Translations under genes and position numbers: made by a program
Assembly (NCBI RefSeq): GCF_900104475.1
Contig: NZ_FNJR01000009.1
Location: 81,697 to 145,696, forward strand
Length of the DNA stretch: 64,000 nucleotides
Reading direction: 5' to 3'
Source: Actinopolyspora xinjiangensis
Lineage (GTDB): Bacteria; Actinomycetota; Actinomycetes; Mycobacteriales; Pseudonocardiaceae
The notes under the pieces: model-generated
The model's database searches: none
The model's input: only the letters and a program-made list of their open reading frames with translations
What the model was told of the DNA's origin: nothing
Shown here: positions 1-64,000 of the stretch, piece after piece
Layout: the number at the start of each line of letters is the position of its first letter
Numbering within the stretch: the first letter of the stretch is position 1

Positions 1-140
1 GCCAACGCTGCGAGATCGCCACCACCAACACCTGGGGACAAGCCCTCTACCTCGGCAACTACCTGCTCACCATCCTCGGCTGGGCCTTCGCCACCTTGTT
101 CGTCGCCGGATACACCGGCCTCATCCGCAAAAACACCTGA
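1..140 (+). CDS. C-terminal end of a membrane protein (partial)
   Basis: The window opens inside this gene. Reading codons from base 3 gives 45 residues ending at TGA 138-140. The tail holds one clear hydrophobic segment (YLLTILGWAFATLFVAGY) followed by a short basic end (LIRKNT), so it is probably the last membrane helix of a larger protein. I do not recognise the family. It lies on the far side of the Nudix gene from the integrase remnant, so it probably belongs to the same integrative element that extends to the left of the window. Confidence 0.5.
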   Translation, partial: QRCEIATTNTWGQALYLGNYLLTILGWAFATLFVAGYTGLIRKNT

Positions 141-310
141 CCAACTACTGCGCGGCAAAACGGGCACAGCCAGATACAGAAACCACGCGACGGACGCGAC
201 AACCCACCCCACAGGAAGTCGCCCGGCAAAGAAATCCCCTACGAAGCCCCGACCTCACGAGAACACACCCCCAACCACCCACGACGCCGAACCGAACCGG
301 CGTGCGAGTA

Positions 311-382
311 GTGAATCTCCTCGGAGGTCCCTGCCGCAGGGGCGGCCTTGATGAAGAAAAAAACTCTACACACGCACACCGG
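311..382. repeat. Duplicated 3'-flank repeat, copy A
   Basis: About 72 bp that recur, roughly 80 percent identical with small gaps, at 3261-3341. The best conserved part is TTGATGAAGAAAAAAACTCT followed by a CACAC-rich stretch. Each copy sits just past the stop codon of a leftward cargo gene (Nudix here, the HTH-FGE gene there). Read rightward, each could start a short peptide MKK(K/R), but the frames then diverge, so coding is doubtful. It may be a shared 3' element or a leftover of duplication between the two tandem elements. Confidence 0.6.
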
Positions 383-415
383 GGATGAGTCGATCAGTGG
401 CCCATTCGGCGGTGG

Positions 416-886
416 TCAGCTGAGATACGGCTCGGAACGTTCCTGCAACGCGTGCTCGATGCGCATCCGCATCGTGGGGTGCATGGTCAGCGAATCCAGC
501 TCCGCGGGTTGGATCCAGTGCACGCGGCGGCTCTCACCGCTGGGCCGTAGTCGTCCTTCCACCGGTCGGGCGGTGAACACGATCGAGAACTCCTGGCGGA
601 CCTCGCCGTCGTCGTAGGCGATCACGTGTCGCGGGTCGGAGTAGATGCCGACGATGCCGGTGATCTCCACCGTCAGCCCGGTCTCCTCGGCAACCTCGCG
701 CAGGGCGGCTTGGCGGGTGGTCTCGCCGAGATCCTGCGCCCCGCCGGGCAGGGCCCACAGCTCGTTGTCGGTGCGCTCGATCAACAGCACACGGCCGGAC
801 TCGTCACGGACCACCACGGCCACCGCCACCACCAGACTGTTGACGGCCGGGGCCTGCGGATCGCCGTAGTAGTCCCGCTTGCTCAT
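416..886 (-). CDS. Nudix hydrolase
   Basis: 156 residues. The Nudix box is complete at about residues 49-71: G, five residues, E, seven residues, then REVAEETGL, which supplies the Mg-binding glutamates. Such enzymes cleave nucleoside diphosphate-X compounds; the substrate cannot be read from the sequence. Neighbours are a membrane-protein tail and an integrase remnant. The pSAM2 immunity factor Pif is also a Nudix-motif protein carried by an actinomycete integrative element, so an immunity or regulatory role in the element is possible; this is inference. The upstream 887-950 gap probably holds its promoter. Confidence 0.85.
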   Translation of the reverse strand: MSKRDYYGDPQAPAVNSLVVAVAVVVRDESGRVLLIERTDNELWALPGGAQDLGETTRQAALREVAEETGLTVEITGIVGIYSDPRHVIAYDDGEVRQEFSIVFTARPVEGRLRPSGESRRVHWIQPAELDSLTMHPTMRMRIEHALQERSEPYLS

Positions 887-950
887 GGTCCCTGCCTCTC
901 AGATCAACGCCGAAGCACCATCCAACACAGCACCTAGACAGTCTGGTCCG

Positions 951-1175
951 GACTACGTCTCACGACAGGGACAGCTTACCCGGGTGACTTCGCACGTGTT
1001 CCGCAAGACTGCGGCCACGGTGCCGGATGAGGCGGGGTTGAGTGCTCGCCGGATCGCCGATCAGCTGGGGCACTCGCGGCCGTCGCTGACTCAGGACGTG
1101 TACCTGGGGCGTAAGGCGGTCACCGAGGACACGGCCACAGCGCTGGAAACGGTCTTCGACAGCGAGTCAGAGTAG
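951..1175 (+). pseudogene. Tyrosine integrase, C-terminal remnant
   Basis: The last 65-70 residues match the catalytic end of pSAM2-type tyrosine recombinases. TSHVFRKTAATV gives the H-x-x-R pair, then comes IADQLGH, then QDVYLGRKAV with the nucleophilic tyrosine. The N-terminal arm-binding domain and the first catalytic arginine are missing; upstream sequence runs straight into the Nudix promoter region with no integrase homology. The gene therefore cannot make a working enzyme unless complemented. Its last 20 codons and 3' flank are duplicated at 5569. Homology starts at about 951-975; the left boundary is approximate. Confidence 0.8.
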
Positions 1176-1197
1176 TTCTGTGTGGGTAAAGTGTGGC

Positions 1198-1218
1198 AGT
1201 GATCTTGAACTGATCACT
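1198..1218 (+). terminator. Hairpin after the integrase remnant
   Basis: AGTGATC and GATCACT form a 7-bp stem around the loop TTGAACT, 23 bases past the integrase stop. There is no T-tract. In copy 2 the first stem base is G (5654), which still allows a G-U pair. It may be a terminator or an integrase or excisionase site; the sequence does not decide. Confidence 0.4.
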
Positions 1219-1242
1219 TAGCAACCCTCTGACCTGGCCTTT

Positions 1243-1280
1243 TGGTGGGCCGCCAGGGACTCGAACCCTGAACCCGTGGA
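1243..1280. other. Attachment site copy: 38 bp of the tRNA-Lys 3' end
   Basis: These 38 bases equal 5699-5736, the CCA end, T-arm and part of the anticodon stem of the intact tRNA-Lys gene. Integrases of this class recombine within the 3' half of a tRNA gene, so this is the expected att core. It lies right after an integrase tail, as the second copy does. Beyond base 1280 the tRNA sequence is lost, so this is an att remnant and not a tRNA gene. Confidence 0.8.
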
Positions 1281-1440
1281 GTAATGATCCATCGCTGTCA
1301 TCCGCTGTCGGCGAGGCTCGATCACTGTCGTGCGCTGTGACGGAACATCGATCAGCATATCCGTTGCGGGTGGGTGTCAGTCGTTGTCTGTCATCGTTTC
1401 GTACACGTAAAGTGCACTCATGATCTTGAGCTGACCGACA
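1281..1440. other. Possible integrase arm-binding region at the left end of the second element
   Basis: Short repeats of the type ATCGCTGTC, ATCCGCTGTC, ATCACTGTC and GTGCGCTGTG lie between 1290 and 1345, resembling arm-type site arrays beside att sites. At 1407-1434 the pattern GTAAAGTG, six bases, TGATCTTGAGCTGA copies, with the same spacing, the pattern at 1186-1213 (there TGATCTTGAACTGA). This marks the other flank of the att site. No gene is seen here. Confidence 0.5.
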
Positions 1441-2019
1441 GCTCGATCTCCACTCCGCGCAGAAAACACGGCCACTAACCGAGAGCCGCTCCAGTCCCCT
1501 CCCACATCCGGCACCCAGCCGCTTCCAACGGGTAAGCCGGGGAGTCAAGAGCAACCAGCCACGAACGTAACCCGGCATTACTCTTGGAGTCCCCAGGGCT
1601 CTCTTGACGCCCCGGTTTGGCCGCCTTCCTCCAACCGCGGACGTGAGAGAGGACTCACTGCTAGCTAGAGATTAGGGGACGGTCCTTCGCATTTTCTGTC
1701 GTCGTTGGTCAGTCATCGCCACACGTCGAGACAGAGGGCATAAGCGTTTTTTACATAACGATATTAGTGAACATTATCGTTGATTCCCGAAGACAAACAC
1801 CCCCAGAAAGATCAACATTAAATACTCAATCTCCAGTGAAACCATTAGCCTGAATGGCTCATCGTTTAGCACGACAGACAATCACTCTGTCAATATAAAA
1901 TAACGGATATCACATGTTATTTTAGTTTCATGCGCAACACTCGATCGAAGTATTTCCATCACAGGAAAAATTAGTAAATTAATCTTCCGCAAGGCAGGAA
2001 CAGTCAAAAGGAGCAACAA
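1441..2019. other. Non-coding stretch entering an A+T-rich island
   Basis: I see no gene. An imperfect inverted repeat pairs GGGGAGTCAAGAG (1539-1551) with CTCTTGACGCCCC (1601-1613). From about 1740 the composition becomes visibly A+T-rich. AACGATA (1757-1763) and TATCGTT (1775-1781) form a small inverted repeat that could be an operator or promoter element for the secreted-protein gene starting at 2020. Confidence 0.45.
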
Positions 2020-2480
2020 GTGCTTTTGCGTCGTATTGGACAAACACTCGTGGGGTTAACAGCTGCTACCCTTGTGGGAATAGCACCCACCGCCGTTGCT
2101 AATGCTACCCCCAGGATACTACTAATTCTTCTGATAACGCTAAAATTCCAGCTTGGATTGGAAGCGGAAACAACGACCTAAGCAATGGTTATTTTGTCAC
2201 GAATTTTTACGGGACAGATGCAACTATCAGCAATGTCAATAACAGCTACAGTAAAAGCGACGGAGCCACTGCACATATCAGGTTCGGATGGGAACGCGTA
2301 AACTCTGACGGTACTAATCCGCATGACCTTCGCTGGAGTTCCAGAACTTGGTATGTCGACTCTGGAGAGACAGTAACAGAAACCTTTACCCCTAACGCTC
2401 CAAGGCAAAATACCTGCATGCGTGGTGTTATGCACGATATAAACGCAGACTATGTATTTTCTACCAGGGTCGTTTGTTAA
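2020..2480 (+). pseudogene. Secreted protein of unknown family, frameshifted after the signal peptide
   Basis: GTG 2020 has a good ribosome site (AAAAGGAG) and encodes a signal peptide (MLLRRIGQTLVGLTAATLVG, then IAPTAVANA). Immediately after the cleavage region, at the run of five C bases at 2108-2112, the frame is lost. One extra C would restore it into a 120-residue reading frame that is Asn-, Ser- and Thr-rich, has two cysteines near the end, and stops at TAA 2478-2480. The whole protein would be about 153 residues. This is a pseudogene, a sequencing error or slippage-controlled expression. No family recognised. Base composition is far more A+T-rich than the backbone. Confidence 0.65.
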
Positions 2481-2492
2481 TATAATTTAAGC

Positions 2493-2528
2493 AGCAGTGG
2501 TGCTTTTTTTCAGGTGAGCACCACTGCT
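2493..2528 (+). terminator. Hairpin terminator
   Basis: AGCAGTGGTGCT (2493-2504) and AGCACCACTGCT (2517-2528) form a perfect 12-bp stem. The loop starts with a run of T. It lies 13 bases after the secreted-protein stop and 16 bases before the VanZ-like start. Confidence 0.6.
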
Positions 2529-2544
2529 TGCATAGTAATGCTGT

Positions 2545-3096
2545 ATGATCAAGGACATGTTGTCCATATTTGTCAAATCACTCATCACCCCGGCAACGAT
2601 AGCGATATTCATAATCATCCTTGCAATATCTCTCGTCTTTAGCTTTTTTTTGGCTCGATACAGCGTCGGATTTAAGGTTCCTCTTTATGTCAGCTCGGCG
2701 GCGCTTGCGTTTGTTTTTGCCGTAACTCTTTCTCCTTCCGGGGTCAACAGCGGTTCAGTAATTTGCGCGATTCATTTCCCATCAAACACCGGACTAGCAG
2801 ACCTTCCATCCATTACTGAGCAGTCGGCGAATTCTTTGATGCTTGCACCATTTGGTTTTTTTGCAGCGCTTTCTTTTAGAAAATGGTGGATTTCACCGCT
2901 TGCGCTGCCACTGATCCCTGCCATAATCGAGACGATGCAAATGCTGATTCCAGCCATAGGAAGAAGCTGCACTATCCAAGATGGATTCGACAATCTAACA
3001 GGAGGAATACTGGGAGCCACCTTCGGATTGCTTTTTCGTTTTCTTTTTTCGATTATTTACACCAACAAAAACAAGAACTTTGCCGAACAGGGCTGA
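2545..3096 (+). CDS. VanZ-like membrane protein
   Basis: 183 residues with four to five hydrophobic segments. The C-terminal half shows the VanZ-like pattern: a helix with NSLMLAPFGF, then PAIIETMQMLIPAIGRSC, a conserved Asp-Asn (DGFDNLTGG) and a last helix. VanZ-family proteins are membrane proteins; VanZ itself gives low-level teicoplanin resistance by an unclear route, and most relatives have no known role. Codon use is A+T-rich and unlike the chromosome, indicating recent transfer as element cargo. It follows the secreted-protein gene in the same direction but is separated from it by a hairpin. Confidence 0.75.
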   Translation: MIKDMLSIFVKSLITPATIAIFIIILAISLVFSFFLARYSVGFKVPLYVSSAALAFVFAVTLSPSGVNSGSVICAIHFPSNTGLADLPSITEQSANSLMLAPFGFFAALSFRKWWISPLALPLIPAIIETMQMLIPAIGRSCTIQDGFDNLTGGILGATFGLLFRFLFSIIYTNKNKNFAEQG

Positions 3097-3260
3097 AATA
3101 TACTTGTTTTTGCCGTGAACAGCTGGGTGGGTGGCTACGTCGCGGGCACGGTGGCGTATCCGTAGGAAGTGGCCGGGTGAGGGCGTCCGTAGCGGGACCG
3201 GATTTCGCGGGAACACGTGCCCGACCGGCCCCGGTGCCAGGTCGTACCGATGTGCCGAGG

Positions 3261-3341
3261 GTGAGCTTCCTCGGCGGCCTCTGCCGTGGTGTCGGGCCGC
3301 CCTTGATGAAGAAAAGAAACTCTACACACACGCACACTGGG
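3261..3341. repeat. Duplicated 3'-flank repeat, copy B
   Basis: Partner of 311-382. The shared core is CTTGATGAAGAAAA, then AAACTCTACACAC, then GCACAC. It ends about 22 bases past the stop of the leftward HTH-FGE gene. Confidence 0.6.
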
Positions 3342-3362
3342 GCTGCGCGTGTGGCTCGTTGT

Positions 3363-4317
3363 TTACCTGTTCAACAGACGTTCCATCGCTTCGGCTGAGA
3401 CCGCGCATCGGAAACCTGTGTCGTCGTCGCACATCGTCTCGGCCGCGTCGTTGAACGAAGACGGCGTGGCACGGTCGAACGGGCTCGTCCAGGCGCCACC
3501 GCGTAGTTCTCGACGGCCTGGCCGGGACGCGGTGGAGAACCACTCCCACACGTTGCCGCACATGTCGTAGGTGCCGTATGGGCTCACGCCGCTTTGGTAA
3601 CGGCCAACGGGTGTAGTGGCGCCTATACCGCTTTCCCGCACGTTGCATTTGGCCGGGGTCGGCTGATCGCCCCATGGGTAGACCATGCCACGGGTACCGC
3701 GGGCTGCTTTCTCCCACTGCTGCGCCGTCGGAAGTTCCTTGCCCGCCCAATGCGCGTAGGCGGTGGCATCCTTCCAAGTCACGAACACCACGGGATGGTC
3801 GGCGAGTTCGGCGGGATACTGCTCCTCCGGCCAGTGCCCCGGTGGGGTGTGTCCGGTCGCTGCGGTGAACCGCGCGTATTCGGCGTTGCTGACCGGGTGT
3901 ACGTCGATGTAGTAGGCCGGAACCCAGACCGGCTCGTTACTCGGTCCGGAGAGAAACACGCTGGCATCGACCTTGACCATCAGGCTGCCGTCGCTCGGGT
4001 GGCGTACCTGGGTGCTGCCGATCAGCTCGGTCGCTTCGGAGGAGCCACCAACCAAGCGCCCATCGGTGAGGTACTTGAATCGGGCTTGCGTGTCGGAGTC
4101 GCTGCCGTGTCGGAGTCGCTGCGTTGCAGGCAGGTGTCCAGCGCTGCTTGGTTCACTGGACGTGGGGTGACGTTCTCCCCCGCTGCTTCTCACTTCGAGA
4201 TCATTCGTTCGTTGACGCCAAGAGAGCGGCGAATTCCCGAAGGCTCATCCGCATGGCGTTACGTAGCGCGCGGACCTCGATTCCCGTCCACTGCTGAACT
4301 GTCGCCAATTGCCGCAT
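3363..4317 (-). pseudogene. HTH-FGE-sulfatase (SUMF1/EgtB/PvdO-like) fusion gene, N-terminus broken
   Basis: The intact part (3363 to about 4193) encodes an FGE/SUMF1-like domain: FLSGPSNEPVWVPAYYIDVH, HPVVFVTWKDA, ELPTAQQWEKAARGTRG, VYPWG, ESGIGATTPVGRYQSG, DMCGNVWEW and a GFRC end. Upstream, from ATG 4317, another frame gives MRQLATVQQWTG then EVRALRNAMRMSLREFAALL, the start of an XRE-type HTH. After a frame change come RMISK, a TGA where relatives have Trp, then EAAGENVTPRPVNQAALDTC. So the HTH and linker are split over three frames and only the catalytic-type domain remains open. The usual two-cysteine catalytic centre of true FGE is not obvious. Confidence 0.75.
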
Positions 4318-4347
4318 CTCCCCTGTGCCGCTGTTCTACAGGGGAGA
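4317..4347 (-). promoter_or_regulatory. Inverted repeat at the start of the HTH-FGE gene
   Basis: TCTCCCCTGT (4317-4326) and ACAGGGGAGA (4338-4347) are perfect 10-base arms around an 11-base centre. The inner arm supplies the ribosome site (AGGGGAG) just before ATG 4317. It could be an operator for the HTH protein itself or an RNA hairpin masking the ribosome site. Confidence 0.5.
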
Positions 4348-4368
4348 GTAACGGCTCCATCCCTCGCG

Positions 4369-5145
4369 TCACACCTGTTCAGGTGGGATATCGGTGTAAA
4401 GTTCGCGGAGTTCGTGAATCGCCTTGTGGTCCGTGTTCCACTCGACGCCTTCGATCGACGCGATCGGCCGAACTCCGGTGGCCGCGTTGGTCGCGAAGGC
4501 AGCTTCCATGTTCGCGAGGTCGGCGAGGGTCACGGGCTCGGTGGTGATGGGCTTGTCGAGAGCCTGGTTGATCAGGCGCATGGTGGTACCGGGGAGCATC
4601 TCGGACCGTGGCCAGATGGTCTGTCCGTCACGGATGAATCCGATGTTCGACGTCGCGATTTCGGAGATCGTCCCGTCCGGGTTGAGGAACAACACATCGT
4701 CGAAACCTTCGCGCTGCGCGGTCCGCCGGTGCCGCATCGCGCCGTAAAGCCCGACGTGCTTCACCTTCGGCTCCTCGCGGGAGTACGAAGCTGCTTGCAA
4801 CCGCCAGGGGCTCGGCTCTCCACGGCTGGCTTCGCGGGCGGTCACGAGCACGTGGGGCTCGGCATCGGAGCCGATCGTTCCCAGATTTAGGGAGGGATCG
4901 AAGACGGTCACTCGCGCCACGGTCCGCTCCTCTCCGGTGAGCATGTTTCGGACGTAGGCGCGTACCCGGTCGGTGTCGAGCTCGGTATTGAACAAACGGC
5001 GGCAGTCATGTGCCAGACGTTGCAGGTGGAGCGACAGACCGCGCACCTTGCCACTTTCGACCAGCATCGATGTGAAGTGCCCGTAGTTCGTCAACGCAAG
5101 GGTCTTGATCTGGTCAAGCGTGGCGGGGGTGCCGTTCAGTTCCAT
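4369..5145 (-). CDS. Aminotransferase class IV (PLP-dependent)
   Basis: The start at 5145 (MELNGTPATL) gives 258 residues; an upstream ATG at 5193 would add 16 residues without homology. It belongs to the branched-chain aminotransferase / aminodeoxychorismate lyase fold class: the likely PLP lysine is in VKHVG near residue 129, followed by RHRRTAQREGFDD and a TISEIATSNIGF motif that positions the cofactor. The substrate is unknown. It lies upstream of the broken HTH-FGE gene on the same strand; the pair looks like element cargo. Three AAGTTCAG repeats precede it. Confidence 0.8.
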   Translation of the reverse strand: MELNGTPATLDQIKTLALTNYGHFTSMLVESGKVRGLSLHLQRLAHDCRRLFNTELDTDRVRAYVRNMLTGEERTVARVTVFDPSLNLGTIGSDAEPHVLVTAREASRGEPSPWRLQAASYSREEPKVKHVGLYGAMRHRRTAQREGFDDVLFLNPDGTISEIATSNIGFIRDGQTIWPRSEMLPGTTMRLINQALDKPITTEPVTLADLANMEAAFATNAATGVRPIASIEGVEWNTDHKAIHELRELYTDIPPEQV

Positions 5146-5195
5146 ACCGGCCACCTTCCCACTCCACGTGCGCTGACTGAAGCTGTGCTGCACCG

Positions 5196-5239
5196 AAGTT
5201 CAGGGAAAGTTCAGCACGTCAGATTCGGCAGAAGTTCAG
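5196..5239 (-). promoter_or_regulatory. Triple direct repeat upstream of the aminotransferase
   Basis: AAGTTCAG occurs at 5196-5203, 5207-5214 and 5232-5239. The first two are one helical turn apart. They lie 50-95 bases upstream of the aminotransferase start and downstream of the truncated GntR gene, so they may be a regulator-binding array. Function is inferred from position only. Confidence 0.4.
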
Positions 5240-5331
5240 TGGAGAGGTGGGGGCAGGCCAGTACCCAACGGGCGGTTCATGCCGCAATCTTGAACCATGA
5301 CAGCGCGACGGAAAGAACTCCGGGAGCGGGC

Positions 5332-5571
5332 TCACCGCTGTTGTTCCAGGGCGTCCAAGCGGGCGGACAGGTCCGCGACCGTGGCTTGTAACTCGGCGAC
5401 AGCCGAAGCGAGGTCCTTGCTCTTCGGTACGGGTTCGGGGACCGAGTTCACGAACGTCCCCACGGAGGGTGTGGTCGTGATCCAACCGTCCTCCTCCAGG
5501 GCGCTCAACGCCTTCTGTGCGGTCCCGAGTGCGACCTCGTACTTCTCGGCGACTCCGCGGTTGCTGGGAAG
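5332..5571 (-). pseudogene. GntR-family regulator, N-terminally truncated
   Basis: The reading frame runs from the repeat junction at about 5571 down to TGA 5332-5334. It encodes LPSNRGVAEKYEVALGTAQK, then ALSALEEDGWITTTPSVGTF, the second half of a GntR winged helix, followed by a coiled-coil-like tail ending ARLDALEQQR. The first 30 or so residues, including the first helices of the DNA-binding domain, are gone exactly where the 168-bp direct repeat begins (5569). Recombination that placed the integrase tail here must have removed them. Confidence 0.75.
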
Positions 5572-5736
5572 GCGGTCACCGAGGACACGGCCACAGCGCT
5601 GGAAACGGTCTTCGACAGCGAGTCAGAGTAGTTCTGTGTGGGTAAAGTGTGGCGGTGATCTTGAACTGATCACTTAGCAACCCTCTGACCTGGCCTTTTG
5701 GTGGGCCGCCAGGGACTCGAACCCTGAACCCGTGGA
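5569..5736. repeat. 168-bp direct repeat, copy 2 (integrase tail plus att)
   Basis: Second copy of 1113-1280. Bases 5569-5631 encode the last 20 integrase residues (KAVTEDTATALETVFDSESE) and stop; the rest is its 3' flank and the 3' half of the tRNA-Lys gene. Here the repeat continues into the complete tRNA, so this is the end attached to the chromosome. Confidence 0.9.
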
Positions 5737-5774
5737 TTAAAAGTCCACTGCTCTGCCCATTGAGCTAACGGCCC
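5699..5774 (-). tRNA. tRNA-Lys (UUU), CCA encoded
   Basis: Read leftward from 5774. The acceptor strand GGGCCGT pairs with GCGGCCC before discriminator A and an encoded CCA (5699-5701). The anticodon arm GTGGACTTTTAATCCAC places TTT as anticodon, and the T-loop is GGTTCGAGTCC. The 73-nt body fits a normal cloverleaf. Its 3' end is the attachment site used by the integrative elements on the left; the gene remains intact because integration restores it. Confidence 0.95.
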
Positions 5775-5849
5775 GCAAGCTACAGGCTACAGGGAACCGT
5801 TGATCTTGTGCAGCGCCGGGCGGGAGTGTTTCCGCCCGGCGAGCCGACA

Positions 5850-6806
5850 TCAACCGCGTGCGAGCGCGGGTTCCGGTTCCACGACCTTCCTGCCACCGGC
5901 GCGTTCGTTCCAGCCGAGTCCGGTGATCATCACGACCAGCAGCACGAAACCCACCCATTGGGTGAGAGTCAGCGTCTCCCCCAACACGCCGACTCCGACG
6001 ATGGCCGCGGTGGCGGGAAACGAGAGCTCCGCCAGTGTGGCCCGGGCCGCCGGGGTGGTACGCAGCCCGAGGTAGTACAAGCTGAGTGCCAGCAGCCCCG
6101 GAATCAACGCGAGCAGCAGCAGGCCGCCGATGTTGGCCCAGCCCACCGCCAGTGCGTCACCGATGTTCGAGAGCCCTTCGGGGATCGAACCGTCCCGGAG
6201 CAACAGCACCAGCGCCACCGTGGGCAGCCCGATCGAGTAGCGCAACGTGGTCACCTCCACGGGAGCGAGTTCACGGCTGAGCACTCGGCCGAACACCGTT
6301 CCGGCGGCCCACAGGGCGGCGGCACCCAGCGCCAGCAGCGCGGGAACCAACCGCGAGACGCTCACCTGCACGGGGTCCGGGAACGCCAGCAGCCACGCAC
6401 CCGCCAACGCGGGCAGCGCGAAGGCCAGGTATCCGCGGCGGAACCCCTCTCGCAGCAGCAGGAACGAGGCCAACGCGGCGAACACCGGCTGCAGTTTCTG
6501 CAGCACCACGGGAGTGACCGGATCGCCGTAGCCGAACGCGGCGGTGAACAATATCGTGGCCAGCGCGGAGGTACCGGCCCCCACTACCAGTGCCGCCGCC
6601 CGGTGCCGACCCCGAGACCGAGCGAAGGCGCGCCACGCGCGGGGCAGCAGCGGCACCAGCAGCAGTGTGACGATCAGGTGCTCGCACAGCACCACGGTCG
6701 TGCTCGGCAGGCTGTTCGCCAGCGGCATCCGCCACAGTGCGTCGGTCCCCCACATCGCTGTGGCGATCGCGACCAACCAGGTACGGTCGCGCCCCGAATC
6801 AGTCAT
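5850..6806 (-). CDS. EamA/DMT-family transporter
   Basis: 318 residues, almost entirely hydrophobic, with about ten membrane helices arranged as two homologous halves of five, as in EamA (drug/metabolite) transporters. Features such as LQKLQPVFAALASFLLLREG and the second-half LAELSFPATAAIVGVGVLGE are the typical helix-loop glutamate patterns of each half. Probably exports a small metabolite; substrate not predictable. It stands alone, read toward the tRNA-Lys gene, and marks the first chromosomal gene beyond the integration site. It ends with a short cytoplasmic tail. Confidence 0.85.
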   Translation of the reverse strand: MTDSGRDRTWLVAIATAMWGTDALWRMPLANSLPSTTVVLCEHLIVTLLLVPLLPRAWRAFARSRGRHRAAALVVGAGTSALATILFTAAFGYGDPVTPVVLQKLQPVFAALASFLLLREGFRRGYLAFALPALAGAWLLAFPDPVQVSVSRLVPALLALGAAALWAAGTVFGRVLSRELAPVEVTTLRYSIGLPTVALVLLLRDGSIPEGLSNIGDALAVGWANIGGLLLLALIPGLLALSLYYLGLRTTPAARATLAELSFPATAAIVGVGVLGETLTLTQWVGFVLLVVMITGLGWNERAGGRKVVEPEPALARG

Positions 6807-6952
6807 TCGATCAACATAGCGCGATCGCGCAGCGTTACGCGCCCTCGACGGGAACGATCCTCGTCACACTCGCCCCGGCCACGGACACGCCACTTCACCC
6901 GTCAGAGCGAAGGATCACCAACCGGCCCGGCGAATCGCGTAGAACTCGGCGT

Positions 6953-7528
6953 ATGCGATCCGCGACGAGCGCCGTGCTGACCGTACTCGCCCTGGCACTC
7001 GCGGCCCCCACCGCCGCACATGCCGAACCCGTCTCCGGTGACAGCTCCGACCGCGCGGTGGCACACGGGGTCTTCACCTCGTACCACGAAACGGCGGAAG
7101 CGATCACCTACGCGCCGGAGCCGGTGCCACCGGGGGCACGGATGGGTGTGTTCGCGAACGGCCTGCCGGACGAGCGCACCGCCGTGGTGGCTGTGGTCGA
7201 GGGGCTGCGGCCGAACCGCGCCTACGGTGCTCACGTACACACCCGTCCGTGCGGCCCCGAGGGCTCGGACGCCGGTCCGCACTTCCAGCAGGTTCCCGCT
7301 CCGGAAGGCGTCTCCGGCGATCCGACCTACGCCAACCCGCACAACGAGGTGTGGCTGGACTTCCGCACCGACGCGTCCGGTAACGCCGTGACCGGCGCCG
7401 TCGGTGACTGGACCCCGCACCGGGGCGAAGCGTCCTCGGTGGTGATCCACGAGCACCGCACCCGCACCTCCCCCGGAGTCGCCGGCGAGGCCGGTGCGCG
7501 GTTGGCCTGCCTGAACGTGCCGTTCTGA
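6953..7528 (+). CDS. sodC: Secreted Cu/Zn superoxide dismutase-like protein
   Basis: 191 residues from ATG 6953, which starts a clean signal peptide (MRSATSAVLTVLALALAAPT, AAHA) cleaved near residue 24; longer upstream starts would spoil it. The mature domain keeps SOD-type metal ligands: GAHVHTRPC (two His), GPHF, NPHNEVWLDF and VVIHEH, and two cysteines that may form the usual disulfide. The role would be removal of superoxide outside the cell. The loops differ from well-studied SodC, so catalysis is likely but not certain. Single gene, no obvious operon. Confidence 0.75.
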   Translation: MRSATSAVLTVLALALAAPTAAHAEPVSGDSSDRAVAHGVFTSYHETAEAITYAPEPVPPGARMGVFANGLPDERTAVVAVVEGLRPNRAYGAHVHTRPCGPEGSDAGPHFQQVPAPEGVSGDPTYANPHNEVWLDFRTDASGNAVTGAVGDWTPHRGEASSVVIHEHRTRTSPGVAGEAGARLACLNVPF

Positions 7529-7703
7529 ACGGTTCCCCGCACTTCCCGGAACGGTTCACCCGGACCGGCCGGCTCGGCCCCTTCGGACGAATCGATCGTG
7601 GGCCCGCTGGCCGGCCGCGTGTGTGCGTCCGGAGGCGCGCACGCCACCCCGGCCCTCCGCCGCCCGGTACTGATCGGTGGGAACCGGCACCGATAATGGA
7701 GGC

Positions 7704-8849
7704 ATGTCGCTCGCGTCAGCCACCGCACCGCTTAGGATCGGGCCGTATTCGGTCGATCCACCCGTGGTACTCGCTCCGATGGCGGGCATTACGAATCTCG
7801 CCTTCCGCAAGTTGTGCCGGGAGTACGGTAGTCGTGACTCGCTCTACGTCTGCGAGATGATCACCGCCCGCGCGGTCGTGGAGCGCAACGCGAAAACGCT
7901 GCGGATGATGAGCTTCGACGAGGGGGAGCACCCGCGTTCGATGCAGCTCTACGGCGTGGATCCGGCGACCATGGCCGAAGCGGTCAAGATCATCGTCGGG
8001 GAAGGCTGGGCCGACCACATCGACACGAACTGGGGTTGTCCGGTCGCCAAGGTGACCCGAAAGGGCGGCGGAGCGGCCCTGCCCTACAAGCGCAAGCTGT
8101 TCGGGGAGATCATCTCCGCCGCCGTCCGGGCCGCCGAGCCCGCCGGTGTCCCGGTCACGGCGAAGTTCCGGGTCGGGATCGACGACGAGCACACCACCCA
8201 CCTGGACGCGGGTCGTATCGCGGAGGAGGCCGGGGCGGCGGCCGTGGCTCTCCACGGCCGAACGGCTGCCCAGCGGTACTCCGGGACCGCGGACTGGGAG
8301 CGGATCGCCCGGTTGAAGGAAACCGTGCGCGGCATCCCGGTGCTGGGCAACGGTGACATCTTCCGGGCGGCGGACGCCCGGAAAATGATGGACAGCACCG
8401 GCTGTGACGGTGTCGTCGTCGGACGCGGCTGCCTGGGGAGGCCGTGGCTGTTCCGGGAACTGCACGCCGAGCTGCGGGGCGAGCCGATCCCCGAACCTCC
8501 CGATCTCGGCGAGATCCGGGGAATCGTCTACCGGCACGCCTGTCTGCTGACCGAGCTCATGGGGGAGGAGAAGGCGCTGCGTGACCTGCGCAAGCACATG
8601 TCGTGGTACTTCATGGGCTTCCCCGTGGGCTCGGAGCTCCGGCGCAGGCTCGGCGTGGTCACCACCCTCGACGAGCTGGCAGGGCTGTTGGATCAGCTCG
8701 ATCCGGAGGTTCCCTTCCCCGCCGAGGCGGAGGGACCGCGCGGTAGGCAGGGTTCCCCGGGCAAGGTGGCGTTGCCCGAGGGATGGCTGGACGACCCGGA
8801 GGACAACTCGGTTCCGGTCGGCGCGGACATGGACCACAGCGGGGGTTGA
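7704..8849 (+). CDS. dusB: tRNA-dihydrouridine synthase
   Basis: 381 residues from ATG 7704, preceded by TGGAGG. FMN enzyme that reduces uridine in the tRNA D-loop. Seen: an N-terminal PVVLAPMAGITNLAFRKLC motif, NWGCPVAKVTRKGGGAAL with the catalytic cysteine, ALHGRTAAQRY, and GNGDIFRAADA with VVGRGCLGRPWLF for the flavin phosphate. Length is normal for DusB/Nifr3. The TGA stop overlaps the TTG start of the lipoprotein gene, indicating translational coupling. The Mycobacterium counterpart (Rv0823c) also sits next to an LCP gene and phoU. Confidence 0.93.
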   Translation: MSLASATAPLRIGPYSVDPPVVLAPMAGITNLAFRKLCREYGSRDSLYVCEMITARAVVERNAKTLRMMSFDEGEHPRSMQLYGVDPATMAEAVKIIVGEGWADHIDTNWGCPVAKVTRKGGGAALPYKRKLFGEIISAAVRAAEPAGVPVTAKFRVGIDDEHTTHLDAGRIAEEAGAAAVALHGRTAAQRYSGTADWERIARLKETVRGIPVLGNGDIFRAADARKMMDSTGCDGVVVGRGCLGRPWLFRELHAELRGEPIPEPPDLGEIRGIVYRHACLLTELMGEEKALRDLRKHMSWYFMGFPVGSELRRRLGVVTTLDELAGLLDQLDPEVPFPAEAEGPRGRQGSPGKVALPEGWLDDPEDNSVPVGADMDHSGG

Positions 8850-9304
8850 TCCGCCCACGTCGCGGCTTGGCGCCGCTCGTCTGCTCGCTGTCACTGCCGG
8901 TGCTGTTCGGCTGCCTGGCCGGGGACCGGCCCGTCGGCACGTCGTACTCGTGGGAGGCGGGCCCCGTTCGCTCGGTCACGGCCTACTTCAGGGCCAACAA
9001 CGCGGCGGCCCGACTCGGTCCGGAGGAGCAGCGAGTCTTCCTGCGCCGTACCCAGCACCCCGACTACCGTGACTCGTCTTGCTCACTGGACGGGATGACG
9101 GTCACGGCGGAACCCGCACCGGCGACCCTGCGCCCCGACGGTGAGTTCACCGTGGCAGGCGATCGGCCACGGGGAAGTGTGTGGGTCATCGGCGTGGAGG
9201 TCACGGTACGCCGGAACGGGGCGATCGTCGGTAGGCAACTCGGTTCACAACACCTGGTCAGGCTCGGTGGTCAGTGGTACGGCTTCGCGCCCTGCCCCCG
9301 TTGA
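8846..9304 (+). CDS. Putative lipoprotein
   Basis: TTG 8846 overlaps the dusB stop and yields a 152-residue protein. It begins RPRRGLAPLVCSLSLPVLFGC, a basic stretch, hydrophobic core and lipobox (LFGC) with the lipidated cysteine near residue 24. The mature part is small and mixed, with two further cysteines (SSCSLDG and APCPR) that could form a disulfide. The family is not recognised. TTG 8867 is an alternative start that keeps the lipobox. Likely a cell-surface protein. Confidence 0.65.
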   Translation: MIRPRRGLAPLVCSLSLPVLFGCLAGDRPVGTSYSWEAGPVRSVTAYFRANNAAARLGPEEQRVFLRRTQHPDYRDSSCSLDGMTVTAEPAPATLRPDGEFTVAGDRPRGSVWVIGVEVTVRRNGAIVGRQLGSQHLVRLGGQWYGFAPCPR

Positions 9305-9602
9305 ACCACACGACGTCACAACGCTCTGTCTTCGTTTCGCCACGATGCGTCATCGCGTGAAAACGTGTTGAATCGCGGGTGAGGCCCGGAGTTCCTCACA
9401 CGGTTCGAGTGGCGAGTGGCAAGCGACGGCACGGGCGGACACCGGAGCGGTCGGACATCCCGGGGACGGAGCCGGACGATCGCCCATCCCGATCCGTCCT
9501 CGCGACTCGGGTACGCCGGTTGAGCGAATTCAGCTCCGGTTGAGCGGGACCGGCTCAAGCGAGGCGGCTCACCCGACGACACCAGTACGGGAGGTGAGTG
9601 CG

Positions 9603-10481
9603 ATGTCCGGACTTCGCGACGGCATTGCCAGGTCGGAGACCTGGCGGGAGGAAGCCGCCAGAGCCCGGCCGCACGACCTTCCCTGTACCGAGCACACCAC
9701 GGGCAGGCACTACGCGACGGACCCCGCCACGGTCACCGGGCTGGCCGAGCTGCACGAGGCCATCGCGGAGTTGCTCGCCTCGCGCGGACGTTGGCAACAG
9801 GCCTACCACCACCTGCGGGCCGCGCTGGACCTGCGTAACAGTGAGCTGGCCCCACCGGTGCCGGAACAACTGCGGCACGAGGTGAACTGGCTGCGCCGCG
9901 AGCACGCCCGTGCCAGAGAGCAGAGCCTGCGCGACACGTTGACCGGCGGCTACAACCGTCGTTACCTGGACGAACGACTCACGAACCTGCTGAGCGAGAC
10001 CACCGGCGGACTCGGCATCGCCCTGGTGGATCTGGACTGGTTCAAACAGGTCAACGACACTTTCGGACACGTGCTCGGCGACCGCGTGTTGCAGCGTGTC
10101 GCCGAATTACTACAGGAAGAGCTTCCCACAGGAGGATTCTGCGCGCGTTACGGCGGAGAGGAATTCGTACTGGTGCTGCCGGACACCACCGCGACGGGCG
10201 CTGTTTCACTGTGCGAACGGACCAGGCTGCGGATAGCGAACTTTCCGTGGCGACGAGTGGCCCACGGGCTTCGAATAAGCGTGAGCATCGGATTGACCTA
10301 CGACCCTCGGGACGAGAGGCCGGATGCGTCCACCAGTACGGAGCAGAAAATTCTCGGTGCGGACGTGTTGCTCTACGCGGCCAAACAGGCGGGGCGGAAC
10401 GTGGTCGCCTACCGCGAGGGAGGTGAGGTCCGCTTGACGGGAATTACCAGGGAATCCGAATCGTCACAGCAGGGCTACTGA
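9603..10481 (+). CDS. Diguanylate cyclase (GGDEF domain)
   Basis: 292 residues from ATG 9603, spaced correctly from GGGAGG. Residues 1-115 are helical and TPR-like (GLAELHEAIAELLASRGRW, QQAYHHLRAALDLRN), then a short coiled-coil signalling helix leads to a complete GGDEF domain: DTLTGGYNRRYLDERL, VDLDWFKQVNDTFGH and the active-site RYGGEEF. It should make cyclic di-GMP from two GTP. No RxxD inhibitory motif stands at the usual place before GGEEF. No membrane segment is seen, so it is cytoplasmic. It matters because the c-di-GMP-dependent anti-sigma factor RsiG is also encoded in this window. Confidence 0.9.
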   Translation: MSGLRDGIARSETWREEAARARPHDLPCTEHTTGRHYATDPATVTGLAELHEAIAELLASRGRWQQAYHHLRAALDLRNSELAPPVPEQLRHEVNWLRREHARAREQSLRDTLTGGYNRRYLDERLTNLLSETTGGLGIALVDLDWFKQVNDTFGHVLGDRVLQRVAELLQEELPTGGFCARYGGEEFVLVLPDTTATGAVSLCERTRLRIANFPWRRVAHGLRISVSIGLTYDPRDERPDASTSTEQKILGADVLLYAAKQAGRNVVAYREGGEVRLTGITRESESSQQGY

Positions 10482-10729
10482 AAGCGACCACTTCGGATCA
10501 GGGGACTTTCGGGGCGACATCGCTGATCCGACCGGGCGAGCACGCGTTGTGATTTATCCGACATAACACGGTTGTGCCGTGCACTGATTGTGAAGAATCC
10601 GGCGCCGCTATCGTCAGTCCGGGCGATCAGCCGTAGCATCTTGACCAAGTCTGGCGATACAGCTTCGGGGGTGGGGGTCGCCAACCGTCCGAATGAACGC
10701 TAATGACAGCAAGGTGGGAGGGAACACGG

Positions 10730-13612
10730 GTGCCGGATAATCCCCGCCAAGGCAGTTCGGGGCACCAAAGTTCCCACTCGGAGTGGGCCCGTCCTGGCGA
10801 CGAGACCGGAAACGAGGCCGAAACCGGCAAACGTGCCGCTTCGCGCAGGCGTAGAAGGGCGCTGGGGGACGACGGAACCGGCGGCACCCGCGTCGGCGAT
10901 CTGCTGTCCAGGCACGGCAAGGGAAAGACCCAGACCACCGGTTCCCACCGAAAGATCGAAGCGGACGAATCGGGGTTCGTCCCACCGGAAGGGGCTCACG
11001 GTTCCCACGCCGCTCCGAACCAGCCACCCTCGGAACCGACCGAGCGCCCCGCCGTCGACCCCACACCGGAGGCTCCGGCGCACGACGACGGCGCACACGC
11101 CCCCGGCCGCCGCGCACGACGCAGGCGCCGGGCACGGGAGGAGCAGGAGCACGGGGGGACTCGACAGCCCCCTGCCGAACAGACACAGTGGCGAATCCCG
11201 AGCGGCGCGGACTCCTCTCGGGAAGCGGAGGGTGGAATCGGTTCCGCCCCGGTTCCTCCGGTCGAGAACGACGACACCGCGCGAATAGCCCCGGTGGGCG
11301 ACGTTTCCCTGGGTCCGCCCCCCCCTTCGGGAGACGACACAGTACGCCCCTCCCCAGAGGAGACCGCACCGACCTCCTCACACACCTACCCGATCGCGCC
11401 GCCCTCACCCCCTCGGGAAGCAGGATTCCCTTCGGGCTCCGCCGAGAAGGCGGGCGGGGACAGCGGGGACCGCACCCGTCCGAGTCAGCCGGTGAGTGCG
11501 GTACCGAACCGGGACGTGCCGCCGTCCGCGTCGCCCGCTCCGCCATCGGGAACCACGTCCGAGGAACCCACCGCGCAGCACCCCCCCGTGCGGGGCGAAG
11601 TGTCGCCGCCCCACGCCGCCCTCCCGGCGGAGGAGGCACGGCGGAAGGCCCAACGGGACGAACCCCGGCCCCAGGACTCGGCCACCCCTCCGGCCACGGA
11701 GGCCGTGCTCGACGGGAGCACCCGTGCGGCGACTCCGCTGCCGGAGTCGGCGACGCGGAGCGACATCGCCCCCCCGAGGGGGACTTCCGGAAGTGAGGCG
11801 GAGAACGGAGCGGAGGCGCGGCCTGAGGAGAACTCCGAAGCCGCCCCGCACGCGGCACCGGAGGGTTCCTCCGACTCGGAACAAGAGAACTCCGAGGAGG
11901 CGTCGGACGACGAGGCCAGCGCCGCCATCGACGCGACGTTGGCCCGCTTCTCCGCCGTGCACGACGAGCTCGCGGCCGAGGAGGAGAAGCGCCGCAAGAA
12001 GTACGCCTGGCTGCTGGGCGACCGCAAGGAGCCCGAACCGGGTCAGGACATGCCGTTCGACTTCGCCGAGGACCGCGACGCGAACTCCTCCCGGGTGGAG
12101 TGGCGCAGGAGCAAGCGCCGCAGACGAACGCGGACGCTGGCCCGGGTGGCCGCCGTGGTCGCCGCCGTTGTCGTGTTCGTCACGACCGGAGTCGGCTGGG
12201 GCAGCAAGACGTGGTTGGACGCGAGCTTCAACCGGATTTCCGCGCTGGATCAGCAGTCCCAGGCCATCGAGGACGCGCACCTGCAGGAAGGAGACCTGAA
12301 CTTCCTGCTGATCGGTTCGGACACCCGCCAGGGCGCGAAGGCCGGGGACGACATCGGCACCGCCGAAGGGGTTCCGGGTGCGCGCTCGGACACCACCATG
12401 ATCGCGCACATCCCCGCCGACCGGAGTCGCGTGGTTATCGTGTCGATCCCGCGTGACCTGGAAATCGACATCCAGGCCGACACCTGCAGGAAGTGGGACT
12501 CCGCCACCGGGAAGTACACCGACAGCACTGTTCCTCCCCTGGAGAACGTCAAGTTCAACACCGCTTTCGGGGAGGGCGGCCCCGCCTGTGTGACCAAGCA
12601 GGTGCAGCAACTCTCCGGACTCAAGATCAGCAGCTTCCTGGGGATCAACTTCCAGGGCTTCAAGTCCATGGTCGAGGCGGTCGGTGGTGTCCGGGTCTGC
12701 ACCAACAAGCCGATGATCGACGAGGAGCTGGGGACCATCCTCGCGACGGCGGGATGGCACGACCTCGGTCCTCAGCAGGCGCTGGAGTACGTCAGGGCGC
12801 GCAAGCTGGTCAACGACCCGACGGCGGACTACGGCCGCATGGAACGGCAGCAGTTGTTCCTCAGCGCGTTGTTACGCAAGATGACCTCGGCGAACGTGCT
12901 GCTCAATCCCAGCAAGCTCGCGAACCTGGCCAACGCCGTCATCGCCAACACCTTCGGTGACAATGTCGACAGCGACAAGCTGATCGCGCTGGGCAAGTCG
13001 TTGGACGGGCTCGACCCGAAGAAGGTCACCTTCGTGACCATCCCCACCACGGGGACCGCCAACTCCCGGGGCAACGAGGTACTGGCGAAGTCCAGGGCGC
13101 ACTCGCTGTTTCGCGCCATCATCGAGGACGTCCCGATCCATTCTCCTGACGAGCAGCAGAGCGGACAGGGTTCGGAAGGGGCCTCGGCGAACACCTCGCC
13201 CATGGCGTTCTCGCAGGAGGGCCAGGCGTCGGACGCCGCGAAGCCGGAACCGTCCGAGGTGAGCGTGACGGTGCTCAACAGCACCGCGCGCAGCGGCTTG
13301 GCGAGCGACACCGCGAGCGAACTGCGCGGGTTCGGTTTCGGAATCGGCACTCTCGGAAACCTGGAATCACCGCTGGAGCGGACGGTTATTCGCTACTCGG
13401 AGCCGAACAAGCAGCAGGCGCAGCTGCTGGCCTCCGCCGTGCCTTCGGCCGAGCTCGTGGCCGACCAGTCGGTGGGGGAAGGTGTGCGGCTGGAACTGGG
13501 CACCGATTTCGACAACCGAATCCGCCAGCCGGACAGTGGTGACGTGGACGTTCCGGAGGGCCTGTCGACCGTCAACGCGGGTGAGGACAAGTGCGGCGGC
13601 GTCAACGGCTGA
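10730..13612 (+). CDS. LytR-CpsA-Psr (LCP) family cell-wall glycopolymer ligase with a very long N-terminal tail
   Basis: GTG 10730 is preceded by GGGAGG; ATG 10703 is an upstream alternative. About 960 residues. The first 470 are charged and low-complexity, rich in Pro, Glu, Ser and Arg, presumably disordered in the cytoplasm. A basic stop-transfer and one membrane helix follow (ARVAAVVAAVVVFVTTGVGW, about 475-495). The LCP domain (about 525-690) shows LLIGSDTRQG, SDTTMIAHIP, SIPRDLEI and LEYVRARK, and a LytR_C domain is at about 842-927 (SVTVLNSTARSGLA). LCP enzymes attach polymers such as arabinogalactan to peptidoglycan. Ortholog of the Rv0822c position; the tail is exceptionally long. 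Confidence 0.88.
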   Translation: MPDNPRQGSSGHQSSHSEWARPGDETGNEAETGKRAASRRRRRALGDDGTGGTRVGDLLSRHGKGKTQTTGSHRKIEADESGFVPPEGAHGSHAAPNQPPSEPTERPAVDPTPEAPAHDDGAHAPGRRARRRRRAREEQEHGGTRQPPAEQTQWRIPSGADSSREAEGGIGSAPVPPVENDDTARIAPVGDVSLGPPPPSGDDTVRPSPEETAPTSSHTYPIAPPSPPREAGFPSGSAEKAGGDSGDRTRPSQPVSAVPNRDVPPSASPAPPSGTTSEEPTAQHPPVRGEVSPPHAALPAEEARRKAQRDEPRPQDSATPPATEAVLDGSTRAATPLPESATRSDIAPPRGTSGSEAENGAEARPEENSEAAPHAAPEGSSDSEQENSEEASDDEASAAIDATLARFSAVHDELAAEEEKRRKKYAWLLGDRKEPEPGQDMPFDFAEDRDANSSRVEWRRSKRRRRTRTLARVAAVVAAVVVFVTTGVGWGSKTWLDASFNRISALDQQSQAIEDAHLQEGDLNFLLIGSDTRQGAKAGDDIGTAEGVPGARSDTTMIAHIPADRSRVVIVSIPRDLEIDIQADTCRKWDSATGKYTDSTVPPLENVKFNTAFGEGGPACVTKQVQQLSGLKISSFLGINFQGFKSMVEAVGGVRVCTNKPMIDEELGTILATAGWHDLGPQQALEYVRARKLVNDPTADYGRMERQQLFLSALLRKMTSANVLLNPSKLANLANAVIANTFGDNVDSDKLIALGKSLDGLDPKKVTFVTIPTTGTANSRGNEVLAKSRAHSLFRAIIEDVPIHSPDEQQSGQGSEGASANTSPMAFSQEGQASDAAKPEPSEVSVTVLNSTARSGLASDTASELRGFGFGIGTLGNLESPLERTVIRYSEPNKQQAQLLASAVPSAELVADQSVGEGVRLELGTDFDNRIRQPDSGDVDVPEGLSTVNAGEDKCGGVNG

Positions 13613-13706
13613 CCGGGGCGGCGACCGCGCCTGTACCGACGGTGGTTGACCGAACGTGACCCCCACCGAACGGGCGGTGGTCCGTTCGAATGAGAAATCA
13701 AGCCGC

Positions 13707-13728
13707 GTTCACCGCTGGTTAACCGCCG
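13707..13728 (+). promoter_or_regulatory. Putative PHO box upstream of phoU
   Basis: Two adjacent 11-bp units, GTTCACCGCTG and GTTAACCGCCG, match the direct-repeat form of actinobacterial PhoP sites. They end 40 bases before the phoU ATG. Confidence 0.65.
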
Positions 13729-13768
13729 GGAACCCTACGCAACACCCCCACGAAGTAGGCTGGATGCC

Positions 13769-14425
13769 ATGCGTGAGGTCTATCAGGAACAGCTCGACAA
13801 GCTCGCCGACGAGCTCGCCGCGATGTCGACCATGGTCGGCAACGCGATGGAGCAGGCCACCACGGCGCTGCTGGGAGCGGACCTGTCACTGGCCGAACAG
13901 GTCATCGACGACGACATGAAGGTCGACGAGGCGCGGGCGCGCTGCGAGGAGCACGCCTTCGGGCTGCTGGCGCTGCAGGCACCGGTCGCGGGTGATCTGC
14001 GTACCGTGATCTCGACGATCCACGCCGCGGAGAGCCTGGAGCGGATGGGCGACCTCGCGCTACACGTGGCCAAGGCCGCGAGGCGCAGGCACCCGCAGCC
14101 CGTGCTGCCGGAGGACGTGAAGACCTACTTCTCCCAGATGGGGCAGGTCGCGGTCAAGCTCGCGAACCGGCTGAACCAGATCCTGCGCACCCAGGACGTG
14201 CAGCAGGCGCGGGACCTGGAGGTCGACGACGACGAGATGGACGACCTGCACCGTCACCTGTTCAGCGTGGTCATGGGGTCCGAGTGGTCGCACGGCGTCT
14301 CGGCGGCCGTGGACATCACCCTGCTGGGGAGGTTCTACGAGCGTTTCGCCGACCACGCGGTGTCGGTGGCGCGACGGATCATCTACGTGGTAACCGGAAC
14401 CATGCCGAACAGTGACCGTCCGTGA
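13769..14425 (+). CDS. phoU: Phosphate signalling protein PhoU
   Basis: 218 residues, all helical, made of two PhoU three-helix repeats. The first carries DEARARCEEHAFGLLALQAP and ESLERMGDLALHVAK, the second DEMDDLHRHLF and FYERFADHAVSVARRI; the acidic E-x-x-x-D patterns bind metal clusters. PhoU couples the PstSCAB transporter to the phosphate sensor kinase and keeps the response off when phosphate is plentiful. The pst genes lie 1.4 kb away on the opposite strand. A PHO box upstream suggests that PhoP controls it. Confidence 0.93.
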   Translation: MREVYQEQLDKLADELAAMSTMVGNAMEQATTALLGADLSLAEQVIDDDMKVDEARARCEEHAFGLLALQAPVAGDLRTVISTIHAAESLERMGDLALHVAKAARRRHPQPVLPEDVKTYFSQMGQVAVKLANRLNQILRTQDVQQARDLEVDDDEMDDLHRHLFSVVMGSEWSHGVSAAVDITLLGRFYERFADHAVSVARRIIYVVTGTMPNSDRP

Positions 14426-14597
14426 TCAGAAATCCTCCATCTGATCCTTCTTTCGGTCAGAGTGGAAAGACGTTTCCGGCGGGGTCGTCACTCCGAGGCG
14501 AATGCACTCGAACAGCACTCAACCCGATCGAGTGAACACTATTATTAGTCGGCGTTGACGACGGCCGTTCGCGGCGGCGGTGTGCGAGGCTGCCGAC

Positions 14598-15455
14598 GTG
14601 AGTAAGAGTCCTACCGTTCACCGCAGACGTCTGGGCAGCGAACTCCGCAAGTTGCGTGAGGCCGCGCAACGGACCCACCGCGAGGTCGCGGCCCACCTGG
14701 ATTGCTCACAGGGCAAGATCAGCCAGATCGAACTCGGCCGTGTCCCGGTTCGCACCGCCGATGTCCGGCTCATGGCCGAGTTCTACGGTTCGAGTACCGA
14801 ACAGGTCACCACCCTGCTCGAACTGGCCGAGGGGTCCAAGAAGCGCGGCTGGTGGCAGGCCTACCCCAGCACCGCGCGCCGGAACGGTTTCGACACGTAC
14901 CTGGGGCTGGAAACGGCCGCTACCGCCGTCAGCACGTTCGGGGCTGATCCGCTCCCGGAGTTACTGCAGACCGAGGAGTACGGTTCCGCGCTGCTGACGA
15001 CCGAGCGCGACGCCATAACCGAGGACGAGGTCTCGGAACGGCTCACCGTCACGGCGATCCGGCAGCAGCGGCTGCTGGGGGACCAACCACTGGAGCTGTA
15101 CTCGGTGCTGGACGAGTCCGCGCTGCGGCGCACCGTCGGAGGCCGGCGGGCGATGCGCGCCCAGCTGGAGCACCTGGTGCTGATGAGCTACCGACGCAAC
15201 GTGACGATTCGGGTACTGCCCTTCGACAGCGGGACGCACCCGCTGCTCGGCGACCGGGTGACCGCCTTCTCGTTCCGGGACACCGGCGACCCGCAGGTGG
15301 TGCACGTGGGAGACTCCACGAACTCTCGCTTCTGGGAGAAACCGGCCGAGACGGCCCCTTACCTGGCGGCTTTCGAACGGGTGTGCGCCCTGGCGCTGTC
15401 CCCGAAGGAATCGACGATGCTGATCTCGAGCATCGCGGACGAGCACCGCGAGTGA
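14598..15455 (+). CDS. XRE-family regulator with DUF5753
   Basis: GTG 14598 (MSKSPTVHRRRLG) has GAGG upstream; GTG 14580 would add six residues. 285 residues. The N-terminal HTH covers about 10-65 (LGSELRKLREAAQRT, CSQGKISQIELGRV); the remainder is the DUF5753 domain with PELLQTEEYGSALL and VTIRVLPFDSGTHPLLG. In actinomycetes such proteins usually pair with a small DUF397 protein; none follows here, unlike the pair at 48173-49245. It interrupts the conserved phoU-pst neighbourhood and is probably an acquired gene. Confidence 0.85.
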   Translation: MSKSPTVHRRRLGSELRKLREAAQRTHREVAAHLDCSQGKISQIELGRVPVRTADVRLMAEFYGSSTEQVTTLLELAEGSKKRGWWQAYPSTARRNGFDTYLGLETAATAVSTFGADPLPELLQTEEYGSALLTTERDAITEDEVSERLTVTAIRQQRLLGDQPLELYSVLDESALRRTVGGRRAMRAQLEHLVLMSYRRNVTIRVLPFDSGTHPLLGDRVTAFSFRDTGDPQVVHVGDSTNSRFWEKPAETAPYLAAFERVCALALSPKESTMLISSIADEHRE

Positions 15456-15737
15456 CCCGGCCCCGCGAGAGTTCCTCGCGGGCAGGACGACCACTACCGC
15501 CAACGAAAATCCGATCGGGATCCCGATACACGTTTCGGATTGCTCGGCTGTGAACTCAGCGGCTGTCCGGCGCTGCCGTATCCGTTCAGCCAATGACATC
15601 TCGCCGGTGGTCTGCGCGCTCCCAGCGCCGAAACACCCACTCACACAGCTCGCACCACCGCGATTCTCTTGAGTCGTCCCGGGCCCACCAGCCCGATCCT
15701 GACACTCCCGACCAGAACCCCCACCACACTCGCAGGA

Positions 15738-15837
15738 TTCTCCCGTGCGGCTCTCGTGAGGACGCCGGAGACGTGGCGTAGTACCTACCCGATGTCTCCG
15801 GAACCCGCGGCGAGAGCCGTGCCAGAGGTTCCGCCAC
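15738..15837. repeat. Dispersed palindromic element, copy 1
   Basis: About 100 bp, repeated at 21279-21377 and, inverted, at 63859-63957. Nested stems: outer CGGCTCTCG (15748-15756) with CGAGAGCCG (15811-15819), inner CCGGAGAC (15765-15772) with GTCTCCGG (15794-15801), and a GTAGTACCTACC centre. It lies between the converging XRE and pstB genes, where it could also end transcription. Confidence 0.8.
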
Positions 15838-15873
15838 CAGCACCGCCAGGCAGGCCAACCCGACACGGTCCCC

Positions 15874-16650
15874 TCAACCGAAGCGGCCGGAGATGTAGTC
15901 CTCGGTGGCCTTCTGGCTCGGGTTGGAGAAGATCTTGCCGGTCTCGCCGATCTCGACCAGCTGACCGGGCTCCCCCACTGCGGGCAGGTTGAAGAACGCC
16001 GTCTGATCGCTCACCCGCGCGGCCTGCTGCATGTTGTGCGTGACGATGACGATCGTGTAGTCCTTCTTCAGCTCCGCGATGAGGTCCTCGATCGCCAGCG
16101 TCGATATGGGGTCGAGCGCCGAGCAGGGCTCGTCCATCAGCAGCACGTCCGGCTGCACCGCGATGGCCCTGGCGATGCAGAGCCGCTGCTGCTGTCCACC
16201 GGAGAGCCCGCCACCCGGCTTGTTGAGCCGGTCCTTGACCTCCTCCCAGAGGTTGGCCCCGCGCAGCGAGCGCTCGGTGACCTCCTCCAGGCGCTTCTTG
16301 TCCTTGACGCCGGCCAGTTTCAGCCCCGCCACCACGTTGTCCCTGATCGACATGGTGGGGAACGGGTTGGCGCGCTGGAACACCATCCCGATGGTGCGGC
16401 GGACCTGGACCGGATCGACCCCCGGCGCGTACACGTTCTCCCCGTCGAGCAGCACGCTGCCCTCGACCCTGGAACCGGGAACCACCTCGTGCATCCGGTT
16501 CAACGCGCGCAGCACGGTGGACTTGCCGCAGCCGGAGGGGCCGATGAAGGCCGTCACGCTGCGGGCGTGCACCTGCAGCGTGACGTCGCGCACCGCGTGG
16601 AACTTATTGTAGTAGAGGTTGAGGTCTTTGATGTCGAGACGTTTGGCCAT
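15874..16650 (-). CDS. pstB: Phosphate ABC transporter ATP-binding protein PstB
   Basis: 258 residues. Complete ABC ATPase: Walker [10 protein letters not shown] (about 33-41), Q-loop, signature [14 protein letters not shown], Walker [13 protein letters not shown] and switch His in VTHNMQQA. It energises high-affinity phosphate uptake through PstC and PstA. Last gene of the pstSCAB operon, 15 bases after pstA. The N-terminal [20 protein letters not shown] is typical of PstB. Confidence 0.96.
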
Positions 16651-16665
16651 GGTTCGGCTACCGCC

Positions 16666-17580
16666 CTACCTGGTCTTTACCGAGAACAGTTTGGACAACA
16701 GTGTTGCCAGCAGATTGATCAGCATGATCAGCAGGACGAGGGTGAGCGCGGCTCCCCACATCCGGTACTCGCCCGCCTCCGTGGAGGTCTTGCGCGCCGT
16801 GTAGACCGTCAGCGGCAACGAGGCCATCGGCCCGTCGAACAGGTTGAAATTGATCGCCCTGGAGTAGCCGACGAGGATGAGCAGCGGCGCGGTCTCCCCC
16901 ATGATCCTGGCCAGCCCGAGGATGATGCCGGTGATGATGCCGGACAGCGAGGTCGGCAGCACCACCTTCAGGATCGTCTTCCACTTGGGCACGCCCAGTG
17001 CGTAGGAGGCCTCCCGCAGCTCGTCGGGAACGATGGTCAGCATCGTCTCGGTCACCCGCACCACCACCGGCAGCATCAGCAGCACCAGCGACAACGACAC
17101 CGCGAAACCGCTGCGGTCGAACCCGAACGTGGTGATCCACAGCGCGTAGATGAACAGTCCCGCGACGATGGAGGGCAGCCCGCTGAGGATGTCCACCATG
17201 AACGTGGTGGTCCGGGCCAGCTTGGAGTTCCTGCCGTACTCGATGAGGAAGATGCCGACCGTCACCCCGAGCGGAACCGCGATCACGGCGCAGACGAGCG
17301 TCTGCTCCAGGGTTCCCACCAGCGCGTGGTAGATCCCGCCGCCGGGATCGTTCGGCAGCAGCCCGTAGAACGAGTGGGTCCACCACTCGGTGCTGAGCAT
17401 GGGCGCCAAACCACGTCGCACCAGGGTGAACAGCACCCACAGCAGGGGGATGACCGCGACCACGAACGCGAGGCCGAACAGCACCGTGGCGGTGTGGTTC
17501 TTGATCCTGCGCCCCAGACCGAGGTGCTGGAAGGCGGGGGCGCTGGCGGGCCGCTCGATGTCGGCGGTGTCGGTTCTCAT
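16666..17580 (-). CDS. pstA: Phosphate ABC transporter permease PstA
   Basis: 304 residues with six membrane helices and the ABC-permease coupling loop REASYALGVPKWKTILKVVLPT, which contacts PstB. The N-terminal 30 residues are cytoplasmic. Its ATG overlaps the pstC stop by four bases (ATGA), so the two half-channels are made together. PstA and PstC form the phosphate channel in the membrane. Confidence 0.95.
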   Translation of the reverse strand: MRTDTADIERPASAPAFQHLGLGRRIKNHTATVLFGLAFVVAVIPLLWVLFTLVRRGLAPMLSTEWWTHSFYGLLPNDPGGGIYHALVGTLEQTLVCAVIAVPLGVTVGIFLIEYGRNSKLARTTTFMVDILSGLPSIVAGLFIYALWITTFGFDRSGFAVSLSLVLLMLPVVVRVTETMLTIVPDELREASYALGVPKWKTILKVVLPTSLSGIITGIILGLARIMGETAPLLILVGYSRAINFNLFDGPMASLPLTVYTARKTSTEAGEYRMWGAALTLVLLIMLINLLATLLSKLFSVKTR

Positions 17581-18638
17581 TCCTTCCCCCTAGCGCTGCC
17601 GCTCTCGATCCAGCGGGCGATCGCGTTGACGGCGAAGGTGCTGATGAACAACACCAGTCCGGCCGCGATGTAGGCACCGACGGTGAGGTTGTTGTTGAAC
17701 TCGGCGGACCCGAGGGCGATCCGCGAGGCGAAGGTGGCACCGGCGTCGAAGATGCTGTAGTGCGGTCCTTCGAAGGTGTAGCTGAGGATGACGGTCAGCG
17801 CGACGGTCTCGCCGAGCGCCCTGCCGAGACCGAGCATCGCTCCCCCGACGAACCCGCTGCGCCCGAACGGCCAGACGGTGGTGCGCACCACTTCCCACTT
17901 GGTCGCGCCGAGCGCCAGAGCTCCTTCGATCTGTACCGCCGGAGTCCGCGCGAACACCTCGCGGGCGACGCCGGTGATGATCGGCAGGATCATCACCGCG
18001 AGCACGATGCCGGCGGTGAAGACGTTGGAACCGCTGCCGGCGGGCACGTTGCCGTCGGCGAAGATCGGTATCCATCCGAGGGTCTCGTTGAGCCGGACCG
18101 CGACCGGTTTGAGCACCGGTGCCAGCACCAGCGCGCCCCAGAGGCCGTAGATCACGGAGGGCACGGCGGCGAGCAGGTCCACCACGTAGGCGAACGGACG
18201 GGCCAGCACCTTGGGGGCGTACTGGGTGAGGAACAGCGCGATCCCGCCCGCCACGGGCATCGCGAGGATGAGCGCCACCAGCGAGCTCGCGACCGTGATC
18301 CAGGCGAGATCGATGATGCCGAAGGCCATGTTCTCCGGATCGCCGGTCCTCCACTGCCCGGACAGCAGGAAGTTGGCCTCGTTGGCGTGCAACGCGGGGA
18401 TGGCCCGGACGAGCAGGAACAGCCCGATGGCCGCGATGATGGCGACCACGAAGATCCCGGACCCGGTTGCCACGCTCTGGAACACCCGATCGCCGAGGCG
18501 GACCACCTTCTTCTCGCCCGGTTCGCTCGGCGGGGTCACCGGCTCCTCCGGCACCGGCGTTTCCGGGGGTTCCACGAGGGTGTTCCCCGTCTCGCCCGGC
18601 GGTGCGGAGCGCCGCTCGGAGTTCGTCGACTCGGTCAC
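17577..18638 (-). CDS. pstC: Phosphate ABC transporter permease PstC
   Basis: 353 residues. A Pro/Glu-rich cytoplasmic N-terminus of about 55 residues is followed by six to seven membrane helices and the coupling loop EGALALGATKWEVVRTTVWP. The periplasmic loop after the first helix (LSGQWRTGDPENMAFG) is typical of PstC. Overlaps pstA by four bases; 129 bases after pstS. Confidence 0.95.
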   Translation of the reverse strand: MTESTNSERRSAPPGETGNTLVEPPETPVPEEPVTPPSEPGEKKVVRLGDRVFQSVATGSGIFVVAIIAAIGLFLLVRAIPALHANEANFLLSGQWRTGDPENMAFGIIDLAWITVASSLVALILAMPVAGGIALFLTQYAPKVLARPFAYVVDLLAAVPSVIYGLWGALVLAPVLKPVAVRLNETLGWIPIFADGNVPAGSGSNVFTAGIVLAVMILPIITGVAREVFARTPAVQIEGALALGATKWEVVRTTVWPFGRSGFVGGAMLGLGRALGETVALTVILSYTFEGPHYSIFDAGATFASRIALGSAEFNNNLTVGAYIAAGLVLFISTFAVNAIARWIESGSARGKE

Positions 18639-18767
18639 CGTTGTTCGCGACCTCTCAGTTGCCGGAAGTTCCCGGTAGTGCTCGGGTGCCGCGGCTGCCG
18701 CGCGGAACGAACACGCACTCCTCCGGGAGGACGTCGGTTGGGGACACCTGGCCCGGCACGACCGGGC

Positions 18768-19880
18768 TCAGGTCCGGATCGCCTCGATCGCGTCGAGGAC
18801 CTTCTCACGGAATTTCGGAGGCAGCGGCACGTATCCCGCCTGCTCCAGGTTCTCCTTGCCCGCGTGGGCAGCGACGCGCAGCGCGGCGGTCACCGACTGG
18901 GCCGTCTGCTCGTCGTATCCCGCCGAGCACACGACCTCGTAGGTGGCCAGCACCAGGGGGTAGACCCCGGCGGAGTCGTTGCCGTAGATCGACTCCAGGT
19001 TCAGCCGGAGGTCGTGACCGCTACCGGCTATCTCGGCACCGTCGATGGCCTTGCCCGCCGATCGGCTGGTCAGCTCGACGGGGCCGTTGCCGCTGTCGAT
19101 GGCGGCGATGCCCAGGCCCGCGTTCTTCGGGAAGGCCCAGGCGGCATAGGTGATCCCGCCCTCGGTCTGTTCGACCGAGGAGGTCACCCCGTCGGTGCCC
19201 GCCCTGCCCTGGCCGACACCGGAGCCGGGGCGGAACGTCTTGCCCGCTCCCTGCCACATGCCGTCGGTGGCGATGGACAGGTACTCCTGGAAGTTCGCCG
19301 AGGTGCCGGACTCGTCGGAGCGGTAGAACGGGACGATCTCGATGCCCGGCAGCTCGGTTCCCGGGTTGAGCCGCCGGATGGCGGGATCGTTCCACCGCGT
19401 GATCTCGCCCTGGTAGATCCCCGTGATCGTCTCGGGGCTGAGGGTGAGGTCGTCGACCCCCGGGATGTTGTAGGTGATCGCCAGCGGACCGAACACCATG
19501 GGGATGTTCCAGGCCGGGTTCCCGCCGCAACGCTTCGCGGCCTTCTCGGCCTCGGACCCGCTCAGTGCCTCGTCGGAGCCGGCGAAATCGACCTGACCGG
19601 CGGTGAACGCGGAGATCCCCTTGCCGGAGCCGGAGGCGGTGTAGTTGAGCTGCCTGCCCTGACACTTGACCCCGAAGTCCCTGGCGAAGACGTCCATGGC
19701 GTTCTTCTGCGCGGAGGAACCCTCTGCCTCCACGGAGGCCTCTCCGCAGTCGACCTCGAGCTGTCGCAGCTCGGAGTTCAGATCGGCCGTGGTGACGTTG
19801 CGATCGGTTCCGCAGGCGCTCAGCGCGAGAACACCCACCGCGAGAAACCCGAGCGCGACGCTGTGCCGCCCGAATTGCAC
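18768..19880 (-). CDS. pstS: Phosphate-binding lipoprotein PstS
   Basis: The GTG at 19880 is chosen because GGAGGA precedes it and it opens a proper lipoprotein signal (GFLAVGVLALSAC, lipidated Cys near residue 21); the longer open frame upstream covers the promoter. 370 residues. Phosphate-binding motifs are visible: EGSSAQKNAMDVF, ASGSGKGISAF, DFAGSDEAL and FYRSDESGTSANFQEYL. Captures phosphate outside the membrane for PstCA. First gene of the operon; a PHO box lies 84-105 bases upstream. Confidence 0.94.
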   Translation of the reverse strand: MQFGRHSVALGFLAVGVLALSACGTDRNVTTADLNSELRQLEVDCGEASVEAEGSSAQKNAMDVFARDFGVKCQGRQLNYTASGSGKGISAFTAGQVDFAGSDEALSGSEAEKAAKRCGGNPAWNIPMVFGPLAITYNIPGVDDLTLSPETITGIYQGEITRWNDPAIRRLNPGTELPGIEIVPFYRSDESGTSANFQEYLSIATDGMWQGAGKTFRPGSGVGQGRAGTDGVTSSVEQTEGGITYAAWAFPKNAGLGIAAIDSGNGPVELTSRSAGKAIDGAEIAGSGHDLRLNLESIYGNDSAGVYPLVLATYEVVCSAGYDEQTAQSVTAALRVAAHAGKENLEQAGYVPLPPKFREKVLDAIEAIRT

Positions 19881-19963
19881 GTCGTTCCTCCAAGGCAACG
19901 GAGTTGACGGCGTGTGCCGTTCCGAGGGCGACCCTAAGGCGGCCGGGTAGCCATCGACCGCCA

Positions 19964-19985
19964 TCCAGGTGAACAAAAGGTGAAC
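19964..19985 (-). promoter_or_regulatory. PHO box upstream of pstS
   Basis: On the minus strand two abutting 11-bp units read GTTCACCTTTT and GTTCACCTGGA. This matches the direct-repeat PhoP site of actinobacteria. It is placed upstream of the pstS start, so phosphate starvation should induce the operon. Confidence 0.8.
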
Positions 19986-20086
19986 ACGGCACGCTAAGTA
20001 AGCAAGGACACAGCTGGACGGGTGAGCGAACCCGAAACTCACTCACCCGCCCGGCATTTCCGGACACCCTGAGTGCTCACCGCCGA

Positions 20087-21049
20087 TCAGCGGCCGAACT
20101 GCGCGTCGACGTCCCAGCGCTCGAAGCCCAGGCGGCGGTAGACGCTGACGGCGGGACCGTTGTCCGCCTCCACGTAGAGCATCACGCGGGGGCATCCGAC
20201 ACCACGCAGATACCGCAGCCCGGCCAGGGTCAACGCACGACCGAGACCGCTACCCTGAGTGTTCGGATCCACGCCGACCACGTAGACCTCACCGCTGCCG
20301 TCCGGGTGAATCTTGGTCCAGTGGAAACCGAGCAACCGGTCCGCGCTGTCGACGGCGAGCAGGAAACCCGCCGGGTCGAACCAGTCCAGCTCCTCCTTCT
20401 CGCGCAGTTCGGCCTCGGTCATCCCGCCCTGCTCGGGGTGCCAGGAGAACGCGAGGTGATTGACCCGAACCAGCTCCGGCTCGTCCTCACCCACCCGGAA
20501 ACCGCGTATCGTGACTCCCTCGGGCAGCACGGGCTCGTCGAGCTCGCCGCCGGTGAGCTCACGGCCCATCCGCCACAACTCGCGGACCCGGGTGAACCCG
20601 AACCGTTCCGCCAACCGCACCGCACCGCCGAGCAGGCCGTGCGACCAGACCCGCAGCCGCCCGGAGTCCTCCTCGCCGGACTCGGCCAGCGTCTCGGAGC
20701 GTTCGAGCAACGCGCGAATCAGCTGGCCTCCCACCCCGTTGCCCCGGTAACGGGGATGTACCGCGAGCTCGGCCACCAACGGCCGCCCCTCCGACTCCCC
20801 TTCGGTGTCCAGGTGGGCGTAGCCCGCCAGTTCACCACCGTCGGCGCGCACCACGAAGTGCTCCGAGCCACCGACGTCGGCCTGCACCGGCTCGATCTGT
20901 TCACTCACTCCCCGGTGGGCACGCAACCGCATGACCACGTGCTCTCCGGCGGGAGCCACACCGTCCACTCGTTCGGCTTCGGAAAGCAGCTCGAAGACCT
21001 CGGCGGTCTCGGCCTCGTCCAGCCCGTTTCGCCACGTCAGATGCACCAC
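20087..21049 (-). CDS. mshD: Mycothiol synthase
   Basis: About 320 residues if it starts at GTG 21049 (the next codon, 21046, is also GTG); the longer frame upstream runs into repeat DNA. It has two GNAT acetyltransferase domains: the first with LAVHPRYRGNGVGGQLIRAL, the second with VVGVDPNTQGSGLGRALTLA and YVEADNGPAVSVYRRLGFE. It acetylates Cys-GlcN-Ins with acetyl-CoA, the last step of mycothiol synthesis. The position next to pst and glnR matches Mycobacterium (Rv0819). Confidence 0.92.
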   Translation of the reverse strand: MVHLTWRNGLDEAETAEVFELLSEAERVDGVAPAGEHVVMRLRAHRGVSEQIEPVQADVGGSEHFVVRADGGELAGYAHLDTEGESEGRPLVAELAVHPRYRGNGVGGQLIRALLERSETLAESGEEDSGRLRVWSHGLLGGAVRLAERFGFTRVRELWRMGRELTGGELDEPVLPEGVTIRGFRVGEDEPELVRVNHLAFSWHPEQGGMTEAELREKEELDWFDPAGFLLAVDSADRLLGFHWTKIHPDGSGEVYVVGVDPNTQGSGLGRALTLAGLRYLRGVGCPRVMLYVEADNGPAVSVYRRLGFERWDVDAQFGR

Positions 21050-21278
21050 ACCGCCGAGATTACCGATGTTCGCCCACTGTTGGTTGCCCGCGTGTCGCGC
21101 CACGACTAAGAAACAGGAGAGACCATCGTCACGAACACCGAAGTCGCGGCGAGTAAGACGACGACCGCGGCGCGCCGCGCCCTGCCTCCAAGGTGGTGTC
21201 GAATTCTCGCGAAATCGCCGGGCCGCCGAGAGCGCGGGGCCGAACTCCCACCACCCCCGCACTCGGCCCCGCCGCGGG

Positions 21279-21377
21279 TTCTCCCGCGCGGCTCTCGCGA
21301 GGACGGTCCCGACGTTGTGTAGTCGCTACCCGATGTCGGGGCACCCACAGCGAGAGCCGCGCGAGAGGTTCCGCCAC
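21279..21377. repeat. Dispersed palindromic element, copy 2
   Basis: Outer stem CGGCTCTCG (21289-21297) with CGAGAGCCG (21351-21359), identical to copy 1. Inner stem CCCGAC (21308-21313) with GTCGGG (21335-21340), which differs from copy 1 on both sides so that pairing is kept. It ends with the shared GAGGTTCCGCCAC. It fills the gap between the diverging mshD and permease genes; just before it, at about 21200, lies part of the motif found in the hairpin at 63010. Confidence 0.8.
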
Positions 21378-21418
21378 ATGACCACCCAAGCAAACCGAGC
21401 GACAACCTCCCGTGGAAA

Positions 21419-22708
21419 GTGACCATGCGTTTGAAAGCCCGCCTCGGCACCGCCGACGCCGTAACGATCGGACTGAGTTCGATGATCGGCGCCGGACTGT
21501 TCGCGGCGTTCGCCCCGGCGGCGTCGCGGGCGGGCTGGAACCTCGTGCCCGCACTGCTGCTGGCCGCGTCGGTGGCCTTCTGCAACGCCACCAGCTCGGC
21601 CGCCCTGGCCGCGCGCCACCCCGCGGCGGGCGGTGCCTACGTCTACGGACGCGAACGGCTCGGGTCGAACTGGGGCTACCTGGCGGGCTGGGGCTTCGTC
21701 ACGGGCAAGACCGCCTCGTGCGCCGCGATGGCGCTGACGGCCGCCAACTACCTGGTTCCCGACCACCCGCGTGTCGCCGCAGTGGCGTCCGTGCTGTTGC
21801 TGACCGGGACCAACTACGTGGGAATCACCCGGACGGCACGGCTGGCCAGGGGACTGCTGGGAATCACCCTCACCGGCTTGGCGGTGGCGCTGGTGGCGAT
21901 CTGGTTCCCGGACCGGACCCCACCGCTCCTACCCGGCGTCACGGACCTCCCGCCGGGGACCGAGCTCCGCTGGGGCGGGCTGTGGGGGATCACCGGGGCC
22001 GCGGGTCTGCTGTTCTTCGCCTTCGCCGGATACGCCCGGATAGCCACCCTCGGCGAAGAGGTCCGCGACCCGGAACGGACCATCCCGAGGGCCATCCCGA
22101 TCGCGCTGGGCTCGGTGGTGGTGCTGTACCTGGTGGTCGGCGTGACGTTGCTCGGAGCGCTGGGCCCGGCCGAGCTGGCGAGGTCCACCGCCCCGCTGGC
22201 CGAGGCCGTGCGCGGCGGACCGCTCCCCTGGTCGGCCCCCGCCGCGCGGCTGGCGGCGGGGACGGCCGCGCTGGGCGCGCTGCTGGCGCTGCTGGCTGGC
22301 GTGGGCAGGACCGCGCTGGCGATGGCACGCGAGGGGGACCTGCCGCGTTGGCTGAACCGGGTTCACCCCAGGTTCGGTACCCCGCACCACGCGGAACTCG
22401 GGGTCGCGGCCGTGGTGGCGGTACTGGTCCTGGCCGGTGACCTGCGGTCGGTCATCGGCTTCTCCTCGTTCGGGGTGCTGGTCTACTACGCCGTCGCCAA
22501 CTCGGCGGCGTGGCGCCTGCCCCGGGATCAGCGGTGGTTCCCCCGAGCGCTCCCGGCGGTGGGCCTACTGGGGTGCGCTGTACTCGCGTTCAGCCTGCCG
22601 TGGCAGGCCGTGGTCGCCGGAGTCGGCTGCTTCCTCGTCGGCCTGCTGCTCCGCCTCCAGCGGAAACTCCTGCCCAACCCGCTGGGCGGCAGAGTCGGCC
22701 CGTCGTGA
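21419..22708 (+). CDS. APC-family amino-acid permease
   Basis: 429 residues, about twelve membrane helices. The first helix carries the APC signature [20 protein letters not shown], with the unwound G-A-G segment that binds the substrate, and helix 6 has [20 protein letters not shown]. Probably imports an amino acid or related cation; substrate unknown. GTG 21419 and ATG 21425 are both possible starts. Its 3' end overlaps the end of glnR by 144 bp on the opposite strand. Confidence 0.87.
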
Positions 22709-23401
22709 ACCGCCTGTCTCCCTGCTGCTGGTCCGGGAGGGCCGCACGAACTTGTAGCCGACGCTGCGAACAGTGCCGATCATGGCCTCGTGCTCGGGGC
22801 CGAGCTTGGCCCGCAGCCGCCTGATGTGCACATCCACCGTGCGGGTGCCACCGAAGAAGTCGTAACCCCAGACGTCCTGCAACAGCTGCACACGGGTGAA
22901 GACCCTGCCGGCGTGGGTGGCGAGGTGCTTGAGCAGCTCGAACTCCTTGTAGGTCAGTTCGAGGGCCCTCCCCTTGAGCCTGGCGGTGTAGGTCTCGTCC
23001 TCGATGACCAGGTCGCCCACCGTGACCGGGCCTCCCGCCACGGAATCGGCACCGCGCCGCGCCGTGCGCAGCCTGATCCGCGCGTCCACCTCGGCGGGGC
23101 CCGCCGTGGGCAGCAGCACGTCGTCCACACCCCACTCCGCGTTGACCACCACGAGGCCGCCCTCGTTGACCACCGCGAACACCGGCAGCCCGGAATCCGG
23201 GGAGGACAGCATCCGGCACAGCTTCCTGGCTTCGGCGAGGTCGTGACGAGCGTCCACCACGACGAGCTCGTACCCGGTGGCCGTGGCCATCGCCGAGCTG
23301 TCCGGGGCGATCACCCGAACACGGTGAGGCAGCAGGGCCAGAGCCGGCAGCACGGACTCGCAGTCGGACTCGTTGCTCAACAACAGCAGATCGGAGCTCA
23401 T
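22565..23401 (-). CDS. glnR: GlnR-type nitrogen response regulator
   Basis: ATG 23401 ([13 protein letters not shown]) gives 278 residues. The N-terminal receiver-like domain keeps the Asp near residue 50 (VVVDARHDL) but lacks the usual acidic pocket, as in GlnR proteins, which act without a paired kinase. The C-terminal OmpR-type winged helix is complete ([51 protein letters not shown]). A 45-residue hydrophilic tail reads antisense to the permease end. GlnR controls ammonium and amino-acid use. Located as Rv0818, beside mshD and lmeA. Confidence 0.9.
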
Positions 23402-23773
23402 ACAATGCCTCCGTAAACCGGCGCGGACGCCGGACGTGGGCGATACGGAAAGGGACGCCGTGGCCGGTCGTCGAGGCGCCGTTGCCTCCGATGACGGTGA
23501 GGATACCCATAACACGGTGGACCGGCACAGTTAACGCAACACAACTCACACGACCGCCGCAACGGTGGCGCGCGTCGTCGGAGAGTAACGGCCCGGTGAC
23601 CGGCGCGTGTGCCGGGAAGCGGCGGTGCCGCCCGTGCGACCGGGCGGCGTCCGGGTACGCGGGCACCACCGCCGCTTCCTGCCGCGACCGGGTCCGGCTC
23701 GCCCGGCCTACCATTGGGGCGAAAGCACCCGTGTGTCTGCCGTGGGCGCACCAGACAGAAACGGAAGAAACCG
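23402..23773. other. Divergent intergenic region between glnR and lmeA
   Basis: 372 bp that must hold both promoters. I see no GlnR-box, no clear hairpin and no small ORF with a ribosome site. A G+C-rich stretch at about 23610-23660 has partial self-complementarity only. Confidence 0.4.
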
Positions 23774-24565
23774 GTGCGACGTGCCTTTCCGTTCAAGAAG
23801 TTCACGATCACGCTGGTCGTGCTCCTCGGTCTCCTCCTCGCGGCCGACTTCGGTGCCGCGGCGGCCGCCGAGTATCAGGTCTCCAAGAAGATGGGGCAGA
23901 AACTCGAGGGAAACCGCGATCCCGGAGTGCGGATAACCGGTTTTCCGTTCCTGACGCAGGCGGCACGCGGCGACTTCCGCGACGTCCGGTTACGCGTCCC
24001 CGGCGTGGACGTGGGGCCGTTGCGGGACGTGGACGTCCGGGCGCGGCTGCACCACGCGCGGCTGTCCACGTTCGGGATGCTGACGGGCAACAGCAGCCGG
24101 ATAAGGGTCGAGGAGGTCACCGGCAGCATTCGCATCGACGAGTCCGACCTCGACGGAGTCCTCCCGGTCCGGGACCTGCGGATAATCCCGGCCGAGAGAT
24201 CGGACGCCTCGGCAGCGACGGCCGGGGGATCGGGCGACGACTCCTCGACCAGAGTGCGGATGCGGGGGAAGGTCGACATCGCGGGCACCACCAACCGGGT
24301 GGCGGTGACGGGCGGGCTGCACCTCCGGGACGGCGAGCTGCGGATCGTGCCCGAGGAGCTGGAGCTGGACAACAGCGCCGTCGGACGCGTGGATCTGGCG
24401 GGCCCCTTCGAGAAGGCGATCCTGCGGCGGTTCGACACCTCGGTCGACCCCGGGGGACTGCCGTTCGACGTGCGCCCGACGTCCGTACGGGTCGAGCGTG
24501 GCGCGCTGGTGGTGGCGGGCACCGCCGAGAACGTGGTCGTCGACGGCGACGGGGTCGGCGGCTGA
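23774..24565 (+). CDS. lmeA: LmeA-like phospholipid-binding protein (DUF2993)
   Basis: The GTG at 23774 follows GGAAG and starts VRRAFPFKKFTITLVVLLGL, a basic segment and one signal anchor. 263 residues. The rest is DUF2993: ITGFPFLTQAARGDFRDVRL, a repeated beta-rich lipid-binding fold, and a variable acidic linker near the middle. In Mycobacterium LmeA (Rv0817c) binds phospholipid outside the membrane and supports lipomannan elongation. Its stop overlaps the thioredoxin start (TGATG), so the two are co-expressed, as in Mycobacterium. Confidence 0.85.
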   Translation: MRRAFPFKKFTITLVVLLGLLLAADFGAAAAAEYQVSKKMGQKLEGNRDPGVRITGFPFLTQAARGDFRDVRLRVPGVDVGPLRDVDVRARLHHARLSTFGMLTGNSSRIRVEEVTGSIRIDESDLDGVLPVRDLRIIPAERSDASAATAGGSGDDSSTRVRMRGKVDIAGTTNRVAVTGGLHLRDGELRIVPEELELDNSAVGRVDLAGPFEKAILRRFDTSVDPGGLPFDVRPTSVRVERGALVVAGTAENVVVDGDGVGG

Positions 24566-25071
24566 TGCCGCCGGGATGGTGGGCCCTGCTGATCGCGCTG
24601 CTGGTGACCGTGGTGCTCGGCACGGTACTGCGCGCACGGGAGGGCAGGATCACCAGGCGGAATAACGAGCGGGGAAACGGAGTTGACCGGTCGGTGTTCG
24701 ATCAGCTTCCCGAGGAGATCGCCGAGGTACTGCGCCACGAGGTGACCGGCGGCGAACGCGAGTCCGGGGCGGTGGCGCCCGACCGGACGCACGGTCGCCC
24801 GCCCGAGGTCACCCTGCTGCAGCTGTCCACCACGTTCTGCGCGCCGTGTCGACACACCCGCATCCTGCTGTCGACGATGGCCGAGCGGACCGCGGGCCTG
24901 CGGCACGTGGAGATCGACCTGACCAACCGTCCGGAGTGGTCGGGCCCCTTACGGGTACACACCACCCCGACCACTCTCGCGCTGGATGCGGCGGGCAGGG
25001 AATTGTTCCGGCTCTCGGGAGTCCCCCGACGGGAGGGCCTCACCGAGGCCCTGCGTCCCCACCTTCCCTGA
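24565..25071 (+). CDS. Membrane-anchored thioredoxin-like protein
   Basis: 168 residues from the ATG that overlaps the lmeA stop. One N-terminal membrane helix (WWALLIALLVTVVLGTVL) is followed by a thioredoxin fold with active site FCAPCRHTR (C-A-P-C, about residue 91) and the cis-Pro region HTTPTTLALD. It could reduce or form disulfides; the topology puts the thioredoxin domain after a single helix, so its side of the membrane is uncertain. Corresponds in position to ThiX (Rv0816c). The sulfur operon follows. Confidence 0.85.
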   Translation: MPPGWWALLIALLVTVVLGTVLRAREGRITRRNNERGNGVDRSVFDQLPEEIAEVLRHEVTGGERESGAVAPDRTHGRPPEVTLLQLSTTFCAPCRHTRILLSTMAERTAGLRHVEIDLTNRPEWSGPLRVHTTPTTLALDAAGRELFRLSGVPRREGLTEALRPHLP

Positions 25072-25364
25072 GAACCGTCCGCGCGGCGGTTCACCCCGGA
25101 GACGAGCCCGGGTCGGGAACGACACTCCGGAAGACCTCCGTCCGGCGGCCGGGACGTGGAACCACGCCGCGGCTCCACCGCGAGCGACGCGGGCCGCCCA
25201 CCCCCTGAACCGTCTACTTCGGACATAACAACGGCCGTGCCGTCGCGGCTGACCCCGGGGAAGCGGGCCGCCCGCGACGGGGCGTTTCCGGCCGAATCCC
25301 CGGAACCATCCCAACAGGTGAACAATCTTTCCGCTCGCCACTCGTGACGGGTAACCTCCGAAGT

Positions 25365-25436
25365 GTGCATGTACTGCTGACCTCCAGGCGCGCGGTGGAT
25401 CTGTGCCGCGTCGGAAGCAGCCTGTGTCGCGGATGA
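25365..25436 (+). CDS. Cysteine-containing leader peptide of the sulfur operon
   Basis: A 23-codon ORF (GTG start) contains LLTSRRAVDLCRVGSSLCR, with cysteines at positions 14 and 21. It matches a known type of actinobacterial leader peptide found before sulfur-assimilation genes (LL-x-SRR-x-VDLCR). It ends 103 bases before the DUF4395 gene. A ribosome that stalls at cysteine codons when cysteine is short could change downstream RNA folding; no clear alternative hairpins could be drawn by eye. The preceding 293 bases hold no other gene. Confidence 0.75.
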   Translation: MHVLLTSRRAVDLCRVGSSLCRG

Positions 25437-25539
25437 CGACAAGGGCGGCGGCACCGGATGCGAGCGGTCCCCACACCGACGTGTCGACCCACCCCGTCCC
25501 GGCGGATTCGGCAACCCCTTCCACCGGCCAGGAGACCTC

Positions 25540-25989
25540 ATGCCCAGTGATGCCCGCATCGATCCACGCGGTGTCCGCTTCACGGCATGGATCACCAGCG
25601 GCATCCTCGTCGTTGGCCTGCTGACCGGGAGTTGGCGGGTACTGGCGGCGCAGACCGCTCTGTTCGCGCTGTGCTCCTTCGTGGGACTGCGCATGAATCC
25701 GTGGGGGCACTTCTACCGGCACGCAGTACGGCCCCACCTGTCCGACGCCCCGGATCGGCCGTACGAGGACCCCGCGCCGGTTCGGTTCGCCCAGGGAATC
25801 GGGTTCGCCTGCACCCTGGTGGCCACCGTCGGATACGCCGGGGGCTGGACCGCCCTGGGGGTGACGACGAACGCGCTGGCGCTGGTGGCCGCGCTGCTCA
25901 ACGCCGCTTTCGGCTACTGCCTCGGTTGCCGGTTGTACCCACTGGCCCGGAGGTTGGTCCCCGTGGGACCGGCCACCCGAATCCGCTGA
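25540..25989 (+). CDS. DUF4395 membrane protein
   Basis: 149 residues from ATG 25540 with an AGGAG site upstream. Four hydrophobic helices, an N-terminal RIDPRGVRF motif, the GLRMNPWGHFYRHAVRPHL segment and a C-terminal GYCLGCRLYPLARRL with two cysteines spaced C-x-x-C. DUF4395 proteins are regularly encoded beside rhodanese-type sulfurtransferases, so a role in moving sulfur compounds through the membrane is likely but unproven. First structural gene after the leader peptide. Confidence 0.85.
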   Translation: MPSDARIDPRGVRFTAWITSGILVVGLLTGSWRVLAAQTALFALCSFVGLRMNPWGHFYRHAVRPHLSDAPDRPYEDPAPVRFAQGIGFACTLVATVGYAGGWTALGVTTNALALVAALLNAAFGYCLGCRLYPLARRLVPVGPATRIR

Positions 25990-26028
25990 GAATCCACACT
26001 TCGCCGATACGAACGAAGGAGTCGCTCG

Positions 26029-26874
26029 ATGAGTCGTGAGCAGGTCCTGGTCACCACCGACTGGGCCGAACAGAACCTGGACACCGACGGAGTCGTGTTC
26101 GCCGAGGTCGACGAGGACACCACGGCCTACGACGGCGGGCACATCCGCGGCGCGGTCAAGCTCGACTGGCGCAACGAGCTGCAGGACCACGTACGGCGCG
26201 ACTTCGTCGGCCGGGAGGACTTCGGCAAGCTGCTGTCCGCCAAGGGCATCTCGAACGACGACACGGTGATCCTCTACGGCGGCAACAACAACTGGTTCGC
26301 CGCCTACGCCTACTGGTACTTCAAGCTCTACGGCCACCGCGACGTCCGGCTGCTCGACGGCGGGCGCAAGAAGTGGGAGCTGGACGGCAGGGAGCTGACC
26401 AAGGAGGTCCCGGAGCGTCCCGCGACCAACTACGTCGCGGGGGAGCCGGACAACTCGATCCGCGCCTTCCGCGACGAGGTCGTCGACGCGATCGGCCAGC
26501 GCAACCTGGTGGACGTGCGCTCACCTGACGAGTTCTCCGGCAAGCTGCTCGCCCCGGCGCACCTGCCGCAGGAGTCCGCGCAGCGCGCCGGCCACATCCC
26601 GTCCGCGATCAACGTTCCCTGGAGCCGCGCCGCCAACGAGGACGGCACCTTCAAGTCCGAGGACGAGCTGCGCAAGGTCTACAACGAGGCCGGGCTGGAC
26701 GACTCCCGGAACACGATCGCCTACTGCAGGATCGGCGAGCGTTCCTCGCACACCTGGTTCGTACTGCACGAGCTGCTGGGGCACCAGAACGTGAAGAACT
26801 ACGACGGTTCGTGGACCGAGTACGGCTCGCTGGTCGGCGTGCCGATCGAGAACCCGAGTGAGCAGGAGGCGTGA
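26029..26874 (+). CDS. Thiosulfate sulfurtransferase (two-domain rhodanese)
   Basis: 281 residues, strong CysA2/SseA type. The N-terminal inactive rhodanese domain (VFAEVDEDTTAYDGGHIRGA) leads to a linker and then a C-terminal active domain with VDVRSPDEFSG and the catalytic loop YCRIGERSSHTWF, whose cysteine carries the persulfide. It transfers sulfur from thiosulfate to cyanide or to cellular thiols. Middle gene of the sulfur operon. Neighbours on both sides are the same as around Rv0815c. Confidence 0.93.
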   Translation: MSREQVLVTTDWAEQNLDTDGVVFAEVDEDTTAYDGGHIRGAVKLDWRNELQDHVRRDFVGREDFGKLLSAKGISNDDTVILYGGNNNWFAAYAYWYFKLYGHRDVRLLDGGRKKWELDGRELTKEVPERPATNYVAGEPDNSIRAFRDEVVDAIGQRNLVDVRSPDEFSGKLLAPAHLPQESAQRAGHIPSAINVPWSRAANEDGTFKSEDELRKVYNEAGLDDSRNTIAYCRIGERSSHTWFVLHELLGHQNVKNYDGSWTEYGSLVGVPIENPSEQEA

Positions 26875-26876
26875 CC

Positions 26877-27176
26877 GTGAGCAGCGGATGCGGAGCACCC
26901 GACCAGTCGGTCGCGGGTGCGGACACCGGTGACCAGACCGTCGTCGCGGGCAAGGTGCGCTCCGGAGGGCAGCCGGTCGGCGGTGCCTTCGTGCGGCTGT
27001 TGAACTCCGCCGGCGACTTCACCGCCGAGGTCGTCTCCGCCGACAGCGGCGACTTCCGGTTCTACGCGGCCGAGGGGACGTGGACCGTCCGGGCGCTGCA
27101 CCGGGACGGCAGCGGCGAGTCCGAGGTGGCCGCCACGGGACCGGGCCTGCACGAGGTCGACATCGCCGTGGCGTGA
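26877..27176 (+). CDS. DUF1416 family protein (SseC-like)
   Basis: 99 residues from the GTG at 26877, seven bases after AGGAGG; GTG 26871 is too close to that site. It starts SSGCGAPDQS and continues with VVAGKVRSGGQPVGGAFVRL, DFTAEVVSADSGDFRFYAAE and WTVRALHRDG, a carboxypeptidase-regulatory-like beta sandwich. It always travels with the sulfurtransferase (sseC2 next to cysA2), suggesting a helper or sulfur-acceptor role; the mechanism is not known. The N-terminal cysteine may matter. Confidence 0.85.
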   Translation: MSSGCGAPDQSVAGADTGDQTVVAGKVRSGGQPVGGAFVRLLNSAGDFTAEVVSADSGDFRFYAAEGTWTVRALHRDGSGESEVAATGPGLHEVDIAVA

Positions 27177-27247
27177 CCACCGCTTCGGGGCCGGGCCGGC
27201 GCGTGGTGAGGTACCGCCCGGCCCGCCTTCGACCCTCCCGTGGGTGC

Positions 27248-27282
27248 CCTCTCGGCCCGGGACGACACCCCGGCCCGAGAGG
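27248..27282. terminator. Bidirectional hairpin between converging genes
   Basis: CCTCTCGG (27248-27255) pairs with CCGAGAGG (27275-27282), and an inner CCGGG stem extends it after one mismatch. It lies between the sulfur operon and the leftward methyltransferase gene. Confidence 0.6.
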
Positions 27283-27401
27283 TCGACGCCCGAACGGCGT
27301 GGGAAAGCCGGGCGGGGCGGACCGGCGGGTGGTGCCGAGTCGGCGACGTCGGCACCACTGGCTCGCCTCTCCCCGGTGACGCTCAACAGCGGAACCGACG
27401 T

Positions 27402-28151
27402 TCAGCCCGCGAGGACGCGGGAACGCAGCAGGGCGAACGCCCGTTCGTCGCGCTCCTGGGCGGCCGGGTCGGAGTCCTCGGTGCACCCGACGGTGGTGAA
27501 GTCGAGGACCTCCCAGCCGGTGCGGTCGAACAACCGGCGCAGCCCGGCCTCCGAGAAGATCCAGAAGTTGGTGGGGTCGTCGTTGGCCTCGGTCGGGTGG
27601 AGCAGGTAGGCCACCGGTTGTTCGGCGAAGCGGGTGCCGTGGTCCGGGCTGAGCTGTGCGATGCGGGTGGAGACGAAGCACAGTTCGCTGTGCCCGGCCA
27701 ACGTCTCCAGCGCGTAGAACGGGTTCTTCAGGTGGTACAGCAGCCCGAGGAACAGCACGGCCCGGTAGCGCTCGGTGGGCAGCCGGAACTGGCTGTCCAG
27801 GTCCACGTCGTGGATGCGTGCGTCGGAGTCGAGCCGTTCGGCCAGCAGGCGCGCTCCGCGCAGCCCGTTGTAGTTGGGAGCCGAGGTCTCCACCACGTCG
27901 AGCTCGCACCCCAGCTGGGACTCCAGAAAGAACCCCAGGTCACCGTCGGCTGCGCCGATGTCGGCGATCCGCTGCCCGGCGAGCCGGTCGAACACTGTCC
28001 GGTTGGGGCCGGACAGCAACCCGTCCAGGTGAAGCATGTTGGCGAGGGTGTCGAAGGGGTACCAGGGAAAGTCCGGGTCGATCTCAGACTTGCGCTTCAG
28101 TAACCATTCCCGGTAGGCCATCGCCTTGTCCCGCAGTGTCGCGAACTCCAT
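27402..28151 (-). CDS. Class I SAM-dependent methyltransferase
   Basis: ATG 28151 (MEFATLRDKAMAYREWLLKR) gives 249 residues. A helical lid precedes a Rossmann fold with motif I IADIGAADGDLGFFLES, acidic end VVETSAPNYNGLRG and motif IV FLGLLYHLKNPFYALE. It resembles the CmoB/DUF1698-type group of tRNA or small-molecule methyltransferases, but the substrate is not known. It faces the sulfur operon end to end and diverges from a small membrane-protein gene. Confidence 0.75.
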   Translation of the reverse strand: MEFATLRDKAMAYREWLLKRKSEIDPDFPWYPFDTLANMLHLDGLLSGPNRTVFDRLAGQRIADIGAADGDLGFFLESQLGCELDVVETSAPNYNGLRGARLLAERLDSDARIHDVDLDSQFRLPTERYRAVLFLGLLYHLKNPFYALETLAGHSELCFVSTRIAQLSPDHGTRFAEQPVAYLLHPTEANDDPTNFWIFSEAGLRRLFDRTGWEVLDFTTVGCTEDSDPAAQERDERAFALLRSRVLAG

Positions 28152-28272
28152 GTGATCCCTGTCTCTCCGGCGCCGGTCCCAGCCCCGCTGAGCACCGAAA
28201 CGCGCTTGGGACGCCGTGTCGTACCGGCAGATCATGCCTGAGACCACACCCCACGACGGGCGGGTGGTGGTT

Positions 28273-28395
28273 ATGCTTACGCCCGTGACACTCATCGACT
28301 TCCTGCACTACGGCCTGGTCACTCTGGTGGGGATCGCCGCCCTGGCGACGGTCTGGTTCGCCGTCTACGTGGTGTATCGCCTGCACAGCGACTGA
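28273..28395 (+). CDS. Small membrane protein
   Basis: ATG 28273 encodes 40 residues (or 36 from GTG 28285, TLIDFLHYGLVTLVGIAALA). It has a single hydrophobic helix ending in AVYVVYRLHSD. Codon use is ordinary for the chromosome. It lies 66 bases before the nitrobindin start and could share its transcript. Family not recognised; short enough to be missed by gene finders. Confidence 0.6.
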   Translation: MLTPVTLIDFLHYGLVTLVGIAALATVWFAVYVVYRLHSD

Positions 28396-28461
28396 TGAGG
28401 CGGACCCCGGAACGGGGAGCGGCGACGAGTGCGACCAGCCTTCGAGGTAGTCTCGGAGGCG

Positions 28462-29136
28462 ATGTCTGCCACGCCCAACCAGCCGTCCGAACAGTCCGGC
28501 CCGTCCAACGGTCAACCGCAGCCCGGCAGCGGTGACGCGGCGGTGCGCGCCCAGGCCGAACGCGCGGAGAAGACCCGAGGGCGCAACATTCCCGAGTTCG
28601 ACGACCTGCCGGGGGTCGGTGACACCGCGAACCTGCGCATGGGACCGGAGCTCAACGGCGCCTGCCTGGGGCTGCTGCCGCTGATCGGCGTCTGGCGCGG
28701 CGAGGGCGAGGCCAACCACCCCTCGCTGGACGAGAAGTACCGCTTCCTGCAGCAGGTAACCTTCGCGCACGACGGCAGGCCGTTCCTGTACTACGAGAGC
28801 CGCGCCTGGAAGCTGGACGGCGAGGGCGGCGAGATCGTGGAGCCCGCCTTCCGCGAGCTCGGCTGGTGGCGTCCGCAGCCCGACGACAGCATCGAGCTGC
28901 TGCTGGTGCACTCCTCCGGCATCGCGGAGATGTTCTTCGGCAATCCCCGGAACCAGACCAGCTGGGAGCTGTCCACCGACGCGGTGCTGCGCACGCCCAC
29001 CTCGGAGGACGTGACCGCCGCGACCCGGCTGTACGGCGTGGTCGAGGGATCGCTGGCCTACGTCGAGGAGCGCGCCACCTCCGAGCACGAGCTGCAGCCC
29101 CGGCTCTCCGCCAAGCTGGAACGCGTGGTCGGCTGA
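28462..29136 (+). CDS. Nitrobindin-like heme-binding protein (peroxynitrite isomerase family)
   Basis: ATG 28462 gives 224 residues; a GTG at 28429 is in frame but lacks homology. After 60 disordered residues the nitrobindin/FABP-like beta barrel starts at LIGVWRGEGEANHPSL (the G-x-W-x-G-x-G signature), with FLYYESRAWKL, ELGWWRPQPDD, and the C-terminal EHELQPRLSAKLERV, whose His is the expected axial heme ligand. The Mycobacterium relative (Rv0813c) converts peroxynitrite to nitrate. Acts in the cytoplasm. Confidence 0.87.
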   Translation: MSATPNQPSEQSGPSNGQPQPGSGDAAVRAQAERAEKTRGRNIPEFDDLPGVGDTANLRMGPELNGACLGLLPLIGVWRGEGEANHPSLDEKYRFLQQVTFAHDGRPFLYYESRAWKLDGEGGEIVEPAFRELGWWRPQPDDSIELLLVHSSGIAEMFFGNPRNQTSWELSTDAVLRTPTSEDVTAATRLYGVVEGSLAYVEERATSEHELQPRLSAKLERVVG

Positions 29137-29486
29137 GGACCGACACGGCGCCGACGCCGGAACTCCGACCGGCCTTCTCGGGCTGCGGGATGGCCGTTCG
29201 CCCGTGCCCCCCGGAGACACTTCTCGGCGCGACGAGGAGCGGACCGACCATCGCCCGGGACGGACCGCCGAAGTCCGGTCGGCAGAACCCCCTGGTTCGG
29301 CGAGCGGGTTCGGCCTTCGTGGCTGGCGGCTCGGGAGCCACGCGGGGCGACTCGAATGACCACTCACGCCACGTGGCCCGCCACCTCGACGCCGTATTCG
29401 CACCGGAAACACGGCGCCGCTCTCCATTTCCGGGCGAGCGCCCGGTTCGAACAACCGTTCCGGAACGCTGAGGGGCGAACGCGCGG
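29137..29486. other. Intergenic region between converging genes
   Basis: 350 bp. No ORF with a ribosome site, no strong hairpin and no repeat seen. Probably a 3' spacer. Confidence 0.4.
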
Positions 29487-29930
29487 TCATTCAGTGGCGC
29501 CCTCCCGCTGCCACGGATCTCGGCGGGCTCTCCGGGCGAGGTGCGCGGCCACCACCGCGCAGACGGCAGCTCCGGCCAGCAACGCGTACAGCAGCGGAGC
29601 CACGTAGCCCGGAACCAGATCGGAAGTACCGCCGCTCGCCCACACGCACTCGGCACTCGGCGGGAAGAGACCGTAATCGACCCGATCGAAACCACCCCCA
29701 CGAGGCCCCTCCCTCGGCGAGGACAAGCACACCTCCCCCGCGTCGGGGACGGTGATCGTGTGCAGGAACCCCCAGCCATAGTCCAGCGAGGCGAGGGAAA
29801 GAAAAACCACGACGGAGTACGACCAGATCGCGACAGGGTTTCTCCGGTCGATGGAAGTCAGCAGCTTCACCACCGAAGCGAGCGGACCGAACACGAGCAG
29901 CGGCAACAGCGGAAACGTCAGAAAAACCAT
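29487..29930 (-). CDS. Membrane protein of unknown function
   Basis: ATG 29930 follows GGGAGGAAGAA, which decides the start; the longer frame upstream is Arg-rich and not protein-like. 147 residues with three helices: FLTFPLLPLLVFGPLASVV, VAIWSYSVVVFLSLASL and a C-terminal YALLAGAAVCAVVAAHLARR. The loop between the last two contains two cysteines (EVCLSS and AECVWA) that may form an extracytoplasmic disulfide. Family not recognised. Confidence 0.65.
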   Translation of the reverse strand: MVFLTFPLLPLLVFGPLASVVKLLTSIDRRNPVAIWSYSVVVFLSLASLDYGWGFLHTITVPDAGEVCLSSPREGPRGGGFDRVDYGLFPPSAECVWASGGTSDLVPGYVAPLLYALLAGAAVCAVVAAHLARRARRDPWQREGATE

Positions 29931-30359
29931 TTCTTCCTCCCGCGTTTTCCCGAACTCCGGGGAGCACCACCGCGAACCTTCCTTCCGGCGGTTTCGAACG
30001 ACCTCGGCGCATCCGTCATCGATGGCACCGGCACGGTTCAGGCCGTACAGCGGTGAGCGCCGGAACACCACGCGATCGTGTGCGGCTCGGGGAAGGAGTC
30101 CGGCAGCACGGGAAACCGCCCTCAGGTGTCGGTGGCCACGGTCGCCGAGCGCTCGAACACTCCGCCGGATGAACCGGCCGCCCCCGCACCGGCGGTGCCA
30201 CGGCTGACTGTTTCCGCGCATCCTCCCGATGATCACAGCGGTCCGCCCCGCGCCGGAATTCACGACGGAATCACGGCGGTGGAAACAGCCACCCGCGGTT
30301 TTCCCGGTCCCACAACCCGCCGATCAGCCGTGGTCGAGCGGCGACCGGCCCCGGAACCG
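29931..30359. other. Intergenic region downstream of pabC
   Basis: 429 bp. Long open frames exist on both strands but have Arg/Pro-rich composition and no ribosome sites. I see no repeat or strong hairpin. It must contain the promoter of the small membrane-protein gene ending at 29487. Confidence 0.4.
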
Positions 30360-31208
30360 TCAGTACCGCGACTCGTAGAGCTTGCAGATCCGCTCGTGCA
30401 GTCCCGAGTCGGTGGCCACGGACGTGCCGTCGATCGTGTGCACCTGGGTGATCTTGCGGATGCTCGAAGCCAGCCAGACCCCGTCGGCGCGCCACAGCCG
30501 CTCGCGGGCTATCGGCTCCACCGCCGTCCGCCAGCCCGCCTCCTCGGCCGCCCGGAACAACGCGCCCTGGGTGGTTCCCCGCAGGATGCCGGAGCTCGGC
30601 GGCGGGGTCGCCAGCCTGCCGTCCTCCGCCAGCACCACGTTGGAGGTGGGGCCCTCCAGCAGGGAGTCGTCGCTCGCGGTGAACACGACCTCGTCGGCGT
30701 CGCGCCGTTCCGCCTCGCGCAGTGCGGCCATGTTGACCGCGTAGGACAGCGTCTTCGCCGAGAGCAACAGCCAGGGGGCCCGCTCCATCATCCCCGGGTC
30801 GATGCCGCGCTCCAGGGTCACCACCGAGATCCCCCGGGCGCGCTTGCGCATCAGCTCCTCCGACAGCGACTGCCCCGACACGAAGGCGGTGGGGGTGCCG
30901 TCCCCGCCGTCCAGCCCGCGGGTGCACACGAGCTTGACCGCCGCCTCCCGCTCGCTGCCCCACGGCCATTCCCCCAGCACCGTCCGCACGGCGTGCTGCC
31001 ACTTCGCGCGGTCCGGCAGCGTCAGCTCCATCAGGCGCGCCGACCGCTCCAACCGGTCCAGGTGAGCCTCCAGCTCCCGGGGGTGACCGTCGACGGCCAG
31101 GATCGTCTCGAAGATCCCGTCCCCGCGTTGCACCCCGAGGTCGTGGGAACGCAGCAGGGGGGTGTCGGGATCGACGAGGGTGCCGTCGAGCAGAGCCAGG
31201 ATGCGCAT
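30360..31208 (-). CDS. pabC: Aminodeoxychorismate lyase (PLP class IV)
   Basis: 282 residues. N-terminal LLRSHDLGVQRGDGIFETIL, the PLP lysine in LLLSAKTLSYAVNM (near residue 150), the DDSLLEGPTSNVVLAEDG cofactor clamp, and GTTQGALFRAAEEAGW. It forms 4-aminobenzoate and pyruvate from aminodeoxychorismate for folate synthesis. The position near nitrobindin and purF/purM mirrors Rv0812. A D-amino-acid or branched-chain transaminase activity is a less likely alternative. Confidence 0.85.
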   Translation of the reverse strand: MRILALLDGTLVDPDTPLLRSHDLGVQRGDGIFETILAVDGHPRELEAHLDRLERSARLMELTLPDRAKWQHAVRTVLGEWPWGSEREAAVKLVCTRGLDGGDGTPTAFVSGQSLSEELMRKRARGISVVTLERGIDPGMMERAPWLLLSAKTLSYAVNMAALREAERRDADEVVFTASDDSLLEGPTSNVVLAEDGRLATPPPSSGILRGTTQGALFRAAEEAGWRTAVEPIARERLWRADGVWLASSIRKITQVHTIDGTSVATDSGLHERICKLYESRY

Positions 31209-31422
31209 ACCCGCAGCCTAGTAGGGCTCGGACGCTCCGCTCGCCGGAGTACTCACCCGGTGGGGCGACGGCACGCTCCCGACCGGGAACGGGCGTACCT
31301 CGCCACGGCCGTCTGCTCGCGCCCGAGCGGGTCGTACGGGTCACGCCGGTCGTACGATCGGGTCGAGACTCGGCAGAGGCGTCCTGGCACGTGGAGCACG
31401 CCGCAACCCACGGGGAACTCAG

Positions 31423-31962
31423 ATGAGGCAGAACGAGGAACGACCCCCGAACGAGAGGCGGTCGCGAACCGGGCGGGGGCAGGGGAACGGCAAACCCGCG
31501 CTGCGCAGCACGTTGCACCAGCGGGGTATGCGCATGACACCGCAACGCCAGCTGGTCCTCGACTCCGTCCGGGAACTGGAGCACGCCACCCCGGAGCAGG
31601 TGTGCAAGCACATCCAGCGGACGACGCCGACGGTCAACATCACCACCGTCTACCGCGCCCTCGACCTGCTGGAGCAGCTCGGGCTGGTTCGGCACACCCA
31701 CCTGGGGCACGGCGCTCCCACCTACTCGGCGGAGGAGCACGAGCACGTGCACCTGGTCTGCCACCACTGCGGCGAGGTGGACGAGGTCCCCTGCGAGTGG
31801 TTCGAGGAGCTCGGCGGACTGCTGCGCCGGGAGCGCGGGTTCGCGCTGGACGCCAGCCACCTCGCGCTGTCCGGGACCTGCGCGGCGTGCCGGGCGGACG
31901 AGGCGGACCGGGGCGGGAATACCGGAGATCCGCACGGTGCTGACCCTGACGAAGGCGGCTGA
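31423..31962 (+). CDS. Fur-family metal-responsive repressor
   Basis: 179 residues. After a basic 26-residue N-terminus, the winged helix begins LRSTLHQRGMRMTPQRQLVL and contains NITTVYRALDLLEQLGLVRH. The dimerisation half carries the sensory His cluster EEHEHVHLVCHHCGEVDEV and a second CAAC pair, so both cysteines of each structural zinc site are present. Could sense zinc, iron or peroxide; the neighbours do not decide. It reads toward ygfZ, 145 bases away. Confidence 0.87.
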   Translation: MRQNEERPPNERRSRTGRGQGNGKPALRSTLHQRGMRMTPQRQLVLDSVRELEHATPEQVCKHIQRTTPTVNITTVYRALDLLEQLGLVRHTHLGHGAPTYSAEEHEHVHLVCHHCGEVDEVPCEWFEELGGLLRRERGFALDASHLALSGTCAACRADEADRGGNTGDPHGADPDEGG

Positions 31963-32107
31963 CCGGGGTCCACCTCCGATCTCACGGCGTGCCCTCGCCG
32001 CCGGAGCCTCCGTCGGTTCCCGCGACGAAGACGTCGAGTAGGTACCGCGCCAACACCGAGAAGAAAGCACCGGCAGCGAGCCGCCGGAATCCCGCGATGG
32101 GAGAAGA

Positions 32108-33253
32108 ATGAACTCACCCCTGCTCGAACTTCCCGGTGCGGTCCCCGCACCCGAGGACTCCCCGGACTTCGGGGTGCCGTGGCACTTCGGCGACCCGTTC
32201 GGGGAACAGCGCGCCGCCACCCGGGACGCGGTGGTCGTCGACCGCTCGCACCGCCAGGTGATCGCGGTTCCGGGTGGGGAGCGCCTGAGCTGGCTGCACC
32301 TGGTGCTCTCGCAGCACCTCACCGAACTGGACGAGGACCGGGGCACCGAGGCGCTGGTGCTGGACAGCCAGGGGCGGGTGGACAGCCACATGATGGTGGC
32401 CCACCACGGGGAGGTCGTCTACCTCGACTGCGAGGCGGGCTCCACGGCGACCAGCGCGCTGCCCAGCATGGGCACGGACGGCACCCAGTCCCTGCCGGAG
32501 TACCTGGAGGCGATGCGGTTCTGGTCCGACGTCCAGCCGCGCGAGGCCACCGAGGAGTTCGCGGTGTTCACCGTGATCGGCCCTCGGGCGGGCGAGGTGC
32601 TGGAGGCGTCCGGGGTGACGGTCCCGAACGAACCCTACGGGGTGAGTGGCCTGCCCGGCGGTGGACTGGTCCGGCACGTGCCGTTCCGCCAGGTCTTCAC
32701 CGCCGATCTGCTGGTGCCCCGGGACTCGATGGTCGACTGGTGGATGCGGTTGACCAACCAGGGCGCGCGCCGGGCGGGCACCATGGCCTACGAGGCACTG
32801 CGCGTGGAGGCGCTGCGCCCACGGGTGGGCCTGGACACCGACGAGCGGGCGATCCCCCACGAGCTGGGCTGGATCCACACCGCCGCGCACGTGGCCAAGG
32901 GCTGCTACCGGGGTCAGGAGACCGTGGCCAAGGTTCACAACGTGGGCAAGCCGCCGCGTCGGATGCTGCTGCTGCACCTGGACGGTTCGGTGGAGATACG
33001 TCCCGAGACCGGTGATCCGGTGCTGCGCGGCGAGCGCACCGTGGGGCGGGTGGGCAGCGTGGTGCTGCACCACGAGCTGGGGCCCGTGGCCCTGGCGCTG
33101 CTGAAGCGCTCGGCTCCGGTCGACGAGGAGCTGCTGGCGGGCGACGCCGAGCAGGAGCGCCAGGTCGCCGCCGCCGTGGACCCGGACTCGGTGCCGCCGG
33201 ACACGGGAGAACCGCCGGGCAGGATCGCGGCGCAGCGGGTTCGCGGGCACTGA
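32108..33253 (+). CDS. ygfZ: YgfZ/GcvT-family folate-binding protein
   Basis: 381 residues from an ATG preceded by GGGAGAAG. A GcvT-like tetrahydrofolate-binding fold with the diagnostic KGCYRGQETVAK motif (about 260), whose cysteine is essential in YgfZ. It also shows HRQVIAVPGGERLSWLHLVL and PHELGWIHTAAHV. YgfZ/IBA57 proteins help assemble or repair particular iron-sulfur enzymes. The acidic C-terminal tail after about 335 is variable. Next to a Fur-family gene, which fits an iron theme. Confidence 0.9.
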   Translation: MNSPLLELPGAVPAPEDSPDFGVPWHFGDPFGEQRAATRDAVVVDRSHRQVIAVPGGERLSWLHLVLSQHLTELDEDRGTEALVLDSQGRVDSHMMVAHHGEVVYLDCEAGSTATSALPSMGTDGTQSLPEYLEAMRFWSDVQPREATEEFAVFTVIGPRAGEVLEASGVTVPNEPYGVSGLPGGGLVRHVPFRQVFTADLLVPRDSMVDWWMRLTNQGARRAGTMAYEALRVEALRPRVGLDTDERAIPHELGWIHTAAHVAKGCYRGQETVAKVHNVGKPPRRMLLLHLDGSVEIRPETGDPVLRGERTVGRVGSVVLHHELGPVALALLKRSAPVDEELLAGDAEQERQVAAAVDPDSVPPDTGEPPGRIAAQRVRGH

Positions 33254-33470
33254 TCGGAACCGGAACCCCGCTGCCCGTGCCCGTCGCGGCGGGTGAGGGC
33301 TCGCCACACGTACCCGGGCCCGGCATGCTCCCGAGCCCGCCACGTCGCCTCTCTCGGCGGCGGGGCCGGTGCGACCACCGTGCGGAGGCCACCGGAACCG
33401 GTCGGTGAAGTGTGCGGGATCGCCCTCGGCGCGGGGTCACCGCGAGCGGCCGCTGTGCCAAGATCGAAGC

Positions 33471-34256
33471 ATGACAGCGCCGTCAACCGATCCAGCCGGC
33501 TCACCGGAGCGCCCGGGAACGATCATCACGGTCGCGGTGACGGGAGCCCACGCGAAAGCGGACGTCCCCGCGCTTCCCGTCGGCAGTGAGGAGGTGGCGG
33601 CCGCGGCGGCCTCCTGCGCGCGGGTGGGGGCCTCGGTCGTCGACCTGGAGCCCCGGCACGACACCTCGGTGCCGGACGTGGTGGCGGCGATACGCAACCG
33701 GACCGACCTGGTGGTGCGGGTGTCCGCCTACGCGCGTTCGGAGACCCTGGCGACCCTGCTGGACTCCGGCGCCGAGGTGCTGACCTGCCCGGTGGACGCG
33801 CCGGAGGAGTTCGTCTCCGACCTGCGTGCCGGAGCGAGCTCCCGGGACATCGCGGTGCACCACGAGGTGCGGGAGCTCGACCAGTTGGAAACGCTGCGGC
33901 TGCGTTGTGCCGAGGAGACCGGCCCGTCGCACGCGGTGCTGGTCTTCGGCTCCTCCGCCGGAGCCGGGATGCGCGGCGACCTGGAGACGCTGAGCGCGGC
34001 GGTGGCGCGGCTTCCGGAAGGGGTCGGCTACACGGTGGCGGGACTGGACGGGACGGCAGTGCCGATGCTGCTGGCCACGTTGGCCACCGACGGTCACGTC
34101 CGGGTGGGGATGGCCGACACCCTGGAGTACGCGCCGGAGGTGCCGGTCCGGGACAACGCCCAGCTGGTGGCCCGCGCCGCCGGAGTGGCGAAGATAGCTC
34201 AGCGGTTGCCACTGTCGGTATCCCACGTTCGTGGGGTGTTCGGGTTGTCCGGGTGA
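33471..34256 (+). CDS. BKACE-family protein (DUF849) with altered metal site
   Basis: ATG 33471 gives 261 residues, slightly short for the beta-keto acid cleavage family. It shows the N-terminal IITVAVTGAHAKADVPALPV, SEEVAAAAASCARVGASVVD, and C-terminal DGHVRVGMADTLEYAPEVPV followed by ARAAGVAKIAQR. Active BKACE enzymes bind zinc with a His-x-His after the second strand (LHVRD-type); here that place reads DLEPRHD, so both histidines are replaced, while the later His (near 210) remains. It may use another metal, another reaction, or be inactive. It lies 125 bases before rsiG on the same strand. Confidence 0.72.
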   Translation: MTAPSTDPAGSPERPGTIITVAVTGAHAKADVPALPVGSEEVAAAAASCARVGASVVDLEPRHDTSVPDVVAAIRNRTDLVVRVSAYARSETLATLLDSGAEVLTCPVDAPEEFVSDLRAGASSRDIAVHHEVRELDQLETLRLRCAEETGPSHAVLVFGSSAGAGMRGDLETLSAAVARLPEGVGYTVAGLDGTAVPMLLATLATDGHVRVGMADTLEYAPEVPVRDNAQLVARAAGVAKIAQRLPLSVSHVRGVFGLSG

Positions 34257-34380
34257 AACGCGGGGCGGCACATCATCCGATCACACCACGTGGTGGAGCG
34301 TCTGCCCTAGGATGTGGGTAGTTTCGAGCACCGGAGCCCCGGCTCCGGCGAGCTCAGCGCCTGATGCAGAGGATGTGGCC

Positions 34381-34941
34381 GTGATCGAAGTGCGCCCCGG
34401 TGGCCGCCGGCGCATCGACCGGGTTCTGGACCCGGGCTACGCGGGTGGTCTCGAACAACGTGATCTCGACGAAGTCCGCTCGCTGCGGGACGAGGCGGCG
34501 CAGGAGGAGACGGACCTGTCCTATCTGCGCCGGATGCTGCACGCGCGGATCGACATCGTGCGTGCCGAGCAGCGCAGGCGCTCCGAGAACGGTTCCGCGA
34601 CGGTGGTCGAGGAGCTGGTCGGCATCCTCTCGGACAACGCCGTCGGACCGGCCACCGGCTCGGGGCGCTACCAGACTGTGGAACCCTCGCGGGTCGAGGC
34701 GCACCGCAGGCACGTGGAGGCCCTGGTGTCGGACGTGGACCTGTCCGACGTGATGTCGCTGTCGGCCGCGAAGCTCGACGCGGCCCTGCGGGCCTTCGAG
34801 TCCGAGGAGGAGTCCGTCTCCACTCGGCGCAAGCAGGTACAGCACGTGGTGGACGAACTCAACGACGAGATCGCCCGCCGATACCGCGAGGGAGTCGCGT
34901 CGGTGGACGAATTACTGGCTGCGGAAAGGGACGGGCATTGA
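34381..34941 (+). CDS. rsiG: RsiG-type c-di-GMP-dependent anti-sigma factor
   Basis: GTG 34381 gives 186 residues, mostly two long helices forming an antiparallel coiled coil. RsiG binds c-di-GMP through E-x3-S-x2-R-x3-Q-x3-D motifs and then holds the sporulation sigma factor WhiG. The second helix matches exactly (E143, S147, R150, Q154, D158). The first reads E43, S47, R50, His54, D58, with His for Gln. The Pro/Gly linker lies around 85-100. Its stop overlaps the asparaginase TTG start. No whiG is in the window. Confidence 0.8.
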   Translation: MIEVRPGGRRRIDRVLDPGYAGGLEQRDLDEVRSLRDEAAQEETDLSYLRRMLHARIDIVRAEQRRRSENGSATVVEELVGILSDNAVGPATGSGRYQTVEPSRVEAHRRHVEALVSDVDLSDVMSLSAAKLDAALRAFESEEESVSTRRKQVQHVVDELNDEIARRYREGVASVDELLAAERDGH

Positions 34942-35906
34942 GCGAGCAGGGTGAACACGCCCCGTTGGTGGAGCTGGTTCGCGGCGACATCCGGGAGGGG
35001 CTTCATCACGGTTCGGCGGTGGTGCTGGCACCGGACGGCGAGGTGTCGCACCGCGTGGGCGAGGTCGATCGACCGATGTACCCGCGTTCGGCGAACAAAC
35101 CGGCTCAGGCCGTGGGCATGGTGCGGGCGGGGCTGGAGCTCGCCGAGCAGGCCGATCTGGCGATGGCCGCGGCCTCCCACAACGGGGAGCCGGAACACGT
35201 GCTGCGTACTCGGGAGCTGTTGCACCGCCACGATCTGACCGAGGACGCGCTGCGGTGCCCCACCGACTGGCCGCTGCGGGAGGACGAGCGTGACCGGCGC
35301 GCCTCGGAGGGATTCGGCAGGCAGCGCATCACGATGAACTGCTCGGGCAAGCACGCGGCGATGCTCGCCACGTGCACCCAGCGCGGCTGGGCCACCGAGG
35401 ACTACCTGGACCGCGGGCATCCGCTGCAGATCGGGCTGCACGAGGTGGTCGCCGAACTGGCGGGTGAACCGATCCCCTCGGTCTCGGTGGACGGCTGCGG
35501 AGCCCCGCTGTTCGCGCTCTCGCTGACGGGGCTCGCCCGCACGTTCCGGAGCATGGTCACCGCGGCTCCCGGAACCGCCGAGCGTCGGGTCGCCGACGCC
35601 ATGCGCGCGCACCCCTGGTTCGTGGCGGGCACCGAGCGCGAGGACACGCTGCTGATGCGCGCGGTTCCCGGGCTGCTGAGCAAGTCCGGGGTCGAGGGGG
35701 TGCTGGCGGTGGCGCTGCCCGACGGGCACGCGGTCGCGGTGAAGGTCGCGGACGGCTCGGCACGCGCCAGGCTGCCTGTGGTGGTGGCCGCACTGCGCTC
35801 GCTGGGGATCGACAACGAGGAGCTGGCGGCACTGGCGGAGAGCAGCGTGCTGGGCGGGGGCCAGCCGATGGGGACCGTCCGCGCACTGAAGGGCCTGTTC
35901 GACTGA
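34938..35906 (+). CDS. L-asparaginase (type III, AnsA-like)
   Basis: 322 residues from TTG 34938 overlapping the rsiG stop; AAAGGGAC precedes it. It belongs to the Rhizobium-type asparaginase II family: MYPRSANKPAQAVGM with the catalytic Ser-x-x-Lys, MAAASHNGEPEH, ITMNCSGKHAAMLATCTQRG and SVDGCGAPLFALSLTGLA. Hydrolyses asparagine to aspartate and ammonia in the cytoplasm. Translational coupling to rsiG looks conserved chromosome layout rather than shared function. Confidence 0.87.
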   Translation: MSEQGEHAPLVELVRGDIREGLHHGSAVVLAPDGEVSHRVGEVDRPMYPRSANKPAQAVGMVRAGLELAEQADLAMAAASHNGEPEHVLRTRELLHRHDLTEDALRCPTDWPLREDERDRRASEGFGRQRITMNCSGKHAAMLATCTQRGWATEDYLDRGHPLQIGLHEVVAELAGEPIPSVSVDGCGAPLFALSLTGLARTFRSMVTAAPGTAERRVADAMRAHPWFVAGTEREDTLLMRAVPGLLSKSGVEGVLAVALPDGHAVAVKVADGSARARLPVVVAALRSLGIDNEELAALAESSVLGGGQPMGTVRALKGLFD

Positions 35907-35930
35907 GGCACGGCCGGATCGGGCTGTGCC

Positions 35931-35980
35931 GGTCCCGGACACGACCGGTTTTTCCCGGGACACCGTTCCCGGGTCCGGGA
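35931..35980. terminator. Hairpin after the asparaginase gene
   Basis: GTCCCGGA (35931-35938) pairs with TCCGGGAC (35973-35980). The loop holds a T-run and an inner CCCGGG pairing. It separates the asparaginase gene from the converging gene ending at 36060. Confidence 0.5.
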
Positions 35981-36059
35981 CAGTCCGTTCTCCGGCGCGT
36001 GTGGCGGCAGGGGACCGTCGGGCGAGCGGCGCCCTCGGGGGCGGCCGCGCGCTTTCCGG

Positions 36060-36944
36060 TCAGTTGTACCGCTCGTGCGCGGCCAGCTCGGCCCAGAACT
36101 CCCGCAGTGCCTCGTAACGCTCCCCCACCTCGGTGGTGTGGCCGAGCTCCATCGCGTCCACGATCGCGTGCACGTCAGCCGCCGAGGTGTCGGCTTCCAG
36201 GTCCTCGTCGGACATCATCCGCACCAGGCCGCCGTAGTCGAGCTCCACCGCCGAGTGGGGGTGGAACCGCTCCAGCCAGCGACCGGTCTCCCGCAGAATC
36301 TTCGGCGGCCCCTCGTCCCCGAGGGTGTTCCGCGTGACGGTGTGGGCCCGCGAGACCCGCCTGCGGGCATCGGCCATCGAGGTCAGCCAGTAGAGCCGCT
36401 CGATCCTGCCGTGCTCGTCGTGGACGACGACGCGCTCCTCCGGATCGACCACGGCGAACCACGGAAGCGGGATGGTCCAGGTGGAGGAGATCACGTGGAC
36501 CGCGCTGTCGGAGAGCTCCTGGACGACGGCGGAGGCCTTGGACTTGGCGGTCTCCTCGGGCACGTTCAGGGCCGCCGTGCGCAGCGGCGGGTCGGCCGCA
36601 CCGATGAAACCGACCAGCGCGGCGGCGGCTCGGCCGCGCAGGTCCAGCGGACAGACGAGTGGCCCCGGCCCCACCTCGGAGGAGGAGCCGGTCGGCACGT
36701 CCTCCGGATCGAGCGCCAGCAGCTCCTCCGGCCCCTGGGCGGTGCCGTCGAAGGCCTCTCCCGGGAGCAGACGCGGACGGATGGACAGTTGGGTACGCAG
36801 CCACCTGTTCTGTTCCCGAGACCCGACCCCGACCGGATCCACAGCACCCTGCTCCAGCGCTTCGGAGAGCTGTTCACGTCGGGGCGACTCGAACGATGAC
36901 AGGGGCTCGTACACCCTCATGTAGGCGACGAACGGCTCCGGCAC
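36060..36944 (-). CDS. Conserved actinobacterial protein of unknown function
   Basis: GTG 36944 gives 294 residues starting VPEPFVAYMRVYEPLSSFES, the typical opening of an actinobacterial family found next to DUF3073 and purM (position of Rv0811c). Other notable segments are PLDLRGRAAAALVGFIGAAD, STWTIPLPWFAVVDPEERVV and a long C-terminal helical part ending FWAELAAHERYN. It is soluble, with no signal peptide. The function is unknown; strict conservation suggests a housekeeping role. Confidence 0.75.
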   Translation of the reverse strand: MPEPFVAYMRVYEPLSSFESPRREQLSEALEQGAVDPVGVGSREQNRWLRTQLSIRPRLLPGEAFDGTAQGPEELLALDPEDVPTGSSSEVGPGPLVCPLDLRGRAAAALVGFIGAADPPLRTAALNVPEETAKSKASAVVQELSDSAVHVISSTWTIPLPWFAVVDPEERVVVHDEHGRIERLYWLTSMADARRRVSRAHTVTRNTLGDEGPPKILRETGRWLERFHPHSAVELDYGGLVRMMSDEDLEADTSAADVHAIVDAMELGHTTEVGERYEALREFWAELAAHERYN

Positions 36945-37176
36945 AGCGTGTATGTTGCCATGCCGACGAGCGGCTCCTGGCAGTGCCCGCCCCGAGTGAC
37001 ACCGCCCGGACCTGTTGCGTTTCGCATCACCCGGCCCTGGTGGAGCCGGTTGGCCTACCACGTCGCGAAGAACCGCATCGGCACGGTACGGTAGTTACAG
37101 GAAAAGGTTGTCGAGATTAATGCGGGGCCGCCGTTCCCCTGGCCGCCCCGCAAACCCTGCGCGAGGGGGTCGAGCC

Positions 37177-37356
37177 ATGGGGCGCGGCCGTGCCAAGGCC
37201 AAGCAGACGAAAGTGGCCCGCGAGCTGAAATACAATTCCCCCAGTGTTGACCTCGGGGCGTTGGAGCGTGAGCTTTCCTCTGACTACACCCCTGAGTGGT
37301 ACGAAGAGGGAGATTACTACTACGACGACGACAGGGACGACGACCGCCGACGCTGA
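37177..37356 (+). CDS. DUF3073 small protein
   Basis: 59 residues from ATG 37177. The start MGRGRAKAKQTKVARELKYN is nearly invariant in this family, followed by SVDLGALERELSS and a strongly acidic Tyr/Asp tail. Function unknown; found throughout actinobacteria beside purM. A long perfect palindrome lies 139 bases downstream and probably ends its transcript. Confidence 0.9.
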   Translation: MGRGRAKAKQTKVARELKYNSPSVDLGALERELSSDYTPEWYEEGDYYYDDDRDDDRRR

Positions 37357-37495
37357 ACGCGTTCATGCCGGCGGGCGACAGGTTCATTCGACCGGCTGAA
37401 GTTCGGCATCCCGTCGACGGGCGAGTCAGCGGCCCGCACTACGACCCGGCGGGGATGGTGCGTCGGGTTGAGCGAGTGATCGTTCGGAGACCATG

Positions 37496-37531
37496 CCGGG
37501 GTGCCCCACCGAATTCGGTGGGGCACCCCGG
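37496..37531 (+). terminator. 36-bp perfect palindrome, terminator
   Basis: The left arm CCGGGGTGCCCCACCGAA is followed at once by its exact reverse complement, centred on GAATTC. It is an 18-bp stem with almost no loop and no T-tract, in the gap between the DUF3073 and DUF4396 genes, which converge. Confidence 0.75.
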
Positions 37532-37831
37532 TGGGCTCCGTGCACGGTTCGCCGGCGCCGCGCAGCGTCGATCTCCGCTCGTTCCCGGTGAAACCGGCTC
37601 CACCCGGGTTCGTACGGTCCCGTCGGAGTCCGGCGTATCGCTCTCCCACAGGATGACGATTCCGAAACGGTCGAACGCGTCACCGTGCTGTCCCTGCCCG
37701 GACAGCCACGCCTTCCCGCACACTGTGCGGCCTCCCCGCCCCTCGGTTTTCCGCCGTCCGATTCGGCAGCGCCGGTTCACCAGCCGCTGCCGTACCCTCC
37801 GACCGCTGCCGATCGGGGCGGTGTGCGGGTG

Positions 37832-38284
37832 TCAGTGTGCGTGCGCCCCGTGAACCACGGCGTGCCCTTTGCCTCGGCCGATCATCCACTTGTTGACCGG
37901 CATCGCCAGCAGGAACGCCACAATCAGCGCGAAGGCCAACGCGGCCCAGAACAGCCAGTCGGCCAGTCCGGCGTGCATCGCTCCGGGAATCCCCACCATC
38001 ACCAGGTTGTCCACCAACTCCATCACCGCGATGGAGAGGGTGTCGGCGGCGAGCGCCAGCCGCAGCGCGCGCTTGAAACCCACCCCCGCCCGCAGGACTC
38101 CACGCATGGTGAGGCTGTAACCGAACACGAAGGCCAGTACGACGGCGAGCGCGATGGTCCCCGCGTTGTGCAGGCCAACCGCCGTTCCGATGACCATGCC
38201 GGCGACCTCGCCGATGGCACATCCGGTAAGACAGTGCAGCGTCGCCGAGGCCGCCATGGCCCAGGAAGCCGTGTGCGTCGACAT
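37832..38284 (-). CDS. DUF4396 membrane protein
   Basis: ATG 38284 is preceded by GGAGGGG; 150 residues. Four helices in a row, with TLHCLTGCAIGEVAGMVIG in the first (two cysteines, C-x3-C, inside the membrane), a central YSLTMRGVLRAGVGFKRALR loop, LSIAVMELVDNLVMVGIPGA, and a His-rich end (GKGHAVVHGAHAH). The His/Cys content and a CsoR-like operator upstream suggest a role with copper or a similar metal. The family has no proven function. Confidence 0.78.
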   Translation of the reverse strand: MSTHTASWAMAASATLHCLTGCAIGEVAGMVIGTAVGLHNAGTIALAVVLAFVFGYSLTMRGVLRAGVGFKRALRLALAADTLSIAVMELVDNLVMVGIPGAMHAGLADWLFWAALAFALIVAFLLAMPVNKWMIGRGKGHAVVHGAHAH

Positions 38285-38323
38285 CGACCCCTCCACGATC
38301 GGGATTCACCGCCATCCCAACAC

Positions 38324-38340
38324 ATACCCCGATGGGGTAT
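38324..38340 (-). promoter_or_regulatory. CsoR-like operator
   Basis: ATACCCC and GGGGTAT flank GAT, the G-tract palindrome typical of CsoR/RcnR-family metal sensors. It sits 40-56 bases upstream of the DUF4396 start. No csoR gene is in the window, so the regulator would act from elsewhere. Confidence 0.65.
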
Positions 38341-38392
38341 ATTCCATGCACGGACGGCTGAAACGGGGACGCGCCGAACGACTCGGGAAGCC

Positions 38393-39517
38393 TCAGAACC
38401 TCGGGTGGTTGCCCCGCAGCACGACACGCTGACCGGTTTCGACCTCGGAATCGCCCGAGTCCTTGGTCACCTCGCCCAGCACCCAGGCGGGCAGGTGCCT
38501 GGCGGTCGAGACGGCCAGCGCCCGATCCACGTCCTCGGCGGCCACCACCGCGACCATGCCCACCCCCATGTTGAAGGTGCGCTCCATCTCGGCGTTCTCC
38601 AGCCTGCCGCGCTGCCCGATCAGACCGAAGACCGGATCCGGGGTCCAGGTCCCCCGGTCTATGACCGCGCTGAGACCGCTGGGCAGTACCCGTTCGAGAT
38701 TGGCGGCGAGCCCACCACCCGTGATGTGGGCGAAGGCCCGCACCTCGGCTTCGGCCGCCAGCGCGAGGCACTCCTTGGCGTAGATGCGCGTCGGCTCCAG
38801 CAGCTCCTCACCGAGGGTGCGCCCGAACTCCTCCACATGCCCGGACAGCGGCATCCTCGCCTGCTCCAGCAGCACCCGGCGTACCAGGGAGAAACCGTTG
38901 GAGTGCAGGCCGGAGGAACGCATCCCGATCAGGACGTCGCCGGGGCGGACCCGGTCAGGTCCGAGCATGTCGTCGGCCTCGACCACGCCGACCCCCGTGG
39001 CCGAGATGTCGTACTCCCCGGGCGCCATCATGCCGGGGTGCTCGGCGGTCTCACCGCCCAGCAGCGCGCACCCCGCCTGCACGCACCCCTCGGAGACCCC
39101 CTTGACGAGGCTGCTGATCCGGTCCGGGTCGACCGACTCGGTGGCGATGTAGTCCTGCAGGAACATCGGTTCGGCGCCGCACACCACCAGATCGTCGACC
39201 ACCATCGCGACCAGGTCGATGCCCACGGTGTCGTGGATGTCCATGGCCTGGGCGACGGCAAGCTTCGTACCCACCCCGTCGGTGGAGGAAGCCAGCACCG
39301 GTTCGGTCCAGCGGTCCAGTTTCAGCTGGAACAAGCCGGCGAACCCGCCGATGGAACCGAGCACCTCGGGACGCGTGGCGCGCTCCGCCCAGGGACGCAT
39401 CCGCTCGACGGCCTCGTCACCCGCCTCGATACTGACCCCGGCCTCGGCATAGGTGGCGGCGGAGCCCTCCGGATCGCCGGTACCGGAATTCGACCCTGCC
39501 AGCAGGTCTTCGGACAC
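38393..39517 (-). CDS. purM: Phosphoribosylformylglycinamidine cyclo-ligase
   Basis: The GTG at 39517 follows GGAGC and gives 374 residues; the longer frame upstream has no homology. AIR synthetase closes the imidazole ring with ATP. Seen: ATYAEAGVSIEAGDEAVERM, SSTDGVGTKLAVAQ, the metal loop DLVAMVVDDLVVCGAEPMFL, GGETAEHPGMM and a C-terminal HITGGGLAANLERVLP. Follows purF on the same strand, 165 bases apart, so probably one operon. Confidence 0.95.
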   Translation of the reverse strand: MSEDLLAGSNSGTGDPEGSAATYAEAGVSIEAGDEAVERMRPWAERATRPEVLGSIGGFAGLFQLKLDRWTEPVLASSTDGVGTKLAVAQAMDIHDTVGIDLVAMVVDDLVVCGAEPMFLQDYIATESVDPDRISSLVKGVSEGCVQAGCALLGGETAEHPGMMAPGEYDISATGVGVVEADDMLGPDRVRPGDVLIGMRSSGLHSNGFSLVRRVLLEQARMPLSGHVEEFGRTLGEELLEPTRIYAKECLALAAEAEVRAFAHITGGGLAANLERVLPSGLSAVIDRGTWTPDPVFGLIGQRGRLENAEMERTFNMGVGMVAVVAAEDVDRALAVSTARHLPAWVLGEVTKDSGDSEVETGQRVVLRGNHPRF

Positions 39518-39682
39518 GTCTTGCTCCAGATCTGGTGCGCGTTTTGAATCCAATGTGCGTGGCCGTGCGGTACCGCCCACGCTACGCCGGAGCGCGGGCG
39601 ACCGGGACAACGAGCACGGAGTGCGGAACGTTTCACGGCCGGGGAAGCCTGCTCCCGGGCGGCTGCCCCGAAGCCGGGGAGA

Positions 39683-41254
39683 TCACGGCCTGCTCACCGC
39701 GTCCTCAGCTCCGTAACCACTCGGTAACACCGGGTCGGAGGAGGTCGCCGCGTCACCGCCGGAGGTGGCGGGTCCCTCCAGCAGGTGCTTGCCGATCCGG
39801 TCCTCCTCCGGGATCGGGATCGGGTAGTTCCCGTCGAAGCAGGCCGCGCACAGCCGGTTGCGGGGCTGTTCGGACGCGGCCACCAGCCCGTCCAGGGAGA
39901 CGTATCCCAGCGAGTCCGCACCGATCGACTGCCGGACCCCGTCGAGGTCGAGGCCGTTGGCGATGAGCTCGGCCCGGGAGGCGAAGTCGATCCCGTAGAA
40001 GCAGGGCCAGCGCACCGGCGGCGAGGCGATCCGCACGTGGACCTCCAGCGCCCCGGCCTCGCGCAGCATCTTCACCAGCGCCCGCTGGGTGTTGCCCCGC
40101 ACGACGGAGTCGTCCACCACCACCAGCCGCTTGCCCCGGATGACCTCGCGCAGCGGGTTGAGCTTGAGCCTGATACCGAGCTGGCGGATCGTCTGCGACG
40201 GTTCGATGAAGGTACGCCCCACGTAGGCGTTCTTGACCAGCCCGTTGCCGTAGGCGATGTCGGCTTCCTGGGCGTACCCGATGGCCGCCGGGGTCCCGGA
40301 CTCCGGAACCGGCATCACCAGGTCGGCCTCGGCCGGGTGCTCGCGCGCCAGCCTGCGGCCGATCTCCACCCTGGTGCTGTGCACCGAGCGCCCGGCGATC
40401 GTGGTGTCGGGCCGGGCCAGGTAGACGTACTCGAACACGCACCCCTTCGGTTCGGGGTTGGCGAAGCGCTGGGAACGCAGTCCCTCGGAGTCGATGGCCA
40501 GCAGTTCCCCCGGCTCCACCTCGCGTACGAAGGAGGCACCCACGATGTCCAGCGCCGCCGTCTCACTGGCGACCACCCAGCCGCGTTCCAGGCGACCGAG
40601 CACCAGCGGGCGGACACCGTGCGCGTCCCTGGCCGCGTAGAGCGTCGACTCGTCGGAGAAGACCATGCTGAACGCGCCGCGCACCGTCGGCAGCAGTTCC
40701 ATGGCGGCCTGCTCGACTCCCTTGTCGGCGGCGTTGACGGCCAGCAGGCCGCACACCAGATCCGAGTCGGAAGTGGCCCGCTGGCAGGAGCCGGCGGCCG
40801 ACGAGGCGTTGCCCGAGGCGGTGTCGGCCCCCTCCGCGACCGCGCGGTCGAACAGCTCGGCGGTGTTGACGAGGTTGCCGTTGTGCCCCAGCGCGAGCCC
40901 GCGACCGGTGACCGTGGTCCGGAAGGTGGGCTGCGCGTTCTCCCAGGTACTGCCACCGGTGGTGGAGTACCTGGCGTGGCCCACCGCCACGTGGCCCCGC
41001 AACGAGGCCAGGACCTGCTCGTCGAAGACCTGGCTGACCAGCCCGAGGTCCTTGTAGACGAGCATCTGCGAGCCGTCGCCGACGGAGATCCCCGCGGCTT
41101 CCTGCCCCCTGTGCTGTAGTGCGAACAGACCGTAGAAAGCGAGCTTGGCGACTTCCTCGCCAGGCGCCCAAACGCCGAAGACACCGCATTCCTCTCGCGG
41201 GGTGTCCTGCTCGACCGCCTCGGCGCTGCCCGGATATGGCAGGTCGGTGACCAC
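39683..41254 (-). CDS. purF: Amidophosphoribosyltransferase
   Basis: 523 residues. A short propeptide precedes EECGVFGVW, whose cysteine becomes the N-terminal nucleophile of the glutaminase domain. The phosphoribosyltransferase half carries KRLVVVDDSVVRGNTQRALV (PRPP loop), and cysteines in PCFYG and RLCAACFDGNYP fit the oxygen-sensitive 4Fe-4S cluster of the Bacillus-type enzyme. First committed step of purine synthesis. No purine riboswitch or PUR-box was recognised in the 90 bases upstream. Confidence 0.95.
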   Translation of the reverse strand: MVTDLPYPGSAEAVEQDTPREECGVFGVWAPGEEVAKLAFYGLFALQHRGQEAAGISVGDGSQMLVYKDLGLVSQVFDEQVLASLRGHVAVGHARYSTTGGSTWENAQPTFRTTVTGRGLALGHNGNLVNTAELFDRAVAEGADTASGNASSAAGSCQRATSDSDLVCGLLAVNAADKGVEQAAMELLPTVRGAFSMVFSDESTLYAARDAHGVRPLVLGRLERGWVVASETAALDIVGASFVREVEPGELLAIDSEGLRSQRFANPEPKGCVFEYVYLARPDTTIAGRSVHSTRVEIGRRLAREHPAEADLVMPVPESGTPAAIGYAQEADIAYGNGLVKNAYVGRTFIEPSQTIRQLGIRLKLNPLREVIRGKRLVVVDDSVVRGNTQRALVKMLREAGALEVHVRIASPPVRWPCFYGIDFASRAELIANGLDLDGVRQSIGADSLGYVSLDGLVAASEQPRNRLCAACFDGNYPIPIPEEDRIGKHLLEGPATSGGDAATSSDPVLPSGYGAEDAVSRP

Positions 41255-41344
41255 CGAAAACTCCCTGAAGGACGGAGTCGGAGTTGCACCTCAGTATAAA
41301 CCGCGTGTCACACCACGGTACCCACCTCCCGAGAGTGGGGCCGG

Positions 41345-41755
41345 TCACTCCTCCGCGACCTCCTCGCCCGGCTCGGCGATGCGCAACAGCGGCAGCCATC
41401 GCGAGAGGTCGGCCCGGGCCCCCGAGGCCGACACCAGCTCCGCCTCCACCGCCCGCTCCCAGCTCAGCTTTCCGGTGACCAGCGACAGCCAGGTGTGCGG
41501 ATCGGTCTCGACGACGTTGGGAGGTGTCCCCCTCGTGTGCCTGGGGCCGGGAACGCACTGCACCGCGGAGAAGGGCGGTACCCGCACCTCCACGGTGCGT
41601 CCCGGGGCCAGTCGTTCCAGGGTTCGCAGGCTCAGCCGTACCGCCTCGGCCAGTTCGCTCCGCTCCGGGCGCGGCGCGCGGTCGTTCAGCCACGGCAGGG
41701 TGACGGACACGGCGGTGCGCAGTTCGGCGGGATCGACTTCTCGTCGGGCCGGCAT
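41345..41755 (-). CDS. Sterol-carrier (SCP2-like) family protein
   Basis: 136 residues. It begins [15 protein letters not shown] and shows a conserved central [20 protein letters not shown], then [20 protein letters not shown] and the [20 protein letters not shown] segment, an SCP2-type lipid-binding fold. The position immediately upstream of purF matches Rv0807. The ligand is unknown. Probably co-transcribed with purF and purM. Confidence 0.82.
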
Positions 41756-41836
41756 GTCCGGCAGCTTACGAGCCGTTCACCGAACGACCGTCGCCGCCCG
41801 GCACGAATGGACGCCTCCGGAACGAAAAGCGGTGGC

Positions 41837-42625
41837 TCAGAGCCAGCCCAGTTTCACCGCCCGCACCCCGGCCTGGAACCTGGTTTCCACTCCCAGCCGG
41901 GTGACGAGCTCCCGCACCCTGCGGTGCGCCGTACGGGAACTGAAGCCCATCAACCTCCCGATGGCCTCGTCGGTGGCCCCGGAAGCGAGCAGCGAGAGTA
42001 TCCAGCGCTCCTCGTCGGAAGGAACGTCGGTCTCCGTCTCCGCCCCGAGCGCGTGCAACGGGGCAGCCAGGCGCCACAGGTCCTCGAAGACCCGGATCAG
42101 GGCCGCGAGCATCGCGGAGTCACGCAGCAGCACCGCGCTCTCCAGCTCGTCCGGCCCGGCGGTCAACGGGAGCAGCCCGAAGTTGTCGTCGACCACGAGC
42201 AGTTTCATGGGTGCGCAGTGGACCACTCGGGCCTGCTCACCCAAGTCCACCATACGTGTCGTGGTGTCCAGCTGGGCTGGGCGGGCCAGCGACGAACGGT
42301 CGTAGAGCACCTGGTAATCGACGCCCTCGGCGAGTTTGTGGCACTCCAGGGCGTCCAGCGGCTCCGTGGCGGCGTAGGGGGGTTTGACCACACCGCGCAC
42401 GAGGCGGGTCGCCCCGCACTGCAACCGGTGCGCCGCGCTGCCGATCCGCTCGGCACCGTGCACCACTCGCAGCACTCCCTCCTCACGCTGGGCCGTGCGG
42501 GTGACCGATTCCACTGCCCGCCGCGCTCTGGTGTGCGCGTCGTGCTCGGCAGCGGGGGTGTTCCGGGACTGGTTCCGGGGTGTCGGATCCGCGGGTCGCG
42601 GCATTCCGGCATGGATTCTCGGCAC
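41837..42625 (-). CDS. LuxR-type HTH regulator
   Basis: GTG 42625 follows AGAGGGG; 262 residues. The first 180 residues resemble a nucleotidyl-free sensor domain (RRAVESVTRTAQREEGVLRV, QVLYDRSSLA, HCAPMKLLVVDDNFGLLPL). The C-terminal LuxR HTH is clear: [40 protein letters not shown], then a variable GVRAVKLGWL end. No receiver domain or ATPase, so it is one of the short TrmB/LuxR-like regulators frequent in Pseudonocardiales. Target unknown; the upstream gap is long. Confidence 0.72.
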   Translation of the reverse strand: MPRIHAGMPRPADPTPRNQSRNTPAAEHDAHTRARRAVESVTRTAQREEGVLRVVHGAERIGSAAHRLQCGATRLVRGVVKPPYAATEPLDALECHKLAEGVDYQVLYDRSSLARPAQLDTTTRMVDLGEQARVVHCAPMKLLVVDDNFGLLPLTAGPDELESAVLLRDSAMLAALIRVFEDLWRLAAPLHALGAETETDVPSDEERWILSLLASGATDEAIGRLMGFSSRTAHRRVRELVTRLGVETRFQAGVRAVKLGWL

Positions 42626-43159
42626 GATTACCCCTCTCAGTGGGTGCCCGGCCAGGTTCGGATCTTCGTCCTCTCCTGCGCAGCAAAGTATCCGAGCCGG
42701 ATCAGTTGCGGAACCGACTTTAGGGGGAGGCCGTCCAGCCGCAGGTCTTAGATCGAAGGAGGGACTCAAGTCCGATTGGGCCTCGGCGACCGCCCTCGGA
42801 GAGAAGTCGCGGACCATCAACCGGCGGACCACTCCCGGAGATCCGGAGGGGTGCCGCACCTCGGACGAAAGCGCCGTGTCGGATTCGGCGAGCCCCGAAG
42901 ACGCACTCTCTCCACGACGGGAGTCCTGAGCGGATTCACGAGCGACGCGGCACGAGGAGCGGACACCGCGCCGAGGAGTGTCACGGCGACACCGCCGGAG
43001 GGCCCGCTCCCCGGCTGTGCGGGAGCGGCCACGCCGACGGCGCCACGGCGACAGCCCGACCACATCGTGGCGGACCGCCGCGACGGAACAGGCCGGAGGA
43101 CTTCCCCGGCCCACCGAGGCCGGTACGACCGGCCTCGAATCCGGTCTCCCGACGAGCCC
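42626..43159. other. Long intergenic region upstream of the LuxR-type gene
   Basis: 534 bp. It should hold the leftward promoter of the LuxR-type gene. Open frames here are Arg/Pro-rich shadows without ribosome sites. I see no repeat, hairpin or RNA-like element. An AAGGAGGG at about 42760 is not followed by a credible start. Confidence 0.4.
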
Positions 43160-43591
43160 TCACTGGATGGCGGCGCCCCACCGCCACAACCGCGTCCGAG
43201 CGGCTCGTGCGAGTCCCGGCCCGGAGGGACGGGAAGTCCCCTCCAGCCACAGCACCGACTCCGGGGTGCTCACTCCGGAGCGCATCCCGTAGTGCGCGCG
43301 CAGCTCCGTCTCCTGCTCCGGTTCGAGATCACCGTCCCGGAGCGGGACCCGCGGCGCACGTCGAACCGTTCCCCGGTCCACCGCGACGGTGAGCGTGTCA
43401 CCGTCGAACGCGGCTCCGGCGAGCGGAACGAAACTCTCGTTGGTACCGAACAGTCCCGTCTGCACCGTTATCCAAGCGGGCTGCTCGGTATCGGCATCCA
43501 AAAACACCTGGCCGACGACGCCGATCCGGCTACCACGCGGATCGAACGCCTCACAACCGGTCAATCGCAACGCCTCTCGTTGTCCGATCAT
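43160..43591 (-). CDS. PRC-barrel domain protein
   Basis: ATG 43591 is preceded by GGGAGGTGG; 143 residues. A PRC-barrel of about 80 residues (LTGCEAFDPRGSRIGVVGQV, EQPAWITVQTGLFG, SFVPLAGAAFDGDTLTVAVD) is followed by a short acidic helix and a tail with RTRLWRWG. Such proteins are often stress-induced and linked to RNA handling or photosynthesis relatives; the role here is unknown. It diverges from the T7SS-associated gene. Confidence 0.72.
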   Translation of the reverse strand: MIGQREALRLTGCEAFDPRGSRIGVVGQVFLDADTEQPAWITVQTGLFGTNESFVPLAGAAFDGDTLTVAVDRGTVRRAPRVPLRDGDLEPEQETELRAHYGMRSGVSTPESVLWLEGTSRPSGPGLARAARTRLWRWGAAIQ

Positions 43592-43946
43592 GAGCGAACC
43601 ACCTCCCACCCACCTGCTCGCCCCGACACGAGCATCGACTGTTCAGTCTGCACGCCCACCCCCACACGAGGCATCCCGATCACCCGTGCGGCAGAGAGCC
43701 GTTGTCGTATCGAAACCGACTCCGCACCGCTGACGCCCGGAACACCGCGAACCCACCATGAGGCCGGAACGGTCCTGCCCGGGCATACTGCCGGTGGGAC
43801 CGTCGGGCTCGCTTCCGAGCGCACGTCTGAGAACCTTGGTCCCCCCTCGGGAACCGGACCCGCCGCGACCGGGGCTCAGGACCCCGGTACCGAATCTCGG
43901 AAACTTTCCAGGAACCGATCACCGCATCCGAAAGGGCCGTCGCGAA
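43592..43946. other. Divergent intergenic region
   Basis: 355 bp between the PRC-barrel and T7SS-associated genes; promoters for both are expected. I see no clear operator or ORF. Confidence 0.35.
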
Positions 43947-44525
43947 ATGGCAGCCGCCGAATCACTTCCCCCCTACGCCCCACAGATCACCGACGAGATG
44001 CGGGAGCAGGCGAAGCAGACCCCCAACAGCTGGCTCTACATCGTGGACCCGGCCTACGAGGCATCCGGCGAGAACGTTCCCCCCGAAGGCGTGGTCGGAG
44101 CGTTCCGGATCGACGAGTCGGGGGAGATCGACGAGAACTTCCACCCCAACGACGAGTACGAACCGGGCACGAGCACGTTCGAGCCCAGCAACGAGCTGGA
44201 GCGGGTACTGCTGCTGATCGCCACCGGTCACGCCTCCGAGTCCGAGCTGCCCGCGGCCGTGCTGACCGGCGAGCTGCTGCTCTACGCCGAGGAGGACGAC
44301 GAGCAGGACGCGCTCTACGAGGCCGAGCTGGACGACGGCAGCAGGCTCGTGCCCGCCTGCACCTCCGTGAACCGGGTGCCGGAGGACTGGCCGGCGTACC
44401 GCACCGTGCCCGGCGCGAGGTTGCCCGAGCTGCTCAACGGGCTGGACCTGGGGCTCAACCTCGACGACCCGGTGCGCGCGGTGATCCCGTACGACCTGCT
44501 GGCCGGGCCCGCCACCTCGGAGTGA
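43947..44525 (+). CDS. Type VII secretion-associated protein (SseB-like)
   Basis: ATG 43947 gives 192 residues; upstream frame is Arg/Pro-rich. It begins AAAESLPPYAPQITDEMREQ and contains the family signature SWLYIVDPAYEASGENVPPE, a GAFRIDESGEIDENFHPNDE segment, and a second SseB-like half (LLLYAEEDDEQDALYEAELD). These proteins accompany type VII secretion loci in actinomycetes, where their role is unclear. Very acidic. A strong terminator follows 7 bases after the stop. The EspG cassette lies 5 kb downstream. Confidence 0.72.
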   Translation: MAAAESLPPYAPQITDEMREQAKQTPNSWLYIVDPAYEASGENVPPEGVVGAFRIDESGEIDENFHPNDEYEPGTSTFEPSNELERVLLLIATGHASESELPAAVLTGELLLYAEEDDEQDALYEAELDDGSRLVPACTSVNRVPEDWPAYRTVPGARLPELLNGLDLGLNLDDPVRAVIPYDLLAGPATSE

Positions 44526-44532
44526 GTCCGTC

Positions 44533-44566
44533 CCCCACCCCTCCGAGCACCCCCGGAGGGGTGGGG
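44533..44566 (+). terminator. Hairpin terminator
   Basis: CCCCACCCCTCCG (44533-44545) pairs perfectly with CGGAGGGGTGGGG (44554-44566), loop of eight bases. It starts 7 bases after the preceding stop. Confidence 0.8.
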
Positions 44567-44712
44567 CCCGGCCGTTCGGACGGCGAGGCGACGGTTCTCC
44601 CCGGCGGTGGTGCCACGTCGCCCGCGCCCCCACACGAGCGCGGGCGGCGACGGCGCGGAGCGGTGTTGTCCATCACCTCGGACGGTGGCCCGTCACGGTT
44701 AGTCTCGGGAAC

Positions 44713-46590
44713 GTGGCAGAGGATCAACAACGCAGCGGCCCGGGTCCGATCGAGCACTACGCGCTGCTGTCCGACCTACGCACCGCGGCCCTGGTCGGCA
44801 GGGACGGCTCGATCGACTGGCTGTGTCTGCCCAGGTTCGACTCGCCGTCCTGTTTCACCCGGCTGCTGGGCCACGACCACCACGGCCACTGGCGGATCGC
44901 GCCGACCGGGGCCGTGCACCGGGTGGAACGGCGTTACCGGGACAACTCGCTGGTGCTGGAGACGGACTTCCACACCGAAAGCGGGACGGTGCGGGTGGTC
45001 GACAGCATGCCACCGCACGAGAAGAACTACGACGACGAACCCTGCGTGGTGCGCACGGTCGAGGGTATCTCCGGCGAGGTCGAGATCGGGGTCCGCTGGG
45101 TGGTGCGATTCGCCTACGGCCACTCGACGCCCTGGGTGCGCACCATCCGCGAGCGGGAACCGGTGCTGGACGAGTACGTGCTCGCGCTGGCAGGCCCGCA
45201 CACCGTCGTGCTGCGCGGCGACGTTCTCCCGGTCCGCAAGGAGGACGAACGCGCGCACGAGACCACGGTCAACGTGCGCGGCGGTGAGCGTTACTCCTGG
45301 GTGCTGCAGTGGTCGCCGGACCCGGACGAGCTTCCCTCTCCCATGGACCCGGTGCAGGAGGCACGCGACAGCGAGGACTTCTGGCGGGACTGGTCGCGTC
45401 GGATCAACTACACCGGTCCACACCGCGAACCGGTGTACCGCTCGCTGGCCACCCTCAAGGCGCTGACCTACGCCCCCACCGGCGGCATCATCGCGGCCCC
45501 GACGACCTCGCTGCCGGAAGCGCTCGACGGGAACCGCAACTGGGACTACCGCTACTGCTGGCTGCGGGACGCCACGCTGGTGCTGCTGGCGCTGGACAAC
45601 TTCGGGTGCTCGGAGGAGGCCGCCGCGTGGCGTCGCTGGCTGCTGCGCGCCGTCGCCGGGGACCCGGCGGACCTGCAGATCATGTACGGCGTGGGCGGGG
45701 AACGGCACCTGCTGGAGTGGCAGCCGGACTGGCTGCCCGGCTACCGGGGCAGCTCCCCGGTGCGGATCGGCAACGCGGCCTACGAGCAGTTGCAGCTGGA
45801 CGTGTTCGGCGAGGTGATGGACGCGCTGCACCTGGCCCGCGAGCGGGGCGTCGCCGAGACTCCGGACTCGTGGTCGCTGCAGCGCGGGATGCTCAAGCAC
45901 CTGGAGGGGATCTGGCAGCGGCCGGACAAGGGGCTCTGGGAGGTGCGCGGCCCGGATCGCTACTTCACCCACTCCAGGGTGATGATCTGGGTGGCTTTCG
46001 ACCGCGCGGTCCGGGCGGTGGAGGAGGACGGGCTGCCCGGCCCGGTGGAGCGCTGGCGCGAGATCCGGGACTCGGTGCACGAGGAGGTGCTGCGCGAGGG
46101 GTTCAACTCCGAGATCGGGGCGTTCACGCAGTACTACGGCGGTACCACCCTGGACGCGGCGACGCTGCTCATCCCGGCGCTGGGTTTCCTGCCCGGTGAC
46201 GACGAACGGGTGCGCGGCACGGTGCGCGCGGTGGAGCGGCGGCTGCGGCACGGCGTGCTGGTGGACCGCTACAGCACCGTCGGGGGGACCAACTCCGTCG
46301 ACGGCCTGACCGGCAGGGAGGGCTCCTTCCTGGCTTGTTCGTTCTGGCTGGTCGACGCGCTCGCGCTGTGCGGCAGGCGTGACGAGGCCGAGCGGATGTT
46401 CGGGCAACTGCTGGAGCTGCGCAACGACGTGGGACTGTTCTCCGAGGAGTACGACGCGCACGAGGAGCGGTTCACCGGCAACTTCCCACAGGCTTTCAGC
46501 CACCTCGCCCTGGTCAACTCGGCAGCCGTGCTCTACGGCGGGCACACTCGCGGGGAGTCCAGTCGACGCGACGGAGGGAGCCGGCGTTGA
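44713..46590 (+). CDS. Glycoside hydrolase family 15 (trehalase/glucoamylase type)
   Basis: 625 residues from GTG 44713. An N-terminal beta-sandwich (IEHYALLSDLRTAALVGRDG, WLCLPRFDSPSCF) precedes the GH15 alpha/alpha barrel: GNRNWDYRYCWLRDATLVLL, YGVGGERHLLEWQPDWLPGY with the likely acid glutamate, and FSEEYDAHEERFTGNFPQAF with the likely base. No signal peptide, so intracellular; actinobacterial members are mostly trehalases or act on small glucans. Its TGA overlaps the start of a glucose-dehydrogenase-like gene, which would use the released glucose. Confidence 0.88.
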   Translation: MAEDQQRSGPGPIEHYALLSDLRTAALVGRDGSIDWLCLPRFDSPSCFTRLLGHDHHGHWRIAPTGAVHRVERRYRDNSLVLETDFHTESGTVRVVDSMPPHEKNYDDEPCVVRTVEGISGEVEIGVRWVVRFAYGHSTPWVRTIREREPVLDEYVLALAGPHTVVLRGDVLPVRKEDERAHETTVNVRGGERYSWVLQWSPDPDELPSPMDPVQEARDSEDFWRDWSRRINYTGPHREPVYRSLATLKALTYAPTGGIIAAPTTSLPEALDGNRNWDYRYCWLRDATLVLLALDNFGCSEEAAAWRRWLLRAVAGDPADLQIMYGVGGERHLLEWQPDWLPGYRGSSPVRIGNAAYEQLQLDVFGEVMDALHLARERGVAETPDSWSLQRGMLKHLEGIWQRPDKGLWEVRGPDRYFTHSRVMIWVAFDRAVRAVEEDGLPGPVERWREIRDSVHEEVLREGFNSEIGAFTQYYGGTTLDAATLLIPALGFLPGDDERVRGTVRAVERRLRHGVLVDRYSTVGGTNSVDGLTGREGSFLACSFWLVDALALCGRRDEAERMFGQLLELRNDVGLFSEEYDAHEERFTGNFPQAFSHLALVNSAAVLYGGHTRGESSRRDGGSRR

Positions 46591-47630
46591 GGGCGGCGAC
46601 CGTGATTCCGGGAAAACCGGGTTCCTCGGCCGTCGACGAGTTGCCCGATCCGTCTCCGGAACCGGGTGAGCTGCTGGTCGAGGGCCTGCTGGCGGGAGTG
46701 TGCCCGACCGACACCGAGGTCGTGGAGTCCGATCACGGCGCGCCGCCGCCGGGCGAGGAGCGCATGGTGCTGTTCCACGAGTCGCTGGGCCGGGTGCGCC
46801 ACGCCCCCGCCATCAGCGGCTTCCGGGAGGGCGATCACGTCGTGGGGGTGGTCCGCAGACCCGATCCCCGGCCGTGCTCGGCGTGCGCGGCCGGGCAGTG
46901 GGACTTCTGCCGCAACGACGAGTTCACCGAGTGCGGCATCCGGGGGCTCGACGGCTTCGGGTCGCAGCGCTGGACCGTCGAACCCAGGTTCGCCGTCCCG
47001 GTGCCCAGGTCGCTCGGGGAGCTCGGTGTGCTCACCGAACCGGCCTCGATCGTCGAGAAGGCCTGGGAGCAGGCCGAGTTCGTCATGCGGCGTTCCTACT
47101 TCACACCCCGCCGGGTGCTGGTCACGGGGGCCGGGCCGGTGGGGCTGCTGGCCGCGTTGCTCGGCAGGCAGCGGGAGCTGGAGGTGGACGTGATGGACCG
47201 GGCCTCCGGCGGGGTCAAACCGGACCTGGTGCGCGAGCTGGGGGCCGGTTACCACAACTCGCTGGACGAGCTCGACTCCGCTCCCGACCTGGTGTTCGAG
47301 ACGACCGGTTCGGGTGAGGTGGTGTTCGACGTGCTGCGCCGGGCCGATCGGAACGCGGTCACGGTGCTGCTCGGGCTCTCGGGGGAGGACCAGACGACGC
47401 GGGTGCCGACCGGGGCCGTCAACGACGGGCTCGTGCTGGAGAACGCCACCTTGCTCGGCAGCGTGAGCGCGAATCTGCGGCACTACCACGGGGCGGTCCA
47501 GGCGCTGGACGACGCGGACAGGGGCTGGTTGAACGGCCTGATCTCGCGCCGGGTGCCGCTGTCCGACTGGCAGCGAGCGCTGCGCGCGGAGCGGGACGAC
47601 GTGAAGGTCACCGTGCGGCTGTCGGACTGA
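46587..47630 (+). CDS. Glucose 1-dehydrogenase-like zinc-type dehydrogenase
   Basis: 347 residues from TTG 46587, preceded by GGAGGGAG and overlapping the GH15 stop. Medium-chain dehydrogenase: LLAGVCPTDTEVVESDHG and LFHESLGRVRHAP line the catalytic metal site, PRPCSACAAGQWDFCRNDEF gives the structural zinc cysteines, and the Rossmann motif is VLVTGAGPVGLLAALLG. Closest to the archaeal/haloarchaeal Gdh group, which oxidises glucose to gluconolactone with NAD(P). Coupling to GH15 supports glucose as substrate. Confidence 0.82.
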   Translation: MRAATVIPGKPGSSAVDELPDPSPEPGELLVEGLLAGVCPTDTEVVESDHGAPPPGEERMVLFHESLGRVRHAPAISGFREGDHVVGVVRRPDPRPCSACAAGQWDFCRNDEFTECGIRGLDGFGSQRWTVEPRFAVPVPRSLGELGVLTEPASIVEKAWEQAEFVMRRSYFTPRRVLVTGAGPVGLLAALLGRQRELEVDVMDRASGGVKPDLVRELGAGYHNSLDELDSAPDLVFETTGSGEVVFDVLRRADRNAVTVLLGLSGEDQTTRVPTGAVNDGLVLENATLLGSVSANLRHYHGAVQALDDADRGWLNGLISRRVPLSDWQRALRAERDDVKVTVRLSD

Positions 47631-47735
47631 GCGGGGCCGGGCTGGCCGGTGCGCCCGTCGAGCGGATGGCTCCGCCGGCGCTCGCGACACCGCACCCCGT
47701 CCCCCGCTGCCCGCCTGGCCCGGTACGGGAACGGT

Positions 47736-47906
47736 TCATCGCCGTTCGGACTCCAAGGACTCGCCCTCCACTCGCACGCCCGGGACCACCCGCCGCTCGC
47801 CCACGAGCCGCCCGAGCAGCACGCAGAGCAACGGCCAGCTCAGCACGGTCGCCGCGACCAGCACGGCCCGCAGCACGTCCCAGAACACCGCATCCGGTTG
47901 CCACAC
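47736..47906 (-). CDS. Small membrane protein
   Basis: GTG 47906 encodes 56 residues: WQPDAVFWDVLRAVLVAATV, a hydrophobic LSWPLLCVLLG, then a basic/acidic tail (RLVGERRVVPG, ESLESERR). A single membrane helix with a cytoplasmic tail. Family not recognised. The start is chosen because an AGTAAC-repeat operator lies immediately upstream. It is antisense to nothing and ends 105 bases from the dehydrogenase stop. Confidence 0.6.
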   Translation of the reverse strand: MWQPDAVFWDVLRAVLVAATVLSWPLLCVLLGRLVGERRVVPGVRVEGESLESERR

Positions 47907-47910
47907 GGCA

Positions 47911-47937
47911 GTAACAGTAACTGAGTTACAGTAACTG
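47911..47937 (-). promoter_or_regulatory. AGTAAC-repeat operator
   Basis: GTAACT and AGTTAC with one base between form a palindrome at 47917-47929, flanked on both sides by further CAGTAAC half-sites. The arrangement resembles TetR- or PadR-type operators. It abuts the start of the 56-residue membrane-protein gene. The cognate regulator is not in view. Confidence 0.55.
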
Positions 47938-48172
47938 GCAATCCCCCTCGCTGCTCCTCACTCGTTCGTGCGCTCCTGTTCGGCACGCTTTTCCCCTACC
48001 GAGTGAAGCGAAAACCCTGGCTCTTCCCTCACCGGCCGAGCCGAGGGCGTCGGCCCGCAATCCGCTCGGGCACCCCGGAGCCGCACGAGGCTCCGGCCCG
48101 GAGCACCATCCGGCGGCGGCTCGCCCCCCGACCCGGCTGAAGCGGTGACGGCGACTCAGCGACAGTGATCAC

Positions 48173-49039
48173 ATGACACGACTGCTCAGCCCCGCCGTGT
48201 ACCGCCGAATGATCGCCTTCGAGCTGCAGCGGATGCGCAAGACCGCCGATATCACCCAGCAGGAGGCGGCGGAGAAGCTCGGCTGCTCCCGGGTGCGCAT
48301 CAACCACTTCGAGTCGATGCGCAACCTCCCCCGCCCCGCGGACGTGGAGGTGCTGCTGCCCTACTACGGAGCCGCCGAGCGCGTCGAGGAGTTCCGAGAC
48401 GTCATCGCCATGCTCAAGGACGTCCCGCACGCTTCCGATCTCGCTCGACTGGCCGAGGTCCCCCGGGGGTTCGACATCTACCTCGGTCTCGAACAGGGAG
48501 CGCACAGCATCCGCTCCTACGAGGCGATGATCTTCCCGGGGCTGTTGCAGACCCCCGAGTACGCCGGAGCCCTGATGCGGGGGCACGACGACGACCTCTC
48601 CGAGGAGGAGGCACGCCGCAGGACCGAGCTCAGGCTGGCCAGACAACAGGTCCTGGCCCGGCAGGGCACTCCCCTCGAACTGACGACCGTCATCGACGAG
48701 TCGGTGCTGCGCAGGCGGATCGGCGACGCGCGGATCATGCGGGAGCAGTTCGACCACCTGCTGGACATGTCGGCGAGGAGCAACATCACGGTGCGAATCC
48801 TCGGCGCGGACGTCGGCGTGCACCCCGCGCTGCACGGCCCCTTCACGCTGATGGACTTCGCCATCCCCGGTGATCCGGGAGTGGTCTACCTGGAGGACCG
48901 GCTGGGCGGAAGGTACTACGAGGACGCCGACGAAATAGACGAGTACATCGGCGTCATGGAACACCTCCTCGCGCGGTCCCTGGAGGAGAGCGAGTCACGA
49001 AGGCTGCTCCGACAGGCGAGAGAGGAGCTCATCCGTTGA
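48173..49039 (+). CDS. XRE-family regulator with DUF5753
   Basis: 288 residues. HTH at about 12-70 (ITQQEAAEKLGCSRVRINHF), then the DUF5753 sensor domain: RGFDIYLGLEQGAHSIRSYE, GLLQTPEYAGALM, NITVRILGADVGVHPALHGP and VYLEDRLGGRYYEDADEID. Coupled to the DUF397 gene by a four-base overlap; such pairs act in actinomycete development and antibiotic control, and some work as toxin-antitoxin-like modules. Precedes the EspG cassette. Confidence 0.88.
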   Translation: MTRLLSPAVYRRMIAFELQRMRKTADITQQEAAEKLGCSRVRINHFESMRNLPRPADVEVLLPYYGAAERVEEFRDVIAMLKDVPHASDLARLAEVPRGFDIYLGLEQGAHSIRSYEAMIFPGLLQTPEYAGALMRGHDDDLSEEEARRRTELRLARQQVLARQGTPLELTTVIDESVLRRRIGDARIMREQFDHLLDMSARSNITVRILGADVGVHPALHGPFTLMDFAIPGDPGVVYLEDRLGGRYYEDADEIDEYIGVMEHLLARSLEESESRRLLRQAREELIR

Positions 49040-49245
49040 ACGCACAGCGGAAGGCGGGGAACGCGAAGTGGCGCAAGTCCAGCTACAGCGCCACCCAGGG
49101 GCAGTGTGTCGAGGTGGCACCGCGCAGCGGTGCCGTCTGGCTGCGAAACGACAACTTCGGTGGGGCCGGACCGGTGCTGATGTTCGAACGCGCCCGGTTC
49201 GGCACCTTTCTGGGAGCACTCAAGGACGGCAGGTTCGACCACTGA
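49036..49245 (+). CDS. DUF397 protein
   Basis: 69 residues from TTG 49036, overlapping the XRE stop, with GAGGAG upstream. The family core is KWRKSSYSATQGQCVEVAPR, then GAVWLRNDNFGG and a short beta-rich end. DUF397 proteins are partners or antagonists of the neighbouring XRE/DUF5753 regulator. Confidence 0.9.
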   Translation: MNAQRKAGNAKWRKSSYSATQGQCVEVAPRSGAVWLRNDNFGGAGPVLMFERARFGTFLGALKDGRFDH

Positions 49246-49399
49246 ACCTTTCGGGCCAGTACTTCACCGACACGGAGTCGAACCGTCTTGCTCTGTTCGA
49301 GCGATCTTTCCACACGATTCGGTGTTTCGGTTCTGTCATGACCGCTCGCTCACTAGAATATCACTTCAGAATTCGGCCTCGACCAATTCTGGGGGCACT

Positions 49400-50176
49400 G
49401 TGACCGAGCGGACCGGTTTCACCATTCGCGGGCTGACGCTGGAACTGCTGGGGCGCCTGCTCGGAGTACCGGTACGAGGTTATCCCCTGCAGCTGCCGTA
49501 TCCGGGCGGGGACCGGGTCGCCACGCCGCACGTCGCGGAACGGGCACACGAGGAGTTGGTGTCCAACGGCTTGGCGGACGAGCACCGCCTCAAGGACGAG
49601 GTACGGGAAGCCGTCCTGCTGCTGGGCGAGCCCGAGGTGGCCGTCGGGATCCTGGCCAACGACAGCCGGGGCGAGTGGCTCGCCCGTGCGGTCAGCGGCG
49701 GAGACCGAGTCGTGCTGGCCGAACAGCTCGGCGACACCGTGGAGTTCACCTGGCTTTCCGCCGAGGACTGGCACTTCCGGCTGGCTGGAATGCTCCCGGT
49801 GATGCGCCCCGCCGCGGGAAACGCGGTGAGCACGACACGTGCGGCCTCGAACGAACCGGGGGCGGACGAGGGGGCCGAACCGGTGCTGCTGCACAACGGG
49901 CGGGCGGCACGTGATTCGTCGGACATGCGGGACGTGGCGCGGGTGTTCGCGGCGCGGCGCAACGGTTCCGGGCACTTCGCTCCCCGCGTCACCGGCCCGT
50001 CCGGCGGTCCGCGAGACCTACCAGCGCTGTCCTGGGTGGACACCGAACTCGGCTGCTACGCCGTCCGCGACGAACCGGTGTGTGACCACAACAGGACCAC
50101 CTTCACTCCCGTGGACAACTCGGAGCTGGGACGACTGCTGCGGGACCACCTGACAACGGGCGGACCACGGCGGTGA
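49400..50176 (+). CDS. EspG-family ESX chaperone
   Basis: GTG 49400 after GGGGG; 258 residues. It starts TERTGFTIRGLTLELLGRLL and has EspG features: RAHEELVSNGLADEHRLKDE, VRDEPVCDHNRTTFTPVDNS and a final LGRLLRDHLTTGG. EspG chaperones hold PE-PPE or PPE-like substrates for type VII secretion. No ESX core genes (EccC, EccD, EccB) are in the window; the likely client is the PPE-like protein encoded 2 kb downstream at 52044. Confidence 0.82.
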   Translation: MTERTGFTIRGLTLELLGRLLGVPVRGYPLQLPYPGGDRVATPHVAERAHEELVSNGLADEHRLKDEVREAVLLLGEPEVAVGILANDSRGEWLARAVSGGDRVVLAEQLGDTVEFTWLSAEDWHFRLAGMLPVMRPAAGNAVSTTRAASNEPGADEGAEPVLLHNGRAARDSSDMRDVARVFAARRNGSGHFAPRVTGPSGGPRDLPALSWVDTELGCYAVRDEPVCDHNRTTFTPVDNSELGRLLRDHLTTGGPRR

Positions 50177-50204
50177 ACAGCTCTTTCCGCGGAAAGGAGA
50201 GAAC

Positions 50205-50624
50205 ATGACGTCTCCGGATTCGGACTCCGGAACGATCGCCATGAGCGGTTTCCTGCTCGCGGCCGCCAACATGCGCGCGGCCGCGGCCGCGGGGAGATTC
50301 GCGGCCGACCCCGAGAGCGGCCGGGCGCTCGTGACGGTACTTCAGAAACGTCTCAACTGGGCAGCACGTATCCGTCTGAATTTGACGAGACTCGGCCAGG
50401 AACCACCGTTGGGATCCTCACCGGGAGCGAACACGTTCAAACCTTTCTTCGCGTCTCTGGCGACAGACCTGAACGACGGAATAAACTCGCACTGGGAAAA
50501 TTTCATGCAAGTGATCGAGGAAACGATCGAAGCCGTCAAGGAATCGATGGAAAACTACCAGGACGTCGACGACGATCAAGCAGCGAGACTCGACCGACTC
50601 ACCGAAAACACCCACGAGAAATAA
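50205..50624 (+). CDS. Helical orphan protein of the EspG cassette
   Basis: 139 residues, ATG 50205 with GGAAAGGAGAG upstream. Almost all helix: an Ala-rich stretch (LLAAANMRAAAAAGRFAADP), a Lys/Arg-rich middle (RLNWAARIRLNLTRLG) and a long acidic C-terminal helix (FMQVIEETIEAVKESMENYQ). Size and helicity resemble WXG100-type secreted proteins but no W-x-G turn is present. It stands 28 bases after espG and 2 bases before a DUF3558 gene, so it is part of the same operon. Function unknown. Confidence 0.7.
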   Translation: MTSPDSDSGTIAMSGFLLAAANMRAAAAAGRFAADPESGRALVTVLQKRLNWAARIRLNLTRLGQEPPLGSSPGANTFKPFFASLATDLNDGINSHWENFMQVIEETIEAVKESMENYQDVDDDQAARLDRLTENTHEK

Positions 50625-50625
50625 A

Positions 50626-51168
50626 ATGAGAAAAACAACAGCGATCTCGTTGGTCACCGCGGCGCTGCTCATCGGAGGGTGCGGCTATACATCACAGGAC
50701 CAAGGAGTCGACAACCTCGGAAGCGAGTCCACACCACAGAGCTCCACATCCCGCGACTCCCCGACGGAAAACGAACTGGAAGAAACCGATCCGTGTTCAC
50801 TCCTAAGCAAGAAACAACAAGAAGAACTGGGTGTGAGAGTAGCGGGGAAAGACACCTCGGGACCTACGAGATCCTGCGACTTCCAAACCCCGGCGGAAGC
50901 ATCCGAAATCGTGACGGTGGGAACGAGCATCCGAACCGAGCAGAGTCTTTCCGATTTCACCGACAGCAACGGGAAACCGGTCGACGACACCATATCGGGA
51001 CGCAACGTCAAGATAGCGTGCAAGTACGGAAACTGCCTGATCGGAATATCAGTGGACGAAAATTCACGAGTCGACGTACAAGGGAGCATAATAGGAAGAG
51101 AGAGCCAGAACAGAAACCTGGCCACCAATGTGGCCAGAATGGTGATCGGAAACCTCCCACGACAGTGA
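50626..51168 (+). CDS. DUF3558 lipoprotein, first copy
   Basis: 180 residues. Lipoprotein signal with lipobox LLIGGC (Cys near 19), a disordered Ser/Thr linker, then the DUF3558 domain from DPCSLLSKKQQEELGV through RSCDF to KYGNCLIGISVDENSRVDVQ. The three to four cysteines likely form disulfides. Anchored outside the membrane. Follows the orphan gene by one base. Shares its closing motif with the next gene, evidence for tandem duplication. Confidence 0.82.
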   Translation: MRKTTAISLVTAALLIGGCGYTSQDQGVDNLGSESTPQSSTSRDSPTENELEETDPCSLLSKKQQEELGVRVAGKDTSGPTRSCDFQTPAEASEIVTVGTSIRTEQSLSDFTDSNGKPVDDTISGRNVKIACKYGNCLIGISVDENSRVDVQGSIIGRESQNRNLATNVARMVIGNLPRQ

Positions 51169-51246
51169 CGAGCGCGAGGTGGCACCACCGATCACGCACA
51201 ACGGACGGTTCCGGGTGGACGGCGATGGTTATAGGCTCACGGGATC

Positions 51247-51999
51247 ATGACGCAGCACAACTCGAAGGCCGACACCGTCAGAAGCATCGTCGCACCACTG
51301 GCCGCACTCGCACTGCTGACCACCGCGGGTTGCGGCGGTGACGAAACCGGTTCGCCCCAGCGGTCGCCCACTTCCTCCGTCACCGCATCGTCCGAGGCAT
51401 CCTCCGGGACCGAATCGGAGAGAAACGGCTCCGACACCACGTCTTCGGCGACCCCGCGGCCGAACACCCCCTCCCACGAGGGCGGTGGTGGCTCGGACGA
51501 GACCGATGACTCCGGTGGCACGGGGACGGGCAACGGTAGCGCCGCACCCTCCCCAGGGGGAGGCGACGGCTCCGACACTGCGGGGAAACGGCCCGAGGCG
51601 ACGCTGGCGGACATGGATCCGTGCGCACTGTTGACCCCCGCGCAACGCGACGAACTGGGGTTACCGAGGGCCACAGCCAACAAGGAGGAAGGCAAGAGCC
51701 GCAGCTGTGAATTCAACCCCCCGAAGGGTAGCGGCCCCAGCACCAGCGCGCTGATCGTGATACACGAGGACAAGGGGCTGAACTCCTTCAGCGGTATGAC
51801 CGGTGAGGCCGAGAGAACCCGGGTCGCCGGACACGATTCGAAGATCCAGTGCGAGTACGGCAACTGCCTGATCGGAATCGCTGTCACTGAAAACTCGCGA
51901 GTGGACGTGCAGTCCACGGTCCTGGGCGACGACACCGCTACGGAAAAATTGGGCGATCGAATCGCGAAAATGGTCACCGGAAACCTTTCCAACTCCTAG
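51247..51999 (+). CDS. DUF3558 lipoprotein, second copy
   Basis: 250 residues. Lipobox TTAGC near residue 29, a long Gly/Ser/Thr-rich tether of about 90 residues, then DUF3558: DPCALLTPAQRDELGLPRAT, SRSCEFNPPKGSG and EYGNCLIGIAVTENSRVDVQ. The last stretch nearly repeats that of the preceding gene. The longer tether would place the domain deeper in the wall. Its DNA is more G+C-rich than the first copy. Confidence 0.82.
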   Translation: MTQHNSKADTVRSIVAPLAALALLTTAGCGGDETGSPQRSPTSSVTASSEASSGTESERNGSDTTSSATPRPNTPSHEGGGGSDETDDSGGTGTGNGSAAPSPGGGDGSDTAGKRPEATLADMDPCALLTPAQRDELGLPRATANKEEGKSRSCEFNPPKGSGPSTSALIVIHEDKGLNSFSGMTGEAERTRVAGHDSKIQCEYGNCLIGIAVTENSRVDVQSTVLGDDTATEKLGDRIAKMVTGNLSNS

Positions 52000-52043
52000 A
52001 GTGGAAAACGACGGACTCGCAGCGCGGTCTTTTGGAGAACGCC

Positions 52044-53561
52044 TTGAACGATTACGACGTCAACGCGGGAGACTACGAGCAGGCAGCGAATTCCGAGGAG
52101 ATCTACCGGCAGGAGTACACCCGTGCCACGGAGCGTCACTCCGGTGACGACCTGCTGAGCAGGCTGATCACAATGGCCACCGGCACGATCCAAGCCACGT
52201 CCGGCACCGACAGGCAGGTCAGATCGGACGCCAGACGTATGGCGGAGCAGGGCGCGGGCCTGCGCGAGGCACCGGCCGGACCGGCTGTCGATTACGAGGG
52301 AGTACCGCACGAGAGGCTCTACCGGATGGTCACCCAGGGCGTGGAGCCCGGCACCGTCGGGGAGCTGGAAACCATCTGGCTGGAGCTCGGCAACGGGCTG
52401 GTGGAGTTCAACGAGGAGATAGCCCAGGCGATCGACCGCAGCGACGGCTGGCAGGGGGAGGCGGGTGACGCCGCCAGGAGGTTCGCGGCGGAAGTGGGCC
52501 GCTGGGCCGGTGAGGTGGGGACCAACGCCCAGTTGGCCGCCCGCAACGTCGTCATGCAGTCCGATGCGGCCGCCACCGCGAAGAACTCCATGCCCGAGGT
52601 GGTGCACTTCGACCCCCGAGAAGCGGCCGAGCGGCTCAACAGCGTCACGGATCCGGCCGCCTATGCCGAACAGGCACAGGCGATGCGGGACAAGTACGCC
52701 GAACAGCAGGAGGCTCAGCGGGAAGCCGCGCGGGTGGTACGCAACTACGACGAGGCGTTGGACGAAACCGCCGCGAGTTCGCCGCGTTTTCCCCGACCTC
52801 CACTGTTCGGTTCGGGTGGCGGCGCCGCGGCGGAGACCGGTACGGCGGGGCCTACGGGTGGCATGGGGACCGAGGACGACGGAGACCGATCAGGAGGACG
52901 CGGCGGCGGTTCGGATTCCGACGGCCATCGGCGCGACTCCGAAGAGGAGGATCCCCGCCCCGACGGCTCCGATTCCGAGGACGACCGCCCCCGGCCCGGC
53001 AGGCGCCACAGGCACGACACCTCCTGGCCCGACCCCTCCTGGCCCGATGGAGAGGATGCCGAGGACTCCGGCGGAAAGACGGGTTCCCCCGATGACTCCA
53101 CCCGCGGTGAGGACGGGCGGCGCACGCCTTCTGAGCACGGGAACGTCCCGGCGAGCACCGGCTCCACGGGTTACGGCCCCGAGCCGAGCGCGGCCGGAGG
53201 CACCTCCCCCGGGGCCGTATCGGCTCCACGGGGCGGCGGTGTTCCCGGATCGGGCGGCGGTTCCGGTGAGTTCCTCGGCGGTGTGAGCGGCGGCACCGGT
53301 GGCGGTCGCGGCTCGGGCGGCTACGGAACCGGTGGTTACGGACGTGGTTCCGCCGGATACGACCCGGGGGGACACGGACGGGGGTTCGGTGGCCAGGGCA
53401 ACCCGGCCGGCCACGGCGCCGCCGCGGCACCGGGACGTGGCGGCTCCGGCGGTGGTGACGAGGACGGAGAGCACGAGCGCAAGTACGAGGCCGGGGAGGA
53501 TCCCTACGACATCTTCCTCGGCGACATGCCGCCCACGGCACCTCCGGTCATCGGTGAGTGA
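52044..53561 (+). CDS. PPE/WXG-like protein with long Gly-rich tail
   Basis: TTG 52044 is preceded by GGAGA; 505 residues. The first 245 residues are helical and PPE-like, with a W-x-G turn (RSDGWQGEAGDAARRF, Trp near 136) and a helical hairpin on each side (ETIWLELGNGLVEFNEEIAQ). After it comes a disordered tail rich in Gly, Ser, Asp and Pro, ending DEDGEHERKYEAGEDPYDIF. It is the probable secreted client of EspG. Low-complexity repeats in the tail are coding, not a CRISPR or tandem-repeat array. Confidence 0.78.
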   Translation: MNDYDVNAGDYEQAANSEEIYRQEYTRATERHSGDDLLSRLITMATGTIQATSGTDRQVRSDARRMAEQGAGLREAPAGPAVDYEGVPHERLYRMVTQGVEPGTVGELETIWLELGNGLVEFNEEIAQAIDRSDGWQGEAGDAARRFAAEVGRWAGEVGTNAQLAARNVVMQSDAAATAKNSMPEVVHFDPREAAERLNSVTDPAAYAEQAQAMRDKYAEQQEAQREAARVVRNYDEALDETAASSPRFPRPPLFGSGGGAAAETGTAGPTGGMGTEDDGDRSGGRGGGSDSDGHRRDSEEEDPRPDGSDSEDDRPRPGRRHRHDTSWPDPSWPDGEDAEDSGGKTGSPDDSTRGEDGRRTPSEHGNVPASTGSTGYGPEPSAAGGTSPGAVSAPRGGGVPGSGGGSGEFLGGVSGGTGGGRGSGGYGTGGYGRGSAGYDPGGHGRGFGGQGNPAGHGAAAAPGRGGSGGGDEDGEHERKYEAGEDPYDIFLGDMPPTAPPVIGE

Positions 53562-53671
53562 CCGTCCCCGGCGCGGCGGTTTCACGGGAGACCGCCGCGC
53601 CACGGCCACGCCACGGCCGCGCCCACCGGAACGGGCGGTGCGCCGCCGTGGCGCGAAGCCGAGCGCCGGAC

Positions 53672-54775
53672 TCAGCTCTCCCCGGCGATGAAGGACTCCA
53701 CCGCCTCGTAGGCTTCCGAGTCGGAGTACTGCTCCGGCGGGGACTTCATGAAGTAGGACGAGGCAGACAGCACCGGACCGCCGATCCCGCGGTCGGCCGC
53801 GATCTTGGCCGCCCGGATGGCGTCGATGATGATGCCCGCCGAGTTCGGCGAGTCCCACACCTCCAGCTTGTACTCCAGGTTGACCGGAGCGTCTCCGAAG
53901 GCACGCCCCTCCAGCCGGATGTAGGCCCACTTGCGGTCGTCCAGCCAGGGGACGTAGTCCGAAGGACCGATGTGCACGTTGCGGTCACCCATGTCACGCC
54001 GTACCTGCGAGGTGACCGAGTTCGTCTTGGACGTCTTCTTGGACTCGAGCCTGTCGAGTTCCTTCATGTTGAGGAAGTCCATGTTGCCGCCGACGTTGAG
54101 CTGCATCGTGCGGTCCAGGTGCACGCCGCGGTCCTCGAACAGCTTGGTGAGCACCCGGTGGGTGATCGTCGCCCCCACCTGGGACTTGATGTCGTCGCCC
54201 ACGATCGGCACCCCGGCCTCGGTGAACTCGCGCGCCCATTCGGGGTCGGAGGCGATGAACACCGGCAGCGCGTTGACGAACGCCACACCGGCCCGCAGCG
54301 CGGCCCGCGCGTAGAACTTGTCGGCTTCCTCCGAGCCCACCGGCAGGTAGGAAACCAGCACGTCGGCCCGGGACTCGCGCAGCGCTTCGACGATGTCGAC
54401 GGGCTGCTCCTCGGACTCCTCGATGGTCTCGGAGTAGAACTGGCCCAGCCCGTCCAGCGTGTGGCCGCGCTGCACCGACACGCCCAGCGGCGGGACGTCG
54501 GCGATCTTCATCGTGTTGTTCTGGCTCGCAACCACGGCCTCGGACAGGTCGCGGCCGACCTTCTTCGCGTCGACGTCGAACGCTGCGACGAACTCCAGGT
54601 CACCGACATGGTAACCCCCGAAGTCCACGTGCATCAGGCCGGGGACCCGACCGCTCGGGTCCATCTGCCCGTAGTACTGCACACCCTGTACCAGCGACGC
54701 GGCGCAGTTGCCCACACCGACGATCGCCACTCGGACCTTGCCGGTCGTCGCCTCGTCGTGACGATCTCCGCCCAT
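53672..54775 (-). CDS. ino1: Inositol-3-phosphate synthase
   Basis: 367 residues, actinobacterial type. NAD-binding [20 protein letters not shown], then [56 protein letters not shown] and [20 protein letters not shown] at the active site. Makes inositol phosphate from glucose-6-phosphate for phosphatidylinositol and mycothiol, so it serves the pathway completed by MshD at 20 kb. Twenty-one bases after padR, as in Mycobacterium (Rv0046c, Rv0047c). Confidence 0.95.
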
Positions 54776-54796
54776 GGTCGCCGGCCTCCTTCTCGG

Positions 54797-55384
54797 TCAT
54801 GTCCCGTTCGTCGTGTCCCTGTCCAAGCCCCGGGCGAGCCGATCACCCGCGGTCTCGGGCCGACCGGCACCCTGCTCGGCCCGCTCGTGCGCGATCAGTT
54901 CGTCCAGCCAGCGAACCTCCAGTTCGCTGTGATCCAGGCCCAGGCGGTGCAGCTGCGCCGTGTACCGGTCGCACTGCTCGTCGGCTCTGGCCAGGATCGC
55001 CCGCTGTCCTTCCCGGCGCTGCTCCACGCGCCGACGGCGGCTCTCCAGAATCCGCATCCGGATCGGCGCCGGGGTCCGCGCGAAGAAAGCCAGCCGCACG
55101 TCGAACGCCTCGTCCTGGCACGCTCGTGGCCCGCAGTCCTCGACCAGCTCGACGAAGCGGTCCCTTCCCCGCTCGGTGAGCCGGTAGACACGCCGAGCTC
55201 GCCGTGACCGCCGCGCGTCCTGCTCGTCCTGGGTTTCCTCGATCAGCCCCGACCGCCGCATCCGCCGCAACGTCGGGTAGACCGTTCCGCAGGAGAACGC
55301 ACGGATCTCCTGGAGCCGCTTGCGCAGCTCGTAACCGTGCATCGGCGCTTCGTGCAGCAGTCCCAGCACCGCGAGTTCGAGCAT
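54797..55384 (-). CDS. PadR-family regulator
   Basis: ATG 55384 after GGGAGGAGGG; 195 residues. PadR winged helix: LELAVLGLLHEAPMHGYELR, SCGTVYPTLRRMRRSGLIEE and a C-terminal helical dimerisation arm (RRRRVEQRREGQRAIL). Positioned directly before ino1, which it probably controls. A perfect 16-base palindrome lies 58-73 bases upstream of its start, likely its own operator. Confidence 0.88.
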   Translation of the reverse strand: MLELAVLGLLHEAPMHGYELRKRLQEIRAFSCGTVYPTLRRMRRSGLIEETQDEQDARRSRRARRVYRLTERGRDRFVELVEDCGPRACQDEAFDVRLAFFARTPAPIRMRILESRRRRVEQRREGQRAILARADEQCDRYTAQLHRLGLDHSELEVRWLDELIAHERAEQGAGRPETAGDRLARGLDRDTTNGT

Positions 55385-55441
55385 CGGCCCTCCTCCCGCG
55401 GACGAAGCCCAGTCGAGCAGCACCCGGTGTTGATTATATCG

Positions 55442-55457
55442 TCCCGATACATCGGGA
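55442..55457 (-). promoter_or_regulatory. Palindromic operator upstream of padR
   Basis: TCCCGAT and ATCGGGA flank AC. It sits in an otherwise empty 306-bp gap (55385-55690) between the diverging padR and DUF5318 genes, next to an A+T-rich TGATTATATC that may be the promoter -10 region. Confidence 0.6.
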
Positions 55458-55690
55458 TTCGAAGTCCTCATCGGGCCGGGCGAGGGCGTGCGGTGCGCGC
55501 TCGACGGCGGGGCACGGCGTCGCCGTCGACGGCGGTCCGTGAGCCGGAGCACCCGAGCTCCGTCCCCGAGCTTTTCAGCAGCTCGCGGACCTGATCGCGC
55601 GATCACCACCCCCGATTCGAAGGGGGTCGCGCCCCGGCTCTGCCCCGAACGGCCCATGGAGCTCGGGCACAGGGCACGTACGCTGTGGGC

Positions 55691-56095
55691 GTGCGGACCC
55701 AACGGCAAGTGGTGGATTACGCGTTGCGGCGTCGGTCGCTGCTCGCGCGACTCCACGCTGGCCGGGTGAGGGTGACGGATGTCTGCGACGCGGGCCCGTA
55801 TCTGCTGCAGGCCGCCAAGTTCCACGGCGAGCCCAGTGACGTGATCTGCCCGGTGTGCCGCAAGGAGCGGGTGACCTACGTCTCGTGGGTGTTCGGCGAG
55901 CAGCTCAAACACGCCGACAACTCGGCCCGGAGCAACGCGGAACTGGCGCGTATGGCCACCATGTTCGAAGAGTTCAACGTGTTCGTCGTCGAGGTTTGCC
56001 GTACATGTAACTGGAACCACCTGGTGCAGTCATACGTCCTCGGGACCGGGGGCCACCACGGCCGCGGTCGGGGACGCAGGACCGCTGCCGAATGA
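55691..56095 (+). CDS. DUF5318 zinc-ribbon-like protein
   Basis: GTG 55691 starts RTQRQVVDYALRRRSLLARL, the usual opening of the family; GTG 55685 would add two residues. 134 residues. Two C-x-x-C pairs (ICPVCRKERV near 54 and VCRTCNWNHL near 104) probably bind one zinc. Basic C-terminus. Found beside ponA throughout actinobacteria (Rv0049 position); function unknown. Confidence 0.85.
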   Translation: MRTQRQVVDYALRRRSLLARLHAGRVRVTDVCDAGPYLLQAAKFHGEPSDVICPVCRKERVTYVSWVFGEQLKHADNSARSNAELARMATMFEEFNVFVVEVCRTCNWNHLVQSYVLGTGGHHGRGRGRRTAAE

Positions 56096-56189
56096 GCGCC
56101 CAGCATCATCGGTAGCGGACGAGTGGCACCCGCAGACGTGAACGCATCGCACGGCGTCCGCTGACGCCTGTCCCGGAGGACGACTTCTC

Positions 56190-59100
56190 GTGAGTGACGA
56201 GCGTGACGACCGGTCCGACGACGGCCGGGAACAACCGGCTGCCGGGGACCGGGAACCGGAGCGCGGACGGCACCCCGGCCGGCCGCCCCACAGTGAGCAG
56301 CAGGGGGAACGGGCCGGGCACGGCAACGAGCCCCCCAGGGAGAACCGCCCGGCTCCGCCACCGGAGCACGGCGGCGCACCGCCGCCGCAGCCCCCCCAGG
56401 CACCGCAGTCCTCACAGGCACCGCAGCAACCGCCTCGGGGGCAACCACCGCAGCACCGGTGGCCCGGTGGCCAGCAGGGCGCACAGCCCCCCGCGCCGCA
56501 GGGCGGACCGCCCCCCTCGGCACAGCCGCATCCGGGACAGCAGGGCCCCCAAGGGGGACAGTTACCGAACGGGCCCGCACCCGGACAACCACCGCACCCC
56601 CCGCAAGGAGGGCCTGCCCAGGGGCAGCCTCCAACGCCTCCCGCCGGTCCACCGCGCGGCGCTCCCGCTGGGCAACCCCCGGCGCCGGAGCCCTCCTCGC
56701 AGCGCGGTCCGACGTGGCCGGGTGAGGACGCCACGACGCAGTGGCCCGGCGGCGCGCAGCAACCTCCCGGCTTCCCACAGGGCGGTCCGCAACACCCGCG
56801 GGATCCCGACGCGACGGTGCGGCAACCGGCTGTGGACGACTCGGGAACACCGCGTGACGCCTCGGGCAGACCACCCGCCGGCCCTCCCGCGCCACCACCG
56901 GGCAACGCCGGGCCACCTCCGCCCGGCGGGAGCCCCGACGACGTTCCGACCAGGAAGACCCCGCCGCCGGGAGCACCGCAGGGCCCTCCGCCCGCACAGC
57001 CTCCCGGCGCGGGGCAGCCCCCCAACGGCCCCGGTGAGGCACCGACCGAGCACATCGCCTCCGTGAGCGGCGCGAACACACCCCCCGACGAGCGGACCCG
57101 GCAACATCGGCCGACCGGTGGCCCGACAGCCGGAGCCGCCGGTGCCGCCGCGGGCGCCGCTGGGTCCGGGCCGGATCCGGCGGGAACGAACGGGAATCCG
57201 CGGGAGGGCGCGAGCCGGGACGAGGAGCCCGAGACCACGCGGTCGGCCCGCTCCGAACCACCGGAGCGGCCGTCCGAGTTCGAGGCCACCCGCGCCGAGC
57301 CGGAAGCTCCGCTGGACAACGACCCGGGGCTGATCACGCACCGTGCCTCGCAGGGCGGTTACAGCTACTACTCGGACGCGGACCCCTACCCCGACGATGA
57401 CCACGACGACTTCGAGGACCGGTTCGACGACGAACTCGACTATCCCGACGACCCGGATGACGACGATATGACGGCCCTGGCCAGGAAGAAGCGCGGCAGA
57501 CGCAGGATCTGGCGCGGTCTGCGGCGTACCTGCTACGTCGCCGCCGCGCTGGCGATCCTGGTTCCGGGCGCGGTGTTCGCCTGGTGTTACTTCACCTTCG
57601 ACATCATCCCGCCGTCGAAGGTCGCCAAGAACTACAACACCAGCTTGGTGGTCAAGTACTCCGACGGCAGCCTGCTGAACAAGTTCTCGCCGGACGAGGG
57701 GCAGGAACGCGTGCTCATCGACGACCTCAGCGAGGTCCCGGAAGACATGCGGCACGCCACCATGGCGGCCGAGGACGCGGACTTCTACAGCAACCCGGGC
57801 TTCTCGGTGTCCGGCATCGGCCGCGCCGTCTACAACCAGCTCTCCGGCGGGCAGGGCGGCGGCTCGACCATGACGCAGCAGTACATCAAGCTGAGTACCG
57901 GCCGCGACGCCCACACCATCAAGCGCAAGTTCACCGAGATCGTGCGGGCGTTCAAGCTGACCAACCAGTACGACAAGACCACGATCTTCAAGGCATACCT
58001 GAACACCGCCTACTACGGCAGGGACGCCTACGGCATCGACAACGCGGCCGAGGCCTACTTCGGCAAGGACCCGAGCGAGCTCAACGCCTCCGAGTCGGCC
58101 CTGCTGGCCGGGATGGTGCAGCTGCCCAGGGGCAACGATCCCCGGGTGGACGCCAAGCGGGCCGAGAAGCGCTGGGAGTACGTGACCGGCCAGATGCGGG
58201 ACAACGGCTGGCTCAGCCAGCGGGAGTACGAGAGCCTGGAGATGCCGCAGACCAGGCCGATGTTCGCGTGGAAGACGAAGACCACCACCGCGCAGATCCA
58301 CATCCAGCAGCGCATCGTCGAAGAGCTGGAGGAACGCGGCTACACCAAGGACGACATGACCAGCCAGGGTCTTCAGGTGGTCACCACGCTGGACAAGCAG
58401 GCCCAGCAGGCGGCCCAGGAGGCGGTGCGGCAGGTGATGGCCGACCAGCCCGAAGAGATCAACCCCGCCCTCGCCGCGGTGGATCCCAAGAGCGGTGCGG
58501 TACGGGCCTACTACCCCGGCAACAAGGGCTACGACTGGGTCAAACAGCGCCAACCCGTGGGCTCCTCGTTCAAGCCGTTCGTCACCGCGACCGGCCTGAA
58601 GCAGGGCCACGGCATCGGGGAGACCTACGACGGTTCGGACGACCAGACCATCGGCGGCACCGAGTTCGGCAACGCGGGCGGTGTCCGGTGCACCCACCCG
58701 AAACGCTGCGGGGTGCGCGAGGCCACCGAGGAATCGGTCAACACCGCGTTCGTGAACATGGCCAACAAGTTCGGTCCGCAGAGCGTGGCCGAGACCGCCT
58801 ACGAGGCCGGCATCCCGCGCGAGAAGGTCACCGACGACGGTGAGACCAAGCCGGTGCTCGCCGACGCGAGGACGGGCAACCCGGACCTCGGCATCGCGCT
58901 GGGCCGGTTCCCGGTGAGCACGCTGAGCCTGGCCAACGGCTACGGCGGGCTGGCCGACGGGGAGCGGGCCGAGCCGTTCCTGGTCGACAAGATCGTGGAC
59001 AACGACGGCGAGGTCAAGGAGGACTTCTCCCCCGAGACCGAGACGGCCTTCGACGAGAGCTCCACCCGCAGTGCCAACATCGCGGCCAACGTCACCGAGA

Positions 59101-59729
59101 GCATGCGGGACGTGGCCGAGGGATACGGGCTCGACCTCACCGGCGACCGGCCGGTGGCCTCCAAGAGCGGCACCCACCAGTTCAACAACACCTCCCACAA
59201 CGAGACCGCCTCGTACGTGGGCTACACGCCGCAGATCTCCACGGCGGTCGTGCTCAACAAGTCCACCACCTCGAAGCAACCGCTGACCGACGCGTCGGGC
59301 AGCGACATCTACGGCGCCAACGAGCCCGGTGAGATCTGGCAGAAGTTCATGAACGCCTATCTGGCGGGCAAGCCGGTCGAGCGGTTCCAGGAACCGGACC
59401 CCATCGGGCAGTTCAGCGTGCCGCCACCGCCGAGTTCGGAGGAGCCGAAGGAGGAGACTGAGGAGTCGAGCACTCCGCCGTCCAGCGAGCCGGAGTCCAG
59501 CGAACCGGAATCCGATTCCAGCTCCACCCCGCCGTCGAGCGGGTGGTCGGAGACCTCGGAGCCGAACGAGGACTGCCAGGACAACCCCTGGTTCTCGGAC
59601 TGCGAGGGCAACGGCGACGGATCGGGTGACGGTGACGGCCCGGGTGACGGAAACGGCGACGGCAACGGGAACGACGACGAGGTCAACGCGCAGGACAACG
59701 AAGGGGCCAGGCGCCCCGATTCGGGGTAG
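56190..59729 (+). CDS. ponA: Class A penicillin-binding protein (PonA1-like)
   Basis: 1179 residues from GTG 56190 after CGGAGGA. Residues 1-430 are a Pro/Gln/Gly-rich disordered cytoplasmic region, followed by an acidic patch and one membrane helix (YVAAALAILVPGAVFAWCYF, about 448-467). Transglycosylase: AAEDADFYSNPGFSVSGIGR and GGSTMTQQYIKLS. Transpeptidase: nucleophile in GSSFKPF (Ser near 792), EESVNTAF and KSGTH. A Ser/Glu/Asp/Gly-rich 110-residue tail follows. Builds and cross-links peptidoglycan outside the membrane. Position as Rv0050. Confidence 0.93.
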   Translation: MSDERDDRSDDGREQPAAGDREPERGRHPGRPPHSEQQGERAGHGNEPPRENRPAPPPEHGGAPPPQPPQAPQSSQAPQQPPRGQPPQHRWPGGQQGAQPPAPQGGPPPSAQPHPGQQGPQGGQLPNGPAPGQPPHPPQGGPAQGQPPTPPAGPPRGAPAGQPPAPEPSSQRGPTWPGEDATTQWPGGAQQPPGFPQGGPQHPRDPDATVRQPAVDDSGTPRDASGRPPAGPPAPPPGNAGPPPPGGSPDDVPTRKTPPPGAPQGPPPAQPPGAGQPPNGPGEAPTEHIASVSGANTPPDERTRQHRPTGGPTAGAAGAAAGAAGSGPDPAGTNGNPREGASRDEEPETTRSARSEPPERPSEFEATRAEPEAPLDNDPGLITHRASQGGYSYYSDADPYPDDDHDDFEDRFDDELDYPDDPDDDDMTALARKKRGRRRIWRGLRRTCYVAAALAILVPGAVFAWCYFTFDIIPPSKVAKNYNTSLVVKYSDGSLLNKFSPDEGQERVLIDDLSEVPEDMRHATMAAEDADFYSNPGFSVSGIGRAVYNQLSGGQGGGSTMTQQYIKLSTGRDAHTIKRKFTEIVRAFKLTNQYDKTTIFKAYLNTAYYGRDAYGIDNAAEAYFGKDPSELNASESALLAGMVQLPRGNDPRVDAKRAEKRWEYVTGQMRDNGWLSQREYESLEMPQTRPMFAWKTKTTTAQIHIQQRIVEELEERGYTKDDMTSQGLQVVTTLDKQAQQAAQEAVRQVMADQPEEINPALAAVDPKSGAVRAYYPGNKGYDWVKQRQPVGSSFKPFVTATGLKQGHGIGETYDGSDDQTIGGTEFGNAGGVRCTHPKRCGVREATEESVNTAFVNMANKFGPQSVAETAYEAGIPREKVTDDGETKPVLADARTGNPDLGIALGRFPVSTLSLANGYGGLADGERAEPFLVDKIVDNDGEVKEDFSPETETAFDESSTRSANIAANVTESMRDVAEGYGLDLTGDRPVASKSGTHQFNNTSHNETASYVGYTPQISTAVVLNKSTTSKQPLTDASGSDIYGANEPGEIWQKFMNAYLAGKPVERFQEPDPIGQFSVPPPPSSEEPKEETEESSTPPSSEPESSEPESDSSSTPPSSGWSETSEPNEDCQDNPWFSDCEGNGDGSGDGDGPGDGNGDGNGNDDEVNAQDNEGARRPDSG

Positions 59730-59908
59730 TCACCTCCCAGTGTCCTCCCGAAGCTGATCCGGTCACCCGAGCGGAGGACCGGAGGAGCTGAAGCCGACGG
59801 GCGGTTCCGCCCGGCGGAGTCCCGCTACTGTCGGGAGGCCGAAACCACGCCGGGAGCGCGGTCGGTTCGTGGAACCGGCCGCGCTCCGCGTCGTCGGAGC
59901 TCCGTAAC

Positions 59909-61612
59909 ATGCGAACCGTGTCCGAGCCGGATCAGCCCGAACGAGCGGGAAGCGAGCGCGCCTCTTCCGAGGAGAACCGTGGCGGGCGCTCGCACGTCCA
60001 GGCCGGGGCACCCGCCGGAACCGAGGCCGGGGAACCGGAGGACGCGCCGCCGGCGCGGGTGGACAACGCCTCGTTGGGGAGGGCGCGTCGCGTCGCCCCC
60101 ACCTGGACGGAGCCGCTGGCGATCCGGCTGAGCGCGCCGTTCGGCGGGCCGCTGGGCAGGCACGCCCAGGTGGGCAGGCAGTGGTTCTGGACGCCGCTGC
60201 GGGTGATCCTGCTGCTGGCGGTGCTGCTGCTGGCCGCCGCCTGGCTGTTCAAGGCTCCCTGCGCGCAGACCTACGAGACCACCGACGGTCCCAGGCTGGA
60301 CTGGCGCGACCACCGGCAGTACACCGCGCTGTGCTACACCGACCTGATCCCGCGCTACGGCGCCGGTGACCTGGCGCCCGACGGGGCCTTCCCGTACAAG
60401 ACCTCCTGGGTGGACAACCCGGGCACTCGCTACGAGCAGGTCCGCTACATGGAGTACCCGGTGCTGACCGGGTTGTTCCAGTGGGCCAACGCGAAGCTCA
60501 CCGACGGCTGGATGGCGCTGGCCTCCCAGGGGCTGCTTCCCGCCACTGTGGAGGGTGCGGTCTACTTCGAGATCAGCGCGTTCTGGCTGTCCGCGGCCTG
60601 GCTGGTGACCGTCTGGGCGCTGTACCGGTTGTGCAAGTTCCGGGCGTGGGACGCGGCGCTGGCCGCCACCGCGCCGCTGGTGTTCGTGCACGCCTTCACC
60701 AACTTCGACGCGCTGGCGACGGCGTTGGCCACCACCGGACTGCTCGCCTGGGCGCGCAAGCGGGAGACGCTGGCGGGAGTGCTGCTCGGGCTCGGCGCGG
60801 CGACCAAGCTGTACCCGCTGCTGTTCATCGGCCCGATCCTGGTGCTGTGCCTGCGTTCCGGCCGAATCCGGGAGGGGGTTCGGACGCTGCTGGCCACGCT
60901 GGGCGCGTGGCTGGCGGTGAACCTGCCGATCATGTTGCTGTACCCGCGCGGCTGGTGGGAGTTCTTCAGGCTGAACAGCACCCGCCCCGCCGATCCGGAC
61001 TCGCTGTACAACGTGGTCATGTACTTCAGCGACTGGCCGGGCTTCGACGGTCCGCTCGGGCCGCAGGAGAGCCCGTCGGTGCTGAACACGGTGAGCTTCG
61101 TGCTGTTGCTGCTCGGCTGCGCGGCGATCGGGGTGCTGGCGCTGTCCGCGCCGGTGCGGCCCAGGCTGGCCCAGCTGTGCTTCCTGGTGGTGGCGGTGTT
61201 CCTGCTGACCAACAAGGTGTGGAGCCCGCAGTACTCGTTGTGGCTGGTGCCGCTGGCCGTGCTGGCGATCCCGCGCTGGCGGCTGCTGGTGACCTGGATG
61301 CTGATCGACGCGGCGGTCTGGGCGCCTCGGATGTACTACTTCCTCGGCACGTCCAACAAGGGACTGCCCGAGGGCTGGTTCCTGGGCGCGGTCGTGGTCC
61401 GCGACGCGGTGGTCGTGCTGATCTGCGCGCTGATCGTGCGGGAGATGCTGCGTCCGGAGCTGGACAGGGTACGCCGCAGGCCCAACGCCGATCCGCATGG
61501 CGGGTTCCTGGACAACGCCTCCGACCGGTTCGTGCTGCCTATCCCCCGGCGGTTCGCCCCCGTTCCCGCTGAGGGGCGGTCTCCGGCGCGGGCGAGCTTC
61601 CGGGGAACCTGA
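59909..61612 (+). CDS. GT87-family polyprenyl-phosphate mannosyltransferase-like protein
   Basis: 567 residues from ATG 59909 (GTG 59918 also possible). A hydrophilic 85-residue N-terminus, then about ten membrane helices. GT87 (DUF2029) motifs: CYTDLIPRYGAGDLAPDGAF, EYPVLTGLFQWANAKL, GLGAATKLYPLLFIGPILVL and SPQYSLWLVPLAVL. Such enzymes add mannose or related sugars from polyprenol donors to cell-wall lipoglycans. Corresponds to Rv0051, next to ponA1. Its last 74 bases overlap the converging GT87 gene. Confidence 0.83.
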   Translation: MRTVSEPDQPERAGSERASSEENRGGRSHVQAGAPAGTEAGEPEDAPPARVDNASLGRARRVAPTWTEPLAIRLSAPFGGPLGRHAQVGRQWFWTPLRVILLLAVLLLAAAWLFKAPCAQTYETTDGPRLDWRDHRQYTALCYTDLIPRYGAGDLAPDGAFPYKTSWVDNPGTRYEQVRYMEYPVLTGLFQWANAKLTDGWMALASQGLLPATVEGAVYFEISAFWLSAAWLVTVWALYRLCKFRAWDAALAATAPLVFVHAFTNFDALATALATTGLLAWARKRETLAGVLLGLGAATKLYPLLFIGPILVLCLRSGRIREGVRTLLATLGAWLAVNLPIMLLYPRGWWEFFRLNSTRPADPDSLYNVVMYFSDWPGFDGPLGPQESPSVLNTVSFVLLLLGCAAIGVLALSAPVRPRLAQLCFLVVAVFLLTNKVWSPQYSLWLVPLAVLAIPRWRLLVTWMLIDAAVWAPRMYYFLGTSNKGLPEGWFLGAVVVRDAVVVLICALIVREMLRPELDRVRRRPNADPHGGFLDNASDRFVLPIPRRFAPVPAEGRSPARASFRGT

Positions 61613-62948
61613 ACCCGGACGCCCCGAGGAAGGCAACGAAGAGCCCGACCAGCAGCGCGGCCCTGCCCCACACTCCGATCATCACGGCCTGCGCCGCCAG
61701 CGACTGGTACACGGTGTAGGGCTGGTCGGTGTTGATCAGGTACATCCAGCGGAAGAACCCCACCCCCATGGCGAGGTCGGCCAGCAGGTAGGCCACCAGC
61801 CACCCGGAGCGCACCGGCACGAGCACGAGGAACGGCAGCAGCCAGAGGGCGAACTGCGGGGAGTGCACCTTGTGCAGCAGCAGGAAGCCGCACAGCATCG
61901 CGGCCGAGACCGCCACCCACGGAAACGTCCCGCTTCGGGCGCGGTGACGCAGTCCCACCGCGCAGGCCAGCACGAACGAGCCGAGCACCAGGACCGGGGA
62001 GAGCACACCGACCAGGGCCTCGAACCGGTCCTGCTCCAGCGCGGGGCGCAGTCCCCAGTACCAGACCGAGTTGGTGGTCACGTCCACCGAACGTCGCAGC
62101 TGGAACCGGAACGAGGCGGCCCATCCCTCGGGGCCGATGAGGGCGAAGGGCAGGTTGACCAGCACGAACGTGCCCAGGGTGGTGGCGAGGACCGCGAGCG
62201 CGCCGCGCACGTCGAACCGGCCACCGCGCGTGCCGGAATCGTGGGAACCGGCAGCGTCACGGACACCGGCAGTGCCGCCGGTGAGCACGTACAGCACCAG
62301 CGGCAGCGCGAACATCGCGGGGTAGAGCTTGCAGGCGGCGCCGATGCCCAGCAGCACGGCAGCCTGCAGCGCTGGGCGTCGCGGTCCGGTGGCCCGGCCG
62401 CGGTGGACGGCGTAGACCGCCCCCACCGAGCACGCCACGGCGGCCAGGTCCCAGTTGTGGAAGGAGTAGAGCACCAGCGGTGGGCCGAGCGCCCACCACA
62501 GCGCCCGCCAGCGGCTCAGCTTTCCCAACCACCACGCGGTGAGCAGCCCGAACGGCGCCAGCAACAGCGCGGAGGCCACCAGGAACCCGGCGTCGGTCCG
62601 CACGAACAGCGAACCCAGCCAGATCAGCACTCCCAGCAGTACCGGGTACTCGACGACGTCGCCGTACAGCCCGCCGTCCTCGGTGATCCCCCCGGTGGCG
62701 TAGGGGAATCCCATGCGGTCGAGGTCACGCACGTCCCACAGGTGCTGCAGGTCCGAGTAGCAGACGTCGCGGAAGTTGCGCAGCGCGAGCTCCGGGCCCG
62801 ACACGCCGGACTCGTCGAACTCCGGGCCGGTGCAGCGGGCCTTGTTGGCGTAGCCGAGCAGCATGGTCAGCCCGGTCAGCACGCACAGCGCGGCCAGGGC
62901 CAGCGCGGACAGCCCGGACGTCCGCCCGGTCACCGCTCGGTCGCGCAC
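61539..62948 (-). CDS. GT87-family glycosyltransferase-like membrane protein
   Basis: 469 residues with about twelve helices. Shares the family layout with its neighbour: VCYSDLQHLWDVRDLDRMGF, EYPVLLGVLIWLGSLFV, GIGAACKLYPAMFALPLVL and HSPQFALWLLPFLVLVP. The two genes are homologous but converge, so they are paralogs rather than a direct tandem duplicate. Probably adds sugar to lipid-linked envelope polymers outside the membrane. The C-terminal 25 residues are hydrophilic and read antisense to the neighbour. Confidence 0.83.
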   Translation of the reverse strand: MRDRAVTGRTSGLSALALAALCVLTGLTMLLGYANKARCTGPEFDESGVSGPELALRNFRDVCYSDLQHLWDVRDLDRMGFPYATGGITEDGGLYGDVVEYPVLLGVLIWLGSLFVRTDAGFLVASALLLAPFGLLTAWWLGKLSRWRALWWALGPPLVLYSFHNWDLAAVACSVGAVYAVHRGRATGPRRPALQAAVLLGIGAACKLYPAMFALPLVLYVLTGGTAGVRDAAGSHDSGTRGGRFDVRGALAVLATTLGTFVLVNLPFALIGPEGWAASFRFQLRRSVDVTTNSVWYWGLRPALEQDRFEALVGVLSPVLVLGSFVLACAVGLRHRARSGTFPWVAVSAAMLCGFLLLHKVHSPQFALWLLPFLVLVPVRSGWLVAYLLADLAMGVGFFRWMYLINTDQPYTVYQSLAAQAVMIGVWGRAALLVGLFVAFLGASGFRFPGSSPAPETAPQRERGRTAGG

Positions 62949-63009
62949 TTGCCCTCCCGGATGAGGGTCGGGGTCGCGGTCCTTCCGGTCACGAGGCCCC
63001 GGCGGCGGT

Positions 63010-63031
63010 GGCGATTTCGCGAGAAATCGCC
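63010..63031 (-). terminator. Hairpin terminator after nfo
   Basis: GGCGATTT (63010-63017) and AAATCGCC (63024-63031) form an 8-bp stem around CGCGAG, 20 bases past the nfo stop. Part of the same sequence (GGCGATTTCGCGAGA) recurs on the minus strand near 21200 beside dispersed element copy 2. Confidence 0.65.
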
Positions 63032-63050
63032 GAGCGCCCGGGGCCGGGGG

Positions 63051-63809
63051 TCAACCGCGCAGGTAGGCGATGTCGGCGGCCTGCCCTTCCGGCGGTGTCT
63101 CCACGACCACGGGGGCGTCGGCGGTGGCACAGACTTCCCGCAGCACCTCGGGGTCGATCGTGCCGGAGCCGATGTTGGCGTGGCGGTCGCGCCAGGATCC
63201 GAAGGGATCCCTGGAGTCGTTGAGGTGCACCAGGTCGATCCGGCCGGTGATGGCACGAACCCGCTCCGCGATGCCCACCAGGTCCTCCCCCGCCGCGTAC
63301 GCGTGGCAGGTGTCCAGGCAGAACCCCGCGCCGAACTCCCCGACCGCGTCCCACAACCGGGCGAGGTCGTCGAAGCCGCGCGCCATGGCGTTGGCCCCGC
63401 CCGCCGTGTTCTCGATCAGCACCGGCACCTCGAAACCGCCCTCGGCGGCCTGGCGCTCGAAGAGCTTGCGCCAGTTGGCGACCCCCTCGGCCGGATCGTC
63501 GTCCTTGGTGACGTGGCCGCCGTGCACCACCACTCCCTCGGCACCGACGCGCGCGGCGGCGGCGGTCTGCGAGAGCACGGACTTGCGGGAGGGGATGCGG
63601 ACGCGGTTGTTCAGCGAGGCCACGTTGATCACGTAGGGCGAGTGGACGAAGACGCGCAGGTCGGACTCGCGGAGCCGTTCCTCCTGCGGATGCGGCTGCG
63701 GGGCCTTCCACCCCTGCGGATCGGACAGGAAGAACTGCACGACCTCGGCGCCGCGTTCGCTCGCGGCGGTCAGGGGATCGTCGTCACGAACGTGGGCACC
63801 GATCTGCAT
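63051..63809 (-). CDS. nfo: Endonuclease IV (AP endonuclease)
   Basis: 252 residues. TIM-barrel of the Nfo/EndoIV family with zinc ligands in QIGAHVRDDD, VFVHSPYVINVAS, VVVHGGHVTKDDD, LIENTAGGANAM, FCLDTCHAYAAG, VHLNDSRDPFGSWRDRHANI and VVVETPPEG. It cuts DNA at abasic sites for base-excision repair. Slightly shorter than the E. coli enzyme, which is usual for actinobacteria. Single gene; a terminator separates it from the GT87 gene downstream. Confidence 0.92.
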   Translation of the reverse strand: MQIGAHVRDDDPLTAASERGAEVVQFFLSDPQGWKAPQPHPQEERLRESDLRVFVHSPYVINVASLNNRVRIPSRKSVLSQTAAAARVGAEGVVVHGGHVTKDDDPAEGVANWRKLFERQAAEGGFEVPVLIENTAGGANAMARGFDDLARLWDAVGEFGAGFCLDTCHAYAAGEDLVGIAERVRAITGRIDLVHLNDSRDPFGSWRDRHANIGSGTIDPEVLREVCATADAPVVVETPPEGQAADIAYLRG

Positions 63810-63858
63810 GCCCCGAGCTTAGTAGGAGTGCCTCGGGCCGGTTCGCGTGGCGGTGCGG

Positions 63859-63957
63859 GTGGCGGAACCGCTCGCGCGGCTCGTGAGCGGGTCCGGAGAC
63901 ATCGAGTAGTTACCACACCACGTCTCCGGAGTCCTCGCGAGAGCGCACGCGGGAGCA
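63859..63957. repeat. Dispersed palindromic element, copy 3 (inverted)
   Basis: The reverse complement matches copies 1 and 2 over about 99 bp. Inner stem CCGGAGAC (63893-63900) with GTCTCCGG (63922-63929) equals copy 1; the outer stem is less perfect. Lies upstream of nfo. Confidence 0.75.
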
Positions 63958-64000
63958 TCAGCGGTCGGTCCCGCCGCGGGAGTGGTCGGAGTTCGACTCG

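Follow-up and report, generated by a model that had tools for sequence, protein, structure and literature searches.

A probable accretion array of decayed pSAM2-type AICEs at a tRNA-Lys(TTT) gene of Actinopolyspora xinjiangensis

Introduction

According to the accessible parts of the sources, tandem AICEs at tRNA-Lys have been described in Frankia (PMC3218068), decayed AICEs and their accretion in Streptomyces (PMC9513070), and the CIME has been defined as a cis-mobilizable element (PMC5704250). AICE accretion and decay are already described, and the locus presented here is a clear example of a known process. Literature searches for integrative or conjugative elements of Actinopolyspora, and for AICEs in connection with microhomology and integrase, returned nothing related; this describes our searches and is no claim of absence from print.

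We analysed a stretch of 64,000 nucleotides from A. xinjiangensis, referred to as the window, and compared it with genomes of the genus (labelled G001, G002 and so on; G008 is A. alba). In our reading, decayed pSAM2-type AICEs have very probably piled up here into an accretion array, with the 3' end of tRNA-Lys(TTT) as their site. The left element is called remnant A and the 4456-bp block to its right element B, Table 1.

Results

Anatomy of the locus

A preliminary description of this DNA reported a 168-bp duplication with a spacing of 4456 bp and a single mismatch. The pairwise match confirms this, as positions 1113-1280 equal 5569-5736 over 168 bp except at offset 85 (1198 and 5654 in the window), and the distance between the copies is 4456 bp from start to start. 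The length and identity of the repeat exclude chance, and the same anatomy is found in relatives. It was also correctly noticed that the right copy alone enters a whole tRNA-Lys, while the left has just its 3' 38 nt. This tRNA is the only one found across the window by ARAGORN, and at gathering thresholds Rfam reports nothing besides tRNA at the four loci scanned.

Each copy opens with the last 63 nt of an integrase gene, and the right att core, positions 5699-5736, is the 3' 38 nt of the whole tRNA. A duplicated tail lacking integrase homology would have spoken against mobile elements; the tail matches the 391-aa integrase of A. alba, Table 1, and a 65-aa tail scores 24.2 bits (E 3e-5) against Pfam Phage_integrase, below the curated cut-off of 27.1. 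Both integrases are truncated at different points, as described before, the left piece starting near 984 and the right one at 5569, where it is joined to the GntR fragment.

Table 1. Features of the locus, in window coordinates.
Feature	Position	Strand	Evidence
Remnant A, end of large gene related to a 767-aa gene of the G002 AICE	1..143	+	tblastn 82% over 44 aa (window 3-134); DNA 88% over 140 nt
Remnant A, Nudix hydrolase gene, 156 aa, open	416..886	-	Pfam NUDIX 80.1 bits; 93% nt identity to G003 copy
Remnant A, integrase tail, mosaic, recombination point near 1081	984..1175	+	62 aa at 77% to G008 integrase; block identities
Left copy of 168-bp repeat	1113..1280	+	Pairwise match to 5569-5736
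Putative Int arm site, P side, TAAAGTG-N6-TGATCTTG	1187..1207	+	Exact match; expected 0.02 at <=2 mismatches; binding putative
Left att core, tRNA-Lys 3' 38 nt	1243..1280	-	Repeat and att-site comparison
Element B, left end (P' arm), conserved in G001, G004, G008	1281..1430	+	91-93% over 148-244 nt
Putative Int arm site, P' side	1408..1428	+	Exact match
Element B, VanZ-like gene, low-GC stretch	2545..3096	+	Pfam VanZ 40.6 bits; GC 0.41-0.51 in windows 1501-3250
Element B, HTH-SUMF1 (FGE-sulfatase) gene, broken in three frames	3363..4317	-	tblastn pieces in frames -3, -1, -2; Pfam FGE-sulfatase 137.6 bits
Element B, class IV aminotransferase gene, 274 aa, open	4369..5193	-	Pfam Aminotran_4 137.7 bits; 95.6% aa identity to G002
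Element B, GntR gene fragment without N-terminal 41 codons	5335..5580	-	94% over residues 42-124 of G002 GntR; GntR 27.1 bits
Deletion junction, AAGGCGGTC, in both GntR and int of G002 AICE	5569..5577	.	Sequence comparison
Right copy of 168-bp repeat	5569..5736	+	63-nt integrase end, spacer, 38-nt core
Putative Int arm site, P side, right copy	5643..5663	+	Exact match
Whole tRNA-Lys(TTT), integration target	5699..5774	-	ARAGORN; Rfam tRNA 67.3 bits

The weakest alternative does without any mobile element and sees in the repeat either a plain segmental duplication or an artefact of assembly. The near identity of the copies and the draft state of the assembly (33 contigs) speak for it, but we give it a negligible chance and reject the duplication. 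What lies between the copies is AICE cargo that has relatives of its own, the left copy runs on into an AICE left arm seen in other species, and relatives that were assembled independently have analogous arrays. None of the 10 genus genomes looked at shows the duplication without element DNA, a pattern that the preliminary description had named as refuting.

Relatives at the same tRNA-Lys

The att-site junctions that had been proposed as a check are found in related genomes, with cores at tRNA-Lys. In G002 an AICE with FtsK_SpoIIIE and RepSA (487 bits) lies between two cores 13.1 kb apart, and its integrase aligns over 382 aa with no stop. At the same tRNA A. alba has RepSA (485 bits) and an adjoining full-length integrase of 391 aa. 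An exact 37-nt core occurs in 16 of the 21 att sites listed at tRNA-Lys loci, the left copies diverging beyond it, and extra cores are present in 8 of 10 genus genomes. In G003 the 4456-bp block is absent, and the Nudix gene and the integrase tail immediately adjoin the tRNA; remnant A is 89.7% identical to this copy over 887 nt.

These AICE genes, the lone A of G003 and the origin of the B cargo (below) agree with the earlier proposal that a second pSAM2-like element entered the same att site. As to a left core for A, the search of C16:63001-82930 (minus 1,215 bases) found no att core other than the left copy in the window, so that the right block alone is flanked by two. The bulk of the large gene of remnant A is left of the window. 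An older, third integrase tail lies 1.9 kb beyond the left edge of the window, by which the proposed tandem pair has to be amended.

Origin of element B and the deletion junction

The cargo of element B (3294-5586) is 91.3% identical to G002 over 2299 nt and 92% identical to contig C4 of G001. From the integrase tail into the flank the identity to G002 is lower, 78.5% over 741 nt (Fisher 6e-19), and in the chromosomal flank alone it is 78.0% over 1032 nt. The cargo of B is of horizontal origin.

This comparison also bears on timing. If B had already been in the ancestor shared with G003 and had been excised exactly there, the array would be older than thought and the G003 state would follow; the A-without-B state may indeed also be a loss. 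We consider an ancestral B unlikely, since a cargo 91-92% identical to G002 and G001 beside a flank 78% identical to G002 suggests later transfer. Under this alternative the locus would be of the same nature and only the timing would change.

At the right end of the cargo, AAGGCGGTC is 9 bp common to the GntR gene and int. The junction stops the matches from G001, G002, G004 and G008, and among the matches listed none from the other 9 of the 10 genus genomes crosses it. A single deletion at these 9 bp explains the loss of the transfer, replication and integrase genes of B. The right edge of the repeat is set by the att core in the tRNA; its left edge is set by the 9-bp microhomology deletion and is not an element end.

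Integrase tails and arm sites

Outside the core a single position of 130 separates the tails of A and B, against 11 of 130 between those of A and G003. Independent arrival of two elements does not predict such near-identity, so gene conversion has to be added, and it probably accounts for the likeness of the tails. The integrase piece of remnant A is itself a mosaic, and its history is therefore not simple.

A different origin of the tails would be that B was never integrated by Int: a linear AICE piece, from core to GntR, joined A-tRNA by homologous recombination at the core and by microhomology to the A tail, the right tail being a duplicate of that of A. This directly accounts for both the 1/130 difference and the 9-bp microhomology, but presupposes that the locus had a sister copy and that two dissimilar joins took place together; Int-mediated tandem insertion followed by internal deletion is a common pattern in the genus, to judge from the extra cores, and full-length B-type AICEs are known at this tRNA (G002). 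We therefore judge it very improbable and retain tandem insertion of B followed by deletion.

The putative arm sites, to which Int may bind, have a P-P' spacing of 221 bp here, 221 in G001 and 220 in G003. With up to 3 mismatches the motif was found neither at the integrase end of A. alba nor on the P' side of G002.

Proposed history

An AICE would first have entered the tRNA and shrunk to remnant A, consisting of the Nudix gene, integrase tail and att core. Element B, another AICE with this site specificity, would then have inserted between A and the tRNA, so that the integrase tail of A was followed by a core, the left arm of B, the rest of B up to its integrase, a second core and the tRNA. 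A single deletion at AAGGCGGTC would next have stripped B of its transfer and replication genes and most of its integrase gene, and gene conversion would finally have made the two tails alike.

Mobility and the Nudix gene

A full-length integrase stands next to att in G002 and A. alba, while the window holds tails alone, and a Pfam scan of 7 proteins from the window shows neither RepSA nor an FtsK/TraB-type gene. The integration and transfer genes are lost, but for element B attL and attR are kept as 38-bp repeats at the tRNA 3' end (1243-1280, 5699-5736); remnant A does not keep both. By its sequence element B would be, in effect, a CIME, a 4456-bp block with an att core at either end, which an integrase of the same specificity could excise. 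No such integrase was found in this genome. The integrase of A. alba has 7 matches in it, one of them remnant A, and the best full-length match (C30) has 43% identity. The C30 element is an unlikely helper, given this identity and its 45-bp direct repeat, which resembles another tRNA 3' end.

Between remnant A and its G003 counterpart the Nudix gene differs at 13 of 350 nonsynonymous and 19 of 118 synonymous sites (Fisher 2e-5). Contig C19 of the same genome carries a Nudix copy 97.6% identical to the gene of remnant A, and A. alba has a homologue upstream of GntR at a contig end. A Nudix domain protein carried by an AICE is what Pif-like conjugal immunity involves, and one is present here, the likeness being at domain level. 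It is conceivable, though quite doubtful, that remnant A is a leftover kept working: its Pif-like gene would have stayed under purifying selection after mobility was lost and would protect the cell from related AICEs. Gene conversion between the integrase tails would meanwhile keep the arm sites and the cores alike, and any later AICE of this specificity could then still excise a trapped block like B. Against immunity counts that B got in regardless, if A is the older; against retained selection in A, that its Nudix gene may have been refreshed from another element (the C19 copy), with selection acting there.

Discussion

As far as the accessible text of PMC3218068 goes, the locus resembles pSAM2-type AICEs in its tRNA 3'-end target, its tyrosine integrase beside att and its tandem insertion, and the intact relative shares the RepSA and FtsK-type genes, with Nudix and GntR as cargo or regulators. 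Unlike those AICEs, the elements in the window are remnants without tra, rep or a full-length int. With the decayed AICEs of Streptomyces, as presented in the accessible part of PMC9513070, it shares cargo and truncated integrase between direct repeats and several elements at one tRNA; it differs from what is given there in its genus, and in that the deletion junction and a recombination point in the integrase tail are resolved.

The comparison thus offers a base-level view of the pile-up and decay of AICEs at one tRNA across a genus, down to the att core, the microhomology deletion and recombination inside integrase tails. Searches that look for tra and rep genes overlook small remnants of this sort, and cargo kept between att cores could be taken up by the next element. 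Element B is like a CIME, in the available wording of PMC5704250, in lacking integration and transfer genes, in having an att core at each end and in lying beside a remnant at the same site; remnant A, which has no detectable left att, is unlike one.

Tandem attachment sites at tRNA-Lys

The 168-bp repeat of the preliminary description, with its single mismatch and its spacing of 4456 bp, was recovered at the tRNA-Lys(TTT) gene (see table). The left copy closes remnant A, a decayed element, and the right copy closes element B, the 4456-bp block between A and the tRNA; both end in the core, a 38-nt stretch from the 3' end of the tRNA. It had also been proposed that the rest of the first element and a second attachment copy might lie to the left. 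A third, diverged integrase tail is found there, but no additional core: tRNA-Lys and core queries on C16:63001-90000 (all but 1,215 bases, E up to 0.01) matched only the two copies in the window. Thus A apparently lacks a left attachment site, and B alone seems to be flanked by two.

Features of the tRNA-Lys locus and of related sequences (window coordinates unless a contig, locus or genome is named)
Feature	Location	Description
Repeat, two copies	1113-1280; 5569-5736	each from left to right: 63-nt integrase gene end, 67-bp spacer, tRNA 3' 38 nt
tRNA-Lys(TTT)	5699-5774, minus strand	only tRNA found in the window
A, aligned to G003	404-1284	89.7% identity over 887 nt
A integrase piece, left	985-1080	identical to G008 integrase gene 89/94, to G003 75/96
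A integrase piece, right	1081-1175	identical to G008 60/95, to G003 93/95
B cargo	3294-5586 (G002 6795-9075)	91.3% identity, 2299 nt
Tail, tRNA and flank	5569-6302	78.5% identity to G002
Low-GC stretch of B	windows 1501-3250	GC 0.41-0.51; contains a VanZ-like gene
Putative small secreted-protein gene	2021-2480	low-GC part of B; apparently split over two frames (by eye)
Arm motif, exact	1187; 1408; 5643
Arm motif, two mismatches	5788-5808	chromosomal side of tRNA, outside the elements; same place in G003 with three mismatches
Third integrase tail	C16:79777-79839	outside the window, some 1.9 kb to its left; 74% over 76 nt
AICE-like element, own C30	L009:347-391, 2737-2785, 12420-12464	full-length integrase; flanked by a 45-bp direct repeat, a tRNA-like sequence of another kind
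Second Nudix gene, own C19	L074:9354-9824	97.7% identical to that of the window; G003 copy less close (93%)
Conserved noncoding block	L009:3490-3730; L039:18690-18912; others (alignment A1)	about 240 bp; found in the left parts of AICEs
Block remnants	336-383; 3294-3345
Identical or similar P' arm and core end (~CCGTGGAGTAATGAT) on a different core sequence	L067:9940-10124 (G004); L068:3789-4070 (G008); L069:7818-7863 (G001)

Intact and decayed elements in the genus

The draft genome (5.04 Mb, 33 contigs) was compared with nine other Actinopolyspora genomes. All ten have tRNA-Lys(TTT) at this locus and after it a gene resembling the EamA gene of the window, the Pfam assignment being for the window copy only. 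Extra cores left of the tRNA are present in eight genomes: our own, G001 (2), G002, G003, G004, G006 (2), G007 (2) and G008 (A. alba DSM 45004), in the last case on a different contig. In G005 (A. righensis DSM 45501) and G009 the ~20 kb examined contain no extra core, and only truncated integrases by the tRNA.

G002 carries an actinomycete integrative and conjugative element (AICE) at the same tRNA, bounded by two cores 13.1 kb apart (13103 bp). It encodes a 767-aa gene, HTH-SUMF1, a class IV aminotransferase, GntR, FtsK_SpoIIIE and GGDEF proteins, RepSA (487 bits) and an integrase aligned without stops over residues 1-382. In G008, RepSA (485 bits), an HTH_17 protein and a 391-aa integrase adjoin the tRNA, and a core with cargo genes lies on a separate contig; we infer that these form one element. 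Nine core-to-core intervals, taken as differences of core coordinates, have no full-length match in a separate integrase alignment: 4456 bp in our genome, 1097 and 7311 in G001, 3608 in G003, 2495 in G004, 1016 and 4892 in G006, 3203 and 5687 in G007.

Origin of element B

The cargo of B is far more similar to G002 than is the segment with tail, tRNA and flank (Fisher 6e-19), and the chromosomal flank alone reaches 78.0% over 1032 nt. The B block is also found in G001:C4 at 92% identity. Since cargo identity to these genomes (91-92%) greatly exceeds flank identity to G002 (78%), the sequences indicate that the cargo moved horizontally.

The GntR gene of B reads to AAGGCGGTC and from there into the integrase tail, and the same 9-bp sequence occurs twice in G002, inside the GntR gene and inside int. 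A single deletion between such copies accounts for the absence from B of everything between the two sites and for the exact left start of the long repeat. The HTH-SUMF1 gene of B is broken over three frames; the aminotransferase has an open, conserved frame, with dN/dS of 0.09 against G002 and 0.16 against G001.

In G003 an A-type unit sits directly on tRNA-Lys without B, so that either B arrived after the lineages split or it was excised exactly in G003. The window and G003 share a Nudix gene, a common stretch and then the integrase tail, and the Nudix neighbourhoods of G008, G004:C7 and our own C19 diverge from them after the Nudix gene.

Probable recombination among integrase tails

The integrase piece of A is a mosaic, close to G008 in its left half and to G003 in its right half. 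With the core excluded, the tails of A and B differ at 1/130 positions but those of A and G003 at 11/130 (Fisher 0.005, sites assumed independent). The likeness of the A and B tails could also come from a duplicated tail. Together with the mosaic piece, the difference counts argue that the tails have probably recombined, gene conversion being the likely mode.

Attachment core and arm motif

GGTGGGCCGCCAGGGACTCGAACCCTGAACCCGTGGA is exact in 16 of the 21 attachment sites compared at tRNA-Lys loci; G001a, G006a, G006b, G007a and G007b have mismatches or small indels. Past the core, in the anticodon arm, the left copies part ways, and four or more kinds of arm follow. A putative Int binding site, the motif TAAAGTG-N6-TGATCTTG, occurs four times in the window; the number expected with two mismatches or fewer is 0.02. 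Its P and P' copies stand 221 bp apart across the core both in the window and in G001, and 220 bp apart in G003 (P sites with two mismatches in the two relatives). Allowing up to three mismatches, it was not found at the G008 integrase end or on the G002 P' side, and is therefore typical of only some elements. Three loci in relatives join the same P' arm, or a similar one, to a differing core, as though recombination in the core had switched integration specificity.

The conserved noncoding block consists of a long hairpin rich in GC (z -8.2 when the C30 copy is folded as DNA) followed by a ~48-bp conserved tail, which gave 14 matches in the loci examined, 9 of them aligned. The B copy keeps the tail and has lost the hairpin (z +0.95). 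Covariation is slight (2/88 pairs), and the block had no Rfam match at the gathering threshold; it could be a single-strand origin, a transfer locus or a terminator.

Mobility

Excision by Int at the two cores would take out 4456 bp, and so would RecA-dependent recombination between the 168-bp repeats, the deletion suggested in the preliminary description. Present-day excision of B is doubtful, because the closest full-length integrase in the genome is 43% identical and its element is bounded by a different repeat. An arriving AICE with specificity for the tRNA-Lys core could bring an integrase. The AICE-like element on C30 contains a decayed tRNA-Lys-type core, and is possibly a fusion of two elements of unlike specificity.

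Comparison with known elements

In Frankia, AICEs have been described in tandem at tRNA-Lys, and the same source covers Pif, a Nudix protein encoded by pSAM2 (PMC3218068). Other work describes AICE accretion at tRNA-Arg, and decayed AICEs with cargo and a truncated integrase between direct repeats (PMC9513070), and defines cis-mobilizable elements (CIMEs) along with a three-step accretion model (PMC5704250). The locus agrees with the Frankia tandems, with the decayed, accreted AICEs and with the CIME and accretion model, and so belongs to a kind of system that has already been described.
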